NCBI RefSeq assembly: GCF_028275055.1
Contig: NZ_JAQCNJ010000023.1
Coordinates: 1 to 44,022, forward strand
Direction of reading: 5' to 3'
DNA: 44,022 nucleotides
From: Haloplanus sp.
Lineage (GTDB): Archaea > Halobacteriota > Halobacteria > Halobacteriales > Haloferacaceae
Each line of letters begins with the position of its first letter. Position 1 is the stretch's first letter. Below the pieces are notes generated by a model. That model made no database searches, was not told the DNA's origin, and worked only from the letters and a program-made list of their open reading frames with translations. Shown here in pieces: positions 1 to 44,022 of this stretch. The translations under genes were made by a program, and so were the position numbers.

Positions 1-1701
1 GATCGTGCCGTCGTCACCGACACCGATCGGGCCGTCCGTTCTGACCGCACCGACGATATCCACATCCCTCAGTACCGGAATCGAGCCGTCGGCGTCGACA
101 TCTCCTTGGACGACCGTCCCCGATTCGATCCGGATGTCGCCGCCACCGGTGGTCGTCACGTCGCCGCCGATGTCCGATCGCTCGATACCATCGTCGTCCC
201 CTGCGCCCCCGATGTCGCCGCTTGCGGTGACCGACCTGCCCACGGTGGCGTTTTTGACCGTCGGGACTCCCCCGTCGGCGTTGATTCTCCCGGCGACGGT
301 CGAGTCGGTGATGCGAACGTCGCCACCGTCGGTCGTGGCCACGCTACCGCCGACGTCGGACCGCTCGATACCGGCGTCGTCGGCCGCGGTCCCGATGTCG
401 CCTACCGCCGACACCGACCCGCCGATCACGGCGTCTTTCACCGACGGAACTGCGCCGTCGGCGTCGACATCGCCCGCGACGGTGCTTTCGGGGGCGATCC
501 GGATATCGCCGCCATCAGTCGTTGTCACGTCACCGCCGATGTCGGCGTTTCTGACGCCGGTATCGTCGCCACCAGCACCTCCGATGTCGCCGCTCGCGGT
601 GACCGATCCGCCCACCTCGGAGCTATCGATCCGGGGGATCGGCACGCCCGCATCGACGGTGCCACAGACCGCGCTGTTCTCGATCCGGAACGCCCCGTCG
701 GCGCCGTTCTCGGTGAGGTCGCCGACGATGACCGCATCCGCGAGTTCGCCGACCCCCTCGGCCGTCACGTCGCCCGCAATCGCCGAGTCGGTCAGTTCGA
801 GGGTGCGGCCGGTGTCGACATCGCCGACGACCGCGGCCCCGTCGGTCAGTGTGACGCCGCCCGGTATCGACGCCACGTCGTCGCCGTCCGTCTCGCCGAT
901 CCGTGCCGCGCCACTGAGGTCGAGGCTCCACGGATCGTCCGGCATCGCCTCGATATCATCCGCTTCCAAGCCGGGACCCAACACCTCGTCGGTTCCGAGG
1001 TCGATCCCCGAGATACCGTTGAGTTCGTCTCTGATCGCCGCCCGGGAGGTCGAAAAGCCGATATCGCCCTTGTCCGGGAGCGTGTCGTCGTCGAAGGCGA
1101 GGCGGTCACGGACCGGTGTCGCCGCCTCGGCGGTGACAGATGCCCCGACTGCTCCCTCGAACGGACAGGCGAGTGACAACGGCGCCTGCGGGCAGTCGTA
1201 GTCCAAGGTGATCGTTCTGTCCGACTCGGTCCGCACAGAGACGGACCCCCCCCCGGCGTCGACGCCGAACGAGAGGGCCGTCGTGTCCGTGCCCGAAAAC
1301 CCCGCGACGGTGACCGTCGCCGTCACGTACTCGCCGACCGGAACGGTGCCGGACGCGAGGGTTAGCGTGGTCTCGTCCGTCTCGAACGTCGTCGTCCCGT
1401 CGGCCTCGCCCAACCGCGCGGAGAGGTCGTCGACCATGCCCGCGCCGGTGGAAAAGTCGACGGTCAACCGCTCGAGCGGTTGTGGCGTCCGGTTTCGGAT
1501 CGTCACCTCGATGTCGTCGGCCTCGCAGTCGACCGACACCGCATCCTCAAACTCGATGGTCAGGTAGGCGTCGCCGTCACCGACGACGCTCGCGCCCACC
1601 TGTCGGGGCGCTTCCTGGGTCGTCACCGCACCAGAACCCAACAGTAGACTTCCGCCGACGGACGCTGTGCCGAGCAGCGACAACAGGGTCCGGCGCTTCA
1701 C
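1..1701 (-). CDS. Tat-leader surface protein with 61-residue repeats (3' end beyond window)
   Basis: The minus strand is open from a GTG at 1701 to the left edge, giving at least 567 codons. The N-terminus begins MKRRTLLSLLG and then has GSGAVTT, A-x-R-x-V and DAYLTIE, the same layout as the three DUF1102/TasA-like proteins across the divergent promoter. After about 200 residues of beta-rich domain comes an Asp/Gly/Thr-rich region of repeats of the type IGGDVTTT-GGDIRI-STVAGDVDADG-IP, with a period near 61 residues, predicted to form a beta-solenoid. It lies downstream of the DUF7344-like regulator gene (53 bp gap) and is probably co-transcribed with it. I infer an exported surface or adhesin-type protein of the filament locus. 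GTG was chosen because it gives the KRR leader directly. The long plus-strand frames here are shadows. The C-terminus is not visible. Confidence 0.8.
   Translation of the reverse strand, partial: MKRRTLLSLLGTASVGGSLLLGSGAVTTQEAPRQVGASVVGDGDAYLTIEFEDAVSVDCEADDIEVTIRNRTPQPLERLTVDFSTGAGMVDDLSARLGEADGTTTFETDETTLTLASGTVPVGEYVTATVTVAGFSGTDTTALSFGVDAGGGSVSVRTESDRTITLDYDCPQAPLSLACPFEGAVGASVTAEAATPVRDRLAFDDDTLPDKGDIGFSTSRAAIRDELNGISGIDLGTDEVLGPGLEADDIEAMPDDPWSLDLSGAARIGETDGDDVASIPGGVTLTDGAAVVGDVDTGRTLELTDSAIAGDVTAEGVGELADAVIVGDLTENGADGAFRIENSAVCGTVDAGVPIPRIDSSEVGGSVTASGDIGGAGGDDTGVRNADIGGDVTTTDGGDIRIAPESTVAGDVDADGAVPSVKDAVIGGSVSAVGDIGTAADDAGIERSDVGGSVATTDGGDVRITDSTVAGRINADGGVPTVKNATVGRSVTASGDIGGAGDDDGIERSDIGGDVTTTGGGDIRIESGTVVQGDVDADGSIPVLRDVDIVGAVRTDGPIGVGDDGTI
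100..650 (-). repeat. Tandem coding repeats, period 183-186 bp
   Basis: The block reading gccga-tg/cg-tcgga on the plus strand recurs at about 166, 349 and 535, a spacing of 183 and then 186 bp, equal to 61-62 codons. Each unit encodes IERSDIGG, TTDGGDIRI, GDVDADG and VPTVK-type segments, with degenerate flanking copies. Copies differ at many third positions, so the array is old rather than a recent expansion. Confidence 0.75.
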
Positions 1702-1754
1702 GTCGGTTCACCCCCATCCCGTTCGCGGGTGCCCTGTCCGGTAGCCTGCCCCCG

Positions 1755-2291
1755 TCATTTACCGACCTCCGGTGGTTGGCCGTCGCCACCCAGACGCATC
1801 CCCCGGTTGTAGTAGGTGTGGACAAGCGACAGCATCGCGATGGCGGTCACGGTGAAGATACCGGTGCCGACATCGGTCACCGACGTGAGCAACGGTAGCC
1901 CCAGCGCTTCTCCGAGCGTCACGCCGCCGGCAAGAACCCCGACCCCGAGATAGTAGAGGCTCCACGGCACGCCGCCCCCCTCGACGATCTCCAGGTAGAC
2001 GTCGACATCGTTGGCCTCCTCCGTGAGTTCCACCTCGCCCGCCCGCTGGTCGAAGACCACCAGATCCAACTTCTCCATCTTCGGGAGATGGAACTGTTGG
2101 AGCGACGTGTAGACGTTCTTTCGTGCGTCCGCGTCGACGGCCGTGACATCGATCTCGTTCTCCCACGCGGCCACGTGCTCGGCGAGCGTCCCGAGCGCTG
2201 CCTTTGCCCCGTTTCGCCGTAGGTAGTGGATAACGAACCGCCGTCGACGGTTGCTCAGTACCTCGTAGACATCGTCCCGTGCTAGGCTCAT
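1755..2291 (-). CDS. DUF7344-type winged-helix membrane regulator
   Basis: A 178-residue protein starting MSLARDDVYEVLSNRRRRFVIHYL. The first ~110 residues match the haloarchaeal DUF7344 winged-helix pattern: N-terminal helix, NRRRRxVIHYL, a recognition region (KNVYTSLQQFHLPKMEKLDLV) and a beta-wing (VVFDQRAGEVELT). Two membrane segments follow, around residues 108-128 and 138-158. It sits at the head of the minus-strand operon and faces the TasA-like genes across a 261 bp intergenic region containing inverted repeats, so it is a candidate local regulator acting from the membrane. The family assignment is by pattern from memory and DNA binding is inferred. Confidence 0.75.
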   Translation of the reverse strand: MSLARDDVYEVLSNRRRRFVIHYLRRNGAKAALGTLAEHVAAWENEIDVTAVDADARKNVYTSLQQFHLPKMEKLDLVVFDQRAGEVELTEEANDVDVYLEIVEGGGVPWSLYYLGVGVLAGGVTLGEALGLPLLTSVTDVGTGIFTVTAIAMLSLVHTYYNRGMRLGGDGQPPEVGK

Positions 2292-2434
2292 TGGCCCGAC
2301 GACTCCCCCGTAAGTCGCATCACGTTAATTCCGTAATACTGTGTGCCTAATAAGTAAACGGTAACAACGGGCTTTTCTATGTGGCTTAGACCGGCCTCAA
2401 CAAGGTTTTGACACCCTGAAATGGGCCATTTACG

Positions 2435-2490
2435 CCGGTCAATCGGGCTTTGAACCGGGTCGCAGAGTCGTTGCACCGGTTCAATCGGCC
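2435..2490. promoter_or_regulatory. Inverted/direct repeat in the divergent intergenic region
   Basis: TTGAACCGG (2450-2458) and CCGGTTCAA (2476-2484) form a perfect 9 bp inverted repeat with a 17 bp spacer. The flanks also repeat directly: CCGGTCAATCGGGC at about 2435 resembles CCGGTTCAATCGGCC at 2476. It lies upstream of the TATA element of the first TasA-like gene, so it is a plausible operator. The cognate regulator is unknown; the adjacent DUF7344 protein is the obvious candidate. Confidence 0.45.
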
Positions 2491-2510
2491 TACAACAATG
2501 GGGATGGGGG

Positions 2511-2517
2511 TATATGG
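2511..2517 (+). promoter_or_regulatory. TATA element of the first TasA-like gene
   Basis: TATATGG lies 42 bp upstream of the ATG at 2553. Transcription would then start near 2538, giving a leader of roughly 15 nt. Confidence 0.5.
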
Positions 2518-2552
2518 ATAGAATGTGCTCCGAACGGGGGCACGAAGCAACC

Positions 2553-3194
2553 ATGGAACGACGAAAGTTCATCGCGGCGGTGGGATCGGTCGCTGCTGGG
2601 GGGGCAGCGGCGGTCGGCACCGGCGCGTTCACGAACGTGGAAGCCAGCCGGGAAGTCGACGTCGAAGTGGCGGGCGACTCCCAGGCGTATCTCGCCCTCA
2701 GGGTGGCGGCGGACGACGGCACCCGTGGTGCGAACTCGGAGGCCTACGTCGACGACTCCGGGGACGAAGTCTCGTTCGACTTCAGCGGCTCCAACTCCAA
2801 CGTCGACGGCAACGGGTTCAACCCGCGGGCGATCACGCGCATCAACAACATCCTCGAGGTGGCGAACCAGGGAACCCAGTCGGCGTTTCTCAGCGTCGAC
2901 CTCGCCGGGCTGGACCTGTCGGACGGTTCGGGCAATCAGGCGTACGTGGCGCTCGAAGTTGCGGACGGGTTCGACGGGAGCGTCCTCAACGACAACGTTG
3001 CCTTCGACAGCGACACCCCTGGTTCGAACGTCGGCGGCGTCGTTCCGGACCCGACCGCCGACGGGCCGCACGAACTCGGCCAAGGCGACTCCGTCGTTCT
3101 CAACCTCGTCGTCGACACGACCGACTTCCAGAACAGCGACGTCTCCACCAGCGGAGATGTGACGTTCATCGCCGACCAGACCGACTCGCTCTGA
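2553..3194 (+). CDS. DUF1102/TasA-like Tat-leader surface protein, paralogue 1
   Basis: A 213-residue protein beginning MERRKFIAAVGSVAAGG, with a twin-arginine motif (RRKFIA) and an Ala/Gly hydrophobic segment ending near GTGAFTNVEA. The mature part is acidic and Asn/Asp-rich with alternating beta patterns, and ends FIADQTDSL. The signature GTGAFT-x(5-7)-R-x-V-x-V-x-VA-x-D-x-A-L is shared with the genes at 3383 and 4132 and loosely with the minus-strand gene at 1701. Proteins of this kind (DUF1102; TasA/CalY/camelysin-like) occur in haloarchaea beside a signal peptidase I, as here. I infer a secreted filament or matrix subunit. The ATG at 2553 was preferred to the upstream ATG at 2514 because it places RR at residues 3-4. 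Confidence 0.8.
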   Translation: MERRKFIAAVGSVAAGGAAAVGTGAFTNVEASREVDVEVAGDSQAYLALRVAADDGTRGANSEAYVDDSGDEVSFDFSGSNSNVDGNGFNPRAITRINNILEVANQGTQSAFLSVDLAGLDLSDGSGNQAYVALEVADGFDGSVLNDNVAFDSDTPGSNVGGVVPDPTADGPHELGQGDSVVLNLVVDTTDFQNSDVSTSGDVTFIADQTDSL

Positions 3195-3318
3195 TGCTAC
3201 GTAGCACGACCCGAAGCCACGCGACGCTCGCGACCGACGACACGCGCAGGAGCGATGTGACGAGGCCGATTCGGACGGCCCGTCCGGAGAATCGGTCGAC
3301 ACACAGCAGTCTGCCGTC

Positions 3319-3372
3319 ACCCACTCGGAGCACGGCGGTTCGACTCCGCCGGTGGGTTTCGCCCGAAAGGGC
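3319..3372 (+). other. tRNA-like folded element upstream of paralogue 2
   Basis: GGCGG-TTCGACT-CCGCC (3334-3350) is a 5 bp stem with a 7-nt loop, like a tRNA T-arm. It is followed by GGTGGGT (3351-3357), which pairs with ACCCACT (3319-3325; 6 Watson-Crick pairs plus one wobble), stacking an acceptor-like helix on the arm. A second hairpin GCCC-GAAA-GGGC (3361-3372) ends 10 nt before the ATG at 3383. The same architecture precedes the next gene. There is no full tRNA: the D and anticodon arms are replaced by about 8 nt. Confidence 0.6.
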
Positions 3373-3382
3373 AGGACTACCA

Positions 3383-4021
3383 ATGCAACGACGAAAGTTC
3401 ATTGCTGGGTTGGGATCGCTCGCCGCCGCCGGGGCGGCCACTATCGGTACGGGCGCGTTCACGAGTGTCGACGCGGACCGGTCGGTTGCTGTTGAGGTGG
3501 CATCCGACTCCGGTGCCTTCCTCGCACTCGAACGCGACACGAGGGGCGGTAACGCGACCGCAAACGCGAACGATTACGTTGATATCAACGGGGGCCAGGT
3601 CAGCCTCGACATCACCAACACCGACGCTCCCGGTAACGGGCAGGGGCTCAACGACAACGCGACGACGGTGATCGACGACATTCTCCAGATCACCAATCAG
3701 GGAACGCAGGCTGTCTACGTCGGGTACACGCACCCCGCCAGCCCTGCTCCCGGGAACTTCGCGCTCTTCCACGAGGATTCGGCTTTCGACGGCCAGGGGT
3801 CCCAGTACGACCCCGCCAGCGACAACTTCAACAACGGCGGCCAACTGAACATCGACACCGCTCAGGACGAGAACGGCGACGGCGAACCGGACCTCGTCCA
3901 GCTCGAGCCGGGTGAGACGCTGAAACACGTCGGTGTGTTCTTCTTCGGCGAACCCGACGCCACCGAGATTTCGGCCGATCCGGTGACGTTCACGGCCGTG
4001 GCGAGCTTCGACGACCTCTAA
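3383..4021 (+). CDS. DUF1102/TasA-like Tat-leader surface protein, paralogue 2
   Basis: A 212-residue protein beginning MQRRKFIAGLGSLAAAGAA, with Tat motif RRKFIA at residues 3-8, GTGAFTSVDADRSVAVEVA and then an Asn-rich beta-rich domain ending TFTAVASFDDL. It has the same layout as paralogue 1; a shared segment is NQGTQ (VANQGTQ in paralogue 1, ITNQGTQ here). It follows paralogue 1 by 188 bp, most of it unrecognisable except for the folded element just before the start. The ATG at 3383 matches the leader of both paralogues. Role inferred as for paralogue 1: an exported subunit, probably matured by the signal peptidase at 7216 or exported by Tat. Orthologue-level function is unknown. Confidence 0.8.
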   Translation: MQRRKFIAGLGSLAAAGAATIGTGAFTSVDADRSVAVEVASDSGAFLALERDTRGGNATANANDYVDINGGQVSLDITNTDAPGNGQGLNDNATTVIDDILQITNQGTQAVYVGYTHPASPAPGNFALFHEDSAFDGQGSQYDPASDNFNNGGQLNIDTAQDENGDGEPDLVQLEPGETLKHVGVFFFGEPDATEISADPVTFTAVASFDDL

Positions 4022-4038
4022 GCAGGACGTCGGATTTC

Positions 4039-4122
4039 ACCCACGCTGGCACGCGGCGACTCCCATTTTTTGGGTCGCGGTGAGGCGGTTCGACTCCGCC
4101 GGTGGGTTTCGCCCTTGTGGGC
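4039..4122 (+). other. tRNA-like folded element and T6 tract upstream of paralogue 3
   Basis: The T-arm-like hairpin GGCGG-TTCGACT-CCGCC (4084-4100) and GGTGGGT (4101-4107) are identical to the copy at 3334-3357. ACCCAC (4039-4044) can again close the acceptor-like helix. The insert holds another hairpin, GCGAC...GTCGC, with a T6 tract (4066-4071) in its loop, which could terminate transcription from paralogue 2. The last hairpin, GCCC-TTGT-GGGC (4111-4122), keeps the stem of the first copy but changes its loop, and ends 9 nt before the ATG at 4132. Confidence 0.6.
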
Positions 4123-4131
4123 GGCCGGACG

Positions 4132-4656
4132 ATGAATCGACGACAGCTTGTCACTACGATGGGTGTATTGGGCGGTGGCGGCGCGGTGACCACCGGAACA
4201 GGAGCGTTCACGAGTGTAACGGCCGACCGGGACGTGTCGGTGGCAGTCGCGGACGACACGGACGCGTTTCTGCGCATCGAACAGGTGCCCGGCAGCCCGA
4301 ACAGCCAGCAGCACGTCACACAGACCGACGGCGAGCTTGCCATCGACGTGTCCGGATCGGGCAACGGCGGCTCCGGCGTCAATATCGACGGCGTGACCGT
4401 GTTCCGGGACCTGTTTCAGGTCGGCAATCAGGGGACACAGGCGGTCGACGTCCAGGTGACGCCGTTGTCGCTCGTCGAGGCCAGCGGCGCGAACACGACG
4501 CTGGTCGTTCTCGTCGTGCCACAGACGGACTTCCCGAAGGTCAGAGTCGACACCGGAGAGACAGAACGATACGACATGGTCGTTGCGGCGACCGACGACG
4601 CGGTCGATGCCACCAAACTGAGCGATACGATCAGCGTCGTCGCGGAAGCGCCCTGA
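4132..4656 (+). CDS. DUF1102/TasA-like Tat-leader surface protein, paralogue 3
   Basis: A 174-residue protein beginning MNRRQLVTTMGVLGGGGA, with twin arginines at 3-4, GTGAFTSVTADRDVSVAVA, then DAFLRIE and a beta-rich domain that includes QVGNQGTQAVDVQVTP (compare NQGTQ in paralogues 1 and 2). It is the shortest of the three and less acidic. The twin-arginine motif RRQLV is acceptable for Tat. It is the last of the tandem paralogues and is followed by about 940 bp without a recognisable gene. Inferred exported subunit; three unequal paralogues might be major, minor and capping components, which cannot be told from sequence. Confidence 0.78.
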   Translation: MNRRQLVTTMGVLGGGGAVTTGTGAFTSVTADRDVSVAVADDTDAFLRIEQVPGSPNSQQHVTQTDGELAIDVSGSGNGGSGVNIDGVTVFRDLFQVGNQGTQAVDVQVTPLSLVEASGANTTLVVLVVPQTDFPKVRVDTGETERYDMVVAATDDAVDATKLSDTISVVAEAP

Positions 4657-5600
4657 CGTCACACCCGACATCACGCCACGGGACCCTCCGATCGGACCGG
4701 GACGGGACGGGACGGTCCGACCCGACAACGGTGGTGGACGGGCAGAGGGCGTGGCGGTGAACGAGTCGCCCGTGAACGGGTCTTCGGTTACTTTTGTGTC
4801 GCTTGCACGACCCGCGAAACGACGTTCTTCGACGGTCGCCCCGACGATTCCCGAGTTCTTTCTGCGGGTGAACCGGCCGGTGTGACGAGACGACCTTCCT
4901 CCGGCGCGATCCGACCCCGACCCACGACGGTCCGACTCGGACGGCGTGTCGCCCACGAGGCCCTGACCCATACACGAGGCGGACGCTTCGAGACGGGCTT
5001 TGCTGCAGTCGGAAGCTAGCGGCGCGACCCGATCCGGAACCGCACGGCACGAGCGACGGCTATGACCCGGCCTCGTTCGGTCGCGTGACCACGCCGCCTC
5101 ACCCGCCGGTTTCGCCGGTCCACGCGGTTGCGAGCGCGTCGGTCCGGCCCGACCGACGGTGTACTGCCTTTTGAACCTGCTGTCGACGCGGTAGACGAGG
5201 GGTCGAGTTCGATCCGGTCGGGGTCGACCGTGTCGGTGTGGTGGACGCAAACGACCACACGGACACGTTCCGGATCGCTGACATCGGTGTCGCACTCGAC
5301 GTTGAACGACGGTTACGGGGAATCGCCCCCGAACAGTCGGCCGATCCGGCCACGTCGTCACGGCGAGCGGAACGGCGATGCAGAGCGCCGGACCGACACC
5401 GCCTGGTCCGCCGTCGTCTCCGGTCGGTGGCGCGGTCACTGCCGATGAGCGGATCGGATTCGACCGACCGGACCGGCGGTCAGACACAAAGGCAACACGG
5501 GCGACCCGTCGGCGCATACCGGAGTTCGGCGATTATCAATTCGGGGAAAAGACCCCATACTAAAGTGATGCGCTTGCTTACGCCTGACTCTGACCGCTTA
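4657..5600. other. Gene-poor stretch
   Basis: Open frames occur on both strands but all are Arg/Ser/Thr/Pro-rich, with no domain or leader, as expected for frame shadows in GC-rich DNA. A short GGGAC pentamer run lies near 4699. A possible TATA-like catactaaag near 5556 precedes the next gene. I see no RNA gene or insertion sequence. Confidence 0.5.
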
Positions 5601-7148
5601 ATGAACCGAGGCATCGTCCGTCTCGTGGTCGTCGTGGCGGCGTTGTCCGCCGCGACACTCGCCATCGGAACCGGTGGGTCCATCCTGTCGGGACCGACCG
5701 ACCCCGTCTCCGAGGACGTGACCCTCTCCCCGGCGTCGGGGCCGAACGGCGACTACGCCTACCTCGCCGACGGCGAACTCGTTGTCGACCTCACGCCGGC
5801 CAATCCGACCCTCGACGGCGATGGGCCGAGCGACGACGGCGTCACGACGCTCGACGACGTGTTCGTGATCCACTACGGTGGCGACCGGTTCGCTCGGGTC
5901 TGGCTCACCCACGATTCGGAGTCGGTCGGTTTCCGGGCCGACGGCGACCCCATCCAGTCGGAGGCAAACGCCGTTTTCCTGCCGGCGAACGAGTCGGCGA
6001 GTGTCGGGCTACGGATCAACACCACCGGAACCACCGACGGGTTGGTCGAGGACATAACCGTTCACGCGAGGGTGGCCGATCCCGAAGACGTCGGCGGGAC
6101 GTCCACCGCTGATCCGGACGCGGACTCTGACTCGAACTCGAACTCGAACTCGAACACAGGCGCGAACCCGGACAGGGCATCCGACGGCTCGGACGACGAC
6201 GAGCGTTCGATCCGGTCGTTCTCGCCGAACGCCTCGACCCGGACGTTCATCGTGACGAACGCCCCACTCGGCGCGCCGGTTGCGCTGGACACGGACCGGC
6301 TCGTGCTCGACGGCACCGGGACGCGGACGCTCACGCTCGACGAACTGGTGGTGACGGGCGACGCCACCGCGATGTCCGTGGACCTCCGGGTGATCGACGA
6401 ACCGGAAACGGTGGACGCCGGTCCCGGGGTCACCCCGCTCGGCGCGCTGGAATCGGACGACGACGGCGCAGTGACCGAGGCGACGTTCCGGTTCAGCGTC
6501 GCTCCGGGGTATCTGGACGACCACGGAACGACGTTCGACAGCCTCGTCGTCCGCCACACCGACGGGACGGAGTGGCGCACGCTCGACATCGCGGCGGGTG
6601 GCACGCGGGATGGCCGGACGGTGTTCGAGGTCGAGGCCCCCCGCTCCTCGGCGCTCGTCGTCGGCGCCCGCACTCCGGCGCTCCGCGTCGTTGAGGCCGG
6701 GATAGACCGGACGACCGCGGCCCCCGGCGAGTCGGCGTCGGTCACGGCGTCGGTGCGAAACGACGGCCGAGCGGCGGGGGAGCGAACGGTGTCTCTGACC
6801 GTCGATGGCGACCGTGTGGCGACCCGTACGGTCACGCTCTCCCCCGGCGAAACGGCGACGATCCGGTTCGACGTCTCCACGGACGCGCCGGGCCGGTACG
6901 TCGTCGGCGTGGACGGAACCGACGCGGGAACGCTCGTGGTCGAGGCCGGTCCGTCGACGGCGACGCCGGCCGACACCCCGGTGTCCACGGCCCGACCGAC
7001 CGACGACACCACGCCACCGACACGGACCTCCGACCCGGTCGGCGAGGCCGGAGGGTTTCCGTTCCCGGTGATCGTCGGCCTCGTAGGCCTCCTTGTCGCG
7101 TTGTTCGTGGTGTTGCTGGTGGCCAGACGGCGCGACGGCGGCGACTGA
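5601..7148 (+). CDS. Membrane-anchored surface protein with PGF-pre-PGF/CARDB-like domains
   Basis: A 515-residue protein. Residues 1-30 (MNRGIVRLVVVVAALSAATLAIG) form a signal peptide or anchor. Residues ~35-155 are a beta-rich domain resembling the TasA-like paralogues (AYLADGELVVDLTPANP, then LDDVFVIHYGGD). A Ser/Asn/Asp linker with SNSNSNSN sits near 175-180. Residues ~205-360 contain a PGF-pre-PGF-like segment (TFRFSVAPGYLDDHG, then VVRHTDGTEW). Residues ~365-455 resemble a CARDB/Ig domain (ASVRNDGRAAGERTVSLTVDG). A Thr/Pro-rich stalk and one C-terminal transmembrane helix (PFPVIVGLVGLLVALFVVLL) ending RRRDGGD complete it. It precedes the signal peptidase gene and is likely the cell-surface anchor or a minor component of the same system. 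The ATG at 5601 begins directly at the hydrophobic leader. Confidence 0.75.
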   Translation: MNRGIVRLVVVVAALSAATLAIGTGGSILSGPTDPVSEDVTLSPASGPNGDYAYLADGELVVDLTPANPTLDGDGPSDDGVTTLDDVFVIHYGGDRFARVWLTHDSESVGFRADGDPIQSEANAVFLPANESASVGLRINTTGTTDGLVEDITVHARVADPEDVGGTSTADPDADSDSNSNSNSNTGANPDRASDGSDDDERSIRSFSPNASTRTFIVTNAPLGAPVALDTDRLVLDGTGTRTLTLDELVVTGDATAMSVDLRVIDEPETVDAGPGVTPLGALESDDDGAVTEATFRFSVAPGYLDDHGTTFDSLVVRHTDGTEWRTLDIAAGGTRDGRTVFEVEAPRSSALVVGARTPALRVVEAGIDRTTAAPGESASVTASVRNDGRAAGERTVSLTVDGDRVATRTVTLSPGETATIRFDVSTDAPGRYVVGVDGTDAGTLVVEAGPSTATPADTPVSTARPTDDTTPPTRTSDPVGEAGGFPFPVIVGLVGLLVALFVVLLVARRRDGGD

Positions 7149-7172
7149 TCCCCGTGGGACCGACCGATGCCG

Positions 7173-7184
7173 GGGTGGTTTTTT
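7173..7184 (+). terminator. Oligo-T terminator
   Basis: GGGGTGG followed by TTTTTT (7179-7184), 30 bp after the stop of the preceding gene and 32 bp before the signal peptidase ATG, fits an archaeal T-rich terminator. Confidence 0.45.
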
Positions 7185-7215
7185 GTCGATCGGGTGCCAC
7201 AGTTCGATACGTCGA

Positions 7216-8370
7216 ATGAGGGTACGGCGAACGCTCAAACTCGGGGGTGAGGTGCTCGCCATCGTTCTCGTCGCCGCACTCATCGCCGGCCAGATTCTCG
7301 GATATCCCGTGTTGCTTGGATTCGTCGAAACCGGGAGCATGGAACCGACACTCGACCCCGGCGACGGGTTCGTGGCGATTCCGGCTGCCATCGACGGCGA
7401 TGTCGAAGAGGGCGACGTGGTCGTTTTCCGCGCCGAGCAGATCCAAGGTGGGGGGCTGACCACACACCGCGTCGTCGGGGAGACGGATCGGGGGTACGTT
7501 ACCCGCGGCGACGCCAACCCCTTCACCGACCAGGACGGCGGCGAACCGCCGGTCAAGAACGCACAGATCGTCGCCAAGGCGTGGCAGGTCGGCGGCGGTG
7601 TCGTCGTTATTCCACACCTTGGAACCGCGCTGATCGGCGTCCAAACCGCCATCACCGACACCCAACGCGTGGTCGCGTCGGTGACCGGGAGTCGGGCGTT
7701 GCTCGGCACGCAGGGGCTGACGTATCTGTTGCTCGCGCTCTCGGTGGCGTTGTACATCTTCGATCTGTTCGCGAGCGACGGGGATCGCGACCGGTCGCGG
7801 TCGCGGGACCGCGACGAGGGTATTTCGATGCGGCTTATTATCGGCGGTCTGGCGGCGCTGGTGGTCGTCACCGCGACGGCGGCGATGGTCGCCCCTGCGG
7901 GAACCCAGGAGTTCGGTGTCGTGAGTGCGGAGTTCGACTCGGAGAACCCGACCGTGATCAGACAGGGCGAGTCCGGGTCGATCACCTATCGCGTCCCCAA
8001 CGGCGGTCTGGTTCCGGTCGTCGTCTATCTCTCCCCGGAGAGCGAGGGGGTGACCACGGAACCGGAGCGGTTGTACGTCCCCGGCCAGTCGGCGGAGAAC
8101 GCGACGCTCACATTTTCTGCTCCACCGGAAACGGGGTTCTATCGCCGATACGTCGGCGAATACCGGTATCTCGCGATCCTACCGGCGTCGGTGATCGACG
8201 CCTCATACCGCGTCCATCCGTGGCTCCCGATCCTCATCATCGACGCCGTTATGGGCATCCCGTTCTACGTTTTCGGCATGTTCCTCGTGGGGACCGGGCA
8301 ACTTCGGTCCCGGTCCCGTGCCCGCGACAGTGTCTCGACGGTTCGCCGACTGCTGAACCGATACGGCTGA
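7216..8370 (+). CDS. Signal peptidase I, archaeal Ser-His type, with extra C-terminal domain
   Basis: A 384-residue protein. The N-terminal helix (residues ~11-35) is followed by the catalytic Ser41 in ETGSMEPTL, then GDVVVF, His84 in TTHRVV and Asp99 in TRGDAN. This is the Ser-His arrangement of archaeal, ER and SipW-type enzymes rather than Ser-Lys. Further helices lie around 165-185 and 205-225, then a beta-rich extracytoplasmic domain (YRVPNGGLVPVVVYLSPES) and a final helix near 335-360. It is about twice the size of a minimal archaeal signal peptidase, the second half being an added membrane/Ig-like domain. Clustered with TasA-like genes, it parallels bacterial SipW beside tasA/yqxM, so a dedicated processing role is inferred. 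Confidence 0.88.
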   Translation: MRVRRTLKLGGEVLAIVLVAALIAGQILGYPVLLGFVETGSMEPTLDPGDGFVAIPAAIDGDVEEGDVVVFRAEQIQGGGLTTHRVVGETDRGYVTRGDANPFTDQDGGEPPVKNAQIVAKAWQVGGGVVVIPHLGTALIGVQTAITDTQRVVASVTGSRALLGTQGLTYLLLALSVALYIFDLFASDGDRDRSRSRDRDEGISMRLIIGGLAALVVVTATAAMVAPAGTQEFGVVSAEFDSENPTVIRQGESGSITYRVPNGGLVPVVVYLSPESEGVTTEPERLYVPGQSAENATLTFSAPPETGFYRRYVGEYRYLAILPASVIDASYRVHPWLPILIIDAVMGIPFYVFGMFLVGTGQLRSRSRARDSVSTVRRLLNRYG

Positions 8371-8425
8371 CCGCGGGAGTGTGTTCCTCAAGATTCTTGT
8401 ACCGGAATACGAAAAGTAGTATCAC

Positions 8426-9664
8426 ATGTCACGGGAGTGGGGGGTGCGCGGTCGGATACTGCTGGGGCGATGGTTCGCCGCCGTGTTGTTGCTCGCGGTG
8501 GTCGTGGCCACACTCGGGGGCTACGCCACCTACACCGCGTACGAGTCCCCCGGAACGACAACGGAACAGCGGCAGGTATCGTCGTGGGAGGCAACCGGGA
8601 CATACGACGTGAGCGCGAGGGTGAGCGAACCGAACCCGTTGTACCCGGTCGACACCCAACTCGATGATCAACCGGCGTACTTCCTGTCGATAAGCCCGGT
8701 CGCCAGAGGGACGTTCGGGTTCGGGTATCAGGCGACCAACGGCGGAGATGTCGACGTGACGATCCAGCAGACGCTCGTCCTCCGGTCTGTCGATACACAA
8801 CAGACCGAGAACGGCGAGATGACCGTCGAGTACTGGCGGCTCACGGAACCGCTCGGTACCGAACGAGCGGCGGGTGTCAGTTCCGGTGAATCGGTCGAAC
8901 GCTCCTTCGAGCGAAACATCAGCGCGACGGCCGATCGGATGTCGACCGTCTCCGCGCAACTCGGCGGGACACCCGGCACGACGGAGATGCTCATCGTCTC
9001 GACCGTCGAGTTTCAAGGGACGGTCAACGGCAAGGAGGTCGACCGGACGACCACCTACCGTCTACCCATCGAGGTCGGTTCGACGACATACCGGCCTGGC
9101 TCGGTCGCCGGCGAGAATCCCGACGGATCGACGACCGAACTGGTCACCAGACAACGGACGTACGGCCCGCTCTACCGGATCGGCGGGCCTGTGGCGTTGT
9201 TGATCGGGCTGGTTGGCGTGGGTGCACTCGCCTACGGCCGGTACGACGGCCGCTTTGCCGTCTCCGAGGCCGAACGGGCGGCGCTCGAGTTCGAGTCGAC
9301 CCGCGAGGAGTTCGACGACTGGATCACGACCGCCCGTCTCCCGGAGGCCATCCGTGCCCGCCCCCGCGTTGAGGTCGAGTCGCTCGACGGACTGGTCGAC
9401 ACCGCCATCGACGTCGACGCTCGGGTGTTCGAGACACCGGAGCGAGACGCCTTCTACGTCGCCGACGACGGACTGTTGTACGCGTACGAACCCCCGACGG
9501 CGGGGTTGGACGGGATGCTCGGAGGCGATGCCGATTCGGATACCGAGACCGATCCGGATGCAGACGGCAACGGCGGAGACGACGCGGCCGACGGCGGGCG
9601 TTCTCCGGAGATAAATCTAGACCCCGACGCGGGCCCGGACGTGGACACAGACGACGACTCCTGA
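8426..9664 (+). CDS. DUF5305-type membrane protein
   Basis: A 412-residue protein with an N-terminal transmembrane helix (LLGRWFAAVLLLAVVVATLGGYATYTAY), a long beta-rich outer domain (about 45-235), a second helix (RIGGPVALLIGLVGVGALAYGRY) and a cytoplasmic region (ALEFESTREEFDDWITTARLP, then DVDARVFETPERDAFYVADDGLLYAYEPP). The order helix-ectodomain-helix-DUF5305 C-terminal segment agrees with haloarchaeal proteins found next to signal peptidase I. It ends in an acidic D/G-rich tail. It follows the signal peptidase by 55 bp and likely works with it, but no activity is known. The family name is recalled, not searched. Confidence 0.75.
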   Translation: MSREWGVRGRILLGRWFAAVLLLAVVVATLGGYATYTAYESPGTTTEQRQVSSWEATGTYDVSARVSEPNPLYPVDTQLDDQPAYFLSISPVARGTFGFGYQATNGGDVDVTIQQTLVLRSVDTQQTENGEMTVEYWRLTEPLGTERAAGVSSGESVERSFERNISATADRMSTVSAQLGGTPGTTEMLIVSTVEFQGTVNGKEVDRTTTYRLPIEVGSTTYRPGSVAGENPDGSTTELVTRQRTYGPLYRIGGPVALLIGLVGVGALAYGRYDGRFAVSEAERAALEFESTREEFDDWITTARLPEAIRARPRVEVESLDGLVDTAIDVDARVFETPERDAFYVADDGLLYAYEPPTAGLDGMLGGDADSDTETDPDADGNGGDDAADGGRSPEINLDPDAGPDVDTDDDS

Positions 9665-9714
9665 CAGCGGACGGGGGCGAAAGGGGTTTGGTCCTTACCT
9701 CCGTGGTAGTGGAT

Positions 9715-11505
9715 ATGTCCGACCTCGGCGATTTCACGGAGATGTCGGCCGACGATCCCGACGACGACGGTGACGGCGATTCGTCGGGCGCCTCGACAGT
9801 CGACGACTTCGAGACCTACGACGTCTCGCCGGCGGGGAGCGACCGTGGCCTCGGCTCAATCTCCGTCTCGAAAGGGCTCCGGGTCGCCGAGGACGGCGAC
9901 GACACGGCGCTCAAGGCCTTCGTGACCAGCGACAACCGGGAGTCGGTCCGCCTCGGCAAGTACGTGATCGTCCCCTACCCGGACGACGAGACGTTGTTCT
10001 GCCGGATCACCGCCTTGGAGTACGCCCAGGAGTTCGAAGCCGACGACGCGACCGAGATTCACGCCCGCCGTGCGATGCGCCGGGACGACTTTGCGGAACG
10101 GGACTACAAGTTCGTCGCGACGCTTGATCCCGTGGCCGTTCTTTTCACCGAGGGCGACGAGTTGAAACGGCGGCTGACCGACCGCGTTCCGAAACCCGGA
10201 TCGGTCGTCAGCGAGGCGACCGACGCGAGTCAGATCAAGACGGGACTGGCCATCCCGGCCGAAGGGGTCTTTCTCGGTCACCTCTCGGTCGGCGGCGAGA
10301 CGGTGCGAACGGCGGCGACGCCGCCGACGATCGGCTACCGGTTGAAAGACGACTACGCCGACGGCGACCCACTCGTCTTCCGCCACACCCTCATTGCCGG
10401 TGGGACGGGGTCGGGGAAAACCCACGCCTCGAAGAACGTTCTTCGGCAGTATCTCGACTCCGCGTACGCGATGGACGACGGGCGGGAGGCCAAAACGGCC
10501 GTCGTCCAGTTCGACCCGCAGGACGAGTACGCCCAGATGCACGATGACAACCCCGAGTTGGACGACGCGGCCCGGCGGCGCCTCAACCGGCAGGGGATCA
10601 CCCACGGCGGCCACGACGACACCGTTGCCCTCGTGCCGGAGATCGGCGGAGCGTCCTACGGCGGCGGGACCCACCGCGCCGAGCAGGTTCCGTTCACTGT
10701 TCCGTTCCGAATGGTCGAGCGGCGGCCGTGGCTCGTCGCCGGCGCCAGCCTCAACGACAACCAGTATCAGGCGCTCGACTACCTTCTCTCCCAGTTTTTC
10801 GACGACTACGGCGACAACGCCACGTACGACGCGTTCACCACCTACCTCGACGACCCGACGCTCCGGGAGGAACTCGACGAGTCGGGGCGGGTCCACGAGG
10901 CGACGTTCGACGCCGTGCGCCGGCGGGCACTCGGTAGTGCCTTCTCCCGGGTGTTCGACCGCGACGCCCGGCCGGTGACCGACCTGGTCCACGAACTCGT
11001 CCGTCCCGGCGGGCTGACGGTCGTTCCCACGTACCACGTCACCGACACCCGGGCCACGGAGTTGGTGGTGCTCGCCGTCGCCAGCCTGCTCGTCGACGAG
11101 AAACTGTCGAACGACCCGGACCACGACCGGATCAAGGAGACGCCACTCGTGGTCGGGATGGACGAGGCACACAACTTTCTGACCGACGCCGAGAGCGTTC
11201 AAGCCCGGAAGGTGATCGGAAAGTTCACCGAGGCGGCAAAGCAGGGCCGCAAGGAGCGACTCGGCCTCTTTCTCATCACGCAGGATCCACAGGATATCGC
11301 CGACTCGGTGTTCAAGCAGGTGAACACGAAACTGGTGCTCAACCTGGGCGACGAAAACGCCATCAGCAGCGTGAACATCCCGCCGAAACTGGAGGACAAG
11401 GTGCCGTACATGGAAAAAGGGCAGATGGTGGTGTACTCGCCGGACAACTCCGAGCCGGTCGAGTTGACGGGGCTGTCGACCTGCGTGACCCGACACGGGG
11501 AGTAA
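9715..11505 (+). CDS. HerA-like ATP-binding protein (DUF87 helicase/translocase)
   Basis: A 596-residue protein. After an acidic N-terminal ~50 residues comes a HerA/HAS-barrel-like domain (KYVIVPYPDDETLFCRITALEY). The Walker A is AGGTGSGKTHASK at about residue 227-239, preceded by a hinge with FRHTLI. The Walker B is LVVGMDEAHNF at about 478-488, and the late motif LGLFLITQDPQDI is typical of HerA. HerA proteins are hexameric DNA translocases that work with NurA in end resection, but this longer haloarchaeal paralogue lacks a neighbouring nurA or mre11/rad50 here. ATG 9715 (MSDLGDFTEM) was preferred to a TTG 27 bp upstream. Function beyond a DNA-translocating ATPase is inference. Confidence 0.85.
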   Translation: MSDLGDFTEMSADDPDDDGDGDSSGASTVDDFETYDVSPAGSDRGLGSISVSKGLRVAEDGDDTALKAFVTSDNRESVRLGKYVIVPYPDDETLFCRITALEYAQEFEADDATEIHARRAMRRDDFAERDYKFVATLDPVAVLFTEGDELKRRLTDRVPKPGSVVSEATDASQIKTGLAIPAEGVFLGHLSVGGETVRTAATPPTIGYRLKDDYADGDPLVFRHTLIAGGTGSGKTHASKNVLRQYLDSAYAMDDGREAKTAVVQFDPQDEYAQMHDDNPELDDAARRRLNRQGITHGGHDDTVALVPEIGGASYGGGTHRAEQVPFTVPFRMVERRPWLVAGASLNDNQYQALDYLLSQFFDDYGDNATYDAFTTYLDDPTLREELDESGRVHEATFDAVRRRALGSAFSRVFDRDARPVTDLVHELVRPGGLTVVPTYHVTDTRATELVVLAVASLLVDEKLSNDPDHDRIKETPLVVGMDEAHNFLTDAESVQARKVIGKFTEAAKQGRKERLGLFLITQDPQDIADSVFKQVNTKLVLNLGDENAISSVNIPPKLEDKVPYMEKGQMVVYSPDNSEPVELTGLSTCVTRHGE

Positions 11506-11558
11506 GCGGTCGGGGGCCGAACCGCTACGGTTTTGCCCTCGTCGCCATACATACTCAT

Positions 11559-12620
11559 ATGTCACTGGAACCGGAGCGCCGGGCCTTTCTCGACCGACTG
11601 CTGGAGACACCGAGTCCATCGGGGTTCGAAACCCGGGGACAACGCGTCTGGCTCGACTACGTCGAGCCGTTCGCCGACGAGGTGTGGACGGACGACTACG
11701 GCAACGCGGTTGCCGCCTACGAGGGCGGCGAGACGGAACTCGCTCTCGCCGGTCACGCCGACGAAATCGGGTTTATGATCCGCCGGATCGACGACGACGG
11801 CTTTCTCCGCATCGGCGCCATCGGCGGCGCGGATCGGACGGTCTCGAAGGGACAACACGTGACCGTCCACGCCGACGATGCGGTCGCCGGTGTCGTCGGC
11901 CAGACCGCGATCCACCTGCGCGACACCGGGGAGGAGAGTTACGACGACATCGGCGACCAGTACGTCGATATCGGCGCGACCGATCGCGAGGAGGCAGAAT
12001 CGCTGGTGTCGGTCGGTGACCCGGTGACGTTCTCGACAACGGTCGAGAGCCTCCACGGGTCGCGGTTGGCGGCCCGCGGGATGGACAACCGGATCGGCGT
12101 CTGGGCCGCCGCCGAGGGGTTGCGCCGCGCGGTCGAGGCCGGCGTCGACGCCACCGTCTACGCCGTCAGCACGATCCAGGAGGAGGTCGGACTGCAGGGG
12201 GCGCGGATGGTGGGGACCGACCTCGCGCCCGACGCCGCGGTGGCGGTGGACGTGACCCACGCGACCGACTCGCCGGGCGTGCCGGGCAAGCGCCGGGGGC
12301 CGGTCGAACTCGGCGGCGGCCCAGTCATCTCGCGGGGGAGCGCCAACCACCCGACGCTCGTCGCGCTGGCACAGTCTGCTGCCGAGGACGCCGGCGTCGA
12401 CGTGCAGGCCCAGGCCTCGGGGAGTCGCACCGGCACCGACGCCGACGCCTTCTACACGTCGAGCGGCGGGACGCCGGCGCTGAACATCGGTCTCCCGAAC
12501 CGCTACATGCACACGCCGGTTGAGGTGATCGACGAGACGGACCTCCGCGATTTGGCGGCGTTGCTCGGGCGGTTGGCGGACCGAGCGGGCGGTGTCGACT
12601 CCTTTGCCGTCGACGTGTGA
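11559..12620 (+). CDS. M42-family metal aminopeptidase (tetrahedral aminopeptidase type)
   Basis: A 353-residue cytoplasmic enzyme with the full M42 pattern. TPSPSGFE opens the family; LAGHADEIGFMI carries the first metal His/Asp; GMDNRIGVW carries the bridging Asp; STIQEEVGLQGARM carries the catalytic Glu pair; VAVDVTHATD carries a metal Asp; NRYMHTPVEVID carries the last metal His. Members are dodecameric Zn/Co aminopeptidases or deblocking peptidases that clear peptides released by the proteasome. The length is normal and no residue is missing. It lies 53 bp after the HerA-like gene; I see no functional link. Confidence 0.9.
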   Translation: MSLEPERRAFLDRLLETPSPSGFETRGQRVWLDYVEPFADEVWTDDYGNAVAAYEGGETELALAGHADEIGFMIRRIDDDGFLRIGAIGGADRTVSKGQHVTVHADDAVAGVVGQTAIHLRDTGEESYDDIGDQYVDIGATDREEAESLVSVGDPVTFSTTVESLHGSRLAARGMDNRIGVWAAAEGLRRAVEAGVDATVYAVSTIQEEVGLQGARMVGTDLAPDAAVAVDVTHATDSPGVPGKRRGPVELGGGPVISRGSANHPTLVALAQSAAEDAGVDVQAQASGSRTGTDADAFYTSSGGTPALNIGLPNRYMHTPVEVIDETDLRDLAALLGRLADRAGGVDSFAVDV

Positions 12621-12660
12621 CCGCCCATGTGCCCGGAACACACCCGTGAGCCGAAAGAAA

Positions 12661-12669
12661 ACCGTTAAA
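12661..12669 (+). promoter_or_regulatory. TATA element of the L11 gene
   Basis: CCGTTAAAAG is centred about 28 bp upstream of the L11 ATG at 12694, so the transcript is probably leaderless. Confidence 0.45.
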
Positions 12670-12693
12670 AGTCGGCCACGGGTTTGGTTCGGT

Positions 12694-13182
12694 ATGGCTG
12701 GAACTATCGAGGTACTCGTCCCCGGCGGCGAGGCGACCCCCGGACCACCGCTTGGCCCGGAACTCGGCCCGACGCCGGTCGACGTGCAGGCCGTCGTGGC
12801 CGAAATCAACGACGAGACCGACGCGTTCGACGGCATGGAAGTGCCCGTCACCGTTGAGTACGACGACGACGGCTCCTTCGACATCGAGGTCGGTGTCCCG
12901 CCGACGGCCGAACTCATCAAAGACGAGGCCGGATTCGAGACGGGAAGCGGCGAACCCAAGGAGACGTTCGTTGCCGACCTCACCGTCGACCAGGTGCAGA
13001 AAATCGCCGAGCAGAAACGGTCCGACCTGCTCGCGTACGACCTGAAAAACGCCGCGAAGGAGGTCGTCGGTACCTGTGTGTCGCTGGGCGTCACCATCGA
13101 GGGCAACGACCCCCGGCAGTTCAAAGACCGGATCGACGACGGCGAGTACGACGACCAGTTCGCCGACGAAGCGGCGGCGTAG
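12694..13182 (+). CDS. rpl11: 50S ribosomal protein L11
   Basis: A 162-residue protein beginning MAGTIEVLVPGGEATPGPPLGPELGP, the L11 N-terminal domain with the conserved PGPPLGP. The C-terminal rRNA-binding domain includes DLTVDQVQKIAEQK and DLKNAAKEVVGTCVSLGVTIEG, followed by a short acidic tail typical of haloarchaea. It binds 23S rRNA at the GTPase-associated centre with L10 and L12. Unlike the usual L11-L1-L10-L12 grouping, six unrelated genes lie between it and L1. The start is supported by the TATA element 28 bp upstream. Confidence 0.97.
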   Translation: MAGTIEVLVPGGEATPGPPLGPELGPTPVDVQAVVAEINDETDAFDGMEVPVTVEYDDDGSFDIEVGVPPTAELIKDEAGFETGSGEPKETFVADLTVDQVQKIAEQKRSDLLAYDLKNAAKEVVGTCVSLGVTIEGNDPRQFKDRIDDGEYDDQFADEAAA

Positions 13183-13202
13183 GCCGAGCGACGCGGACCG
13201 CG

Positions 13203-13213
13203 GGGTTCTTTTT
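13203..13213 (+). terminator. Oligo-T terminator after L11
   Basis: GGGGTTCTTTTT follows the L11 stop by about 20 bp and precedes the next ATG by 24 bp. Confidence 0.4.
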
Positions 13214-13236
13214 CCCTTCGCCGCTAGCGGGGAAGC

Positions 13237-14565
13237 ATGACTGACTCGCCCGTCGTTCCCGAGAACACCATCCGTGCAACGGTCGGGGACAAGACGCTTC
13301 CGCGCATGGGTGTCATCGAACAGCGGTGGGACACCGACCCGATCCCGACCGATGAGGTCGAACGCCGGGCCGCGGCGGCGACCGAGGGGTTGGACCTCTC
13401 GGTCGCGCCGGATGGTGGTGAGGTCGCTATCGGCGTCGGCAGTCGCGGCATCGCCAATCTCGATGCCATCGTCCGTGGCGTCGTCGCCGGCGTCCGCGAA
13501 CGCGGGTACGACCCGTTCGTCTTCCCGGCGATGGGGAGTCACGGCGGTGCGACCGCCGAGGGACAACGCGAGAAACTGCACACCCTCGGTGTCACGGAGA
13601 CGCGCGTCGGCTGTGACATCCGCGCGACGATGGCCGTGGAGACGGTGGGCGAGACGCCCGACCGCGGCGTACCCGTGTTCGCCGACGCCAACGCCGTGGC
13701 GGCCGACGCCATCGTGATGGTCAACCGGATCAAACCCCACACGGATTTCAGCGGCGAGGTCGAGAGCGGCCTCTCGAAGATGCTTGTCATCGGTATGGGG
13801 AAACAGAAGGGGGCGAAGATGGCTCACGACTGGGCGGTCGACTGGAGCCTGCGGAACATGCTCCCCGAGATCACGAGCCAGTTGCTGGAGAACCTCCCGG
13901 TCGCCGGCGGGGTCGCCATCATCGAGGACGAACACGACGACACGATGCTTCTCGAAGGGGTTCCGGCCTCGGCGTTTCTCGACCGCGAACGGGAACTACT
14001 CGAGACCGCATACGACCGGATGCCGAAACTCCCCTTCGACGACCTCGACGTGTTGATCATCGACCGGATCGGCAAAGACGTGAGCGGGCAGGGGATGGAC
14101 ACGAACGTCACCGGGCGGCGACATTTCACGATCAACGAACCCGAACCGGAGTCACCGGCGATCAAGCGGATCTACCTCCGAGGGTTCACCGACCGGACAC
14201 ACGGCAACGCGATGGGGATGGGGCAGGCCGACCTCGTCCACGAAACCGTTTTCGAGGAACTGGAGCCGTCGAAGACGCTGATCAACGCCATCACCGCGAG
14301 CACCGTCCGAGGCGTCCGCCTGCCACCTGTCGTCGAGAACGACCGTGCGGGACTGCTCGGCGTTCTCGGGACCATCGGCCCGGTCGACGGACCGGACGCC
14401 CGCGTTCTGCGGGTAACCGACACGATGCGCTTGGAACGGTGTTACGCCTCCGAGCCGTTGCTCGAGGCCGCGCGTGACCGCGACGACCTGCGCGTGGTTG
14501 AGGCGGCCGAGAGCCTCACCTTCGACGACGACGGGGAGTTCGCCGCACGGTCGCCCGACCATTAA
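13237..14565 (+). CDS. LarA-superfamily (nickel-pincer cofactor) isomerase-like protein
   Basis: A 442-residue protein. The N-terminal half has GVGSRGIANLDAIVRGVV and FPAMGSHGGATAEGQ. The middle has MVNRIKPHTDFSGEVESG followed by GMGKQKGAKMAHDW, the signature of the DUF2088/Lar_N superfamily whose founder LarA is a lactate racemase using a nickel-pincer nucleotide. The His residues in IKPHTDF and MAHDW are candidate ligands or acid-base residues. The C-terminal domain carries IDRIGKDVSGQGMDTNVTGR. The substrate is unknown; the family racemises or epimerises 2-hydroxy acids and sugars acids. Cofactor genes larB/C/E are not in the window. It ends in convergent 4 bp overlap with the reductase gene. 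Confidence 0.75.
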   Translation: MTDSPVVPENTIRATVGDKTLPRMGVIEQRWDTDPIPTDEVERRAAAATEGLDLSVAPDGGEVAIGVGSRGIANLDAIVRGVVAGVRERGYDPFVFPAMGSHGGATAEGQREKLHTLGVTETRVGCDIRATMAVETVGETPDRGVPVFADANAVAADAIVMVNRIKPHTDFSGEVESGLSKMLVIGMGKQKGAKMAHDWAVDWSLRNMLPEITSQLLENLPVAGGVAIIEDEHDDTMLLEGVPASAFLDRERELLETAYDRMPKLPFDDLDVLIIDRIGKDVSGQGMDTNVTGRRHFTINEPEPESPAIKRIYLRGFTDRTHGNAMGMGQADLVHETVFEELEPSKTLINAITASTVRGVRLPPVVENDRAGLLGVLGTIGPVDGPDARVLRVTDTMRLERCYASEPLLEAARDRDDLRVVEAAESLTFDDDGEFAARSPDH

Positions 14566-15662
14566 AACGCGCGGTCGTACTGGGTCGGAACCTCGATCCC
14601 GTCGGCGTCGAGGCGGTTGAGCGCCTGCGCGGCGTGGAGCGCGAAGTACGGGTCACGGAGGTGTTCGCGCCCGACGATGGCGAGATCACCCCGTCCGTTG
14701 CGGATCAGGGCGTCGGCCTGTTCCGGCGTCGTGATGCCGCCGACCGTGCCGACGGCGATGTCCGCCGCCGAGTCCTGTCGCACCCGCCGGGCGTACCGTT
14801 CCTGATAGCCCGGTCCGGTCGACGGGATCCGCTGGTCGGGGTGGATCCCGCCCGCGCTCACGTCGATCAGGTCGACGCCGAGGGGCGCAAGATCATCGGT
14901 CAGGCGGACGGAGTCGCCGACGGTCCAGGACTCCCGGTCCGGGAGCCAGTCGGTCGCGGAGATCCGCACCGATAAAGGGTCGTCGTCCGGCCACTCCTCG
15001 CGGACGGCACTCGTCACCTCGCGGAGGACCCGGGTCCGGTTCTCGAAGCCGCCGCCGTAGGCGTCGGTCCGCTGGTTGGTCACCGGCGAGAGAAACTCGT
15101 GGAGAAGGTAGCCGTGGGCGGCGTGAATCTCGGCCACCCGAAAGCCGGCCTCGCGGGCGCGAACGGCGGCGTCCCGGAAGGCGTCGGTCACATCATCGAT
15201 GTCGTCGGTCGTCATCGCCCGGGTCGCCGTTCCACCGTCGTCGTACGGCCACGGACGGTCGCTCGGGGCCATCGCCTCCCAGCCCTCCTCGCCGGTGAGG
15301 GGATCACCACCCTCCCACGGTCGGGTCTTTGACGCCTTCCGGCCGGCGTGGGCGAGTTGGATGCCGGGAACGCTCCCTCGGTCGCTGATCGTGGACGTGA
15401 TCTCGGCGAGGGCGTCGACGTGGTCGTCGCTCCAGATTCCGAGGTCGTGAGGCGTGATCCGGCCGCGGGCCTCGACGGCCGTCGCCTCGGTCATGACGAG
15501 GCCGGCCCCGCCGACGGCCCGGCTGACGAGGTGCGTGTGATGCCAGTCCGTCGCGAGGCCGTCGCGGCCCTCACAGGAGTACTGACACATCGGCGACACC
15601 ATGACGCGGTTCGGAATCTCGGTACCACGCAGTTCGAGCGGTGTGAACAGGTCGGCTGACAC
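14562..15662 (-). CDS. NADH:flavin oxidoreductase, YqjM/old yellow enzyme family
   Basis: A FMN TIM-barrel protein of 366 residues from the GTG at 15662 (VSADLFTPLELRGTEIPNRV). It shows MVSPMCQYS with the YqjM-type redox-tuning Cys, LAHAGRK, AEIHAAHGYLLHEFLSP-NQR-DAYGG with the His-x-x-His pair that binds substrate carbonyls, and C-terminal GTVGGITTPEQ and AIVGREHLRDP for phosphate binding. Such enzymes reduce alpha,beta-unsaturated carbonyls with NAD(P)H. A GTG at 15749 would add 29 residues and overlap the ModE gene by 20 bp; I prefer 15662 because homologues start at xxxLFTPL and GGAG lies just upstream. It may be in one transcript with modE. Confidence 0.88.
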   Translation of the reverse strand: MSADLFTPLELRGTEIPNRVMVSPMCQYSCEGRDGLATDWHHTHLVSRAVGGAGLVMTEATAVEARGRITPHDLGIWSDDHVDALAEITSTISDRGSVPGIQLAHAGRKASKTRPWEGGDPLTGEEGWEAMAPSDRPWPYDDGGTATRAMTTDDIDDVTDAFRDAAVRAREAGFRVAEIHAAHGYLLHEFLSPVTNQRTDAYGGGFENRTRVLREVTSAVREEWPDDDPLSVRISATDWLPDRESWTVGDSVRLTDDLAPLGVDLIDVSAGGIHPDQRIPSTGPGYQERYARRVRQDSAADIAVGTVGGITTPEQADALIRNGRGDLAIVGREHLRDPYFALHAAQALNRLDADGIEVPTQYDRAF

Positions 15663-15729
15663 GTCTCCGCTTTCGATGTCCCGCTCGATACACCCACCGA
15701 AACCGGCGGGGCGTTCGGGTTTCGTCCCG

Positions 15730-16419
15730 TCAGTCGGTTCGGACGCCACGGGTGGCCGTCGCCTTGAACGACGCGACGACCGGCGTCCCCCGGTGGAGGT
15801 TCAGTTTCTCGACGCTGGCCGCGGTGACCAGCGCCGACAGCGACACGTCGCCGCCGACGTCGACGGTGACCAGTGCGACCGACTCGCCGGCGTCGACGGT
15901 AAGCACCGTCCCACGGACGCGGTTTCGCGCGCTCGTCCGATCCCCATCCGGCGACTCCGAGGGCGATTGTAGCGTCACCGCGTCGGCTCGGAGGGTGAGA
16001 CGGACGGCCTCGCCGCCCTCGGGGACTAGTGCCCGGACCGTGCCGGCCGTTGTCTCGACGGTCGCGAGTTCGCCCTCGCGGTCGACGACCCGTCCCGACA
16101 GGGCCGTCTCGGCCGTCTCGACGACACCGCTGAACTCCGCGCGCAGGCGGTCGTACCGCGAGAGAAGACGCTCGGCCCGGTCGGTCAGGCGACTGCCGCC
16201 GCCGCCGGCCCCGCCCCGCGTCCGTTCGACCAGTTCGCCGAACGCCTCCTCCAGTTCGACGATCCGTTGTTGGGCCCGCGAGTACGACCGACCGAGCGCC
16301 GTCGCCGCGGCGTTGATCGACCCGTGGTCGTCGACAGTCCGAAGCAGTTCGACGTCGCGTTCAGCGAGTGTCACGTCGCCCCGCCCGAGACGGGCGTCGA
16401 ACTCGGTCGAGAACTCCAT
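15730..16419 (-). CDS. ModE-type regulator with winged helix and tandem TOBE domains
   Basis: A 229-residue protein starting MEFSTEFDARLGRGDVTLAERDVELL. Residues ~15-95 are a ModE winged helix (LLRTVDDHGSINAAATALGRSYSRAQQRIVELEEAFG, then RTRGGAGGGGSRLTDRAERLL). Two TOBE domains follow (LSGRVVDREGELATVETTAG, and NRVRGTVLTVDAGESVALVTVDVG), which in ModE bind molybdate or tungstate. It is divergent from tupABC, and the intergenic region holds a ModE-box-like palindrome, so oxyanion-dependent control of the transporter and of itself is likely. The ATG at 16419 was chosen because the in-frame extension to 16530 is not ModE-like and runs through the promoter. Confidence 0.88.
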   Translation of the reverse strand: MEFSTEFDARLGRGDVTLAERDVELLRTVDDHGSINAAATALGRSYSRAQQRIVELEEAFGELVERTRGGAGGGGSRLTDRAERLLSRYDRLRAEFSGVVETAETALSGRVVDREGELATVETTAGTVRALVPEGGEAVRLTLRADAVTLQSPSESPDGDRTSARNRVRGTVLTVDAGESVALVTVDVGGDVSLSALVTAASVEKLNLHRGTPVVASFKATATRGVRTD

Positions 16420-16481
16420 GGCGGCGGTACCACACGAGCGGTCAAAGGCGTTGCCGTGCAGGGAGTCTGGCGACCGAGAAA

Positions 16482-16509
16482 CGGTGATATAACCCAATAT
16501 AGTTTCGTC
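16482..16509. promoter_or_regulatory. ModE-box-like palindrome between modE and tupA
   Basis: GGTGATATA (16483-16491), then spacer ACCCAA, then TATAGTTTCG (16498-16507) gives ATATA-N6-TATAG. The A/T core and 6 bp spacer agree with the classical ModE box (TATATA-N6-TATATA flanked by CG). On the minus strand it contains a TATA-like ctatatt about 50-80 bp upstream of modE, so binding would repress modE, and it lies upstream of the tupA promoter. Confidence 0.5.
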
Positions 16510-16591
16510 GCTCGCCGGTGAGTCGATCACGGACCCATCACCGGTTACGCAACCGAAAGAAATTTTACTCTCCCCATGTCTCGTTGTTTCT

Positions 16592-17521
16592 ATGCCGATA
16601 CAACGACGTCAGTTCGTCGCGGCGCTTGGCGGTGGGATCGTCGCGGGACTCGCCGGTTGTTCCGGCGGCAGCGGAGGAGGCCAGAGCGAGAACGTCGGCG
16701 TGCAAGGCGAGACGCTGACGCTGACGACGACGACGAGTACGCACGACACGGGACTGCTCAACGAGATTCACGGCGACTTCGAGGAGATGTACGGTGTGAC
16801 CGTCGACGCGGTGGCCCAAGGGACCGGCGCGGCACTGGAGTCGGCCCGCAACGGCGACTCCGACGTGGTGATGGTCCACGCCCGCGGGTTGGAAGACGAG
16901 TTCCTGCGCAACGGCTACGGCGTCAACCGCCGGGACCTGATGTTCAACGATTTCGTGATCGTCGGCCCGGAGAACGATCCGGCCGGGATTCAGGGCGCAG
17001 GTTCGGCGACAAAGGCGTTGAACGCGATCGCCGAGTCGGGGGCGACGTTTGTCTCCCGCGGTGACAACTCCGGCACCCACACGAAGGAACTGAACCTCTG
17101 GGAGGTGGCGGGCACCGACCCCGGGGGCGACTGGTACCAGGAGACCGGAACTGGGATGGGCGAGGCATTGAACATCGCTACCCAACAGGGTGCGTACACA
17201 CTCTCGGACCGCGGGACCTTTATCTCCCAGCGCTCGGAGATCGACCTCACGATTCTGGTGCAGGGACCGATCGAGGGCGGGCCGGAGGTCCTCTCGAACC
17301 CGTACGGGATCATGGCGGTCAACCCCGGTGTCCACGAGGACACGAACTACGACCTCGCGATGGCCTATATCGGCTGGATCACCAGCCCCGGCGCACAGGA
17401 TGCCATCGCGGGGTACGAGATGAACGGCGAGCAACTGTTTTTCCCGGAAGCGGTTTCGGAGAACCCCGACTTCCAGCAGTACGTTCCGGAAGGTTGGAGT
17501 GGTGACTCCGCCGACGGGTAA
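16592..17521 (+). CDS. tupA: Tungstate ABC transporter, substrate-binding lipoprotein
   Basis: A 309-residue protein beginning [25 protein letters not shown], a Tat leader (RR at 5-6) with lipobox LAGC and Cys23, so a lipid-anchored exported protein. TupA signatures are [15 protein letters not shown] near the mature N-terminus (the TTTS-D-x-GLL oxyanion loop) and [14 protein letters not shown] in the middle, where Ser/Arg/Thr coordinate tungstate. TupA binds tungstate far better than molybdate. An AT-rich aattttact about 27 bp upstream indicates a leaderless transcript. Followed by 2 bp and tupB. Confidence 0.92.
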
Positions 17522-17523
17522 CC

Positions 17524-18240
17524 GTGCCGTTCGAAGCGATCGGTCACTTGCTGCCCGCGCTCGTGGATTCCCCCTTCCGTCAGGGGTACGTCCGGAGCAT
17601 CATCTTCGTCTCGCTGTACGTCAGCGTCATCGCCGTCACGCTCAGTACGCTGTTCAGCATCCCGGTGGCTATCGTCATGGGCTTTTCAGATTTCCCGGGC
17701 AGGCAGTTCGTGAAGTCGGTGATCAACACGGGGATGGGCTTTCCGAGCGTCGTCGTCGGCCTCCTCGTCCTCTTTGCCGTCTCGAACCAAGGACCGCTCG
17801 GCCCCCTCGATCTGGTCTTCACCAAGGAGGCGATGATCATGTCCCAGTTCGTCCTCGCGACGCCACCGATCACGGCGATCAGCCTCGCGGCGATCACCGG
17901 CGTGAGCGAGAACGTCCGCGACGCGGCCCAGGTTCTCGGCGGAACGCGCCTCGACGTGGCCCTCGTCGTCATCAAGGAAGCCCGGTACGGCATCGCCACC
18001 GCGATCCTCGCGGGGTTCGGCCGCGCCATCAGCGAGGTCGGATCGGTGCTGATCGTCGGGGGGAACATCACCAGTTCGGACGGTATCTCCCAAACCCGGA
18101 CGCTGACGACCGCGATCCAACTGGAAGCCCGGCAGGGCCGGTACGACACCGCGATGGTGCTCGGCGCGGTCCTCGTGGTGCTCGTGTTGACGGTCAACGC
18201 CATCGTCGTTCGACTCGGCGACGAGGGGACGATGCGCTGA
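17524..18240 (+). CDS. tupB: Tungstate ABC transporter permease
   Basis: A 238-residue integral membrane protein starting with GTG at 17524, 2 bp after tupA. It has about six hydrophobic segments ([33 protein letters not shown] and others) and the ABC permease EAA loop with [25 protein letters not shown] around residues 137-160, which contacts the ATPase. TupB is a homodimer channel for tungstate. The stop overlaps the next start by one base, implying coupled translation. Confidence 0.92.
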
Positions 18241-19004
18241 TGGTCCGACTGTCCAACGTCTCCCACGCGTACGGCGACGAGAGGATCGTCGGGGACCTCT
18301 CGCTGTCAATCGACCCCGGGGAGGTCGTCGCCATCATCGGTCCCTCGGGCGTCGGCAAGACGACGATTCTGCGCATCCTCGCGCTGTTCATCGAACCCGA
18401 CGCCGGAACCGTCGAACTCGACGGCCGGGACGCGTGGGACCTCTCCGAGGACGACCGCCTCGCCCTCCGTCGGCGCATCGGCATGGTGTTTCAGGACGCG
18501 AGCCTGTTCGACGCCACGGTCGAACGGAACGTCGAGTACGGACTGCGGGTGCGACAGTCCTGGCGCGACCGACTCCGGGACGAACTGCGGTCGTTCGTGG
18601 GGTCGAACGGCACCCCCGAGGCGGTCACGGAGGCGCTGGACCTCGTCGGACTGGACGACAAACTCCACCAGGAGGCGCGGTCGCTCTCGGGCGGCGAGGC
18701 CCAGCGGGCGTCGTTCGCGCGGGCCGTCGCCTACGACCCCGAGTACCTCCTCCTTGACGAACCGACCTCCGACCTCGACCCGCGGAACACCGACCTCATC
18801 GAGGACGCGGTCCTCGAAGCCCGGGACCGCGGCATCGGTGTCGGCGTCGCCACCCACGACATGCACCAGGCCGAACGCATCGCCGACCGGGTCGCCGTTC
18901 TCCTCGGAACAGGTATCGCGGAGGTGGGTCGGGCAGAACGGGTGTTCGAGAACCCGGTGGACGAACGGACCGCGAAGTTCGTCTCCGGGGAGTTGGTGTA
19001 CTGA
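18240..19004 (+). CDS. tupC: Tungstate ABC transporter ATP-binding protein
   Basis: A 254-residue ABC ATPase. Walker A is GPSGVGKTT at about residues 34-42, the Q-loop is VFQDASLF, the signature is LSGGEAQRASFARAV, Walker B is YLLLDEPTSDLD and the switch His is in THDMHQ. It has no C-terminal TOBE domain, as expected for TupC-type ATPases and unlike ModC/WtpC; oxyanion sensing in this locus is left to the ModE-TOBE protein. It overlaps tupB in TGATG and is the last gene before the L1 operon promoter at about 19038. Confidence 0.92.
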   Translation: MVRLSNVSHAYGDERIVGDLSLSIDPGEVVAIIGPSGVGKTTILRILALFIEPDAGTVELDGRDAWDLSEDDRLALRRRIGMVFQDASLFDATVERNVEYGLRVRQSWRDRLRDELRSFVGSNGTPEAVTEALDLVGLDDKLHQEARSLSGGEAQRASFARAVAYDPEYLLLDEPTSDLDPRNTDLIEDAVLEARDRGIGVGVATHDMHQAERIADRVAVLLGTGIAEVGRAERVFENPVDERTAKFVSGELVY

Positions 19005-19035
19005 CACCGCGGATCCTGCTGTCGACGCTTCGACG

Positions 19036-19129
19036 GGTTTAAGTCTGCCATCCCCGTCGGTTTCGGTGAGACAGGCCCACACCTGTTTCACTGACCCGTA
19101 GGAGCGAAAGCGTACTACGGAGGTGAACG
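19036..19129 (+). promoter_or_regulatory. L1 operon promoter and structured leader
   Basis: TTTAAG at 19038 is the TATA candidate. GTGAGACAGG (19066-19075) pairs over 10 bp (one G-U) with CCTGTTTCAC (19082-19091) around a 6-nt loop, and GGAGGTGA (19119-19126) is a strong ribosome binding site just before the L1 ATG at 19130. L1 autoregulation through a leader that mimics its 23S rRNA site is established in archaea; that this hairpin is the site is inferred. Confidence 0.55.
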
Positions 19130-19768
19130 ATGGTAGATACAATAGAGGAAGCAGTCTCTCGCGCACTCGACGACGCGCCGCCGCGGAACTTCCGCGAGAC
19201 GGTCGACCTCGCCGTGAATCTGCGCGACTTGGATCTCAACGACCCGTCGAATCGCGTCGACGAGAGCGTCGTCCTGCCGGCCGGAACCGGCCAGGAGACG
19301 CAGATCGTCGTCTTTGCAACCGGTGAGACAGCCCTGCGTGCCGAAGAGGTCGCCGACGAGGTTCTCGACTCGGACAGTCTCGAAGACCTCGGTGACGACG
19401 ACGACGCGGCCAAGGACCTCGCCGACGACACCGACTTCTTCGTCGCCGAGGCGGCGCTGATGCAGGACATCGGCCGCTACCTCGGGACCGTCCTCGGGCC
19501 GCGCGGCAAGATGCCGACGCCGCTCCAGCCCGACGACGACGTCGTCGAGACGATCGAACGGATGAAAAACACCGTTCAGCTCCGGAGCCGCGACCGGCGC
19601 ACGTTCCACACGCGCGTCGGCGCACAGGACATGTCCGCCGAGGACATCGCCGACAACGTGGACGTGATCACCCGTCGACTCGAGGCGGCCCTCGAGAAGG
19701 GACCGCTCAACATCGACTCGATGTACCTCAAGACCACGATGGGACCCTCGGTGGAGGTGCCGGCATGA
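19130..19768 (+). CDS. rpl1: 50S ribosomal protein L1
   Basis: A 212-residue protein beginning [31 protein letters not shown], with the L1 RNA-binding pattern ([18 protein letters not shown] and VVLPAGTG), the central [11 protein letters not shown] and the closing [13 protein letters not shown]. It forms the L1 stalk of the 50S subunit and in archaea also represses its own mRNA. It has the acidic surface of halophiles ([15 protein letters not shown]). A strong GGAGGTGA lies 4 nt before the ATG. The stop overlaps the L10 start by four bases (ATGA). Confidence 0.97.
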
Positions 19769-20835
19769 GCGAGAGCGAGTCGGTCCGTCGGACGGAGACC
19801 ATCCCGCAGTGGAAGCGGGAGGAGGTCGACGAACTCGTCGACTTCATCGACTCGTATGCGAGCGTCGGTATCGTCGGTGTCGCCGGCATCCCGAGCCGAC
19901 AGCTACAGAACATGCGCCGCGACCTCCACGGGAGTGCCGCCGTGCGGATGAGTCGAAACACGCTCGTCCACCGCGCACTCGATGCGGTCGGCGAGGGCCA
20001 CGGCCAACTCGCCGAGTTCGTCTCCGGGCAGGTCGCACTCATCGGCACCAACGACAATCCTTTCGGCCTCTTCCAGCAACTGGAAGCGTCGAAGACGCCC
20101 GCACCGATCAACGCGGGCGAGGTCGCTCCCAACGATATCGTGATCCCCGAGGGCGACACGGGAGTCGACCCCGGACCGTTCGTTGGCGAACTCCAACAGG
20201 TGGGCGCGGAAGCCCGTATCATGGACGGGTCGATCCAGGTGACCGCCGACTCGATGGTGCTCGAAGCCGGCGAGGAGGTCAGCACCGAACTCGCGAACGT
20301 TCTGGCGGAACTCGGCATCGAACCGAAGGAGGTCGGCCTCGACCTTCGCTCGGTCTACTCCGAGGGTGTGCTGTTCGCCCCCGAGGAACTCGCCATCGAC
20401 GTCGACGAGTACCGCGACGACATCGCCTCGGCCGCGGCCGCCGGGCGCAATCTCTCGGTCAACGCCGCATATCCGACCGCTCGCACCGCGGGCACGCTGC
20501 TCGCGAAGGCGGCGGGACAGTCCAAGGCACTCGGCGTTTTCGCCGCCATCGAGGATCCGGACGTGCTACCGGATCTCGTGGCCAAAGCGGACGGTCAGGT
20601 CCGTTCCATCGCGGCCCGGATCGACGACGACGAGGCGCTTCCCGAGGAACTGCGCGGGGCTGACGCGCCCGCGGCGACGGCGGAGGAACCGGGCGACGAG
20701 GAGGAGACAAACGAATCCGAATCCGAATCCGACTCAGAGAGCGACGGCGACGGCGATTCGGACGCCGACGCCGATACGGACGACGACGACGACGACGGCG
20801 GCGCCGGCGAGGGTCTTGGCGCCATGTTCGGCTAA
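19765..20835 (+). CDS. rpl10: 50S ribosomal protein L10 (acidic P0 homologue)
   Basis: A 356-residue protein. The N-terminal rRNA-binding domain has [37 protein letters not shown], the central insertion domain is the archaeal/eukaryal P0 type, helical L12-binding segments follow, then a very acidic tail ending [12 protein letters not shown], the same C-terminal peptide type as L12 used to recruit elongation factors. It anchors multiple L12 dimers on the stalk base. The length is normal for archaeal L10. Translationally coupled to L1 by ATGA and followed 18 bp later by L12. Confidence 0.96.
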
Positions 20836-20853
20836 CCACGGAGACACACCACA

Positions 20854-21207
20854 ATGGAATACGTTTACGCAGCACTCATCCTGAACGAGACGGGCGAAGA
20901 GATCAACGAAGACAACGTGACCGCGGTGCTTGAAGCCGCCGGCGTCGACGTGGAGGAGTCCCGCGTCAAAGCGCTGGTCGCGGCCCTCGAAGACGTCGAC
21001 ATCGAGGAAGCCATCGACACGGCCGCCGCAGCGCCCGCTGCGGGCGGTGCGGCCGGCGGTGCGGCCGAGACAACCGACGCCGACGCCGCCGACGACGACG
21101 ATGACGAGGACGCCGGCGACGACGCCGACGACGAGGAACCGGACGCGGCCGAGGACGACGACGACGACGAGGCCAGCGGCGAGGGCCTCGGCGAACTCTT
21201 CGGCTGA
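20854..21207 (+). CDS. rpl12: 50S ribosomal protein L12 (P1-type stalk protein)
   Basis: A 117-residue protein: [22 protein letters not shown] starts the N-terminal dimerisation domain, with [31 protein letters not shown], then an Ala/Gly hinge ([13 protein letters not shown]) and an Asp/Glu tail ending GEGLGELFG, matching the L10 C-terminus. It binds L10 as dimers and recruits translation factors. Very acidic, as expected in a haloarchaeon. Confidence 0.96.
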
Positions 21208-21245
21208 TCCGGCCACGGGCCACACCACGCAGAACGCGGCGATCC

Positions 21246-21254
21246 GGCTTTTTT
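21246..21254 (+). terminator. Oligo-T terminator after L12
   Basis: GGC followed by TTTTTT (21249-21254), about 40 bp after the L12 stop, fits the archaeal T-tract terminator of the L1-L10-L12 transcript. Confidence 0.5.
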
Positions 21255-21292
21255 GACGACCTCACCGGCGAGCGCCGCAGCCGAGGGTTCAA

Positions 21293-22531
21293 ATGCGGTC
21301 GGGCGGCAACCCGTTCTCGATGCTACCGACCGCTGGCCCGACGACGCTTTGCTACGCCGTGGCTGGCATCGGTCTCGGCACGCTCAGCGGGTTGACACCC
21401 GGCCTCCACGCGAACAACTTCGCGTTGCTACTGGCGTCGGTTGTCCCCGCTCTTCCCGGTCCATCGGTAGCGCTCGGTGCCGCGATGCTCGCCGCCGGCA
21501 TCGTCCATACCTTTCTCGACGTCGTTCCGGCGCTCGCGCTGGGCGTTCCGGACCCAGCGACGGCGGCCGTGACGCTACCGGGTCACCGACTCGTTCTCGA
21601 CGGTCGGGGGCGCGAGGCGCTCCGGCTCTCCGCGCTCGGGAGTGGCCTCGCCGCCGTCGCGGCCCTGCCGGTCGCCGCCGTTCTGACCGGTGCGGTCGAG
21701 GCGATATATCCGACGCTACGTCGACACTTCCCCCTCCTGCTGGCCGCGGTGGCCGTTGTTCTTGTCGCCACCGAACCGACGTGGCGGCGACGCCTCGCCG
21801 CCGTCGGGACACTCCTTGTCGCGGCCGGCCTCGGATGGCTGGTTCTCGATCTCGATCCGTCCGGGCCGGTCGCCGCTGGGGGTGTGCTCGCACCGTTGTT
21901 TGCCGGCCTGTTCGGTGCGCCGGTGCTCGTCGAGGCACTCGACGGTGAGGGTGTCCCGCCGCAGGCGGATCCATCGGTGACGCTTGACCCGCGGACGGTG
22001 GTCGGAACGGCGGGTGCCGGCACGGGTGCGGGAGCGCTGGTCGGCTACCTTCCGGGCGTCTCCGCGGCCGTCGGGACGGTGCTCGTCCTGCCCGCAGTCC
22101 CCGGTCGGTCGGGCGCACGGGGTTTTCTCGTCGCCTCCAGCGGGGCCAGCACGGCAAACACCGTTTTCGCCCTGTTCGCTCTCGTCGCACTCGGGACACC
22201 CCGGACCGGCGTGATGGTGGCGATGGACCGAGCGGGTGTCCCGCACGCGACAGGGGTACTGGTGGGAACGGCGTGTCTCGCTGCCGCGGTCGGGTTCGTT
22301 CTCGTCGTTTCCGTCGGCGACGCATACCTCCGGACCATCGGCCGACTCGACTACACCCGGGTGTCGCTCGCGACGGGGTGTGTCCTCGTCGTTCTCGCCT
22401 ATCTCTTCGCCGGTGGTGTCGGTCTCGCGGTGTTTGCGCTCGCGGCGCTTGTGGGACTGGTTCCACCCGCTCTCGGCGTGCGACGGGTCCACCTGATGGC
22501 CGTTCTCGGTCCGGCCGTCGTTCTCGCGTAA
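21293..22531 (+). CDS. TctA/DUF112-family integral membrane permease
   Basis: A 412-residue hydrophobic protein with roughly ten membrane segments. The DUF112/TctA hallmark is near the N-terminus: [20 protein letters not shown], repeated in the second half as [18 protein letters not shown], the inverted-repeat Gly/Pro loops of tripartite tricarboxylate permeases. There is no TctB or periplasmic TctC partner nearby, so the substrate is unknown; archaeal members act alone as far as I know. An ATG 27 bp downstream (MLPTAG) is an alternative start. Confidence 0.85.
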
Positions 22532-22583
22532 CCGGCGGGACGGGCCCAAACACGCCGACGTTCGTCGGTGCGAGTCGAAAGAC

Positions 22584-22610
22584 AATGATTAAACCCCACG
22601 AGTGGGTTGA
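22584..22610 (+). promoter_or_regulatory. Promoter of the zinc-finger/EF-1beta unit
   Basis: GATTAAACC at 22587 lies 30 bp before the ATG at 22618. It is followed by the inverted repeat AACCCCAC-GA-GTGGGTT (22592-22608), between TATA and start, which could act as an operator. Confidence 0.4.
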
Positions 22611-22617
22611 TCCGTGT

Positions 22618-22797
22618 ATGAGTCAGACCGAAGGGAAACAGGAGCATCAGTGTGTCTCCTGTGGCATCAACATCTCCGGGATGAGCGCCGCGTCGTTCAA
22701 ATGCCCGGACTGTGGCCATCGGATCTACCGCTGTGCGAAATGCCGTAAGCAGAGCAACCTGTATGAGTGTCCCGACTGTGGGTTTCGGGGGCCATAA
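22618..22797 (+). CDS. Small double zinc-finger protein, HVO_2753 type
   Basis: A 59-residue protein [20 protein letters not shown]... with four CxxC/CxxCG knuckles: CVSC, CPDCGH, CAKC and CPDCGF, enough for two zinc sites. Its length, sequence and position just before EF-1beta match Haloferax volcanii HVO_2753, a structurally solved zinc-finger microprotein whose loss affects swarming and biofilm formation (from memory). The stop is 2 bp before the EF-1beta start, so the two are co-translated. Confidence 0.9.
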
Positions 22798-22799
22798 CG

Positions 22800-23066
22800 A
22801 TGGGCAAGGTCGCTGCCAAAATGAAGGTCATGCCCGGCAGCCCGGACGTCGACCTTGACGACCTACAAGAACGCTTGGAGGCGTCGCTTCCCGAAGGCGC
22901 GAAGATCAACGGGTTCGAGCGAGACGAGGTGGCCTTTGGACTGGTCGCACTCCTGCCGACGGTGATCGTTCCAGACGACGCCGGCGGGACCGAGGCCGTC
23001 GAGGAGGCGTTCGGCGGGGTCGACGGTGTCGAAAGCGTCGCCGTCGAGAACGTCGGCCGCATCTGA
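22800..23066 (+). CDS. aef1b: Translation elongation factor 1-beta
   Basis: An 88-residue protein, the normal archaeal size: [31 protein letters not shown], then [33 protein letters not shown] and [12 protein letters not shown]. It is the alpha-beta sandwich guanine-nucleotide exchange factor for aEF-1A. The start at 22800 follows the zinc-finger stop by 2 bp; the longer frame to 22767 would overlap that gene. Confidence 0.95.
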
Positions 23067-23089
23067 GCGATACGGCCGGGCCGTAACGC

Positions 23090-23099
23090 ACCATTTATA
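23090..23099 (+). promoter_or_regulatory. TATA element of the L21e gene
   Basis: ATTTATAACC is centred about 35 bp before the L21e ATG at 23130, giving a very short leader. Confidence 0.5.
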
Positions 23100-23129
23100 A
23101 CCACCACGACAGTACCCTTCTCTACACCA

Positions 23130-23420
23130 ATGCCGAGTTCAAACGGGCCGCTGCAGGGGACGCGGGGAAAACTCTCGAACGATCCGCGGGACCGCGGTGC
23201 GTCTCCGCCACAGCGAGCGATCCAGGAGTATGATGTCGGTCAGAAAGTCCACCTCACGCTCGACCCGAGCGTCACCGAAGGCCGGTTCCACCCCCGGTTC
23301 AACGGGCACACCGGGACCGTCGTCGGAATGCAGGGCAACGCGTTCAAAATCGAGATCAACGATGGCGGAAAGGAAAAGACGATCATCGCGCGCCCGGCCC
23401 ACCTCAAGGCGCAACAGTAA
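23130..23420 (+). CDS. rpl21e: 50S ribosomal protein L21e
   Basis: A 96-residue protein: [31 protein letters not shown], then [27 protein letters not shown] and [17 protein letters not shown]. The GRxHPRFxGxTG motif is diagnostic of L21e. It is followed 6 bp later by RNA polymerase F, the standard euryarchaeal pair. Confidence 0.96.
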
Positions 23421-23426
23421 CACGCG

Positions 23427-23783
23427 ATGAGTATCTTCAAAGAGCAGACCGGCGAAGAGTTCGTCACCGTCTCCGAGGTGAAGGCGCTCCTTGCCGAGGT
23501 GGAGGCGGAGCGTGCGGCGGACCCCGACCGTGAGATGCGCTATGAACTCGCGCGGGCGGTCGAACACGCCAACAGGTTCGCCGTTCTCGACGCCGAGGAG
23601 TCACGCGAGATGGTCGAGCAGTTGCTCGAACTCGATCAGGTCGATGAGGCTGCGGCGTTCAAAATCGTCGACCTGCTCCCGCAGGACCGCGACGAACTTC
23701 GGTCGGTGTTCGCACACGGCCGCTACTCGCTCGACGGCGACGAACTCGACGAAATCCTAAACGTCATCGCACAGTACGTGTGA
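23427..23783 (+). CDS. rpoF: DNA-directed RNA polymerase subunit F (Rpb4)
   Basis: A 118-residue protein: MSIFKEQTGEEFVTVSEVKALLAEVEAER, a helical core, and a C-terminal HRDC-like half with LEL-DQVDEAAAFKIVDLLPQDRDELRSVFAHGRYSLDGDELDEIL. It pairs with subunit E (Rpb7) to form the RNA polymerase stalk. In related genomes this cluster continues with DUF655 and ksgA genes; here the recognisable order stops at this stop codon. Confidence 0.93.
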   Translation: MSIFKEQTGEEFVTVSEVKALLAEVEAERAADPDREMRYELARAVEHANRFAVLDAEESREMVEQLLELDQVDEAAAFKIVDLLPQDRDELRSVFAHGRYSLDGDELDEILNVIAQYV

Positions 23784-24665
23784 CGCTGCCGTGTCCTGTC
23801 GGCGTCCATATCACCGGTAAAACGTCTTCTCGCACGTGTCTCATCCATTCCGCCGGCGGTTTCCGAGGTTCCCGTGTCGGGTTTGCCGACGCCTCCGTAT
23901 CGCACGGCACCCGCTGCTCGCTGCTCGCTGCTTGCTGTTCGATTCCGATCTCCGGTGCGACGGTTTGCACCCAGCCCCGCCGGTTTCTCCACGACAACGA
24001 GGCGCTCGCGATGCTTTCCGCCGTGTCCCGTCGGAGTGAACGGTTCGTCGACCGTCGCACCGAGTCTCTTGTCGGTGACCGGTTCGGTCGGATAACCGCC
24101 GAACCCCATCTCGACGCCGGGGTCCGGACCGGCGACAACGGGTGCGGCGCACGTCGGACTCACGAACGTCGACCACGTCAAAGCGAATCCGGACCGTCGT
24201 CACCGGTCACCGCGGCCGTGCACACTCGCCTGCCGCCTCGATTCGATCCTCGGTGACCCCCGACGGTCCCGTTGACGCACGTGACGGGAACAGTCTGCCG
24301 AACCCGCCGCCCGCCCCGACCGCCGCCGGAGGCGGTCGGCGCGTCGGTGATGATGGGTCGACCCACTGGGGCCGTCCGCGCGTTCGAGTTATGATTGACA
24401 CCACCGCCGACCACGCGCCGACCGCCTGCTTGGTTCGGGCCGGACGTCTCTCGGTATGACGGTTCGGTTTCGCGCCTCCGTGGGTAGACCGGGGGCTACC
24501 CTGCTGTCCGTCGACACGTGCCTACGGCGAGACGATGACGCCTGCACCCGTTGTGATCGGCCGGGTCAACCGGTCGACGACCGTTCACCCGGTTAATCAC
24601 GACAGCGTTCTCACCGTGAGAGCCGGTGTGACTATGTGTTCACGTCCCGTCTCCGGACACATTGA
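23784..24665. other. Gene-poor stretch after rpoF
   Basis: No frame on either strand has a domain, leader or normal haloarchaeal amino-acid bias. A short heptamer run of GCTGCTC-type (about 23910-23938) is present. No tRNA, integrase or terminal inverted repeat is visible. It may be decayed coding DNA or a recombination junction. Confidence 0.5.
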
Positions 24666-25229
24666 ATGGGTGACTCCACCAACGGGTCCGACATGGCGGC
24701 GCTGCAGCCGAACACCGACGGCACGGGTGCTGAGACAGCTCTTGACCGGATCAAGCGGTGTGTCGCGGCGGTCAGCGTCGAGTTCGACCGATGGGACGAC
24801 CCGCTCGCCCGCGGCCCGGGGCTGTACTTTGTCGTCGAACGCGGTCCGTCGGCCGAGTTCGTAGCGCCGATGGGGACGAACCGCTGGCCGGTTGAGAACT
24901 GTGAGAGTGTCCTCGCAGGGTGGGCGGCGTTTCTTCGAGCCGCGCGGTCGGTGGCGTTTACATGTGACGGCGCGGCCATCGTTCGCGCCGACGGCACCGT
25001 TCGAGAAACGATGGTCCGGGTTGAGCAACTCCCCGCGGCCGACCACCACCGGGTCGACGACCTGCAGTACGCCGACTGGATGGGTGCCCGCCACATGAGC
25101 GCCTTGGAGACATCGACACGCCGTGGGGTGACCGCTGCCGTCACGCTCAGTGAGGAGGATGGCCGGGTAACGGTGTTTGCCGACGGCACGTTCGAGAACG
25201 TTCCGACGGAACCTATCGAAGCTGAGTGA
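24666..25229 (+). CDS. dacZ: Single-domain diadenylate cyclase (DisA_N/DacZ type)
   Basis: A 187-residue protein. The DAC motifs are in order: DGA at 101-103 (CDGAAIVRADG), GARHMSALETS at 140-150 and SEEDGRVTVFADG at 162-174. This matches the DisA_N diadenylate cyclase fold, which condenses two ATP into c-di-AMP; in haloarchaea DacZ is reported as the sole and essential source, acting in osmotic control. The usual RHR is RHM here. It has no DNA-binding or membrane domain. Flanked by gene-poor DNA, with no obvious operon partner. Assignment rests on motif spacing rather than a search. Confidence 0.8.
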   Translation: MGDSTNGSDMAALQPNTDGTGAETALDRIKRCVAAVSVEFDRWDDPLARGPGLYFVVERGPSAEFVAPMGTNRWPVENCESVLAGWAAFLRAARSVAFTCDGAAIVRADGTVRETMVRVEQLPAADHHRVDDLQYADWMGARHMSALETSTRRGVTAAVTLSEEDGRVTVFADGTFENVPTEPIEAE

Positions 25230-25381
25230 CTCCCGCCGTCACCGTCGCAGCGACCCGTTGCGTTCGTCCGTATCGGTGTAGAACCCAGACACGGGACCGA
25301 CAGCAGGATGATTCCCGGCGTGTGACCGGGGGAGCCCCCGATCAGGTCTCGCGGTCCGGTGTTCGCCGGATGGCGTCGCGT

Positions 25382-25651
25382 TCAGCCGCCGGCACGCATC
25401 GCCTTGCGGGCGAACCGTTCGACCAGAGCGTCGAGACCTTCGGGGTCGCCCTCGAAGACGAGGTCGACCTGCGTCAACGATACCGACGGTCCGACGGAGA
25501 CCGTTTGTTCCGAGAGCGTCGCCGCCCACTCCTCGGCCTCAACCCGGTCGTCGTCGACACGGTCGGCGCCCAGAGTCTCTAGGTACTGGATCGCGAGCCG
25601 GCGGGAGATGCCACGGAAGGACCGCTTCTGTGTTACCCACTCGCTGCTCAC
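25382..25651 (-). CDS. Small conserved haloarchaeal protein, MoaD C-terminal-like
   Basis: An 89-residue protein from the GTG at 25651: VSSEWVTQKRSFRGISRRLAIQYLE, then VSLTQVDLVFEGDPEGLDALVERFARKAMRAGG. It resembles a family annotated as molybdopterin biosynthesis MoaD-related C-terminal domain in haloarchaea; the function is not shown. The longer frame to 25774 adds a poorly conserved His/Asp-rich segment, so the shorter start is preferred. Confidence 0.65.
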   Translation of the reverse strand: MSSEWVTQKRSFRGISRRLAIQYLETLGADRVDDDRVEAEEWAATLSEQTVSVGPSVSLTQVDLVFEGDPEGLDALVERFARKAMRAGG

Positions 25652-25780
25652 GGTCGCCTCTCCGTCCGCGTTGTCGTTGTGTGATTCATGCCGTGACGTA
25701 TGCGGTCCGGTTTCAAAAACCGTGCGCCACCGTGCGGCGGCGTCGCCAAACCGATCGGTCACCCCCACCGCCACGTCTCG

Positions 25781-25948
25781 CTACAGGAGAAGCGTTGCAC
25801 CGAGGCCAAGCAGAAGAACGGTTCCGATGGCTCCCCCGACGAACAGCCCGGTATCTCTGTCTCCCGTCCCGAACGTGACAAACAGGAGTCCAATAACCGC
25901 TACGGCGATGGCGATGATCGCATAGATCGTATTGAGTATTCCGGCCAT
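25781..25948 (-). CDS. 55-residue two-helix membrane protein
   Basis: MAGILNTIYAIIAIAVAVIGLL forms the first membrane helix, a short DRDTG hydrophilic turn follows, then LFVGGAIGTVLLLGLGATLLL and a TAG stop. It is too short for many gene finders. The two-helix hairpin resembles many haloarchaeal small membrane proteins of unknown function. Confidence 0.6.
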   Translation of the reverse strand: MAGILNTIYAIIAIAVAVIGLLFVTFGTGDRDTGLFVGGAIGTVLLLGLGATLLL

Positions 25949-26051
25949 GCAAATTATTCTCTAACATAAGCACAAATAGCTTGTGCGTGTCATCCGGTGT
26001 GGATCGAATTGAGGGCGAACTTCTATGCCCGAGCCACCCCAATAGATACGT

Positions 26052-26225
26052 ATGGGATTTGGAAAGGACCTCCTGAACGGTAGCATCTCACTCGTTGTCA
26101 GCGTCGCCGCGACCGTCGCCATGGCTGACGACGACGACGCGTACAACACGACCGACGTAGCCCTCGCTGTCGCCGTGTCGGCGTTTCTTTCGGGCTTTTT
26201 CACCAGTTACTTTGCCGGCGAGTGA
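26052..26225 (+). CDS. 57-residue small membrane protein
   Basis: MGFGKDLLNGSISLVVSVAATVAMADDDDAY..., with one weak N-terminal hydrophobic stretch and a second helix (VALAVAVSAFLSGFFTSYFAG) separated by DDDDAYNTTD. It is divergent from the small membrane protein at 25781. I do not recognise a family. Confidence 0.55.
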   Translation: MGFGKDLLNGSISLVVSVAATVAMADDDDAYNTTDVALAVAVSAFLSGFFTSYFAGE

Positions 26226-26808
26226 CACGACCGTGGACTGACCGACCACCCTAACCGGGTGTGACAGGGGTGGCCTGCGTCGCCGACGTTGCGTGTCGTT
26301 TCCGGGTGTTGAACATCGTTCTTGCCGTGTAGCCGCCTCCACCCCTGGGTGTCGGCCTCGGCACACCGGCTGTCGGCGTTCCATGGCGGTCAGTCCGCCG
26401 ACCAGAGGACGCCAACCGTCCCTGTCGGCGGTGGCCGTCTCGAACCGCGCGCCACCGCCGGACCCGTCCTCTGTCCGCATTCTCGATACGTGTTCGGTGC
26501 GTCGACGCCGATCAAACCGACGCCGCTACTGCCGAGTGTTCGGGTGTGTGCGCCTCTCCACGGTTGCATTCGGGGGCGTCCGGTCTGCCGTTTTCGACGA
26601 CGGGTCGTCCCCGGTGCCGCCGGCGTGGGAGGGTGCTCTCTCCGTCCCGTCCTATCCCGTTCCGCGTTCGACTGTGTCCGAGGTGATGGTCTCGGGGAGC
26701 GGTTGGATCGGTCTTGACGCCGGACGTACCGATATCCGAAAACGAATCTCCTCCGCCGGTTCGCGTGCCACGTGATCCTGTGAGTCATGTTCGAGTAAAT
26801 GCTGCTCC
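26226..26808. other. Gene-poor stretch upstream of the DyP-like gene
   Basis: All open frames are Arg/Pro/Ser-rich shadows without leaders or domains. No RNA gene or repeat was seen apart from the promoter palindrome at its right end. Confidence 0.5.
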
Positions 26809-26828
26809 GATGCTGAAATATAAGCATC
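26809..26828 (+). promoter_or_regulatory. Palindrome enclosing the TATA box of the DyP-like gene
   Basis: GATGCT-gaaatata-AGCATC is a perfect 6 bp inverted repeat with an 8 bp spacer. The spacer is the TATA element, centred about 28 bp before the ATG at 26848, so the mRNA is leaderless and a protein bound here would block TBP. The geometry fits a repressor; the regulator is unknown. Confidence 0.6.
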
Positions 26829-26847
26829 AGCCGGCTCCCGGGACGGC

Positions 26848-28845
26848 ATGGGCTGCCCGTATCACAATGTGGGGGACAGGAGCGAAGCGGATTCCGACCA
26901 CTCCGAAGAGGCGAGCGACTCCGCAGACAGAGGCATCGAGCGCCGGTCGTTTATGAAGTCCGCGCTCGTCATCGGCGGAGCGAGTGCGTTGTCGACCATC
27001 ACGGGGTTGTACGGCGTGCCGTCAACGGTATCGGCCGACGGAGACGACCGGATCGGTGCCGCGGAGCGTGACAATCGCCAGCACGCTTGGGATGGGTTCG
27101 AAACGGACGTCTCGATAGGCGGTGTCTCGGCGCATCCTCGCCACCACGTGACGCTCCATCTCGACTACGCGAATGATGGGGCGCCGACCCCCGACGAGCG
27201 GACGGCCGTCGAAGGGGCGCTCCGTGAAATCGAGCGACACTTCGAGTGGAACAGCGAGGGCGTGTTGTTCACCATCGGGTACTCGCCGAACTACTTCGAC
27301 CGGTTCGAGGCGGACCTTCCGAAGGGGCTGAGCCCGAGTGGGAAGGTGGTGAAGCCGGCACTCCTCCGTCCGGGACAACTCATCGACACCCCGGGCGTGA
27401 CTCTCGACCACGAAACCCCGACACCCGACGAGGCGGAGGTTTGTCTCCATCTGGCCAGTAACAACGTCCAGAACATCATGGCCGTCGAGGGGCTGTTGTG
27501 GGGCGACCCCATCGACATGGACGTCTCGTTCGAACACACGTTCTCTGGAATCCTCGAAACGGCCGGGAGCGGGGGTGGGCGTCCAACCGAGTTCCCACAC
27601 CGACGGGTCGGGTTCTCCGGCAACGAAAACATCACTGAGAACCTTGAGGAGAACACCGACTTCGACTCGGGTCGGGTTCCGGACGACGCGGAGTTGATGA
27701 TGGGCTTCAACGACCTGTACCGGAACAGTATTCCCCGAGAGGACAACGCGACGATGTTAGAGGATCAGCAACTGGTCGAACCACACCCTCCGGGACAGTT
27801 CGCACAAGGGACGATCCAACACGTCTCCAAACTCGATATCGACCTCACCCGGTTCTACGACGACCACGACACCACCGGTCGGCGAGAACGGATGTTCTCG
27901 CCCGACCACGATGCCGAAAACACCGGTACGGTCGGTGAGAATCTCGGGGAAAGCAGCGCACCGGGCGACACCCCGATGCGAGATTTGGACGGCGAATCCG
28001 TGGACAAGGCAGAACAGGTCACCGACGACTACGAAAGCGAAGGCGTTGTCGGTCACGCACAGAAACTCGCCCGGGCGCGATTCGACCTCGAAACGCGGAT
28101 CACAGCGGAGGGCCGACAACGCCTGTCCGGCGGTGATCGTAACGAGTTACTGCCCGCCGAAGAACGCGACGACGAGTTGGCGGGACACGCCGGCGATCAG
28201 GAGGCCGAACAGGTCCTCCTCCGGCGCGACGTCACGAGTACCGATCAAGATACGCCGGGAAACCTATTCATCTCACTCATGCGGTTCAACCCGTACATGG
28301 CGTACATCCGGCAGGCCATGAACGGCGTCGAGTTCGACTCGGCCGGGTTCGGACTGACCGGCGAGGCCCGGATCCAGGACGAGGCCATCGGAGCCGGCCC
28401 GGACAGCGGTATCGTCAACTATCTCGACACCAAGCGCCGCGGGAACTACCTCGTCCCGCCGATCACGGCCCGGGCGCTCCCGTCTCCCCGGAGCGACGAG
28501 GTCGACATCACGGTCAAGCATGCCGGCGAGAACTACAACGTGACCGTCAACGGAGTCACGGCCGGTGACCTCGAAGACGGCTCCGTTCGGTTCGGCTGGT
28601 TCTACGACGTGAATCGGGCACGCGGAGCCGACCCACGACAGGTAAGCCAGCGCGGTAACCGAACGACGTTCACCTTCTCCGCCGCCGAGACCGAAATCGA
28701 CACGGCACCCGGTGGTTCCGACGGTGATGTTCGGGTCCGCTTGTTCGCCAAGCGAGAGGACGGTGGCAGGCCCGTTCGCGGGACGGCCACGGTCCACCCT
28801 GGCACAACAGGCTCGAAAGGGCGGTCGAAAGGTAAGGGGAGGTGA
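26848..28845 (+). CDS. Tat-exported DyP-type peroxidase-like protein
   Basis: A 665-residue protein with a Tat leader (ERRSFMKSALVIGGASAL, RR at 32-33) ending near VSADGDD. The order of DyP-peroxidase landmarks is visible: HHVTLHLDYAND at 99-110; GFNDLYRN at 286-293 in place of GxxDG, keeping the catalytic Asp; a segment KLDIDLTRFYDDHDTTGRRERMF; a His at 403 (VVGHAQK) where DyP has its proximal haem ligand; LLRRD at 457-461; FISLMRF at 474-480; and NYLDTKRRGNYLVPP near 524 like the C-terminal NYIxxxGSxxFxVPP. It then has a beta-rich C-terminal extension (~555-650) and a basic GSKGRSKGKGR end. Longer than usual DyPs (300-500 residues). Haem binding and peroxidase activity are inferred. Confidence 0.65.
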   Translation: MGCPYHNVGDRSEADSDHSEEASDSADRGIERRSFMKSALVIGGASALSTITGLYGVPSTVSADGDDRIGAAERDNRQHAWDGFETDVSIGGVSAHPRHHVTLHLDYANDGAPTPDERTAVEGALREIERHFEWNSEGVLFTIGYSPNYFDRFEADLPKGLSPSGKVVKPALLRPGQLIDTPGVTLDHETPTPDEAEVCLHLASNNVQNIMAVEGLLWGDPIDMDVSFEHTFSGILETAGSGGGRPTEFPHRRVGFSGNENITENLEENTDFDSGRVPDDAELMMGFNDLYRNSIPREDNATMLEDQQLVEPHPPGQFAQGTIQHVSKLDIDLTRFYDDHDTTGRRERMFSPDHDAENTGTVGENLGESSAPGDTPMRDLDGESVDKAEQVTDDYESEGVVGHAQKLARARFDLETRITAEGRQRLSGGDRNELLPAEERDDELAGHAGDQEAEQVLLRRDVTSTDQDTPGNLFISLMRFNPYMAYIRQAMNGVEFDSAGFGLTGEARIQDEAIGAGPDSGIVNYLDTKRRGNYLVPPITARALPSPRSDEVDITVKHAGENYNVTVNGVTAGDLEDGSVRFGWFYDVNRARGADPRQVSQRGNRTTFTFSAAETEIDTAPGGSDGDVRVRLFAKREDGGRPVRGTATVHPGTTGSKGRSKGKGR

Positions 28846-29098
28846 TGACGGGACAGATGAACGCAAGCAGGCGATTGCCCCCGGTGGCCGAGGCGACTCG
28901 AAGTAACCACGCCCTACACGGGTGTGGGGCCCTCGCCACCACGAGATCCGAGAACGACGTTTCTCAGGAACAAAGCGGGCCGATAGCGCCCACCCCCGGC
29001 ACTTTCCGGTGTCGAGCCTCTCGGCGACCGGAGCGATGTCGACAATAGGATAGATACCGTGAGTGGGCCGTCCTCGCTGCCGTGATGTCTCGATTCTT
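28846..29098. other. Short intergenic stretch
   Basis: Between two converging genes. No conserved frame or hairpin with a T tract was seen. Confidence 0.4.
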
Positions 29099-30787
29099 TT
29101 ACTCTTCTTCCTGTTCTTCCTGTTCTTCCTCTTCCTCTTCCTCTCGTTCTTCTTCCTGTTCTTCCTGTTCTTCCTCTTCCTCTCGTTCTTCTTCCTGTTC
29201 TTCCTGTTCTTCCTCTCGCTCCTCTCGTTCGTCCAGGACGTCAGCTCTGACGAGTGAGCCGTCGCTGATGCCGTATGTCTCCTCGAGTTCGAACTCGCCT
29301 TTCGTGACCGCAAGTTCTACCTCGTCGACAGCGGCGGTATCGATTACGAACGTCGCCACCCCGTCGGCCCCGGTCTCGGCGACCTGTCGGCCGTTCACCG
29401 AGACGGAGGCATCTTTGACACCCTCCCCAGCGTGGGCGATGGTCGTGGTCACGGTTCCGGTTTCGTTGTCGAGTTGTGAATCAAGCTCCACGTTCTCCAC
29501 CGACCGCGTCTCCTCCTCGACATCGAGGTCGATATCGAGCGAGCCTTCGGCCTCGCCACGACGGGCGGACAGTTCAGCATCGTCGTCGGCCGGAAGCGTC
29601 ACCGCCACCGTTCCTTTCTCGTCGGTCTCTCCGACGACCCGCTCGTTCAGACGAACGGTCGCGTTCGGTACCGGATCGCCGCCGCCGGCGGCTCTGACGA
29701 CTATTTCCTCCCCGGGTGCCGGGGTTCCGTCTGCGATGACCAGCGCCAGTTCGCGGTCCTCGAAGCCGGCAGTCCGAGCGTCATCCGACTCCGTGTCCGG
29801 TCGGTCGTCGCGCTCGATTTCGGATTCGAGTTCGAACACCTCTCCGGACGACGCGTCGACGCTCACCTCGGCCTCGCCAGTGGCGGCCGTCGTGTTCCCC
29901 AGGGCGAAGGCGAATTCGTAGCTCCCGTCACCTCGCTCCACCGTCGACTCGACGAGTGTCCACCTCGTGTTGTCGGGTGCCGACAGCGCAGACCGTGCCG
30001 TTCGAAGCGCGTCCGCCTGTGAGATGCGCACACTGTTGTCTCCGTCACGCGGGCGCTCGAACTCGCGGGCCCGCTCGCCATCCTCGTTGTACGCCTCGAT
30101 CGAGAGGCCATCCCGGATCTCAAGCTCGAGTTCACCCTCCGACGTGCCGGTGTACTGGCTACGTAGTGTGTTCAGGCCGGGACCGGTAACCGTGTCCAAA
30201 CGCTCGACGGTCGCCTCGAGACTCGTGAGGTTGACACCGGCGGTCTGGAGGTCGAATCTCGAGGTGTTCGAACTCACCCGCTCGAAGCGTTGATAGCTGT
30301 TCTGCACGCTCGATGCACGGACGTTGAGCAACGCAAGTCGCTGTGCGTATTCCGATCTCGTCAGGTTCCCTGCACGGTACGCCGCCGTTACCGTCCGGTA
30401 CTCGGTCAGGATGGACTCGGACCGGGTCCGAAGCTCCCTCGCACGGTCGGCCATGATGTCGGCTCTGGCCGTCGCATTGGCATCCGCCAGCGTCGCCGTG
30501 AACGCGCTTTCCTCGTAGTCGGTCTGTACCTTGCTACTCGACGCGCCGATGATCGTCGAGAGTTGTTGACCGACGGTCGCGTTCACCGAACCGTCCACCG
30601 AGCCGTTCGTCGTGTCGTCACTCGCCGCCGCCTCCGCAGCAGTCACGTCGACCGTGGCTCGGGACGGTACGTCCTGAGTCTGCTCTCGTTCTGTGGCAAG
30701 CACCGCCGCCGAGGGCTGCACCGTCACAAGAGCCACAATCAACAGGGCCACGGCTGCGGTTCGCCTCACTGTGCCATTCGTATCCAT
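29099..30787 (-). CDS. Exported DUF7096/DUF7094-like protein with Ig-like domain and Glu-rich tail
   Basis: A 562-residue protein from the ATG at 30787 (MDTNGTVRRTAAVALLIVALV signal peptide). An all-helical region (~60-190, ARADIMADRARELRTRSESILTEYRTV) is typical of haloarchaeal DUF7096. A PepSY-like part follows (ISQADALRTARSALSAPDNTRWTLV, then GEAEVSVDASSGEVFELE), then Ig/carboxypeptidase-regulatory-like domains (PVPNATVRLNERVVGETDEKGTV and VKDASVSVNGRQVAETGADGVATF), then a ~40-residue Glu/Arg/Gln tail. TTTAAG on the minus strand at 30814-30820 lies 28 bp upstream, so the start is leaderless. Divergent from the winged-helix membrane protein at 30988, a pairing I recall from other haloarchaea. 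Function unknown. Confidence 0.75.
   Translation of the reverse strand: MDTNGTVRRTAAVALLIVALVTVQPSAAVLATEREQTQDVPSRATVDVTAAEAAASDDTTNGSVDGSVNATVGQQLSTIIGASSSKVQTDYEESAFTATLADANATARADIMADRARELRTRSESILTEYRTVTAAYRAGNLTRSEYAQRLALLNVRASSVQNSYQRFERVSSNTSRFDLQTAGVNLTSLEATVERLDTVTGPGLNTLRSQYTGTSEGELELEIRDGLSIEAYNEDGERAREFERPRDGDNSVRISQADALRTARSALSAPDNTRWTLVESTVERGDGSYEFAFALGNTTAATGEAEVSVDASSGEVFELESEIERDDRPDTESDDARTAGFEDRELALVIADGTPAPGEEIVVRAAGGGDPVPNATVRLNERVVGETDEKGTVAVTLPADDDAELSARRGEAEGSLDIDLDVEEETRSVENVELDSQLDNETGTVTTTIAHAGEGVKDASVSVNGRQVAETGADGVATFVIDTAAVDEVELAVTKGEFELEETYGISDGSLVRADVLDEREEREEEQEEQEEEREEEEEQEEQEEEREEEEEEEQEEQEEE
29102..29230 (-). repeat. Glu/Gln/Arg-coding low-complexity tract
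   Basis: On the minus strand the codons are almost all GAA/GAG with scattered CAG and CGA/CGT, giving units like REEEEEQEEQEEE. The block is a near-repeat of about 39 bp (EEREEEEEQEEQE). It forms the C-terminus of the preceding gene. Confidence 0.8.
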
Positions 30788-30987
30788 GTACACGTCCATT
30801 GCGTACACGTGAACTTAAACAGGCCAGATCATGTACCCGAATTTCGGCGAAATTCACGGTTCGGGCCGACTTAGAACGTCTTTGCCCGCGCTTATTGGCG
30901 TGATCGTGGCCCCGTGTCCCGGGTTCCGGACGGTGAAATCAAGGGTTATATGATGTTCCCGGCCAAGTTTATGTCGTTGGTCCAACT

Positions 30988-32100
30988 ATGGAACTGAGGC
31001 GGCTACTGGTACTTCTCTGTATACTGCTACTCACGGCGACAACCACGGTGGTCTCCGGCGGCACAGCCAACATGGTCCCACAGCAGTCCCAGCCGGAGGC
31101 CGACAGTACGGTCACCCGCATCGAACTGTCGGAGAACGGGACGGCACGCTGGACGGTCCAGATTCGGACCCGACTGGACACCGAGAATCAAACCGAACAG
31201 TACTCGACGTTCCAGTCCCAATTCCGACGCAATCGGAGTCAGTATCTATCCCCGTTCCGCAACCGTATCACCGGGGTCGTTGCGAACGCAGCGAACACGA
31301 CCGGTCGCGAGATGCGGGCCGAAAACGTCACCGCGACCACGCGCATCCAACAGGTTCCTCGGCAGTGGGGAATCGTCGAGTACACCTTTGTTTGGACGAA
31401 CTTCGCCTCGACCGACGGGGATGCGTTGGTCGTCGGTGATGTGTTCGGCAGCGGCTTCTTTATTGGCCCGGACGATATGCTCGTGATCGTTGGACCGCCC
31501 GGATACGCCGTCGAGTCGGTGTCCCCCGATCCGGCGAGTCAGGACGCCGAGCGGGTGTCGTGGGATGGGTCGAAACAGTTCGGCGACGGCCGCCCACAGG
31601 TGCGGTTCGTTCCGGCCGATCAAGGCGCCGGAACGACCGGCGGCGCCGGTCCAGCGCCGGATGATAACGGACAAGGCTCACCGATGCCGGTCCCATCCAC
31701 CTGGCTTCTCGCCGGTTTCGTCGGTCTCGGTATGGCCGGTGCGGTCGGCGCGTTCTACGTCCTGCGGACGAAGAACGGTCCCGAGGGCGACACGGCCAAA
31801 ACGAACGAATCGTCGGCACCGGGCGCCGGCGACGGTGCCGGTGCCGACACGCCGGACGGTTCCACGGGCAAACCCCAGCCACAGGACGAACTGCTGACGA
31901 GGGAGGACAAGGTACTCCGACTGTTGAACGAACGCGGTGGCCGGGTGCGACAAAGTACGATCACGGAGGAGTTGGGGTGGTCGGGATCGAAAACCTCCAG
32001 AGCGGTCTCGACGCTGGCCGAGGAAGGCGAGGTAGAAAAGCTACGGATCGGGCGCGAGAACGTGATCAGCCTGCCCGAGGACGAAGCGAAAGAGGAGTAG
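30988..32100 (+). CDS. Membrane protein with outer domain and C-terminal winged helix (DUF7345/DUF7343-like)
   Basis: A 370-residue protein. The signal peptide is MELRRLLVLLCILLLTATTTVVSGG. An outer beta-rich domain (~45-215; ARWTVQIRTRLDTENQTEQY, VEYTFVWTNFA, then PPGYAVESVSPD) is followed by a transmembrane helix at about 233-253 (TWLLAGFVGLGMAGAVGAFYVL). A cytoplasmic Gly/Asp/Pro linker leads to a winged helix (DKVLRLLNERGGRVRQSTITEELGWSGSKTSRAVSTLAEEGEVEKLRIGRENVISLP). This is a one-component surface-to-DNA regulator architecture common in haloarchaea. It is divergent from the gene at 30787, which it may regulate. Confidence 0.8.
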   Translation: MELRRLLVLLCILLLTATTTVVSGGTANMVPQQSQPEADSTVTRIELSENGTARWTVQIRTRLDTENQTEQYSTFQSQFRRNRSQYLSPFRNRITGVVANAANTTGREMRAENVTATTRIQQVPRQWGIVEYTFVWTNFASTDGDALVVGDVFGSGFFIGPDDMLVIVGPPGYAVESVSPDPASQDAERVSWDGSKQFGDGRPQVRFVPADQGAGTTGGAGPAPDDNGQGSPMPVPSTWLLAGFVGLGMAGAVGAFYVLRTKNGPEGDTAKTNESSAPGAGDGAGADTPDGSTGKPQPQDELLTREDKVLRLLNERGGRVRQSTITEELGWSGSKTSRAVSTLAEEGEVEKLRIGRENVISLPEDEAKEE

Positions 32101-32198
32101 AATATTCGCCCGCGCCCGCGTGTGCGCGCGCGCAAAGTTGTGTATTTGTATCAGGTCACCGTCGGCCCGGCCGGTTCCGTTCTCCCGCGTAAACGGCG

Positions 32199-32354
32199 CT
32201 ACGACCGCGCGCGTGTGGGATCATCCTGTTCGTTTCGGGCGCAGTCGAGTACGAACGTGACGGGTCCAGACGGGATATCGGTCCCGACCGTATGCAGTCC
32301 GTGGAGCGAGACCCACCGCCCACTCACGGGTCCGACGTTTGCGTCGGATTTCAT
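32199..32354 (-). CDS. Possible 51-residue protein
   Basis: A minus-strand frame MKSDANVGPVSGRWVSLHGL... ending DDPTRARS. An AT-rich aaaatatt lies about 40 bp upstream. It has normal composition rather than the Arg/Pro bias of shadow frames, and alternating hydrophobics suggest a small beta-rich protein. No family recognised. Confidence 0.3.
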   Translation of the reverse strand: MKSDANVGPVSGRWVSLHGLHTVGTDIPSGPVTFVLDCARNEQDDPTRARS

Positions 32355-32500
32355 TACAACTCGTGGAAAATCCTCGGGAGAATCTCGGCTGTTAATATTT
32401 TCCTACCCCAATGGATCGATGCGGCGTGAGTGGGCGAAAGCCGTCCGACGTCGTCTCGACGGCCCTCCCGTGACCACCGGGACCGGTTCGCCGCCGCCCC

Positions 32501-32915
32501 CGATCAGGCGACGCGGTCAGCGCCACCACGCCACTCACAGGCCCCGCTGACGACGTGCCCGAGAACGGGCACGGACACCGAAACGAGGCTCCCGAAAACG
32601 CAAACGAACAAGATCGTGAGGCCGGGAACGAAAATGAAGGTTTCGAGAACGGAAACAGAGGTCTCACAAACGAAAGCGAAGGTCCCGGCAACCAAATCTC
32701 GCGCGCAGACGAGTACAACGGTCACGAAACGCGCGAACGCGAACGAAAACGGGGGTCCCGGAAACGAGAACGCGGACGAACACGAGGCTCCCGGAAACGA
32801 GAACGCGGACGACTACAAAATGAACGGGATAACGACGCTTAGACACCGGCTACCGAACGCTAAATCGGTTATTGAAAATCACCGAACCCCGGGGGATTCC
32901 GGTTATTACTGATGA
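32501..32915 (+). pseudogene. Frameshifted Asn/Glu/Gly-rich ORF remnant
   Basis: From a GTG at 32555 one frame reads PENGHGHRNEAPENANEQDREAG with GNENEGFENGNRG; near 32730 this frame turns Arg-rich while another frame continues the same composition (NENGGPGNENADEHEAPGNENADDYK) to a stop near 32912. A single one-base change between them would restore one low-complexity N/E/G/P protein. I read it as a decayed surface-type gene upstream of the oxidase; an alternative is a chance effect of the AACGA-rich DNA. Confidence 0.35.
32756..32812 (+). repeat. 33 bp tandem repeat
   Basis: A 24-base core starting TCCCGGAAACGAGAACG occurs at 32756 and again at 32789, identical over the core, encoding PGNENAD twice in one frame. 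It is part of the N/E-rich remnant. Confidence 0.7.
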
Positions 32916-33161
32916 TACCCGAGAAATCCGGGACGTTATCAGGCATGATATTAGTAGATTCGGGCAGATACTTCTCTATTCTACTCTGATCGCGCGGATT
33001 CGAGTACAGACTACTAGTAGCATTCTTACCGTTCCAATCCCTTCCTGTAAATGCAGAGGAAGCACAAGGGGACACGTGAGAGTCCGACTTCGGGCTCACA
33101 ACGTGTTAATGCAGACCCGGCGGCCCGCAACGGTCGACGGGTACAAGGGGAACACGACAAC

Positions 33162-36100
33162 ATGCAAGCTAGCGACGATCAGCAAGAGGCATCACAATCC
33201 AGCCAAGACAGCGACGAGACACAGGGGGAGTCGCAGTCCAGGCGGGAGTTCATGGCGACAACGGGCGCGTTGTCCGCCGGATACGCTCTCAGCGATCAGC
33301 TGAAGGTCAGCGATCAGTTCCGTCAGCGGGACGGGTCCGATGCGGCAGACGGGGAAGACGACCACGATCATCCCGTCAGGAAGTTCACGGTCCACGCGAT
33401 TCAGGTGGACATCGTGTTCAACAAGATGGGCCTGCACCAGCCCAACGGCGCGATGTACGTTCTCGAGGAGAACCTCGAGGCGGCGCGACGGGCCTCGGGT
33501 GTGCTCCCGGGTGAGCCGTGGGAGGCGCTCGAGGACGACGAGAACTCGTACAACTACAAGCAGGACTCCGGGCCGGACACCGATCCACAGGAGGGCAGGG
33601 GGAACATCGACCCCCGTTACGACTCCGCGAACTCGGATCCGAAACAGCCAAACACCGGCGACGAGCCCGAACCCGACGTACCGATCGACACGACGGTCAT
33701 CGAACCGCTCGTCATCCGGGCGAACAAAGGCGAGATGGTCGAAGTTGAATTCGTCAACCATCTCGACAATCCCGCGTCGATGCACCAGACGGGACTCCCG
33801 CAGGACCCGAAGAAGTCCGACGGGATGAACGTCGGGAACAACCCGAGCAGCATCGCACAGCCGGGCGAGTCCGTGACCTACCGGTGGTACGCCGCACACA
33901 AGGGCGGGCACTTCTTCTACGACGGTGCCCATCAGGGGTACAAAAGCCCCGACACGAAGGCCGCGTACGCCAACAACCTCTCGCGAGGGCTGTTCGGCAC
34001 GCTCGTCGTCGAACCGGAGGGTGCGACCTGGACCGATCCGGAGACGGGCGGTCCGCTTCGGAGCGGCACGAGGGCCGACATCCACGACCCCGACTACATG
34101 GAGCAGAGCTACCGCGAGTTCGTGCCCCACTACTACAGTCCGTCCGGGGTCTACCTCCAGAACGGCGAGCCAAAGACGTGGCCGGAGTACCCGGACCAGA
34201 AGCAGGGCGTCCACGCCGTCAACTACGTCGCGGAGGGGACGGGAACCCGGGTCAACGACGAGTACGCGGGTGCGATCGAACGCCTGTTCTACTCCTCGTG
34301 GCCAAACGGCGACCCGGGCGGGGACGGAAACGGCGTCTTCGAGGCGTACAAAGGCGACGCGATCAAGTTCGTCTCGGTGAGTGCCTCCCTCGAGGAGAAC
34401 CACATCCACCACTGCCACAACGTTCGGTGGAAAACCGTTCCGACGCGAACCGACTCCGACACCATCGACTCACAGACGATCGGTCTCGGAGCCGCGTATC
34501 CGCAGTACCTGATCGCAGCCCACGGAAGTCACAGCGCGACCGACTACCACGACGAGGAAACGACCGTCCGCCCGGACATGGGCTTCAAGGAGGCGTTCAG
34601 CAAGGGTGGTGCCGGATACGTCCACGGCGGTGCGGGTGACATCCTGTTCCACTGTCACCTCTTCCCCCACTACGAGGTGGGGATGTGGTCGTTCATGCGG
34701 GTCCACGACAAGGAGCAGCCACACCTCCAGAAGCTGCCCGGAACGAACGTCGTCGACAACCCGGACCCCGCGAACCTCCCGCTTCAGGACGGTATCGTCG
34801 GGGCCGATTCGGGTGTTCCGGGCTTCCCGAACTACGTCCCGGGAATGAAAGGGTACTTCGCTCCGAAGCCCATCACGCCGAACGGACGGAGCCCGACCCA
34901 GCGAGAAGCACAGGCAGGCTTCGACGACGAGATTGCCGGCGCGCCGTATCAGGATCCGGCGTCGCCGTTGGACAGCGATCCGCCGGCGGCGGATCGTGAC
35001 CACCAGATCCACGTGCTCGACTACAACGAGGTCGGAGAGGTCGTCTACAACGACCAAGGCGATTACGACGACGAGCCACTGCTCTACGTCCACGAAAACG
35101 ACGTCGAGGAGGCTCGTAACGGCGACATCAACCCCGAACCGTTGTTCGTCAGGGCAAACGTCGGTGAGGTCGTGAACATCACCGTGGTCAACGAGTCGGA
35201 CTTCCCGGTGTCGATCCACCCACACTTCATCGGCTTCGACAACACGGCCACGGACTCGACACCCAGCATCGGGTACAACACCGAACAGTCCGTCGAACCC
35301 GGCCAAGAGCGGACGTTCCGCTGGTACTGTGACGAGGAGGGTTCGATCTACTTCCACGACCACGCGGTCGCCGCAAAGGAAGGCATGCACGGCACCTTCG
35401 CCGGACTGATCGTCGAACCCGAAGGCTCGCGCCACCTCGACCCGTACAACGGCGAGGAGATCGAAAGCGGGGCCCAGGCCATCATCGAGGTGCCCAACGG
35501 GACCGACTTCCGCGAGTTCGGCCTCCACTACAGCGACTACACGCAGGTCAAGGACCGCGAGGACGACCAGTACGTCAACCAGCAGTACGAGTACAAGCAG
35601 AACCTCGGTCTCACCTCGATCAACAACCGGAACGCGCCGTACTTCCACCGCGATGACGAGGACCCCGCGTACCTCCACAGTTCGGCGGTCCACGGCGACC
35701 CGGCGACGCCGTTGCTCGAGGCCTACGAGAACGATCCGATCCGGATCCGCCTGTTCCAGGGTGCCTGGGAGGAGCAACACAACTTCCGGATCACCGGCCG
35801 AGAGATCCAGCCAGAGGGACTCCAGGAGTCGGACACGGTCACCCAGATCATCAGTCCGGCCGAGGCGTTCACCTTCATGCTCGATCCGAAACGGCCGAGT
35901 GACAAGCAGGACTCCTTCGAACGGGTCGACAACCCGGACGGACTGCCGGTTCAGGACCACCTGTACGGCTCGGGCGTTGCGGACGACCTGTACACCGGAA
36001 TGTGGGGCATTCACCGCACGTTCGGTGCGGAGGTGCCACACCTCGAACCGCTCCCCGACAGGGGTGCGCCGAACGGCCGGATCGACGACAACCAACTCGA

Positions 36101-38396
36101 AGAGATGGGCCACTCGGCACCGTTTATCGGTATCGACCGATTCAAAGAGGAGGGCCAGCGCGCCCGTCTCCGGTGGACCGAGGACGACAACCGCGAACTG
36201 CCGCCGGACTCGGCCGAACGGCGCAACGAGAACATCGGTCAGCGACCGCCAAAGCCGGAGACGCCCGGCCAGCCCTGTGGCGCGGACTCGCCGGACCGCA
36301 AGTTCGAGGTCGTTGCCCACGAGGCCGACATCGAGTTCAACGAGTACGGCGATCACGACCCCAACGGGATCGTGTTCTCGCTCGAACGGTACTGGCAGGC
36401 AAAGGCAAACGGCGACAGGCAGGCCGATCCGCTCACGCTCCGTGCGAACCGTGGTGACTGCATCGAGGTGACGGTCCGGAACGAGCTTCCGGAGGACATC
36501 GAGCACAACCACGTCGAACCGCCGATGCGGGCAGAGGAGTCCGTCAACTCCGAGAAGTACCCCGACGAGAAGACGTACTCGGCCGTGACGGGTCCGTACG
36601 ACACGTGGGAGGTTTCGAACCGCGTCTCCCTGCATCCGGAACGGATCGAGTACGACGAAACCGCCTCGACCGGGGTGACGGTCGGGTTCAACTACGACCA
36701 GACGGTCGCTCCCGGCGAGACGATCACGTACCGGTGGTACGCAAACGAGCTCTACGACAATATGGTGTTGACCGACTTCGCCGACGTGCGCGGCCACCGA
36801 CACCACGGCGCGTACGGCAACCTGGTCATCGAGCCAGAGGGAGCGACGTGGATCGACCAGACCACGGCCGAACCGCTCCCCGAGGGTGTCGACGCCATCG
36901 TCGCGCCGCCAAACGGCGAGGCGACCCGCGAGTACACCGTGTCGATGAGCGACGGCCGGTACATGATCAACCGGGACGACCCCGAGTGGTGTGTCGTGCC
37001 CGGAGACAAGCACGGCAATCAGCCGTGTAACGCCATCGGCGGCTTCGAGGACAGCGGCCACCTCGCGATCAACAACCGCGCGGAGCCGTTCACCCGCCGG
37101 CTGGAGGACGGACCACAGCACAAGGTGTTCGACTCGGACACGCACGGTGACCCGGCGACGCCGGTGTTCCGTGCGCTGACCGGTGACAACGTGAAGTTCC
37201 TCGTCCACCAGCCCGCCGACAAGGCCCGTGGCATGGCGTTCCACCTGTCGGGTCACCAGTGGCCCCGATACCGTGGCATTCCGGAGGCACCGGTGGTCGG
37301 TGTCGACGACCGGTTCAGCCCCGGCAAGGGCGCGAGACTCGGTCTGACATCCGGTGCCGGCGGACACATGGAAGCGACCGGCGATTACATCTTCCAGGAA
37401 ACGAAACAACGCCGCCGACTCGAATCCGGTGCGTGGGGTATCTTCCGGGTGCAGGACAATCCGGGCGACTTCGAGACCCCGCTCCAGCCGCTTCCGGCCG
37501 CGGGTTCGATCACCGGCAGCGGGCGGAATCAGGGATCGGCGTACCGCCGTCCCGAACAGCGTCCGAACTGGAACGTGATTCGAGGGGACTTCGTCGGCGA
37601 CACGGATGTCGAAGACGTGATCGTCGGCGTGCCCAACAGTAACGTCGGCGCCAAAAACGCGGGCGCGGTGTACATCTTCGAGGACCTCGAGGAAGACGAG
37701 GAACTCGAAGAACTCTCGGACGCGGATCTGGTGTTGCTCGGCAGCGAGGCGGGCCAGCAACTCGGTACGCGGCTCGAGATCCAAGCGCCCGGCGAGTCCA
37801 AGCGGTTCGGCAACGGCACCGCAAACCAGAACGTCCCGGTTCTGGGGATGTACACGGCCTCCGGTCAGGTCATGACCGTGCGGGGCGGTGAAGAGGCGCT
37901 TGACGAGATCGAGAACCCGACGGACACCAAGTCCCGGCGGTTCGTCAAGGGCACGACGGAGAACACGATCAACGCGGTCCGCGAGGCCGAACACGTCGAG
38001 GACGACTACGAGCGCGAGGTCGAAGAGGAGCCCGAAGACGAGGACGAGGAAGAAGAGGAAGAAGAAGAGGCAGAAGAACAAGAGGAAGAGGCAGAAGAAC
38101 AAGAGCAGGAGCAAGAGGAAGCAGAAGAGGAAGCGCAGGAAGACGACGAAGCGCAGGAAGACGACGAAGCGCAGGAAGACGGTGACGACGGCGGCCGTGG
38201 CGGAAACCGGCGGCGCGCATCGCGCGCGTCGGACACCGAGGCGTCACGCAGCCACGTCGGCTTCCTCCAGTGCTCCGACTGCGGTCAAAAGAGCGCGGTG
38301 ACCGGCGACGCGAGCCTCTGGGAGCGCGTCGACACCGCCGAATCGGCCTTCGAATGCACGGCCTGTGGAAGCGTCGAGGAGGACACCACGCTCTAA
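33162..38396 (+). CDS. Giant six-cupredoxin multicopper oxidase, Tat-exported, Mn-oxidase-like
   Basis: A 1744-residue protein from the ATG at 33162, with Tat motif QSRREFMATTGAL (RR 27-28). Three repeats of two cupredoxin domains each follow (starts near KFTVHAIQVDIVFN, HQIHVLDYNEVGEV and KFEVVAHEADIEFN). Copper motifs: HIHHCH 414-419 (H-x-x-H-x-H) and HCHLFPHYEVGM 497-508 (T1 Cys498, His503, Met508) in repeat 1; HPH 686-688 and HDH 732-734 in repeat 2; repeat 3 has lost them. Then an FG-GAP-like unit (GDFVGDTDVEDVIVGVPNS), a Glu-rich tract and a terminal zinc ribbon (CSDC...CTAC). Size and layout recall bacterial MnxG/MofA Mn oxidases. An ATG at 33051 is possible but would bury the Tat motif at residue 64. 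Confidence 0.85.
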   Translation: MQASDDQQEASQSSQDSDETQGESQSRREFMATTGALSAGYALSDQLKVSDQFRQRDGSDAADGEDDHDHPVRKFTVHAIQVDIVFNKMGLHQPNGAMYVLEENLEAARRASGVLPGEPWEALEDDENSYNYKQDSGPDTDPQEGRGNIDPRYDSANSDPKQPNTGDEPEPDVPIDTTVIEPLVIRANKGEMVEVEFVNHLDNPASMHQTGLPQDPKKSDGMNVGNNPSSIAQPGESVTYRWYAAHKGGHFFYDGAHQGYKSPDTKAAYANNLSRGLFGTLVVEPEGATWTDPETGGPLRSGTRADIHDPDYMEQSYREFVPHYYSPSGVYLQNGEPKTWPEYPDQKQGVHAVNYVAEGTGTRVNDEYAGAIERLFYSSWPNGDPGGDGNGVFEAYKGDAIKFVSVSASLEENHIHHCHNVRWKTVPTRTDSDTIDSQTIGLGAAYPQYLIAAHGSHSATDYHDEETTVRPDMGFKEAFSKGGAGYVHGGAGDILFHCHLFPHYEVGMWSFMRVHDKEQPHLQKLPGTNVVDNPDPANLPLQDGIVGADSGVPGFPNYVPGMKGYFAPKPITPNGRSPTQREAQAGFDDEIAGAPYQDPASPLDSDPPAADRDHQIHVLDYNEVGEVVYNDQGDYDDEPLLYVHENDVEEARNGDINPEPLFVRANVGEVVNITVVNESDFPVSIHPHFIGFDNTATDSTPSIGYNTEQSVEPGQERTFRWYCDEEGSIYFHDHAVAAKEGMHGTFAGLIVEPEGSRHLDPYNGEEIESGAQAIIEVPNGTDFREFGLHYSDYTQVKDREDDQYVNQQYEYKQNLGLTSINNRNAPYFHRDDEDPAYLHSSAVHGDPATPLLEAYENDPIRIRLFQGAWEEQHNFRITGREIQPEGLQESDTVTQIISPAEAFTFMLDPKRPSDKQDSFERVDNPDGLPVQDHLYGSGVADDLYTGMWGIHRTFGAEVPHLEPLPDRGAPNGRIDDNQLEEMGHSAPFIGIDRFKEEGQRARLRWTEDDNRELPPDSAERRNENIGQRPPKPETPGQPCGADSPDRKFEVVAHEADIEFNEYGDHDPNGIVFSLERYWQAKANGDRQADPLTLRANRGDCIEVTVRNELPEDIEHNHVEPPMRAEESVNSEKYPDEKTYSAVTGPYDTWEVSNRVSLHPERIEYDETASTGVTVGFNYDQTVAPGETITYRWYANELYDNMVLTDFADVRGHRHHGAYGNLVIEPEGATWIDQTTAEPLPEGVDAIVAPPNGEATREYTVSMSDGRYMINRDDPEWCVVPGDKHGNQPCNAIGGFEDSGHLAINNRAEPFTRRLEDGPQHKVFDSDTHGDPATPVFRALTGDNVKFLVHQPADKARGMAFHLSGHQWPRYRGIPEAPVVGVDDRFSPGKGARLGLTSGAGGHMEATGDYIFQETKQRRRLESGAWGIFRVQDNPGDFETPLQPLPAAGSITGSGRNQGSAYRRPEQRPNWNVIRGDFVGDTDVEDVIVGVPNSNVGAKNAGAVYIFEDLEEDEELEELSDADLVLLGSEAGQQLGTRLEIQAPGESKRFGNGTANQNVPVLGMYTASGQVMTVRGGEEALDEIENPTDTKSRRFVKGTTENTINAVREAEHVEDDYEREVEEEPEDEDEEEEEEEEAEEQEEEAEEQEQEQEEAEEEAQEDDEAQEDDEAQEDGDDGGRGGNRRRASRASDTEASRSHVGFLQCSDCGQKSAVTGDASLWERVDTAESAFECTACGSVEEDTTL
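38016..38190 (+). repeat. Glu/Gln/Asp-coding low-complexity tract in the oxidase gene
   Basis: GAAGAGGAAGAAGAG-type triplets encode EEEEEEAEEQEEEAEEQ, ending in three copies of the 15 bp unit for AQEDD (about 38135-38180). It joins the FG-GAP-like part to the terminal zinc ribbon. Confidence 0.8.
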
Positions 38397-38467
38397 CCAA
38401 CGTCCCTACCGCGGATTAGGGATTCAAAACGGACAGTCGGTACCAATTCCGGAACTCGAACACAACA

Positions 38468-38605
38468 ATGGACAAAATACTCATCGGCATCGGAGTGCTC
38501 ATGATCGTTGCCATCGCGTACAAGCGTTTCAAATCGCTCGCCGGTAGCCTCAGAACGAGCTACCGTTCCGGAAAAGAGGAGGTCGATACTCCCAGCTCGG
38601 AGTAG
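38468..38605 (+). CDS. 45-residue single-helix membrane protein
   Basis: MDKILIGIGVLMIVAIAYKRF forms one membrane helix, followed by a basic-then-acidic tail KSLAGSLRTSYRSGKEEVDTPSSE. It starts 72 bp after the oxidase stop on the same strand and could be an anchor or small partner of it. No family recognised. Confidence 0.55.
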   Translation: MDKILIGIGVLMIVAIAYKRFKSLAGSLRTSYRSGKEEVDTPSSE

Positions 38606-38840
38606 CGCCGCCTCACCGACTGTCGACCGCTGACCGAAGCCGAACCGTCACATAAAACCACGCTCTGCTACCCTACTTCATCCCGTTGGATCCGATCGGT
38701 GGGTGTCCGTATCGGCGACCGCGCCGCGGGCGGTGCTGTGGGACCTGTACACGCTCACAGACCGCTATCGAGGTAGATCCGAGCGCTTCTCAACGCATCG
38801 ACAGCCGGATCGTAACCGGTGCCGCAAAAATTGGGTGAGC

Positions 38841-39011
38841 TTACTTCTTTTCCGCGGAGGTGAGGCTGAGTTCCGGTTGATCGAAGTCACCCATCAGGAA
38901 CCCGACGACCTCCGGATTGCTCGGTTCGTAACCGAGGTGGTCCGTCAAGTCGCGCTTAATCTCCTCGAATCGTTCGCCCTTCTCGCCGTACAGTTTGATA
39001 TGGACCGTCAT
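38841..39011 (-). CDS. 56-residue conserved small haloarchaeal protein
   Basis: MTVHIKLYGEKGERFEEIKRD, then LTDHLGYEPSNPEVVGFLMGDFD and a polar tail ending SAEKK. The MTVxIKLYGEKGERFEEIK start recurs in small proteins on haloarchaeal plasmids and islands (from memory); the pattern of a beta strand and two helices would fit a ribbon-helix-helix protein, such as an antitoxin or copy regulator, but this is unproven. Its ATG overlaps the stop of an 18-codon frame upstream (ATGA). Confidence 0.6.
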   Translation of the reverse strand: MTVHIKLYGEKGERFEEIKRDLTDHLGYEPSNPEVVGFLMGDFDQPELSLTSAEKK

Positions 39012-39064
39012 CTTCTCCCCGCGTCGGAGCGGGTTGTCCCCTTAGTGTTTTCTTGTGCTGACAT
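39008..39064 (-). CDS. Possible 18-residue upstream peptide coupled to the 56-residue gene
   Basis: MSAQENTKGTTRSDAGRR on the minus strand ends in TGA overlapping the next ATG. An upstream in-frame GTG would extend it to repeat the SAQ-G/E-x-T motif (ISAQGDTRRQP). May be a leader peptide or non-coding. Confidence 0.25.
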   Translation of the reverse strand: MSAQENTKGTTRSDAGRR

Positions 39065-39810
39065 CGGTTGTCTCCGTGTGTCCCCTTGTGCTGATATCGC
39101 TGGTCTCACGTCGCCATCCGTAGCACCCGGCCGAAGATGGCTGGCTGTTCCCCTTCACTATCCGCTGGCAGTTCTGCACTCGTACACAGTACAATTATAA
39201 ATATGATTGGAAAGTTAAGAGTCCTCCGCTGTTTTGGGTAACCAGTATGCCGGCCCAAACGGTGTGCTATCGGCGGGCCGGTTCTATCGGTGGCAGGGTG
39301 GACACGTGCTCGGATGGCCGCGGTGTCGCGGGGGTTGGACCGCCGCTTGCCACACCGATGTTCCGGAGCCTACCCACAGACCGCCCCCTGCTCGACGACA
39401 CAGCGTCTCCCGCGGCCGAGAGCTCTGCCGCGCACGCGGACGGTTGTGGCGGCGATAGACGCCGACACCAACCTCGGACCACGGCCGAGCCGTCAGCCAT
39501 GTGAGTAACTCGGTGAAAGTCCGTGCAAATCGGTCGGAGCTACCAACACCTTTATATTCACAACCCAGTTTGGCCGTGATGCGGAGCAATGATCGCTCCG
39601 TGCACCATGTTGGAACCCCGTTCCCCTTGTGCTTGATTTACCAAGCCCGTCTGCGTCAGGCACCGTCCCCTTGTGCTTACGACGCAAGCAGTCAACGGGT
39701 AGGCTGGTCCCGGACGCTCCCCCTTGTGTCCGACCCAGCAATCAACATTTTAAGCCGTGTTCGAAGCGTCGGGCGTTCCGACGGTCGACCGGTTCCCCTC
39801 GTGTGTGGTT
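39040..39810 (-). repeat. Dispersed GCACAAGGGGA motif
   Basis: On the minus strand (A/G)CACAAGGGGA(A/C) or close variants occur near 39082, 39623, 39667, 39720 and 39795, with a broken copy (AGCACAAGAAAACACTAAGGGGA) at 39038-39060. The same motif occurs on the plus strand at 33063 and 33145 before the oxidase start. Spacings (44, 53, 75 bp) are irregular, so this is not a CRISPR array. Confidence 0.5.
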
Positions 39811-40072
39811 CACTCGGCCCACCAGCGTTGAGTCCCGTTCGCTCGTGATCGCGGTGGGGTGGCCGACGGACAGGTTGCACAGAGACGTCCCTTCGCGCCC
39901 GACCCGGCGATCACCATCTCTCACGTCGCGCTCGAAACGCGCACCGGGTGCGCCGACAGCCGGTCGTCGGGTCACGGCCGGAACAACCCCGCCACACCCC
40001 ATCAAACCGGTGGAATCCCCGTGCAAACGTCTGCAAATGGGCGGAAAATGCCGCGACAGATCTAGCCCTTCA
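39065..40072. other. Gene-poor stretch with short repeats
   Basis: About 1 kb with no credible gene. It contains the CCCCTTGTG motif copies, an AT-rich patch (attataaatatgatt at about 39193-39207) and a second AT-rich patch near 39551. It looks like decayed or mobile-element-derived DNA, but I find no transposase remnant. Confidence 0.45.
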
Positions 40073-40079
40073 TTATATA
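40072..40079 (+). promoter_or_regulatory. TATA element of the His/Glu/Tyr-rich protein gene
   Basis: ATTATATA ends about 22 bp, and is centred about 26 bp, before the ATG at 40101, the spacing of a leaderless haloarchaeal promoter. This supports 40101 over the ATG at 40088. Confidence 0.6.
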
Positions 40080-40100
40080 CCACCCACATGAACGATATGC

Positions 40101-41393
40101 ATGTCAGGATCGCTGAAAGCAAGTGCCGCAGTCGCCGCAATAGTGTTGCTCGTCGCCGGTAGTGCGGGCGCACTGGGACCGGGACTCGGGGCGTCTGATG
40201 GAGTCATGGCGGATCACGACGCGGAGTACAGCCAATCAGCATCGCCGGTGGATGATGCGGATGTCGACGCGACGCTGGCGAACGGGACGGTGACGCTCAC
40301 GCTCGTCGATGAGTCCGATGGTGCTGGTGTCGCAAACGCCAGTGTCGAAGTGAACCGCGAGTACCACCAGCAGTACAACAATAGAACCGCGAACGCCCTC
40401 CAGCACAACTACGAGGCCGAGTACAACGAGGATCGATACCACGAACACGAACACGAAAACGCGTACCAGCACAAACACGAGTACGAGGAAGAGGGCGAAT
40501 ACGGCGCTGACGAGTACGAGCACAACTACGAGGGCGCGTACAGCGGAAGCCGGTACCACGAACACGAACACGAAAACGCGTACCAGCACAAACACGAGTA
40601 CGAGTACGAACACGAAGGCGAGTACGAGAACGAACACGAGAACGAGAACGAATACAACCGCGTCGGCACGACCGGAACGAACGGAACGATTTCGTTCGCT
40701 CTCAGTCCCAACGAGACGCGAAACGTCACCGAACTCGAAGTCGAACTGGTGAAAGGCGCGTTCAACGCCGAGATCAAGTACGACGTCGAGAACGGCTCGC
40801 TCTCCCTCATCAGCGAGGAGTACGAGTACCAGCAAGCGGAACAAGAGGAGTACGAGGAAGCGGAGTACCAGGAAGGGTACAACAACGGGACACAGTACAA
40901 CGAGAGCGAGCGGATGAGTATCGGCCTGCTTGACGCCCGTGATATCGCGGATGCGGCCCTCAGCGAGCCGCCGCAGGGCGAGTGGCGGCTGGTTGAGGGT
41001 GATGCCCACGAAGAGAGCAACTACTACGAGTTCGAGTACGTTCTCATCAATGCCAGCTACCCCGGTGAGGCCGAGATTCGGGTCGACGGCAGTAGCGGCG
41101 ATGTGATCAAGTACGAACAAGAAATCGAGTTCGAAGAAGCGGAAGAAGAAGAGGAAGAAGAACGCGAGCAAGAAGAGGAAGAAGAACGCGAGCAAGAAGA
41201 GGAAGAAGAGGAACGCGAAGAAGAAGAGGAACGCGAAGAGGAAGAAGAGGAAGAAGAGGAACGCGAAGAAGAAGCGGAAGAAGAAGAGGAACGCGAAGAA
41301 GAAGCGGAAGAAGAAGAGGAACGCGAAGAGGAAGAAGCGGAAGAAGAAGAGGAACGCGAAGAAGAGGAAGAAGAGGAAGAAGAGGAAGAGTAG
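40101..41393 (+). CDS. Exported His/Glu/Tyr-rich PepSY-like protein with poly-Glu tail
   Basis: A 430-residue protein. The signal peptide is MSGSLKASAAVAAIVLLVAGSAGA. An Ig/carboxypeptidase-regulatory-like start (DATLANGTVTLTLVDESDGAGVANASVEVN) is interrupted by ~90 residues built of a duplicated 39-residue block with RYHEHEHENAYQHKHEYE, giving dozens of His/Glu/Tyr side chains suited to metal binding. The Ig part resumes (GTTGTNGTISFALSPNE), then a PepSY-like domain (ISIGLLDARDIADAAL-type, WRLVEGDAH, GEAEIRVDGSSGDVIKYEQEIEFEE) and a ~85-residue Glu/Arg tail to the stop. Domain order parallels the protein at 30787-29099, so the two are distant paralogues. Metal binding is inferred from composition. 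Confidence 0.75.
   Translation: MSGSLKASAAVAAIVLLVAGSAGALGPGLGASDGVMADHDAEYSQSASPVDDADVDATLANGTVTLTLVDESDGAGVANASVEVNREYHQQYNNRTANALQHNYEAEYNEDRYHEHEHENAYQHKHEYEEEGEYGADEYEHNYEGAYSGSRYHEHEHENAYQHKHEYEYEHEGEYENEHENENEYNRVGTTGTNGTISFALSPNETRNVTELEVELVKGAFNAEIKYDVENGSLSLISEEYEYQQAEQEEYEEAEYQEGYNNGTQYNESERMSIGLLDARDIADAALSEPPQGEWRLVEGDAHEESNYYEFEYVLINASYPGEAEIRVDGSSGDVIKYEQEIEFEEAEEEEEEEREQEEEEEREQEEEEEEREEEEEREEEEEEEEEREEEAEEEEEREEEAEEEEEREEEEAEEEEEREEEEEEEEEEE
40403..40612 (+). repeat. 117 bp tandem duplication (39 codons)
   Basis: CACAACTACGAGG at 40404 recurs at 40521, and a ~50-base identical segment starting TACCACGAACACG occurs at 40437 and 40554, both exactly 117 bp apart. The identity is nearly complete over the core, so the duplication is recent or homogenised. 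Confidence 0.85.
41130..41393 (+). repeat. Glu/Arg-coding low-complexity tract
   Basis: GAAGAAGAGGAACGC-type units encode EEEEERE, including consecutive copies of a 30 bp unit (EEEEEREEEA). The tract runs to the stop codon of the gene. Confidence 0.85.
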
Positions 41394-42033
41394 GATCGAC
41401 GGAGACAGACAGCCATCGGCAGTGTCCCAACAGTCGAGCAGACACACGCCGCGGAGCGACCGTCGCGTCACACGACAGTTCGTTCGATCAGCCGGACGGT
41501 CGCAGTACCGGATATGTCGGCCACAAGACCTGCCGATGTCACGACGATCGCTGTCGGAATCGGCGGGGTGGGCGATGTCGCGGCGCCGAAGCGAATCACA
41601 AACAGATCGAACAACGCGCCGTGCCGGCAGAGACCGCTCGTGAACACAGTCCCCGCGCCGAACCGCGAGAACACCACAGAACGCGCTTGGAACCCACGGG
41701 TAGGCACAACAGCGAAGGCACGAGCGTCGGCTGCCGCCTGAGTGCAACAGGACCCTCGGTAGTGGGTGACAAGCCGCGTTCGCATCCGGCGGGTGTCTGC
41801 ACGGGGTCTCTGGCTACGCAACGCAACCCAACCCAACCCAACGCAACGGTCCGCCGGGCCGTTGGGTATCTCGTGTCGAACATCGTATGGACCGTCATCG
41901 GCCGTGTCGCCACCCGACGGGACGCCCCGAACCTCCCGGCCGATTTTTACCCATCGGACCACAGGAGGGCGGAGGTTTCCGGCCGAGAAACACCGCGGTG
42001 ATGTTTACTCGGCCCGTGTTCGACATCAATCGT
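41394..42033. other. Gene-poor stretch with a pentamer microsatellite
   Basis: No credible gene. Six consecutive NCAAC pentamers (GCAAC twice, CCAAC three times, GCAAC once) lie at about 41817-41846. Confidence 0.5.
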
Positions 42034-42771
42034 ATGGCCCTCCACCTGAGCCAGGCGTTCGGGCGCGGTGTCCGACGTTCGTTCTCGGTCAGTGGTATCG
42101 TTGCACTCGTGTTGACGGTCTGTTATCAGGTTCTCTTCGTCGGCTCGTTCAACACCGTTGTCGTGGACGGACTTCGATCAAGAGGTCTGTCCGGTGACGC
42201 CGGGATCGGCTTTTTACTTCCGTTGTCGACCGAAATCGCGGCCGTGCTGGCCGTCTCCTCGTTGCTGCTCGGTATTGGTATCTTTCTCGTGGCGGCACGC
42301 CTGCTGGCACGCGATGTCTCGGCTCTCTCGTCGTTCTCCGGGGACCTGTTCACCCGTCGTATCGGGCGTGCGTTCCTGTCCGCGCTCGTCATCAGCGCCG
42401 TGCTCGGGGTCGTCATCCCGATTGGGTTGGTGCTTTTCCTCATTCCCGGCCTGTTCCTCGCCGTGAGCCTCCAGTTTGCGCTGTTTGCCGCCGCTGTCGA
42501 GGACACCGGGCCGATCGAGTCGTTCCGCCGGAGTTGGGAATTAGCGAGTGGGAACCGCTGGCGACTGCTCGCACTCGTTGTGCTGTTCGGCATTGTTGGC
42601 GGTATCGGTGGTGCGATCGGCTCGGTGTTTAGTTTCATCTCACCGGCTGTCGGTCAACTCGCCTCGCTCGTTATCAACTCGGTGCTCGTTATCCTGATGT
42701 ACGGCATCGTCGCCGATTCGTTCGTGCAACTGCGCGGCGGATCGGCGTCCTCAGCGAGTTCTCTCGCCTGA
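42034..42771 (+). CDS. DUF7847-like multi-pass membrane protein
   Basis: A 245-residue protein with about five or six membrane segments (ISGIVALVLTVCYQVLFVGSF-type, STEIAAVLAVSSLLLGIGIFLVA, LVISAVLGVVIPIGLVLFLIPGLFLAVSLQFALF, LLALVVLFGIVGGIGGAIGS, LVINSVLVILMYGIVADSF). The LIPGLFLAVSLQFALFAAAVEDTGPIESFRRSWELASGNRWRL stretch is typical of the glycerophosphodiesterase membrane-domain-like/DUF7847 family. No catalytic residues. ATG 42034 (MALHLSQAF) was preferred; an in-frame ATG at 42001 would add 11 residues. Confidence 0.7.
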   Translation: MALHLSQAFGRGVRRSFSVSGIVALVLTVCYQVLFVGSFNTVVVDGLRSRGLSGDAGIGFLLPLSTEIAAVLAVSSLLLGIGIFLVAARLLARDVSALSSFSGDLFTRRIGRAFLSALVISAVLGVVIPIGLVLFLIPGLFLAVSLQFALFAAAVEDTGPIESFRRSWELASGNRWRLLALVVLFGIVGGIGGAIGSVFSFISPAVGQLASLVINSVLVILMYGIVADSFVQLRGGSASSASSLA

Positions 42772-42998
42772 TTCGGATCGTTTACACGCCGGTGATTCGT
42801 CGTGGCGTTCGGCGAACCAGTTCACTGAGTTATCGCTCCGTTCAAACCCTCGCCGATGAACGTGACCGGTGTGTGGCTTGATGAAGATGACCGTTCTCCC
42901 GAACTCACGTCCTTTCCGGTTCGTTGAGCGTGTTCCGGTGCTGGCTTGCCGTGCTGTCGGACGATTCTAATCCGGAACGGAAGCGAACACGACCGCCC

Positions 42999-43391
42999 CT
43001 AGATGGCTGATTGACCGGGAGCAGAACGGCCACGGCGTCGGTACAGGTAGTACGTCAGCGTGGGAATCGAGATGATCAACAGCGGCGAGGAGACGGCAGC
43101 CCCGAGATGTGCGAGGCCGCCGAGGTTCCACACGAGACTCGGCGACCAGTGCTCGTCGTCACCGAGTGTCCGAATGTCTGCGAGCAGGCACCCAAAGACG
43201 ACGAGGGCCACGAAGATACCGCCCCAGAACGAAACCACTGCGAGGACGAACGACGCGATGCCAGTAGCGACGTTCGGATCACCGCCGGACGAGGACACGA
43301 GAACAAACGTCCGCGAACCAAAGTCGGAGAGAAGCGTCGTCACCGCAACGAGGGGGAACAGGGCGACGCCGTACCACCACGAACTCGACAT
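42999..43391 (-). CDS. 130-residue four-helix membrane protein
   Basis: MSSSWWYGVALFPLVAVTTLLSDFG opens the protein. Four hydrophobic segments are separated by short polar loops, and it ends YYLYRRRGRSAPGQSAI. It resembles short haloarchaeal membrane proteins of unassigned DUF families. No functional motif. Confidence 0.6.
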   Translation of the reverse strand: MSSSWWYGVALFPLVAVTTLLSDFGSRTFVLVSSSGGDPNVATGIASFVLAVVSFWGGIFVALVVFGCLLADIRTLGDDEHWSPSLVWNLGGLAHLGAAVSSPLLIISIPTLTYYLYRRRGRSAPGQSAI

Positions 43392-43494
43392 ATGTTACTG
43401 AGGAAAACACCAGTGGTCACGCAGAGAGGCGTCGTGTCTCAGGAACACTAGTAGTGTAGAGTGCGTTCTAACTTTTCTCATCCAGGATCCCTCG

Positions 43495-43932
43495 CTACGT
43501 GCGACCCCGTGGGCCGGCGACACCGTCGAGACCTCTCCGTTCGGCCAGCCAGCCGCCGACGCGGCCGGCGAGCGCTCCGGAGACGGCCACTATTACTAAC
43601 ATGAGGCCGCCGAACGCGAGTGCCATCCCGACGCTGACCGCTTGGAACCACGGCGGGTTCGGGATGTTCGAGATCGCCCGGAGCAGTTCTGTCAGCGCCC
43701 AGAGGGCCGGTATTCCACCGATAAGCGCGGCCCGTATCCCGGTCGCGGTGCTGTTCCCGCCGTGTCGCTTGATCAGATACCCGGCGAATACGCTCCCGAC
43801 GAGGACCGCTTTGAGCGTTATGTTCTCCGGGGATCGCCACACTTCGAGCACGGTGAACGGGAGTGCGAGTAGCCCACCGACGAGTGCGTATGTCCACATC
43901 TCGGTCAACTGGAGGGGACCAATCCGAACCAC
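43495..43932 (-). CDS. DUF5518-like membrane protein
   Basis: A 145-residue protein from the GTG at 43932 (VRIGPLQLTEMWTYALVGGLLALPF). The pattern of glycine-rich helices (LKAVLVGSVFAGYLIKRHGGNSTATGIRAALIGGIPALW, then MALAFGGLMLVIVAVSGALAGRVGGWLAER) is characteristic of DUF5518, small haloarchaeal membrane proteins of unknown role. GTG 43932 is supported by the TATA element about 24 bp upstream on the minus strand. Confidence 0.7.
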   Translation of the reverse strand: MVRIGPLQLTEMWTYALVGGLLALPFTVLEVWRSPENITLKAVLVGSVFAGYLIKRHGGNSTATGIRAALIGGIPALWALTELLRAISNIPNPPWFQAVSVGMALAFGGLMLVIVAVSGALAGRVGGWLAERRGLDGVAGPRGRT

Positions 43933-43950
43933 GTCGTTGTATCTATCGCT

Positions 43951-43960
43951 CTATATAAAA
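43951..43960 (-). promoter_or_regulatory. TATA element of the DUF5518-like gene
   Basis: TTTTATATAG on the minus strand, centred about 24 bp upstream of the GTG at 43932, fits a leaderless transcript. Confidence 0.55.
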
Positions 43961-44022
43961 ATCCCGTCACGGTGTTGCTCGGTCAAAGAGTGGCGTTCGG
44001 TGCATCACGACCGGTCCCCGTC

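Follow-up and report, generated by a model that had tools for sequence, protein, structure and literature searches.

A predicted MnxG-type six-cupredoxin multicopper oxidase of the haloarchaeon Haloplanus

Laccases and ceruloplasmin carry the four copper motifs of multicopper oxidases in the order A-B-C-D. The product of a long open reading frame (ORF) in Haloplanus sp. differs in that its motifs follow the order C, D, A, B, and the locus therefore raises the question of whether this chain represents a truly permuted, new architecture or an archaeal member of a kind already known, and of which substrate such an enzyme would oxidise. The window referred to here is the whole stretch of DNA analysed, 44,022 nucleotides of contig NZ_JAQCNJ010000023.1; the genome containing it measures 2.31 Mb and is 79% complete.

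The gene, its product and its relatives

The ORF begins with an ATG at 33162 and translates into 1744 residues. The sequence HIHHCH begins at residue 414 and HCHLFPHYEVGM at 497, followed by IHPH from 685 (providing H686 and H688) and FHDH from 731 (providing H732 and H734); the four motifs thus lie in the translated ORF exactly where the initial annotation had placed them (414–419, 497–508, 686–688, and 732–734). The features are as follows, with domain limits in the protein being approximate.

33162..38396, + strand: predicted MnxG-type six-cupredoxin multicopper oxidase, 1744 aa (translation; 9bxa MnxG, E 3.5e-161; Pfam Cu-oxidase_3, E 5.5e-23)
33240..33245, + strand: codons of the twin arginine R27-R28 in a Tat-like signal, in which SRREFM precedes an Ala/Gly-rich stretch (sequence reading)
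33783..33785, + strand: H208, domain 1, at the type-2 ligand position that corresponds to H686 (His in all 33 haloarchaeal rows)
34401..34418, + strand: motif C, HxxHxH, residues 414–419, domain 2 (motif positions; alignment)
34650..34685, + strand: motif D, HCHxxxHxxxxM, residues 497–508, domain 2 (motif positions; alignment)
35217..35225, + strand: motif A, HxH, residues 686–688, domain 3 (motif positions; alignment)
35355..35363, + strand: motif B, HxH, residues 732–734, domain 3 (motif positions; alignment)
37242..37244, + strand: H1361, domain 6, at the type-2 ligand position that corresponds to H417 (His in all 33 haloarchaeal rows and in 9bxa MnxG)
37944..38177, + strand: Glu-rich tail, limits approximate (sequence reading)
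38271..38366, + strand: C-terminal CxxC...CxxC ribbon, residues 1704–1735 (3 of 30 rows)

The Tat signal is a motif reading, since the Pfam TAT_signal model matches three of the 17 aligned family members and not the Haloplanus protein itself; on the strength of this Tat-like signal, the oxidase is probably exported. A 301-residue piece from the last repeat of the protein matches MnxG of PDB 9bxa at 77–354, 528–783, and 924–1206, which supports a layout of three repeats of two cupredoxins each, and thus of six predicted domains. AlphaFold2, run from two input sequences, returned a model with a mean pLDDT of 27.9.

In a phmmer search of solved structures, the nearest to the Haloplanus protein is the MnxG of 9bxa (E 3.5e-161), which, judging by its length, is probably that of Bacillus sp. 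PL-12; two-domain laccases rank next, at 5.9e-10 and below in rank, and ceruloplasmin matches at E 0.04. The alignment with the 9bxa chain is colinear throughout: the three two-domain repeats correspond, and the copper motifs occupy the same order and the same domains in 9bxa and in the MnxG of a Priestia megaterium plasmid (33% identity over 99% of a 1384-residue query). These two differ from the Haloplanus protein, whose linkers are longer and which has a Tat-like signal and around 300 extra residues at its C-terminus. The suggestion of an archaeal relative of MnxG made in the initial annotation is thereby borne out by sequence. Twenty-two plasmid records contain a match, 14 of them with a single place that spans 80% or more of the 1384-residue query; the best five are haloarchaeal (44%–49% identity) and the next four are from P. 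megaterium (33%). The MnxG of Pseudomonas mosselii (locus L006) shares the motif order and 24% identity in its best segment, over residues 171–1447, but is 1950 aa long, contains large inserts, and lacks equivalents of H208 and H1361.

Against the NCBIfam MnxG equivalog NF041487 (1894 positions), the Haloplanus protein scores 171.8 bits (E 1.1e-50), short of the cut-off of 3100 bits, and it would accordingly be classed as a homologue outside that equivalog. By homology, the haloarchaeal oxidase is an archaeal member of the known MnxG kind and does not represent a novel type. Among haloarchaea, PMC3600357 (2013) lists Hlac_1576 and Htur_3146 as archaeal MnxG-like six-domain proteins with their site between domains 2 and 3.

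Motif order and copper ligands

Pattern matching places the starts of motifs C, D, A, and B at 280, 333, 526, and 573 in Priestia MnxG and at 484, 538, 948, and 1052 in Pseudomonas MnxG. A truly permuted, new architecture has in its favour the departure of the Haloplanus order from that of laccases and ceruloplasmin, yet the same order recurs in both bacterial enzymes and, position by position, in the aligned homologues, and the domains of the Haloplanus chain are colinear with those of MnxG. The arrangement is, moreover, in print: for the bacterial six-domain oxidases that it analysed and for archaeal ones, PMC3600357 locates the trinuclear site between domains 2 and 3, and it attributes the pattern to the other two sites, 1/6 and 4/5, having been lost, whilst PMC8218464 reports that two Pseudomonas oxidases share their four-motif order with McoA and MnxG of P. 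putida GB-1. The colinear match and the published arrangement together lead to rejection of a new architecture, the probability of which is negligible. The order C-D-A-B is thus a rule of the family, the already known and ordinary MnxG-type layout; the chain is not permuted, its active interface being 2/3 instead of 6/1, one of three equivalent interfaces. The novelty that the initial annotation had seen in the motif order is removed because MnxG has the same one, and its tentative suggestion that MnxG might share that order proved correct. In itself, therefore, the motif order changes nothing.

Conservation was assessed in an alignment of the Haloplanus protein with 29 rows from the 31 haloarchaeal loci fetched, to which three named plasmid proteins were added, giving 33 rows. 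Not included were L083, a partial copy of 918 aa, and L076, which is split over two frames; L077 and L091 are represented by their longest frame only, and L087, the same place as L071, was used once. Eleven of the 22 plasmid matches were fetched (H1, H2, H4, H5, H7, H10, and H12–H16); of the remainder, H3 coincides with L064 in record length and position, and ten were not used. All 12 copper ligands are invariant in the 33 haloarchaeal rows, and the motifs are thus not due to chance. Among eight bacterial homologues, seven ligand positions are kept in all eight, H497, C498, H499, and H734 in seven, and M508 in six. The homologue on a Pseudonocardia plasmid (L090, 1489–5259, + strand) is without equivalents of H497, C498, H499, M508, and H734 in the alignment, and this copy may be inactive or devoid of a copper site because several ligands are absent. 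The two haloarchaeal copies omitted above lie at 7171–12047 (L076) and 8359–11112 (L083).

Two acidic residues beside the type-1 histidines are conserved as well: E412, two residues before H414, is kept in 33/33 haloarchaeal and 7/8 bacterial rows, and D436 in 33/33 and 8/8. By analogy with ferroxidases, these are possible candidates for metal-entry residues. In 9bxa MnxG, an alanine within HCHLYPAFGIGM (residue 340 by count) stands where the Haloplanus protein has H503, presumably as an engineered H340A mutation; Priestia MnxG has a histidine there, and no difference between MnxG and the archaeal proteins is claimed at this position.

For a comparison of the three interfaces, odd domains were aligned with odd and even with even in the 33 rows. 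Ceruloplasmin has its trinuclear cluster at domains 1/6, whereas the Haloplanus protein retains only two type-2 histidines there and no trinuclear site of the ceruloplasmin type: H208 and H1361 fall precisely on type-2 ligand positions in this alignment and are histidines in all 33 haloarchaeal rows, and the remaining ten ligand positions are occupied by non-ligands in the Haloplanus protein. Single ligands persist in a few relatives, for example a histidine at the H732 equivalent in 4 of 33. The earlier statement that the third repeat has no copper motif holds in that no complete set is present, but H1361 in domain 6 qualifies it. Interface 4/5 has no such pair, H1158 being present in 27 of the 33 rows and its partner position being variable. 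A histidine occupies the H208 position in three of the eight bacterial homologues and the H1361 position in none. Restriction of H1361 to haloarchaea, considered on this basis, was dropped because the 9bxa chain has histidines at both positions, the latter within HTFHLH. Residual ligands at 1/6 are noted in general terms in PMC3600357. The histidine pair could form a lone two-His metal site at this interface.

Substrate and partner proteins

The reading preferred here, albeit with some reserve, is that of an exported six-cupredoxin MnxG-type multicopper oxidase, which most likely oxidises Mn(II) at the domain 2/3 site. By homology to solved MnxG, the six domains would close into a ring like that of ceruloplasmin, in which even and odd domains meet at three equivalent interfaces (2/3, 4/5, and 6/1) and the full active site is kept at 2/3 only: the type-1 ligands fall in domain 2 and the trinuclear ligands are split over domains 2 and 3. 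Going by the known roles of the motifs in multicopper oxidases, the metal ion, most likely Mn(II), would donate electrons singly to the type-1 copper of domain 2 (H414, C498, H503, and M508), from which the H497-C498-H499 bridge would carry them to a trinuclear cluster held by H417, H419, H497, and H499 of domain 2 and H686, H688, H732, and H734 of domain 3; this cluster would then reduce O2 to water.

With MnxG as the closest relative that has been characterised, Mn(II) is considered the likeliest substrate. From the previous proposal of an archaeal Mn(II) oxidase, the kinship with MnxG stands on sequence homology, and Mn(II) as the substrate is only what we infer. In Bacillus, both the overexpression and the activity of MnxG depend on MnxE and MnxF (PMC5622069). 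Two small ORFs directly upstream of mnxG in the Priestia record match 9bxa MnxE (E 2.7e-27) and MnxF (E 1.8e-17), and both Priestia proteins were used as queries against the 26 haloarchaeal carrier genomes, with the Priestia plasmid as a control. The control was recovered at 1.4e-62 and 5.7e-67, but none of the 26 genomes, among them the 79% complete Haloplanus genome, yielded a convincing homologue of either, the best match being E 0.09 in one genome per query (G206 and G029). Very diverged partners are possible, as are partners in the missing fifth of the Haloplanus genome.

Since MnxE and MnxF appear to be missing, some probability falls to Fe(II) or Cu(I) as the physiological substrate of the same fold and active site, the protein then serving in metal handling as a ferroxidase or cuprous oxidase, with Mn(II) as a side substrate or no substrate at all. 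The six-domain relatives ceruloplasmin, hephaestin, and algal Fox1 are ferroxidases, the first two sharing the six cupredoxin domains (PMC3600357), and among five annotated neighbourhoods Priestia has a CopC-like gene and Halomarina a ferritin-like gene; these neighbours are, however, not conserved, and the closest solved relative in sequence is MnxG, with ceruloplasmin far behind, which makes a Fe(II) or Cu(I) enzyme rather unlikely. Lower still is the probability of a laccase-like oxidase of organic compounds that shares only the scaffold of MnxG: two-domain laccases do rank next after MnxG, but their matches cover one or two domains only, whereas the six-domain architecture follows MnxG throughout, and this reading is thus improbable.

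Returning to the preferred MnxG-type Mn(II) oxidase, a more specific version can be put forward tentatively, in which the enzymes of a haloarchaeal clade would oxidise Mn(II) on their own, with no MnxE/MnxF hexamer, and would keep a second, lone type-2-like metal site at H208/H1361. Should a haloarchaeal MnxG oxidise Mn(II) without MnxE and MnxF, the oxidase's own role would become separable from the contribution of its partners and, if true, this would point to the formation of archaeal Mn oxides in brines. Among the matches listed for literature on archaea or haloarchaea with multicopper oxidase, Mn oxidation, or MnxG, titles and abstract openings name no tested haloarchaeal MnxG. In the portions available, PMC10367259 reports mnxG in six bacterial genomes, with moxA also in three archaeal ones, and PMC11252502 describes a search of bacterial bins only.

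Distribution, C-terminal tail and neighbouring genes

Across the class, 391 genomes were compared, and 24 of them besides the window's own have matches below E 1e-100. One culturable carrier is Halalkalicoccus jeotgali B3 (HACJB3_RS15735). The genus itself is otherwise represented by 11 genomes, none of which contains such an oxidase; their best match (2.7e-7) covers a single domain. The closest rows, L053 and L054 (identities of 71% and 70% in the part that matches), both come from another family. This patchy distribution suggests horizontal transfer; at a third-position GC of 0.84, against 0.67–0.82 in seven nearby ORFs, the gene is not obviously foreign. A tree built by a quick method joins the Haloplanus protein with L053 and L054 (support 100) and holds the haloarchaeal rows together (100); Streptomyces is placed next to these rows, on a very long and uncertain branch. 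The 76 pattern matches in viral contigs include no relative, and the same kind of scan of genome contigs gave a single one, from Pseudomonas, probably owing to low-complexity patterns among those chosen.

The CxxC...CxxC ending is found only in the Haloplanus protein, L053, and L054 (3 of 30 aligned rows), and the Pfam TFIIB-type ribbon matches it at E 0.012, below the cut-off. The Glu-rich stretch before the ribbon is the Haloplanus protein's own, L053 and L054 being Gly/Asn-rich there. Pfam FG-GAP matches after domain 6 in six of 17 aligned members and not in the Haloplanus protein. Glu-rich low-complexity tails occur in the products of three genes within 12 kb, namely the oxidase gene (33162–38396, +), 29099–30808 (−), which encodes a DUF7096 protein, and 40101–41393 (+), the product of which also contains His/Glu/Tyr-rich repeats and has no Pfam match.

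No conserved operon emerged when 35 window ORFs (candidate gene models, oxidase excluded) were compared with the 31 relative loci by tblastn at E 1e-6, the only match being a generic ABC-transporter ATPase in 3 of 31. When the ORFs of the relatives were compared with one another, the most widespread cluster, of a regulator-like protein, reached 8 of 31 loci, probably through the abundance of such proteins; there is no shared neighbourhood that points to manganese. Two further twin-arginine proteins lie near these oxidases. One is encoded at 26848–28845 (+) of the window and belongs to DUF7405 (Pfam E 1.4e-78), with no solved relative at E 1 or better by phmmer. The other, at L072 4511–6139 (+), has homologues at L068 15243–16761 and L055 3238–4768, carries Gln/Asn/Ala-rich repeats reminiscent of those of curli-type amyloids, has no Pfam match, and is found within 19 kb of the oxidase in three of the 31 loci.
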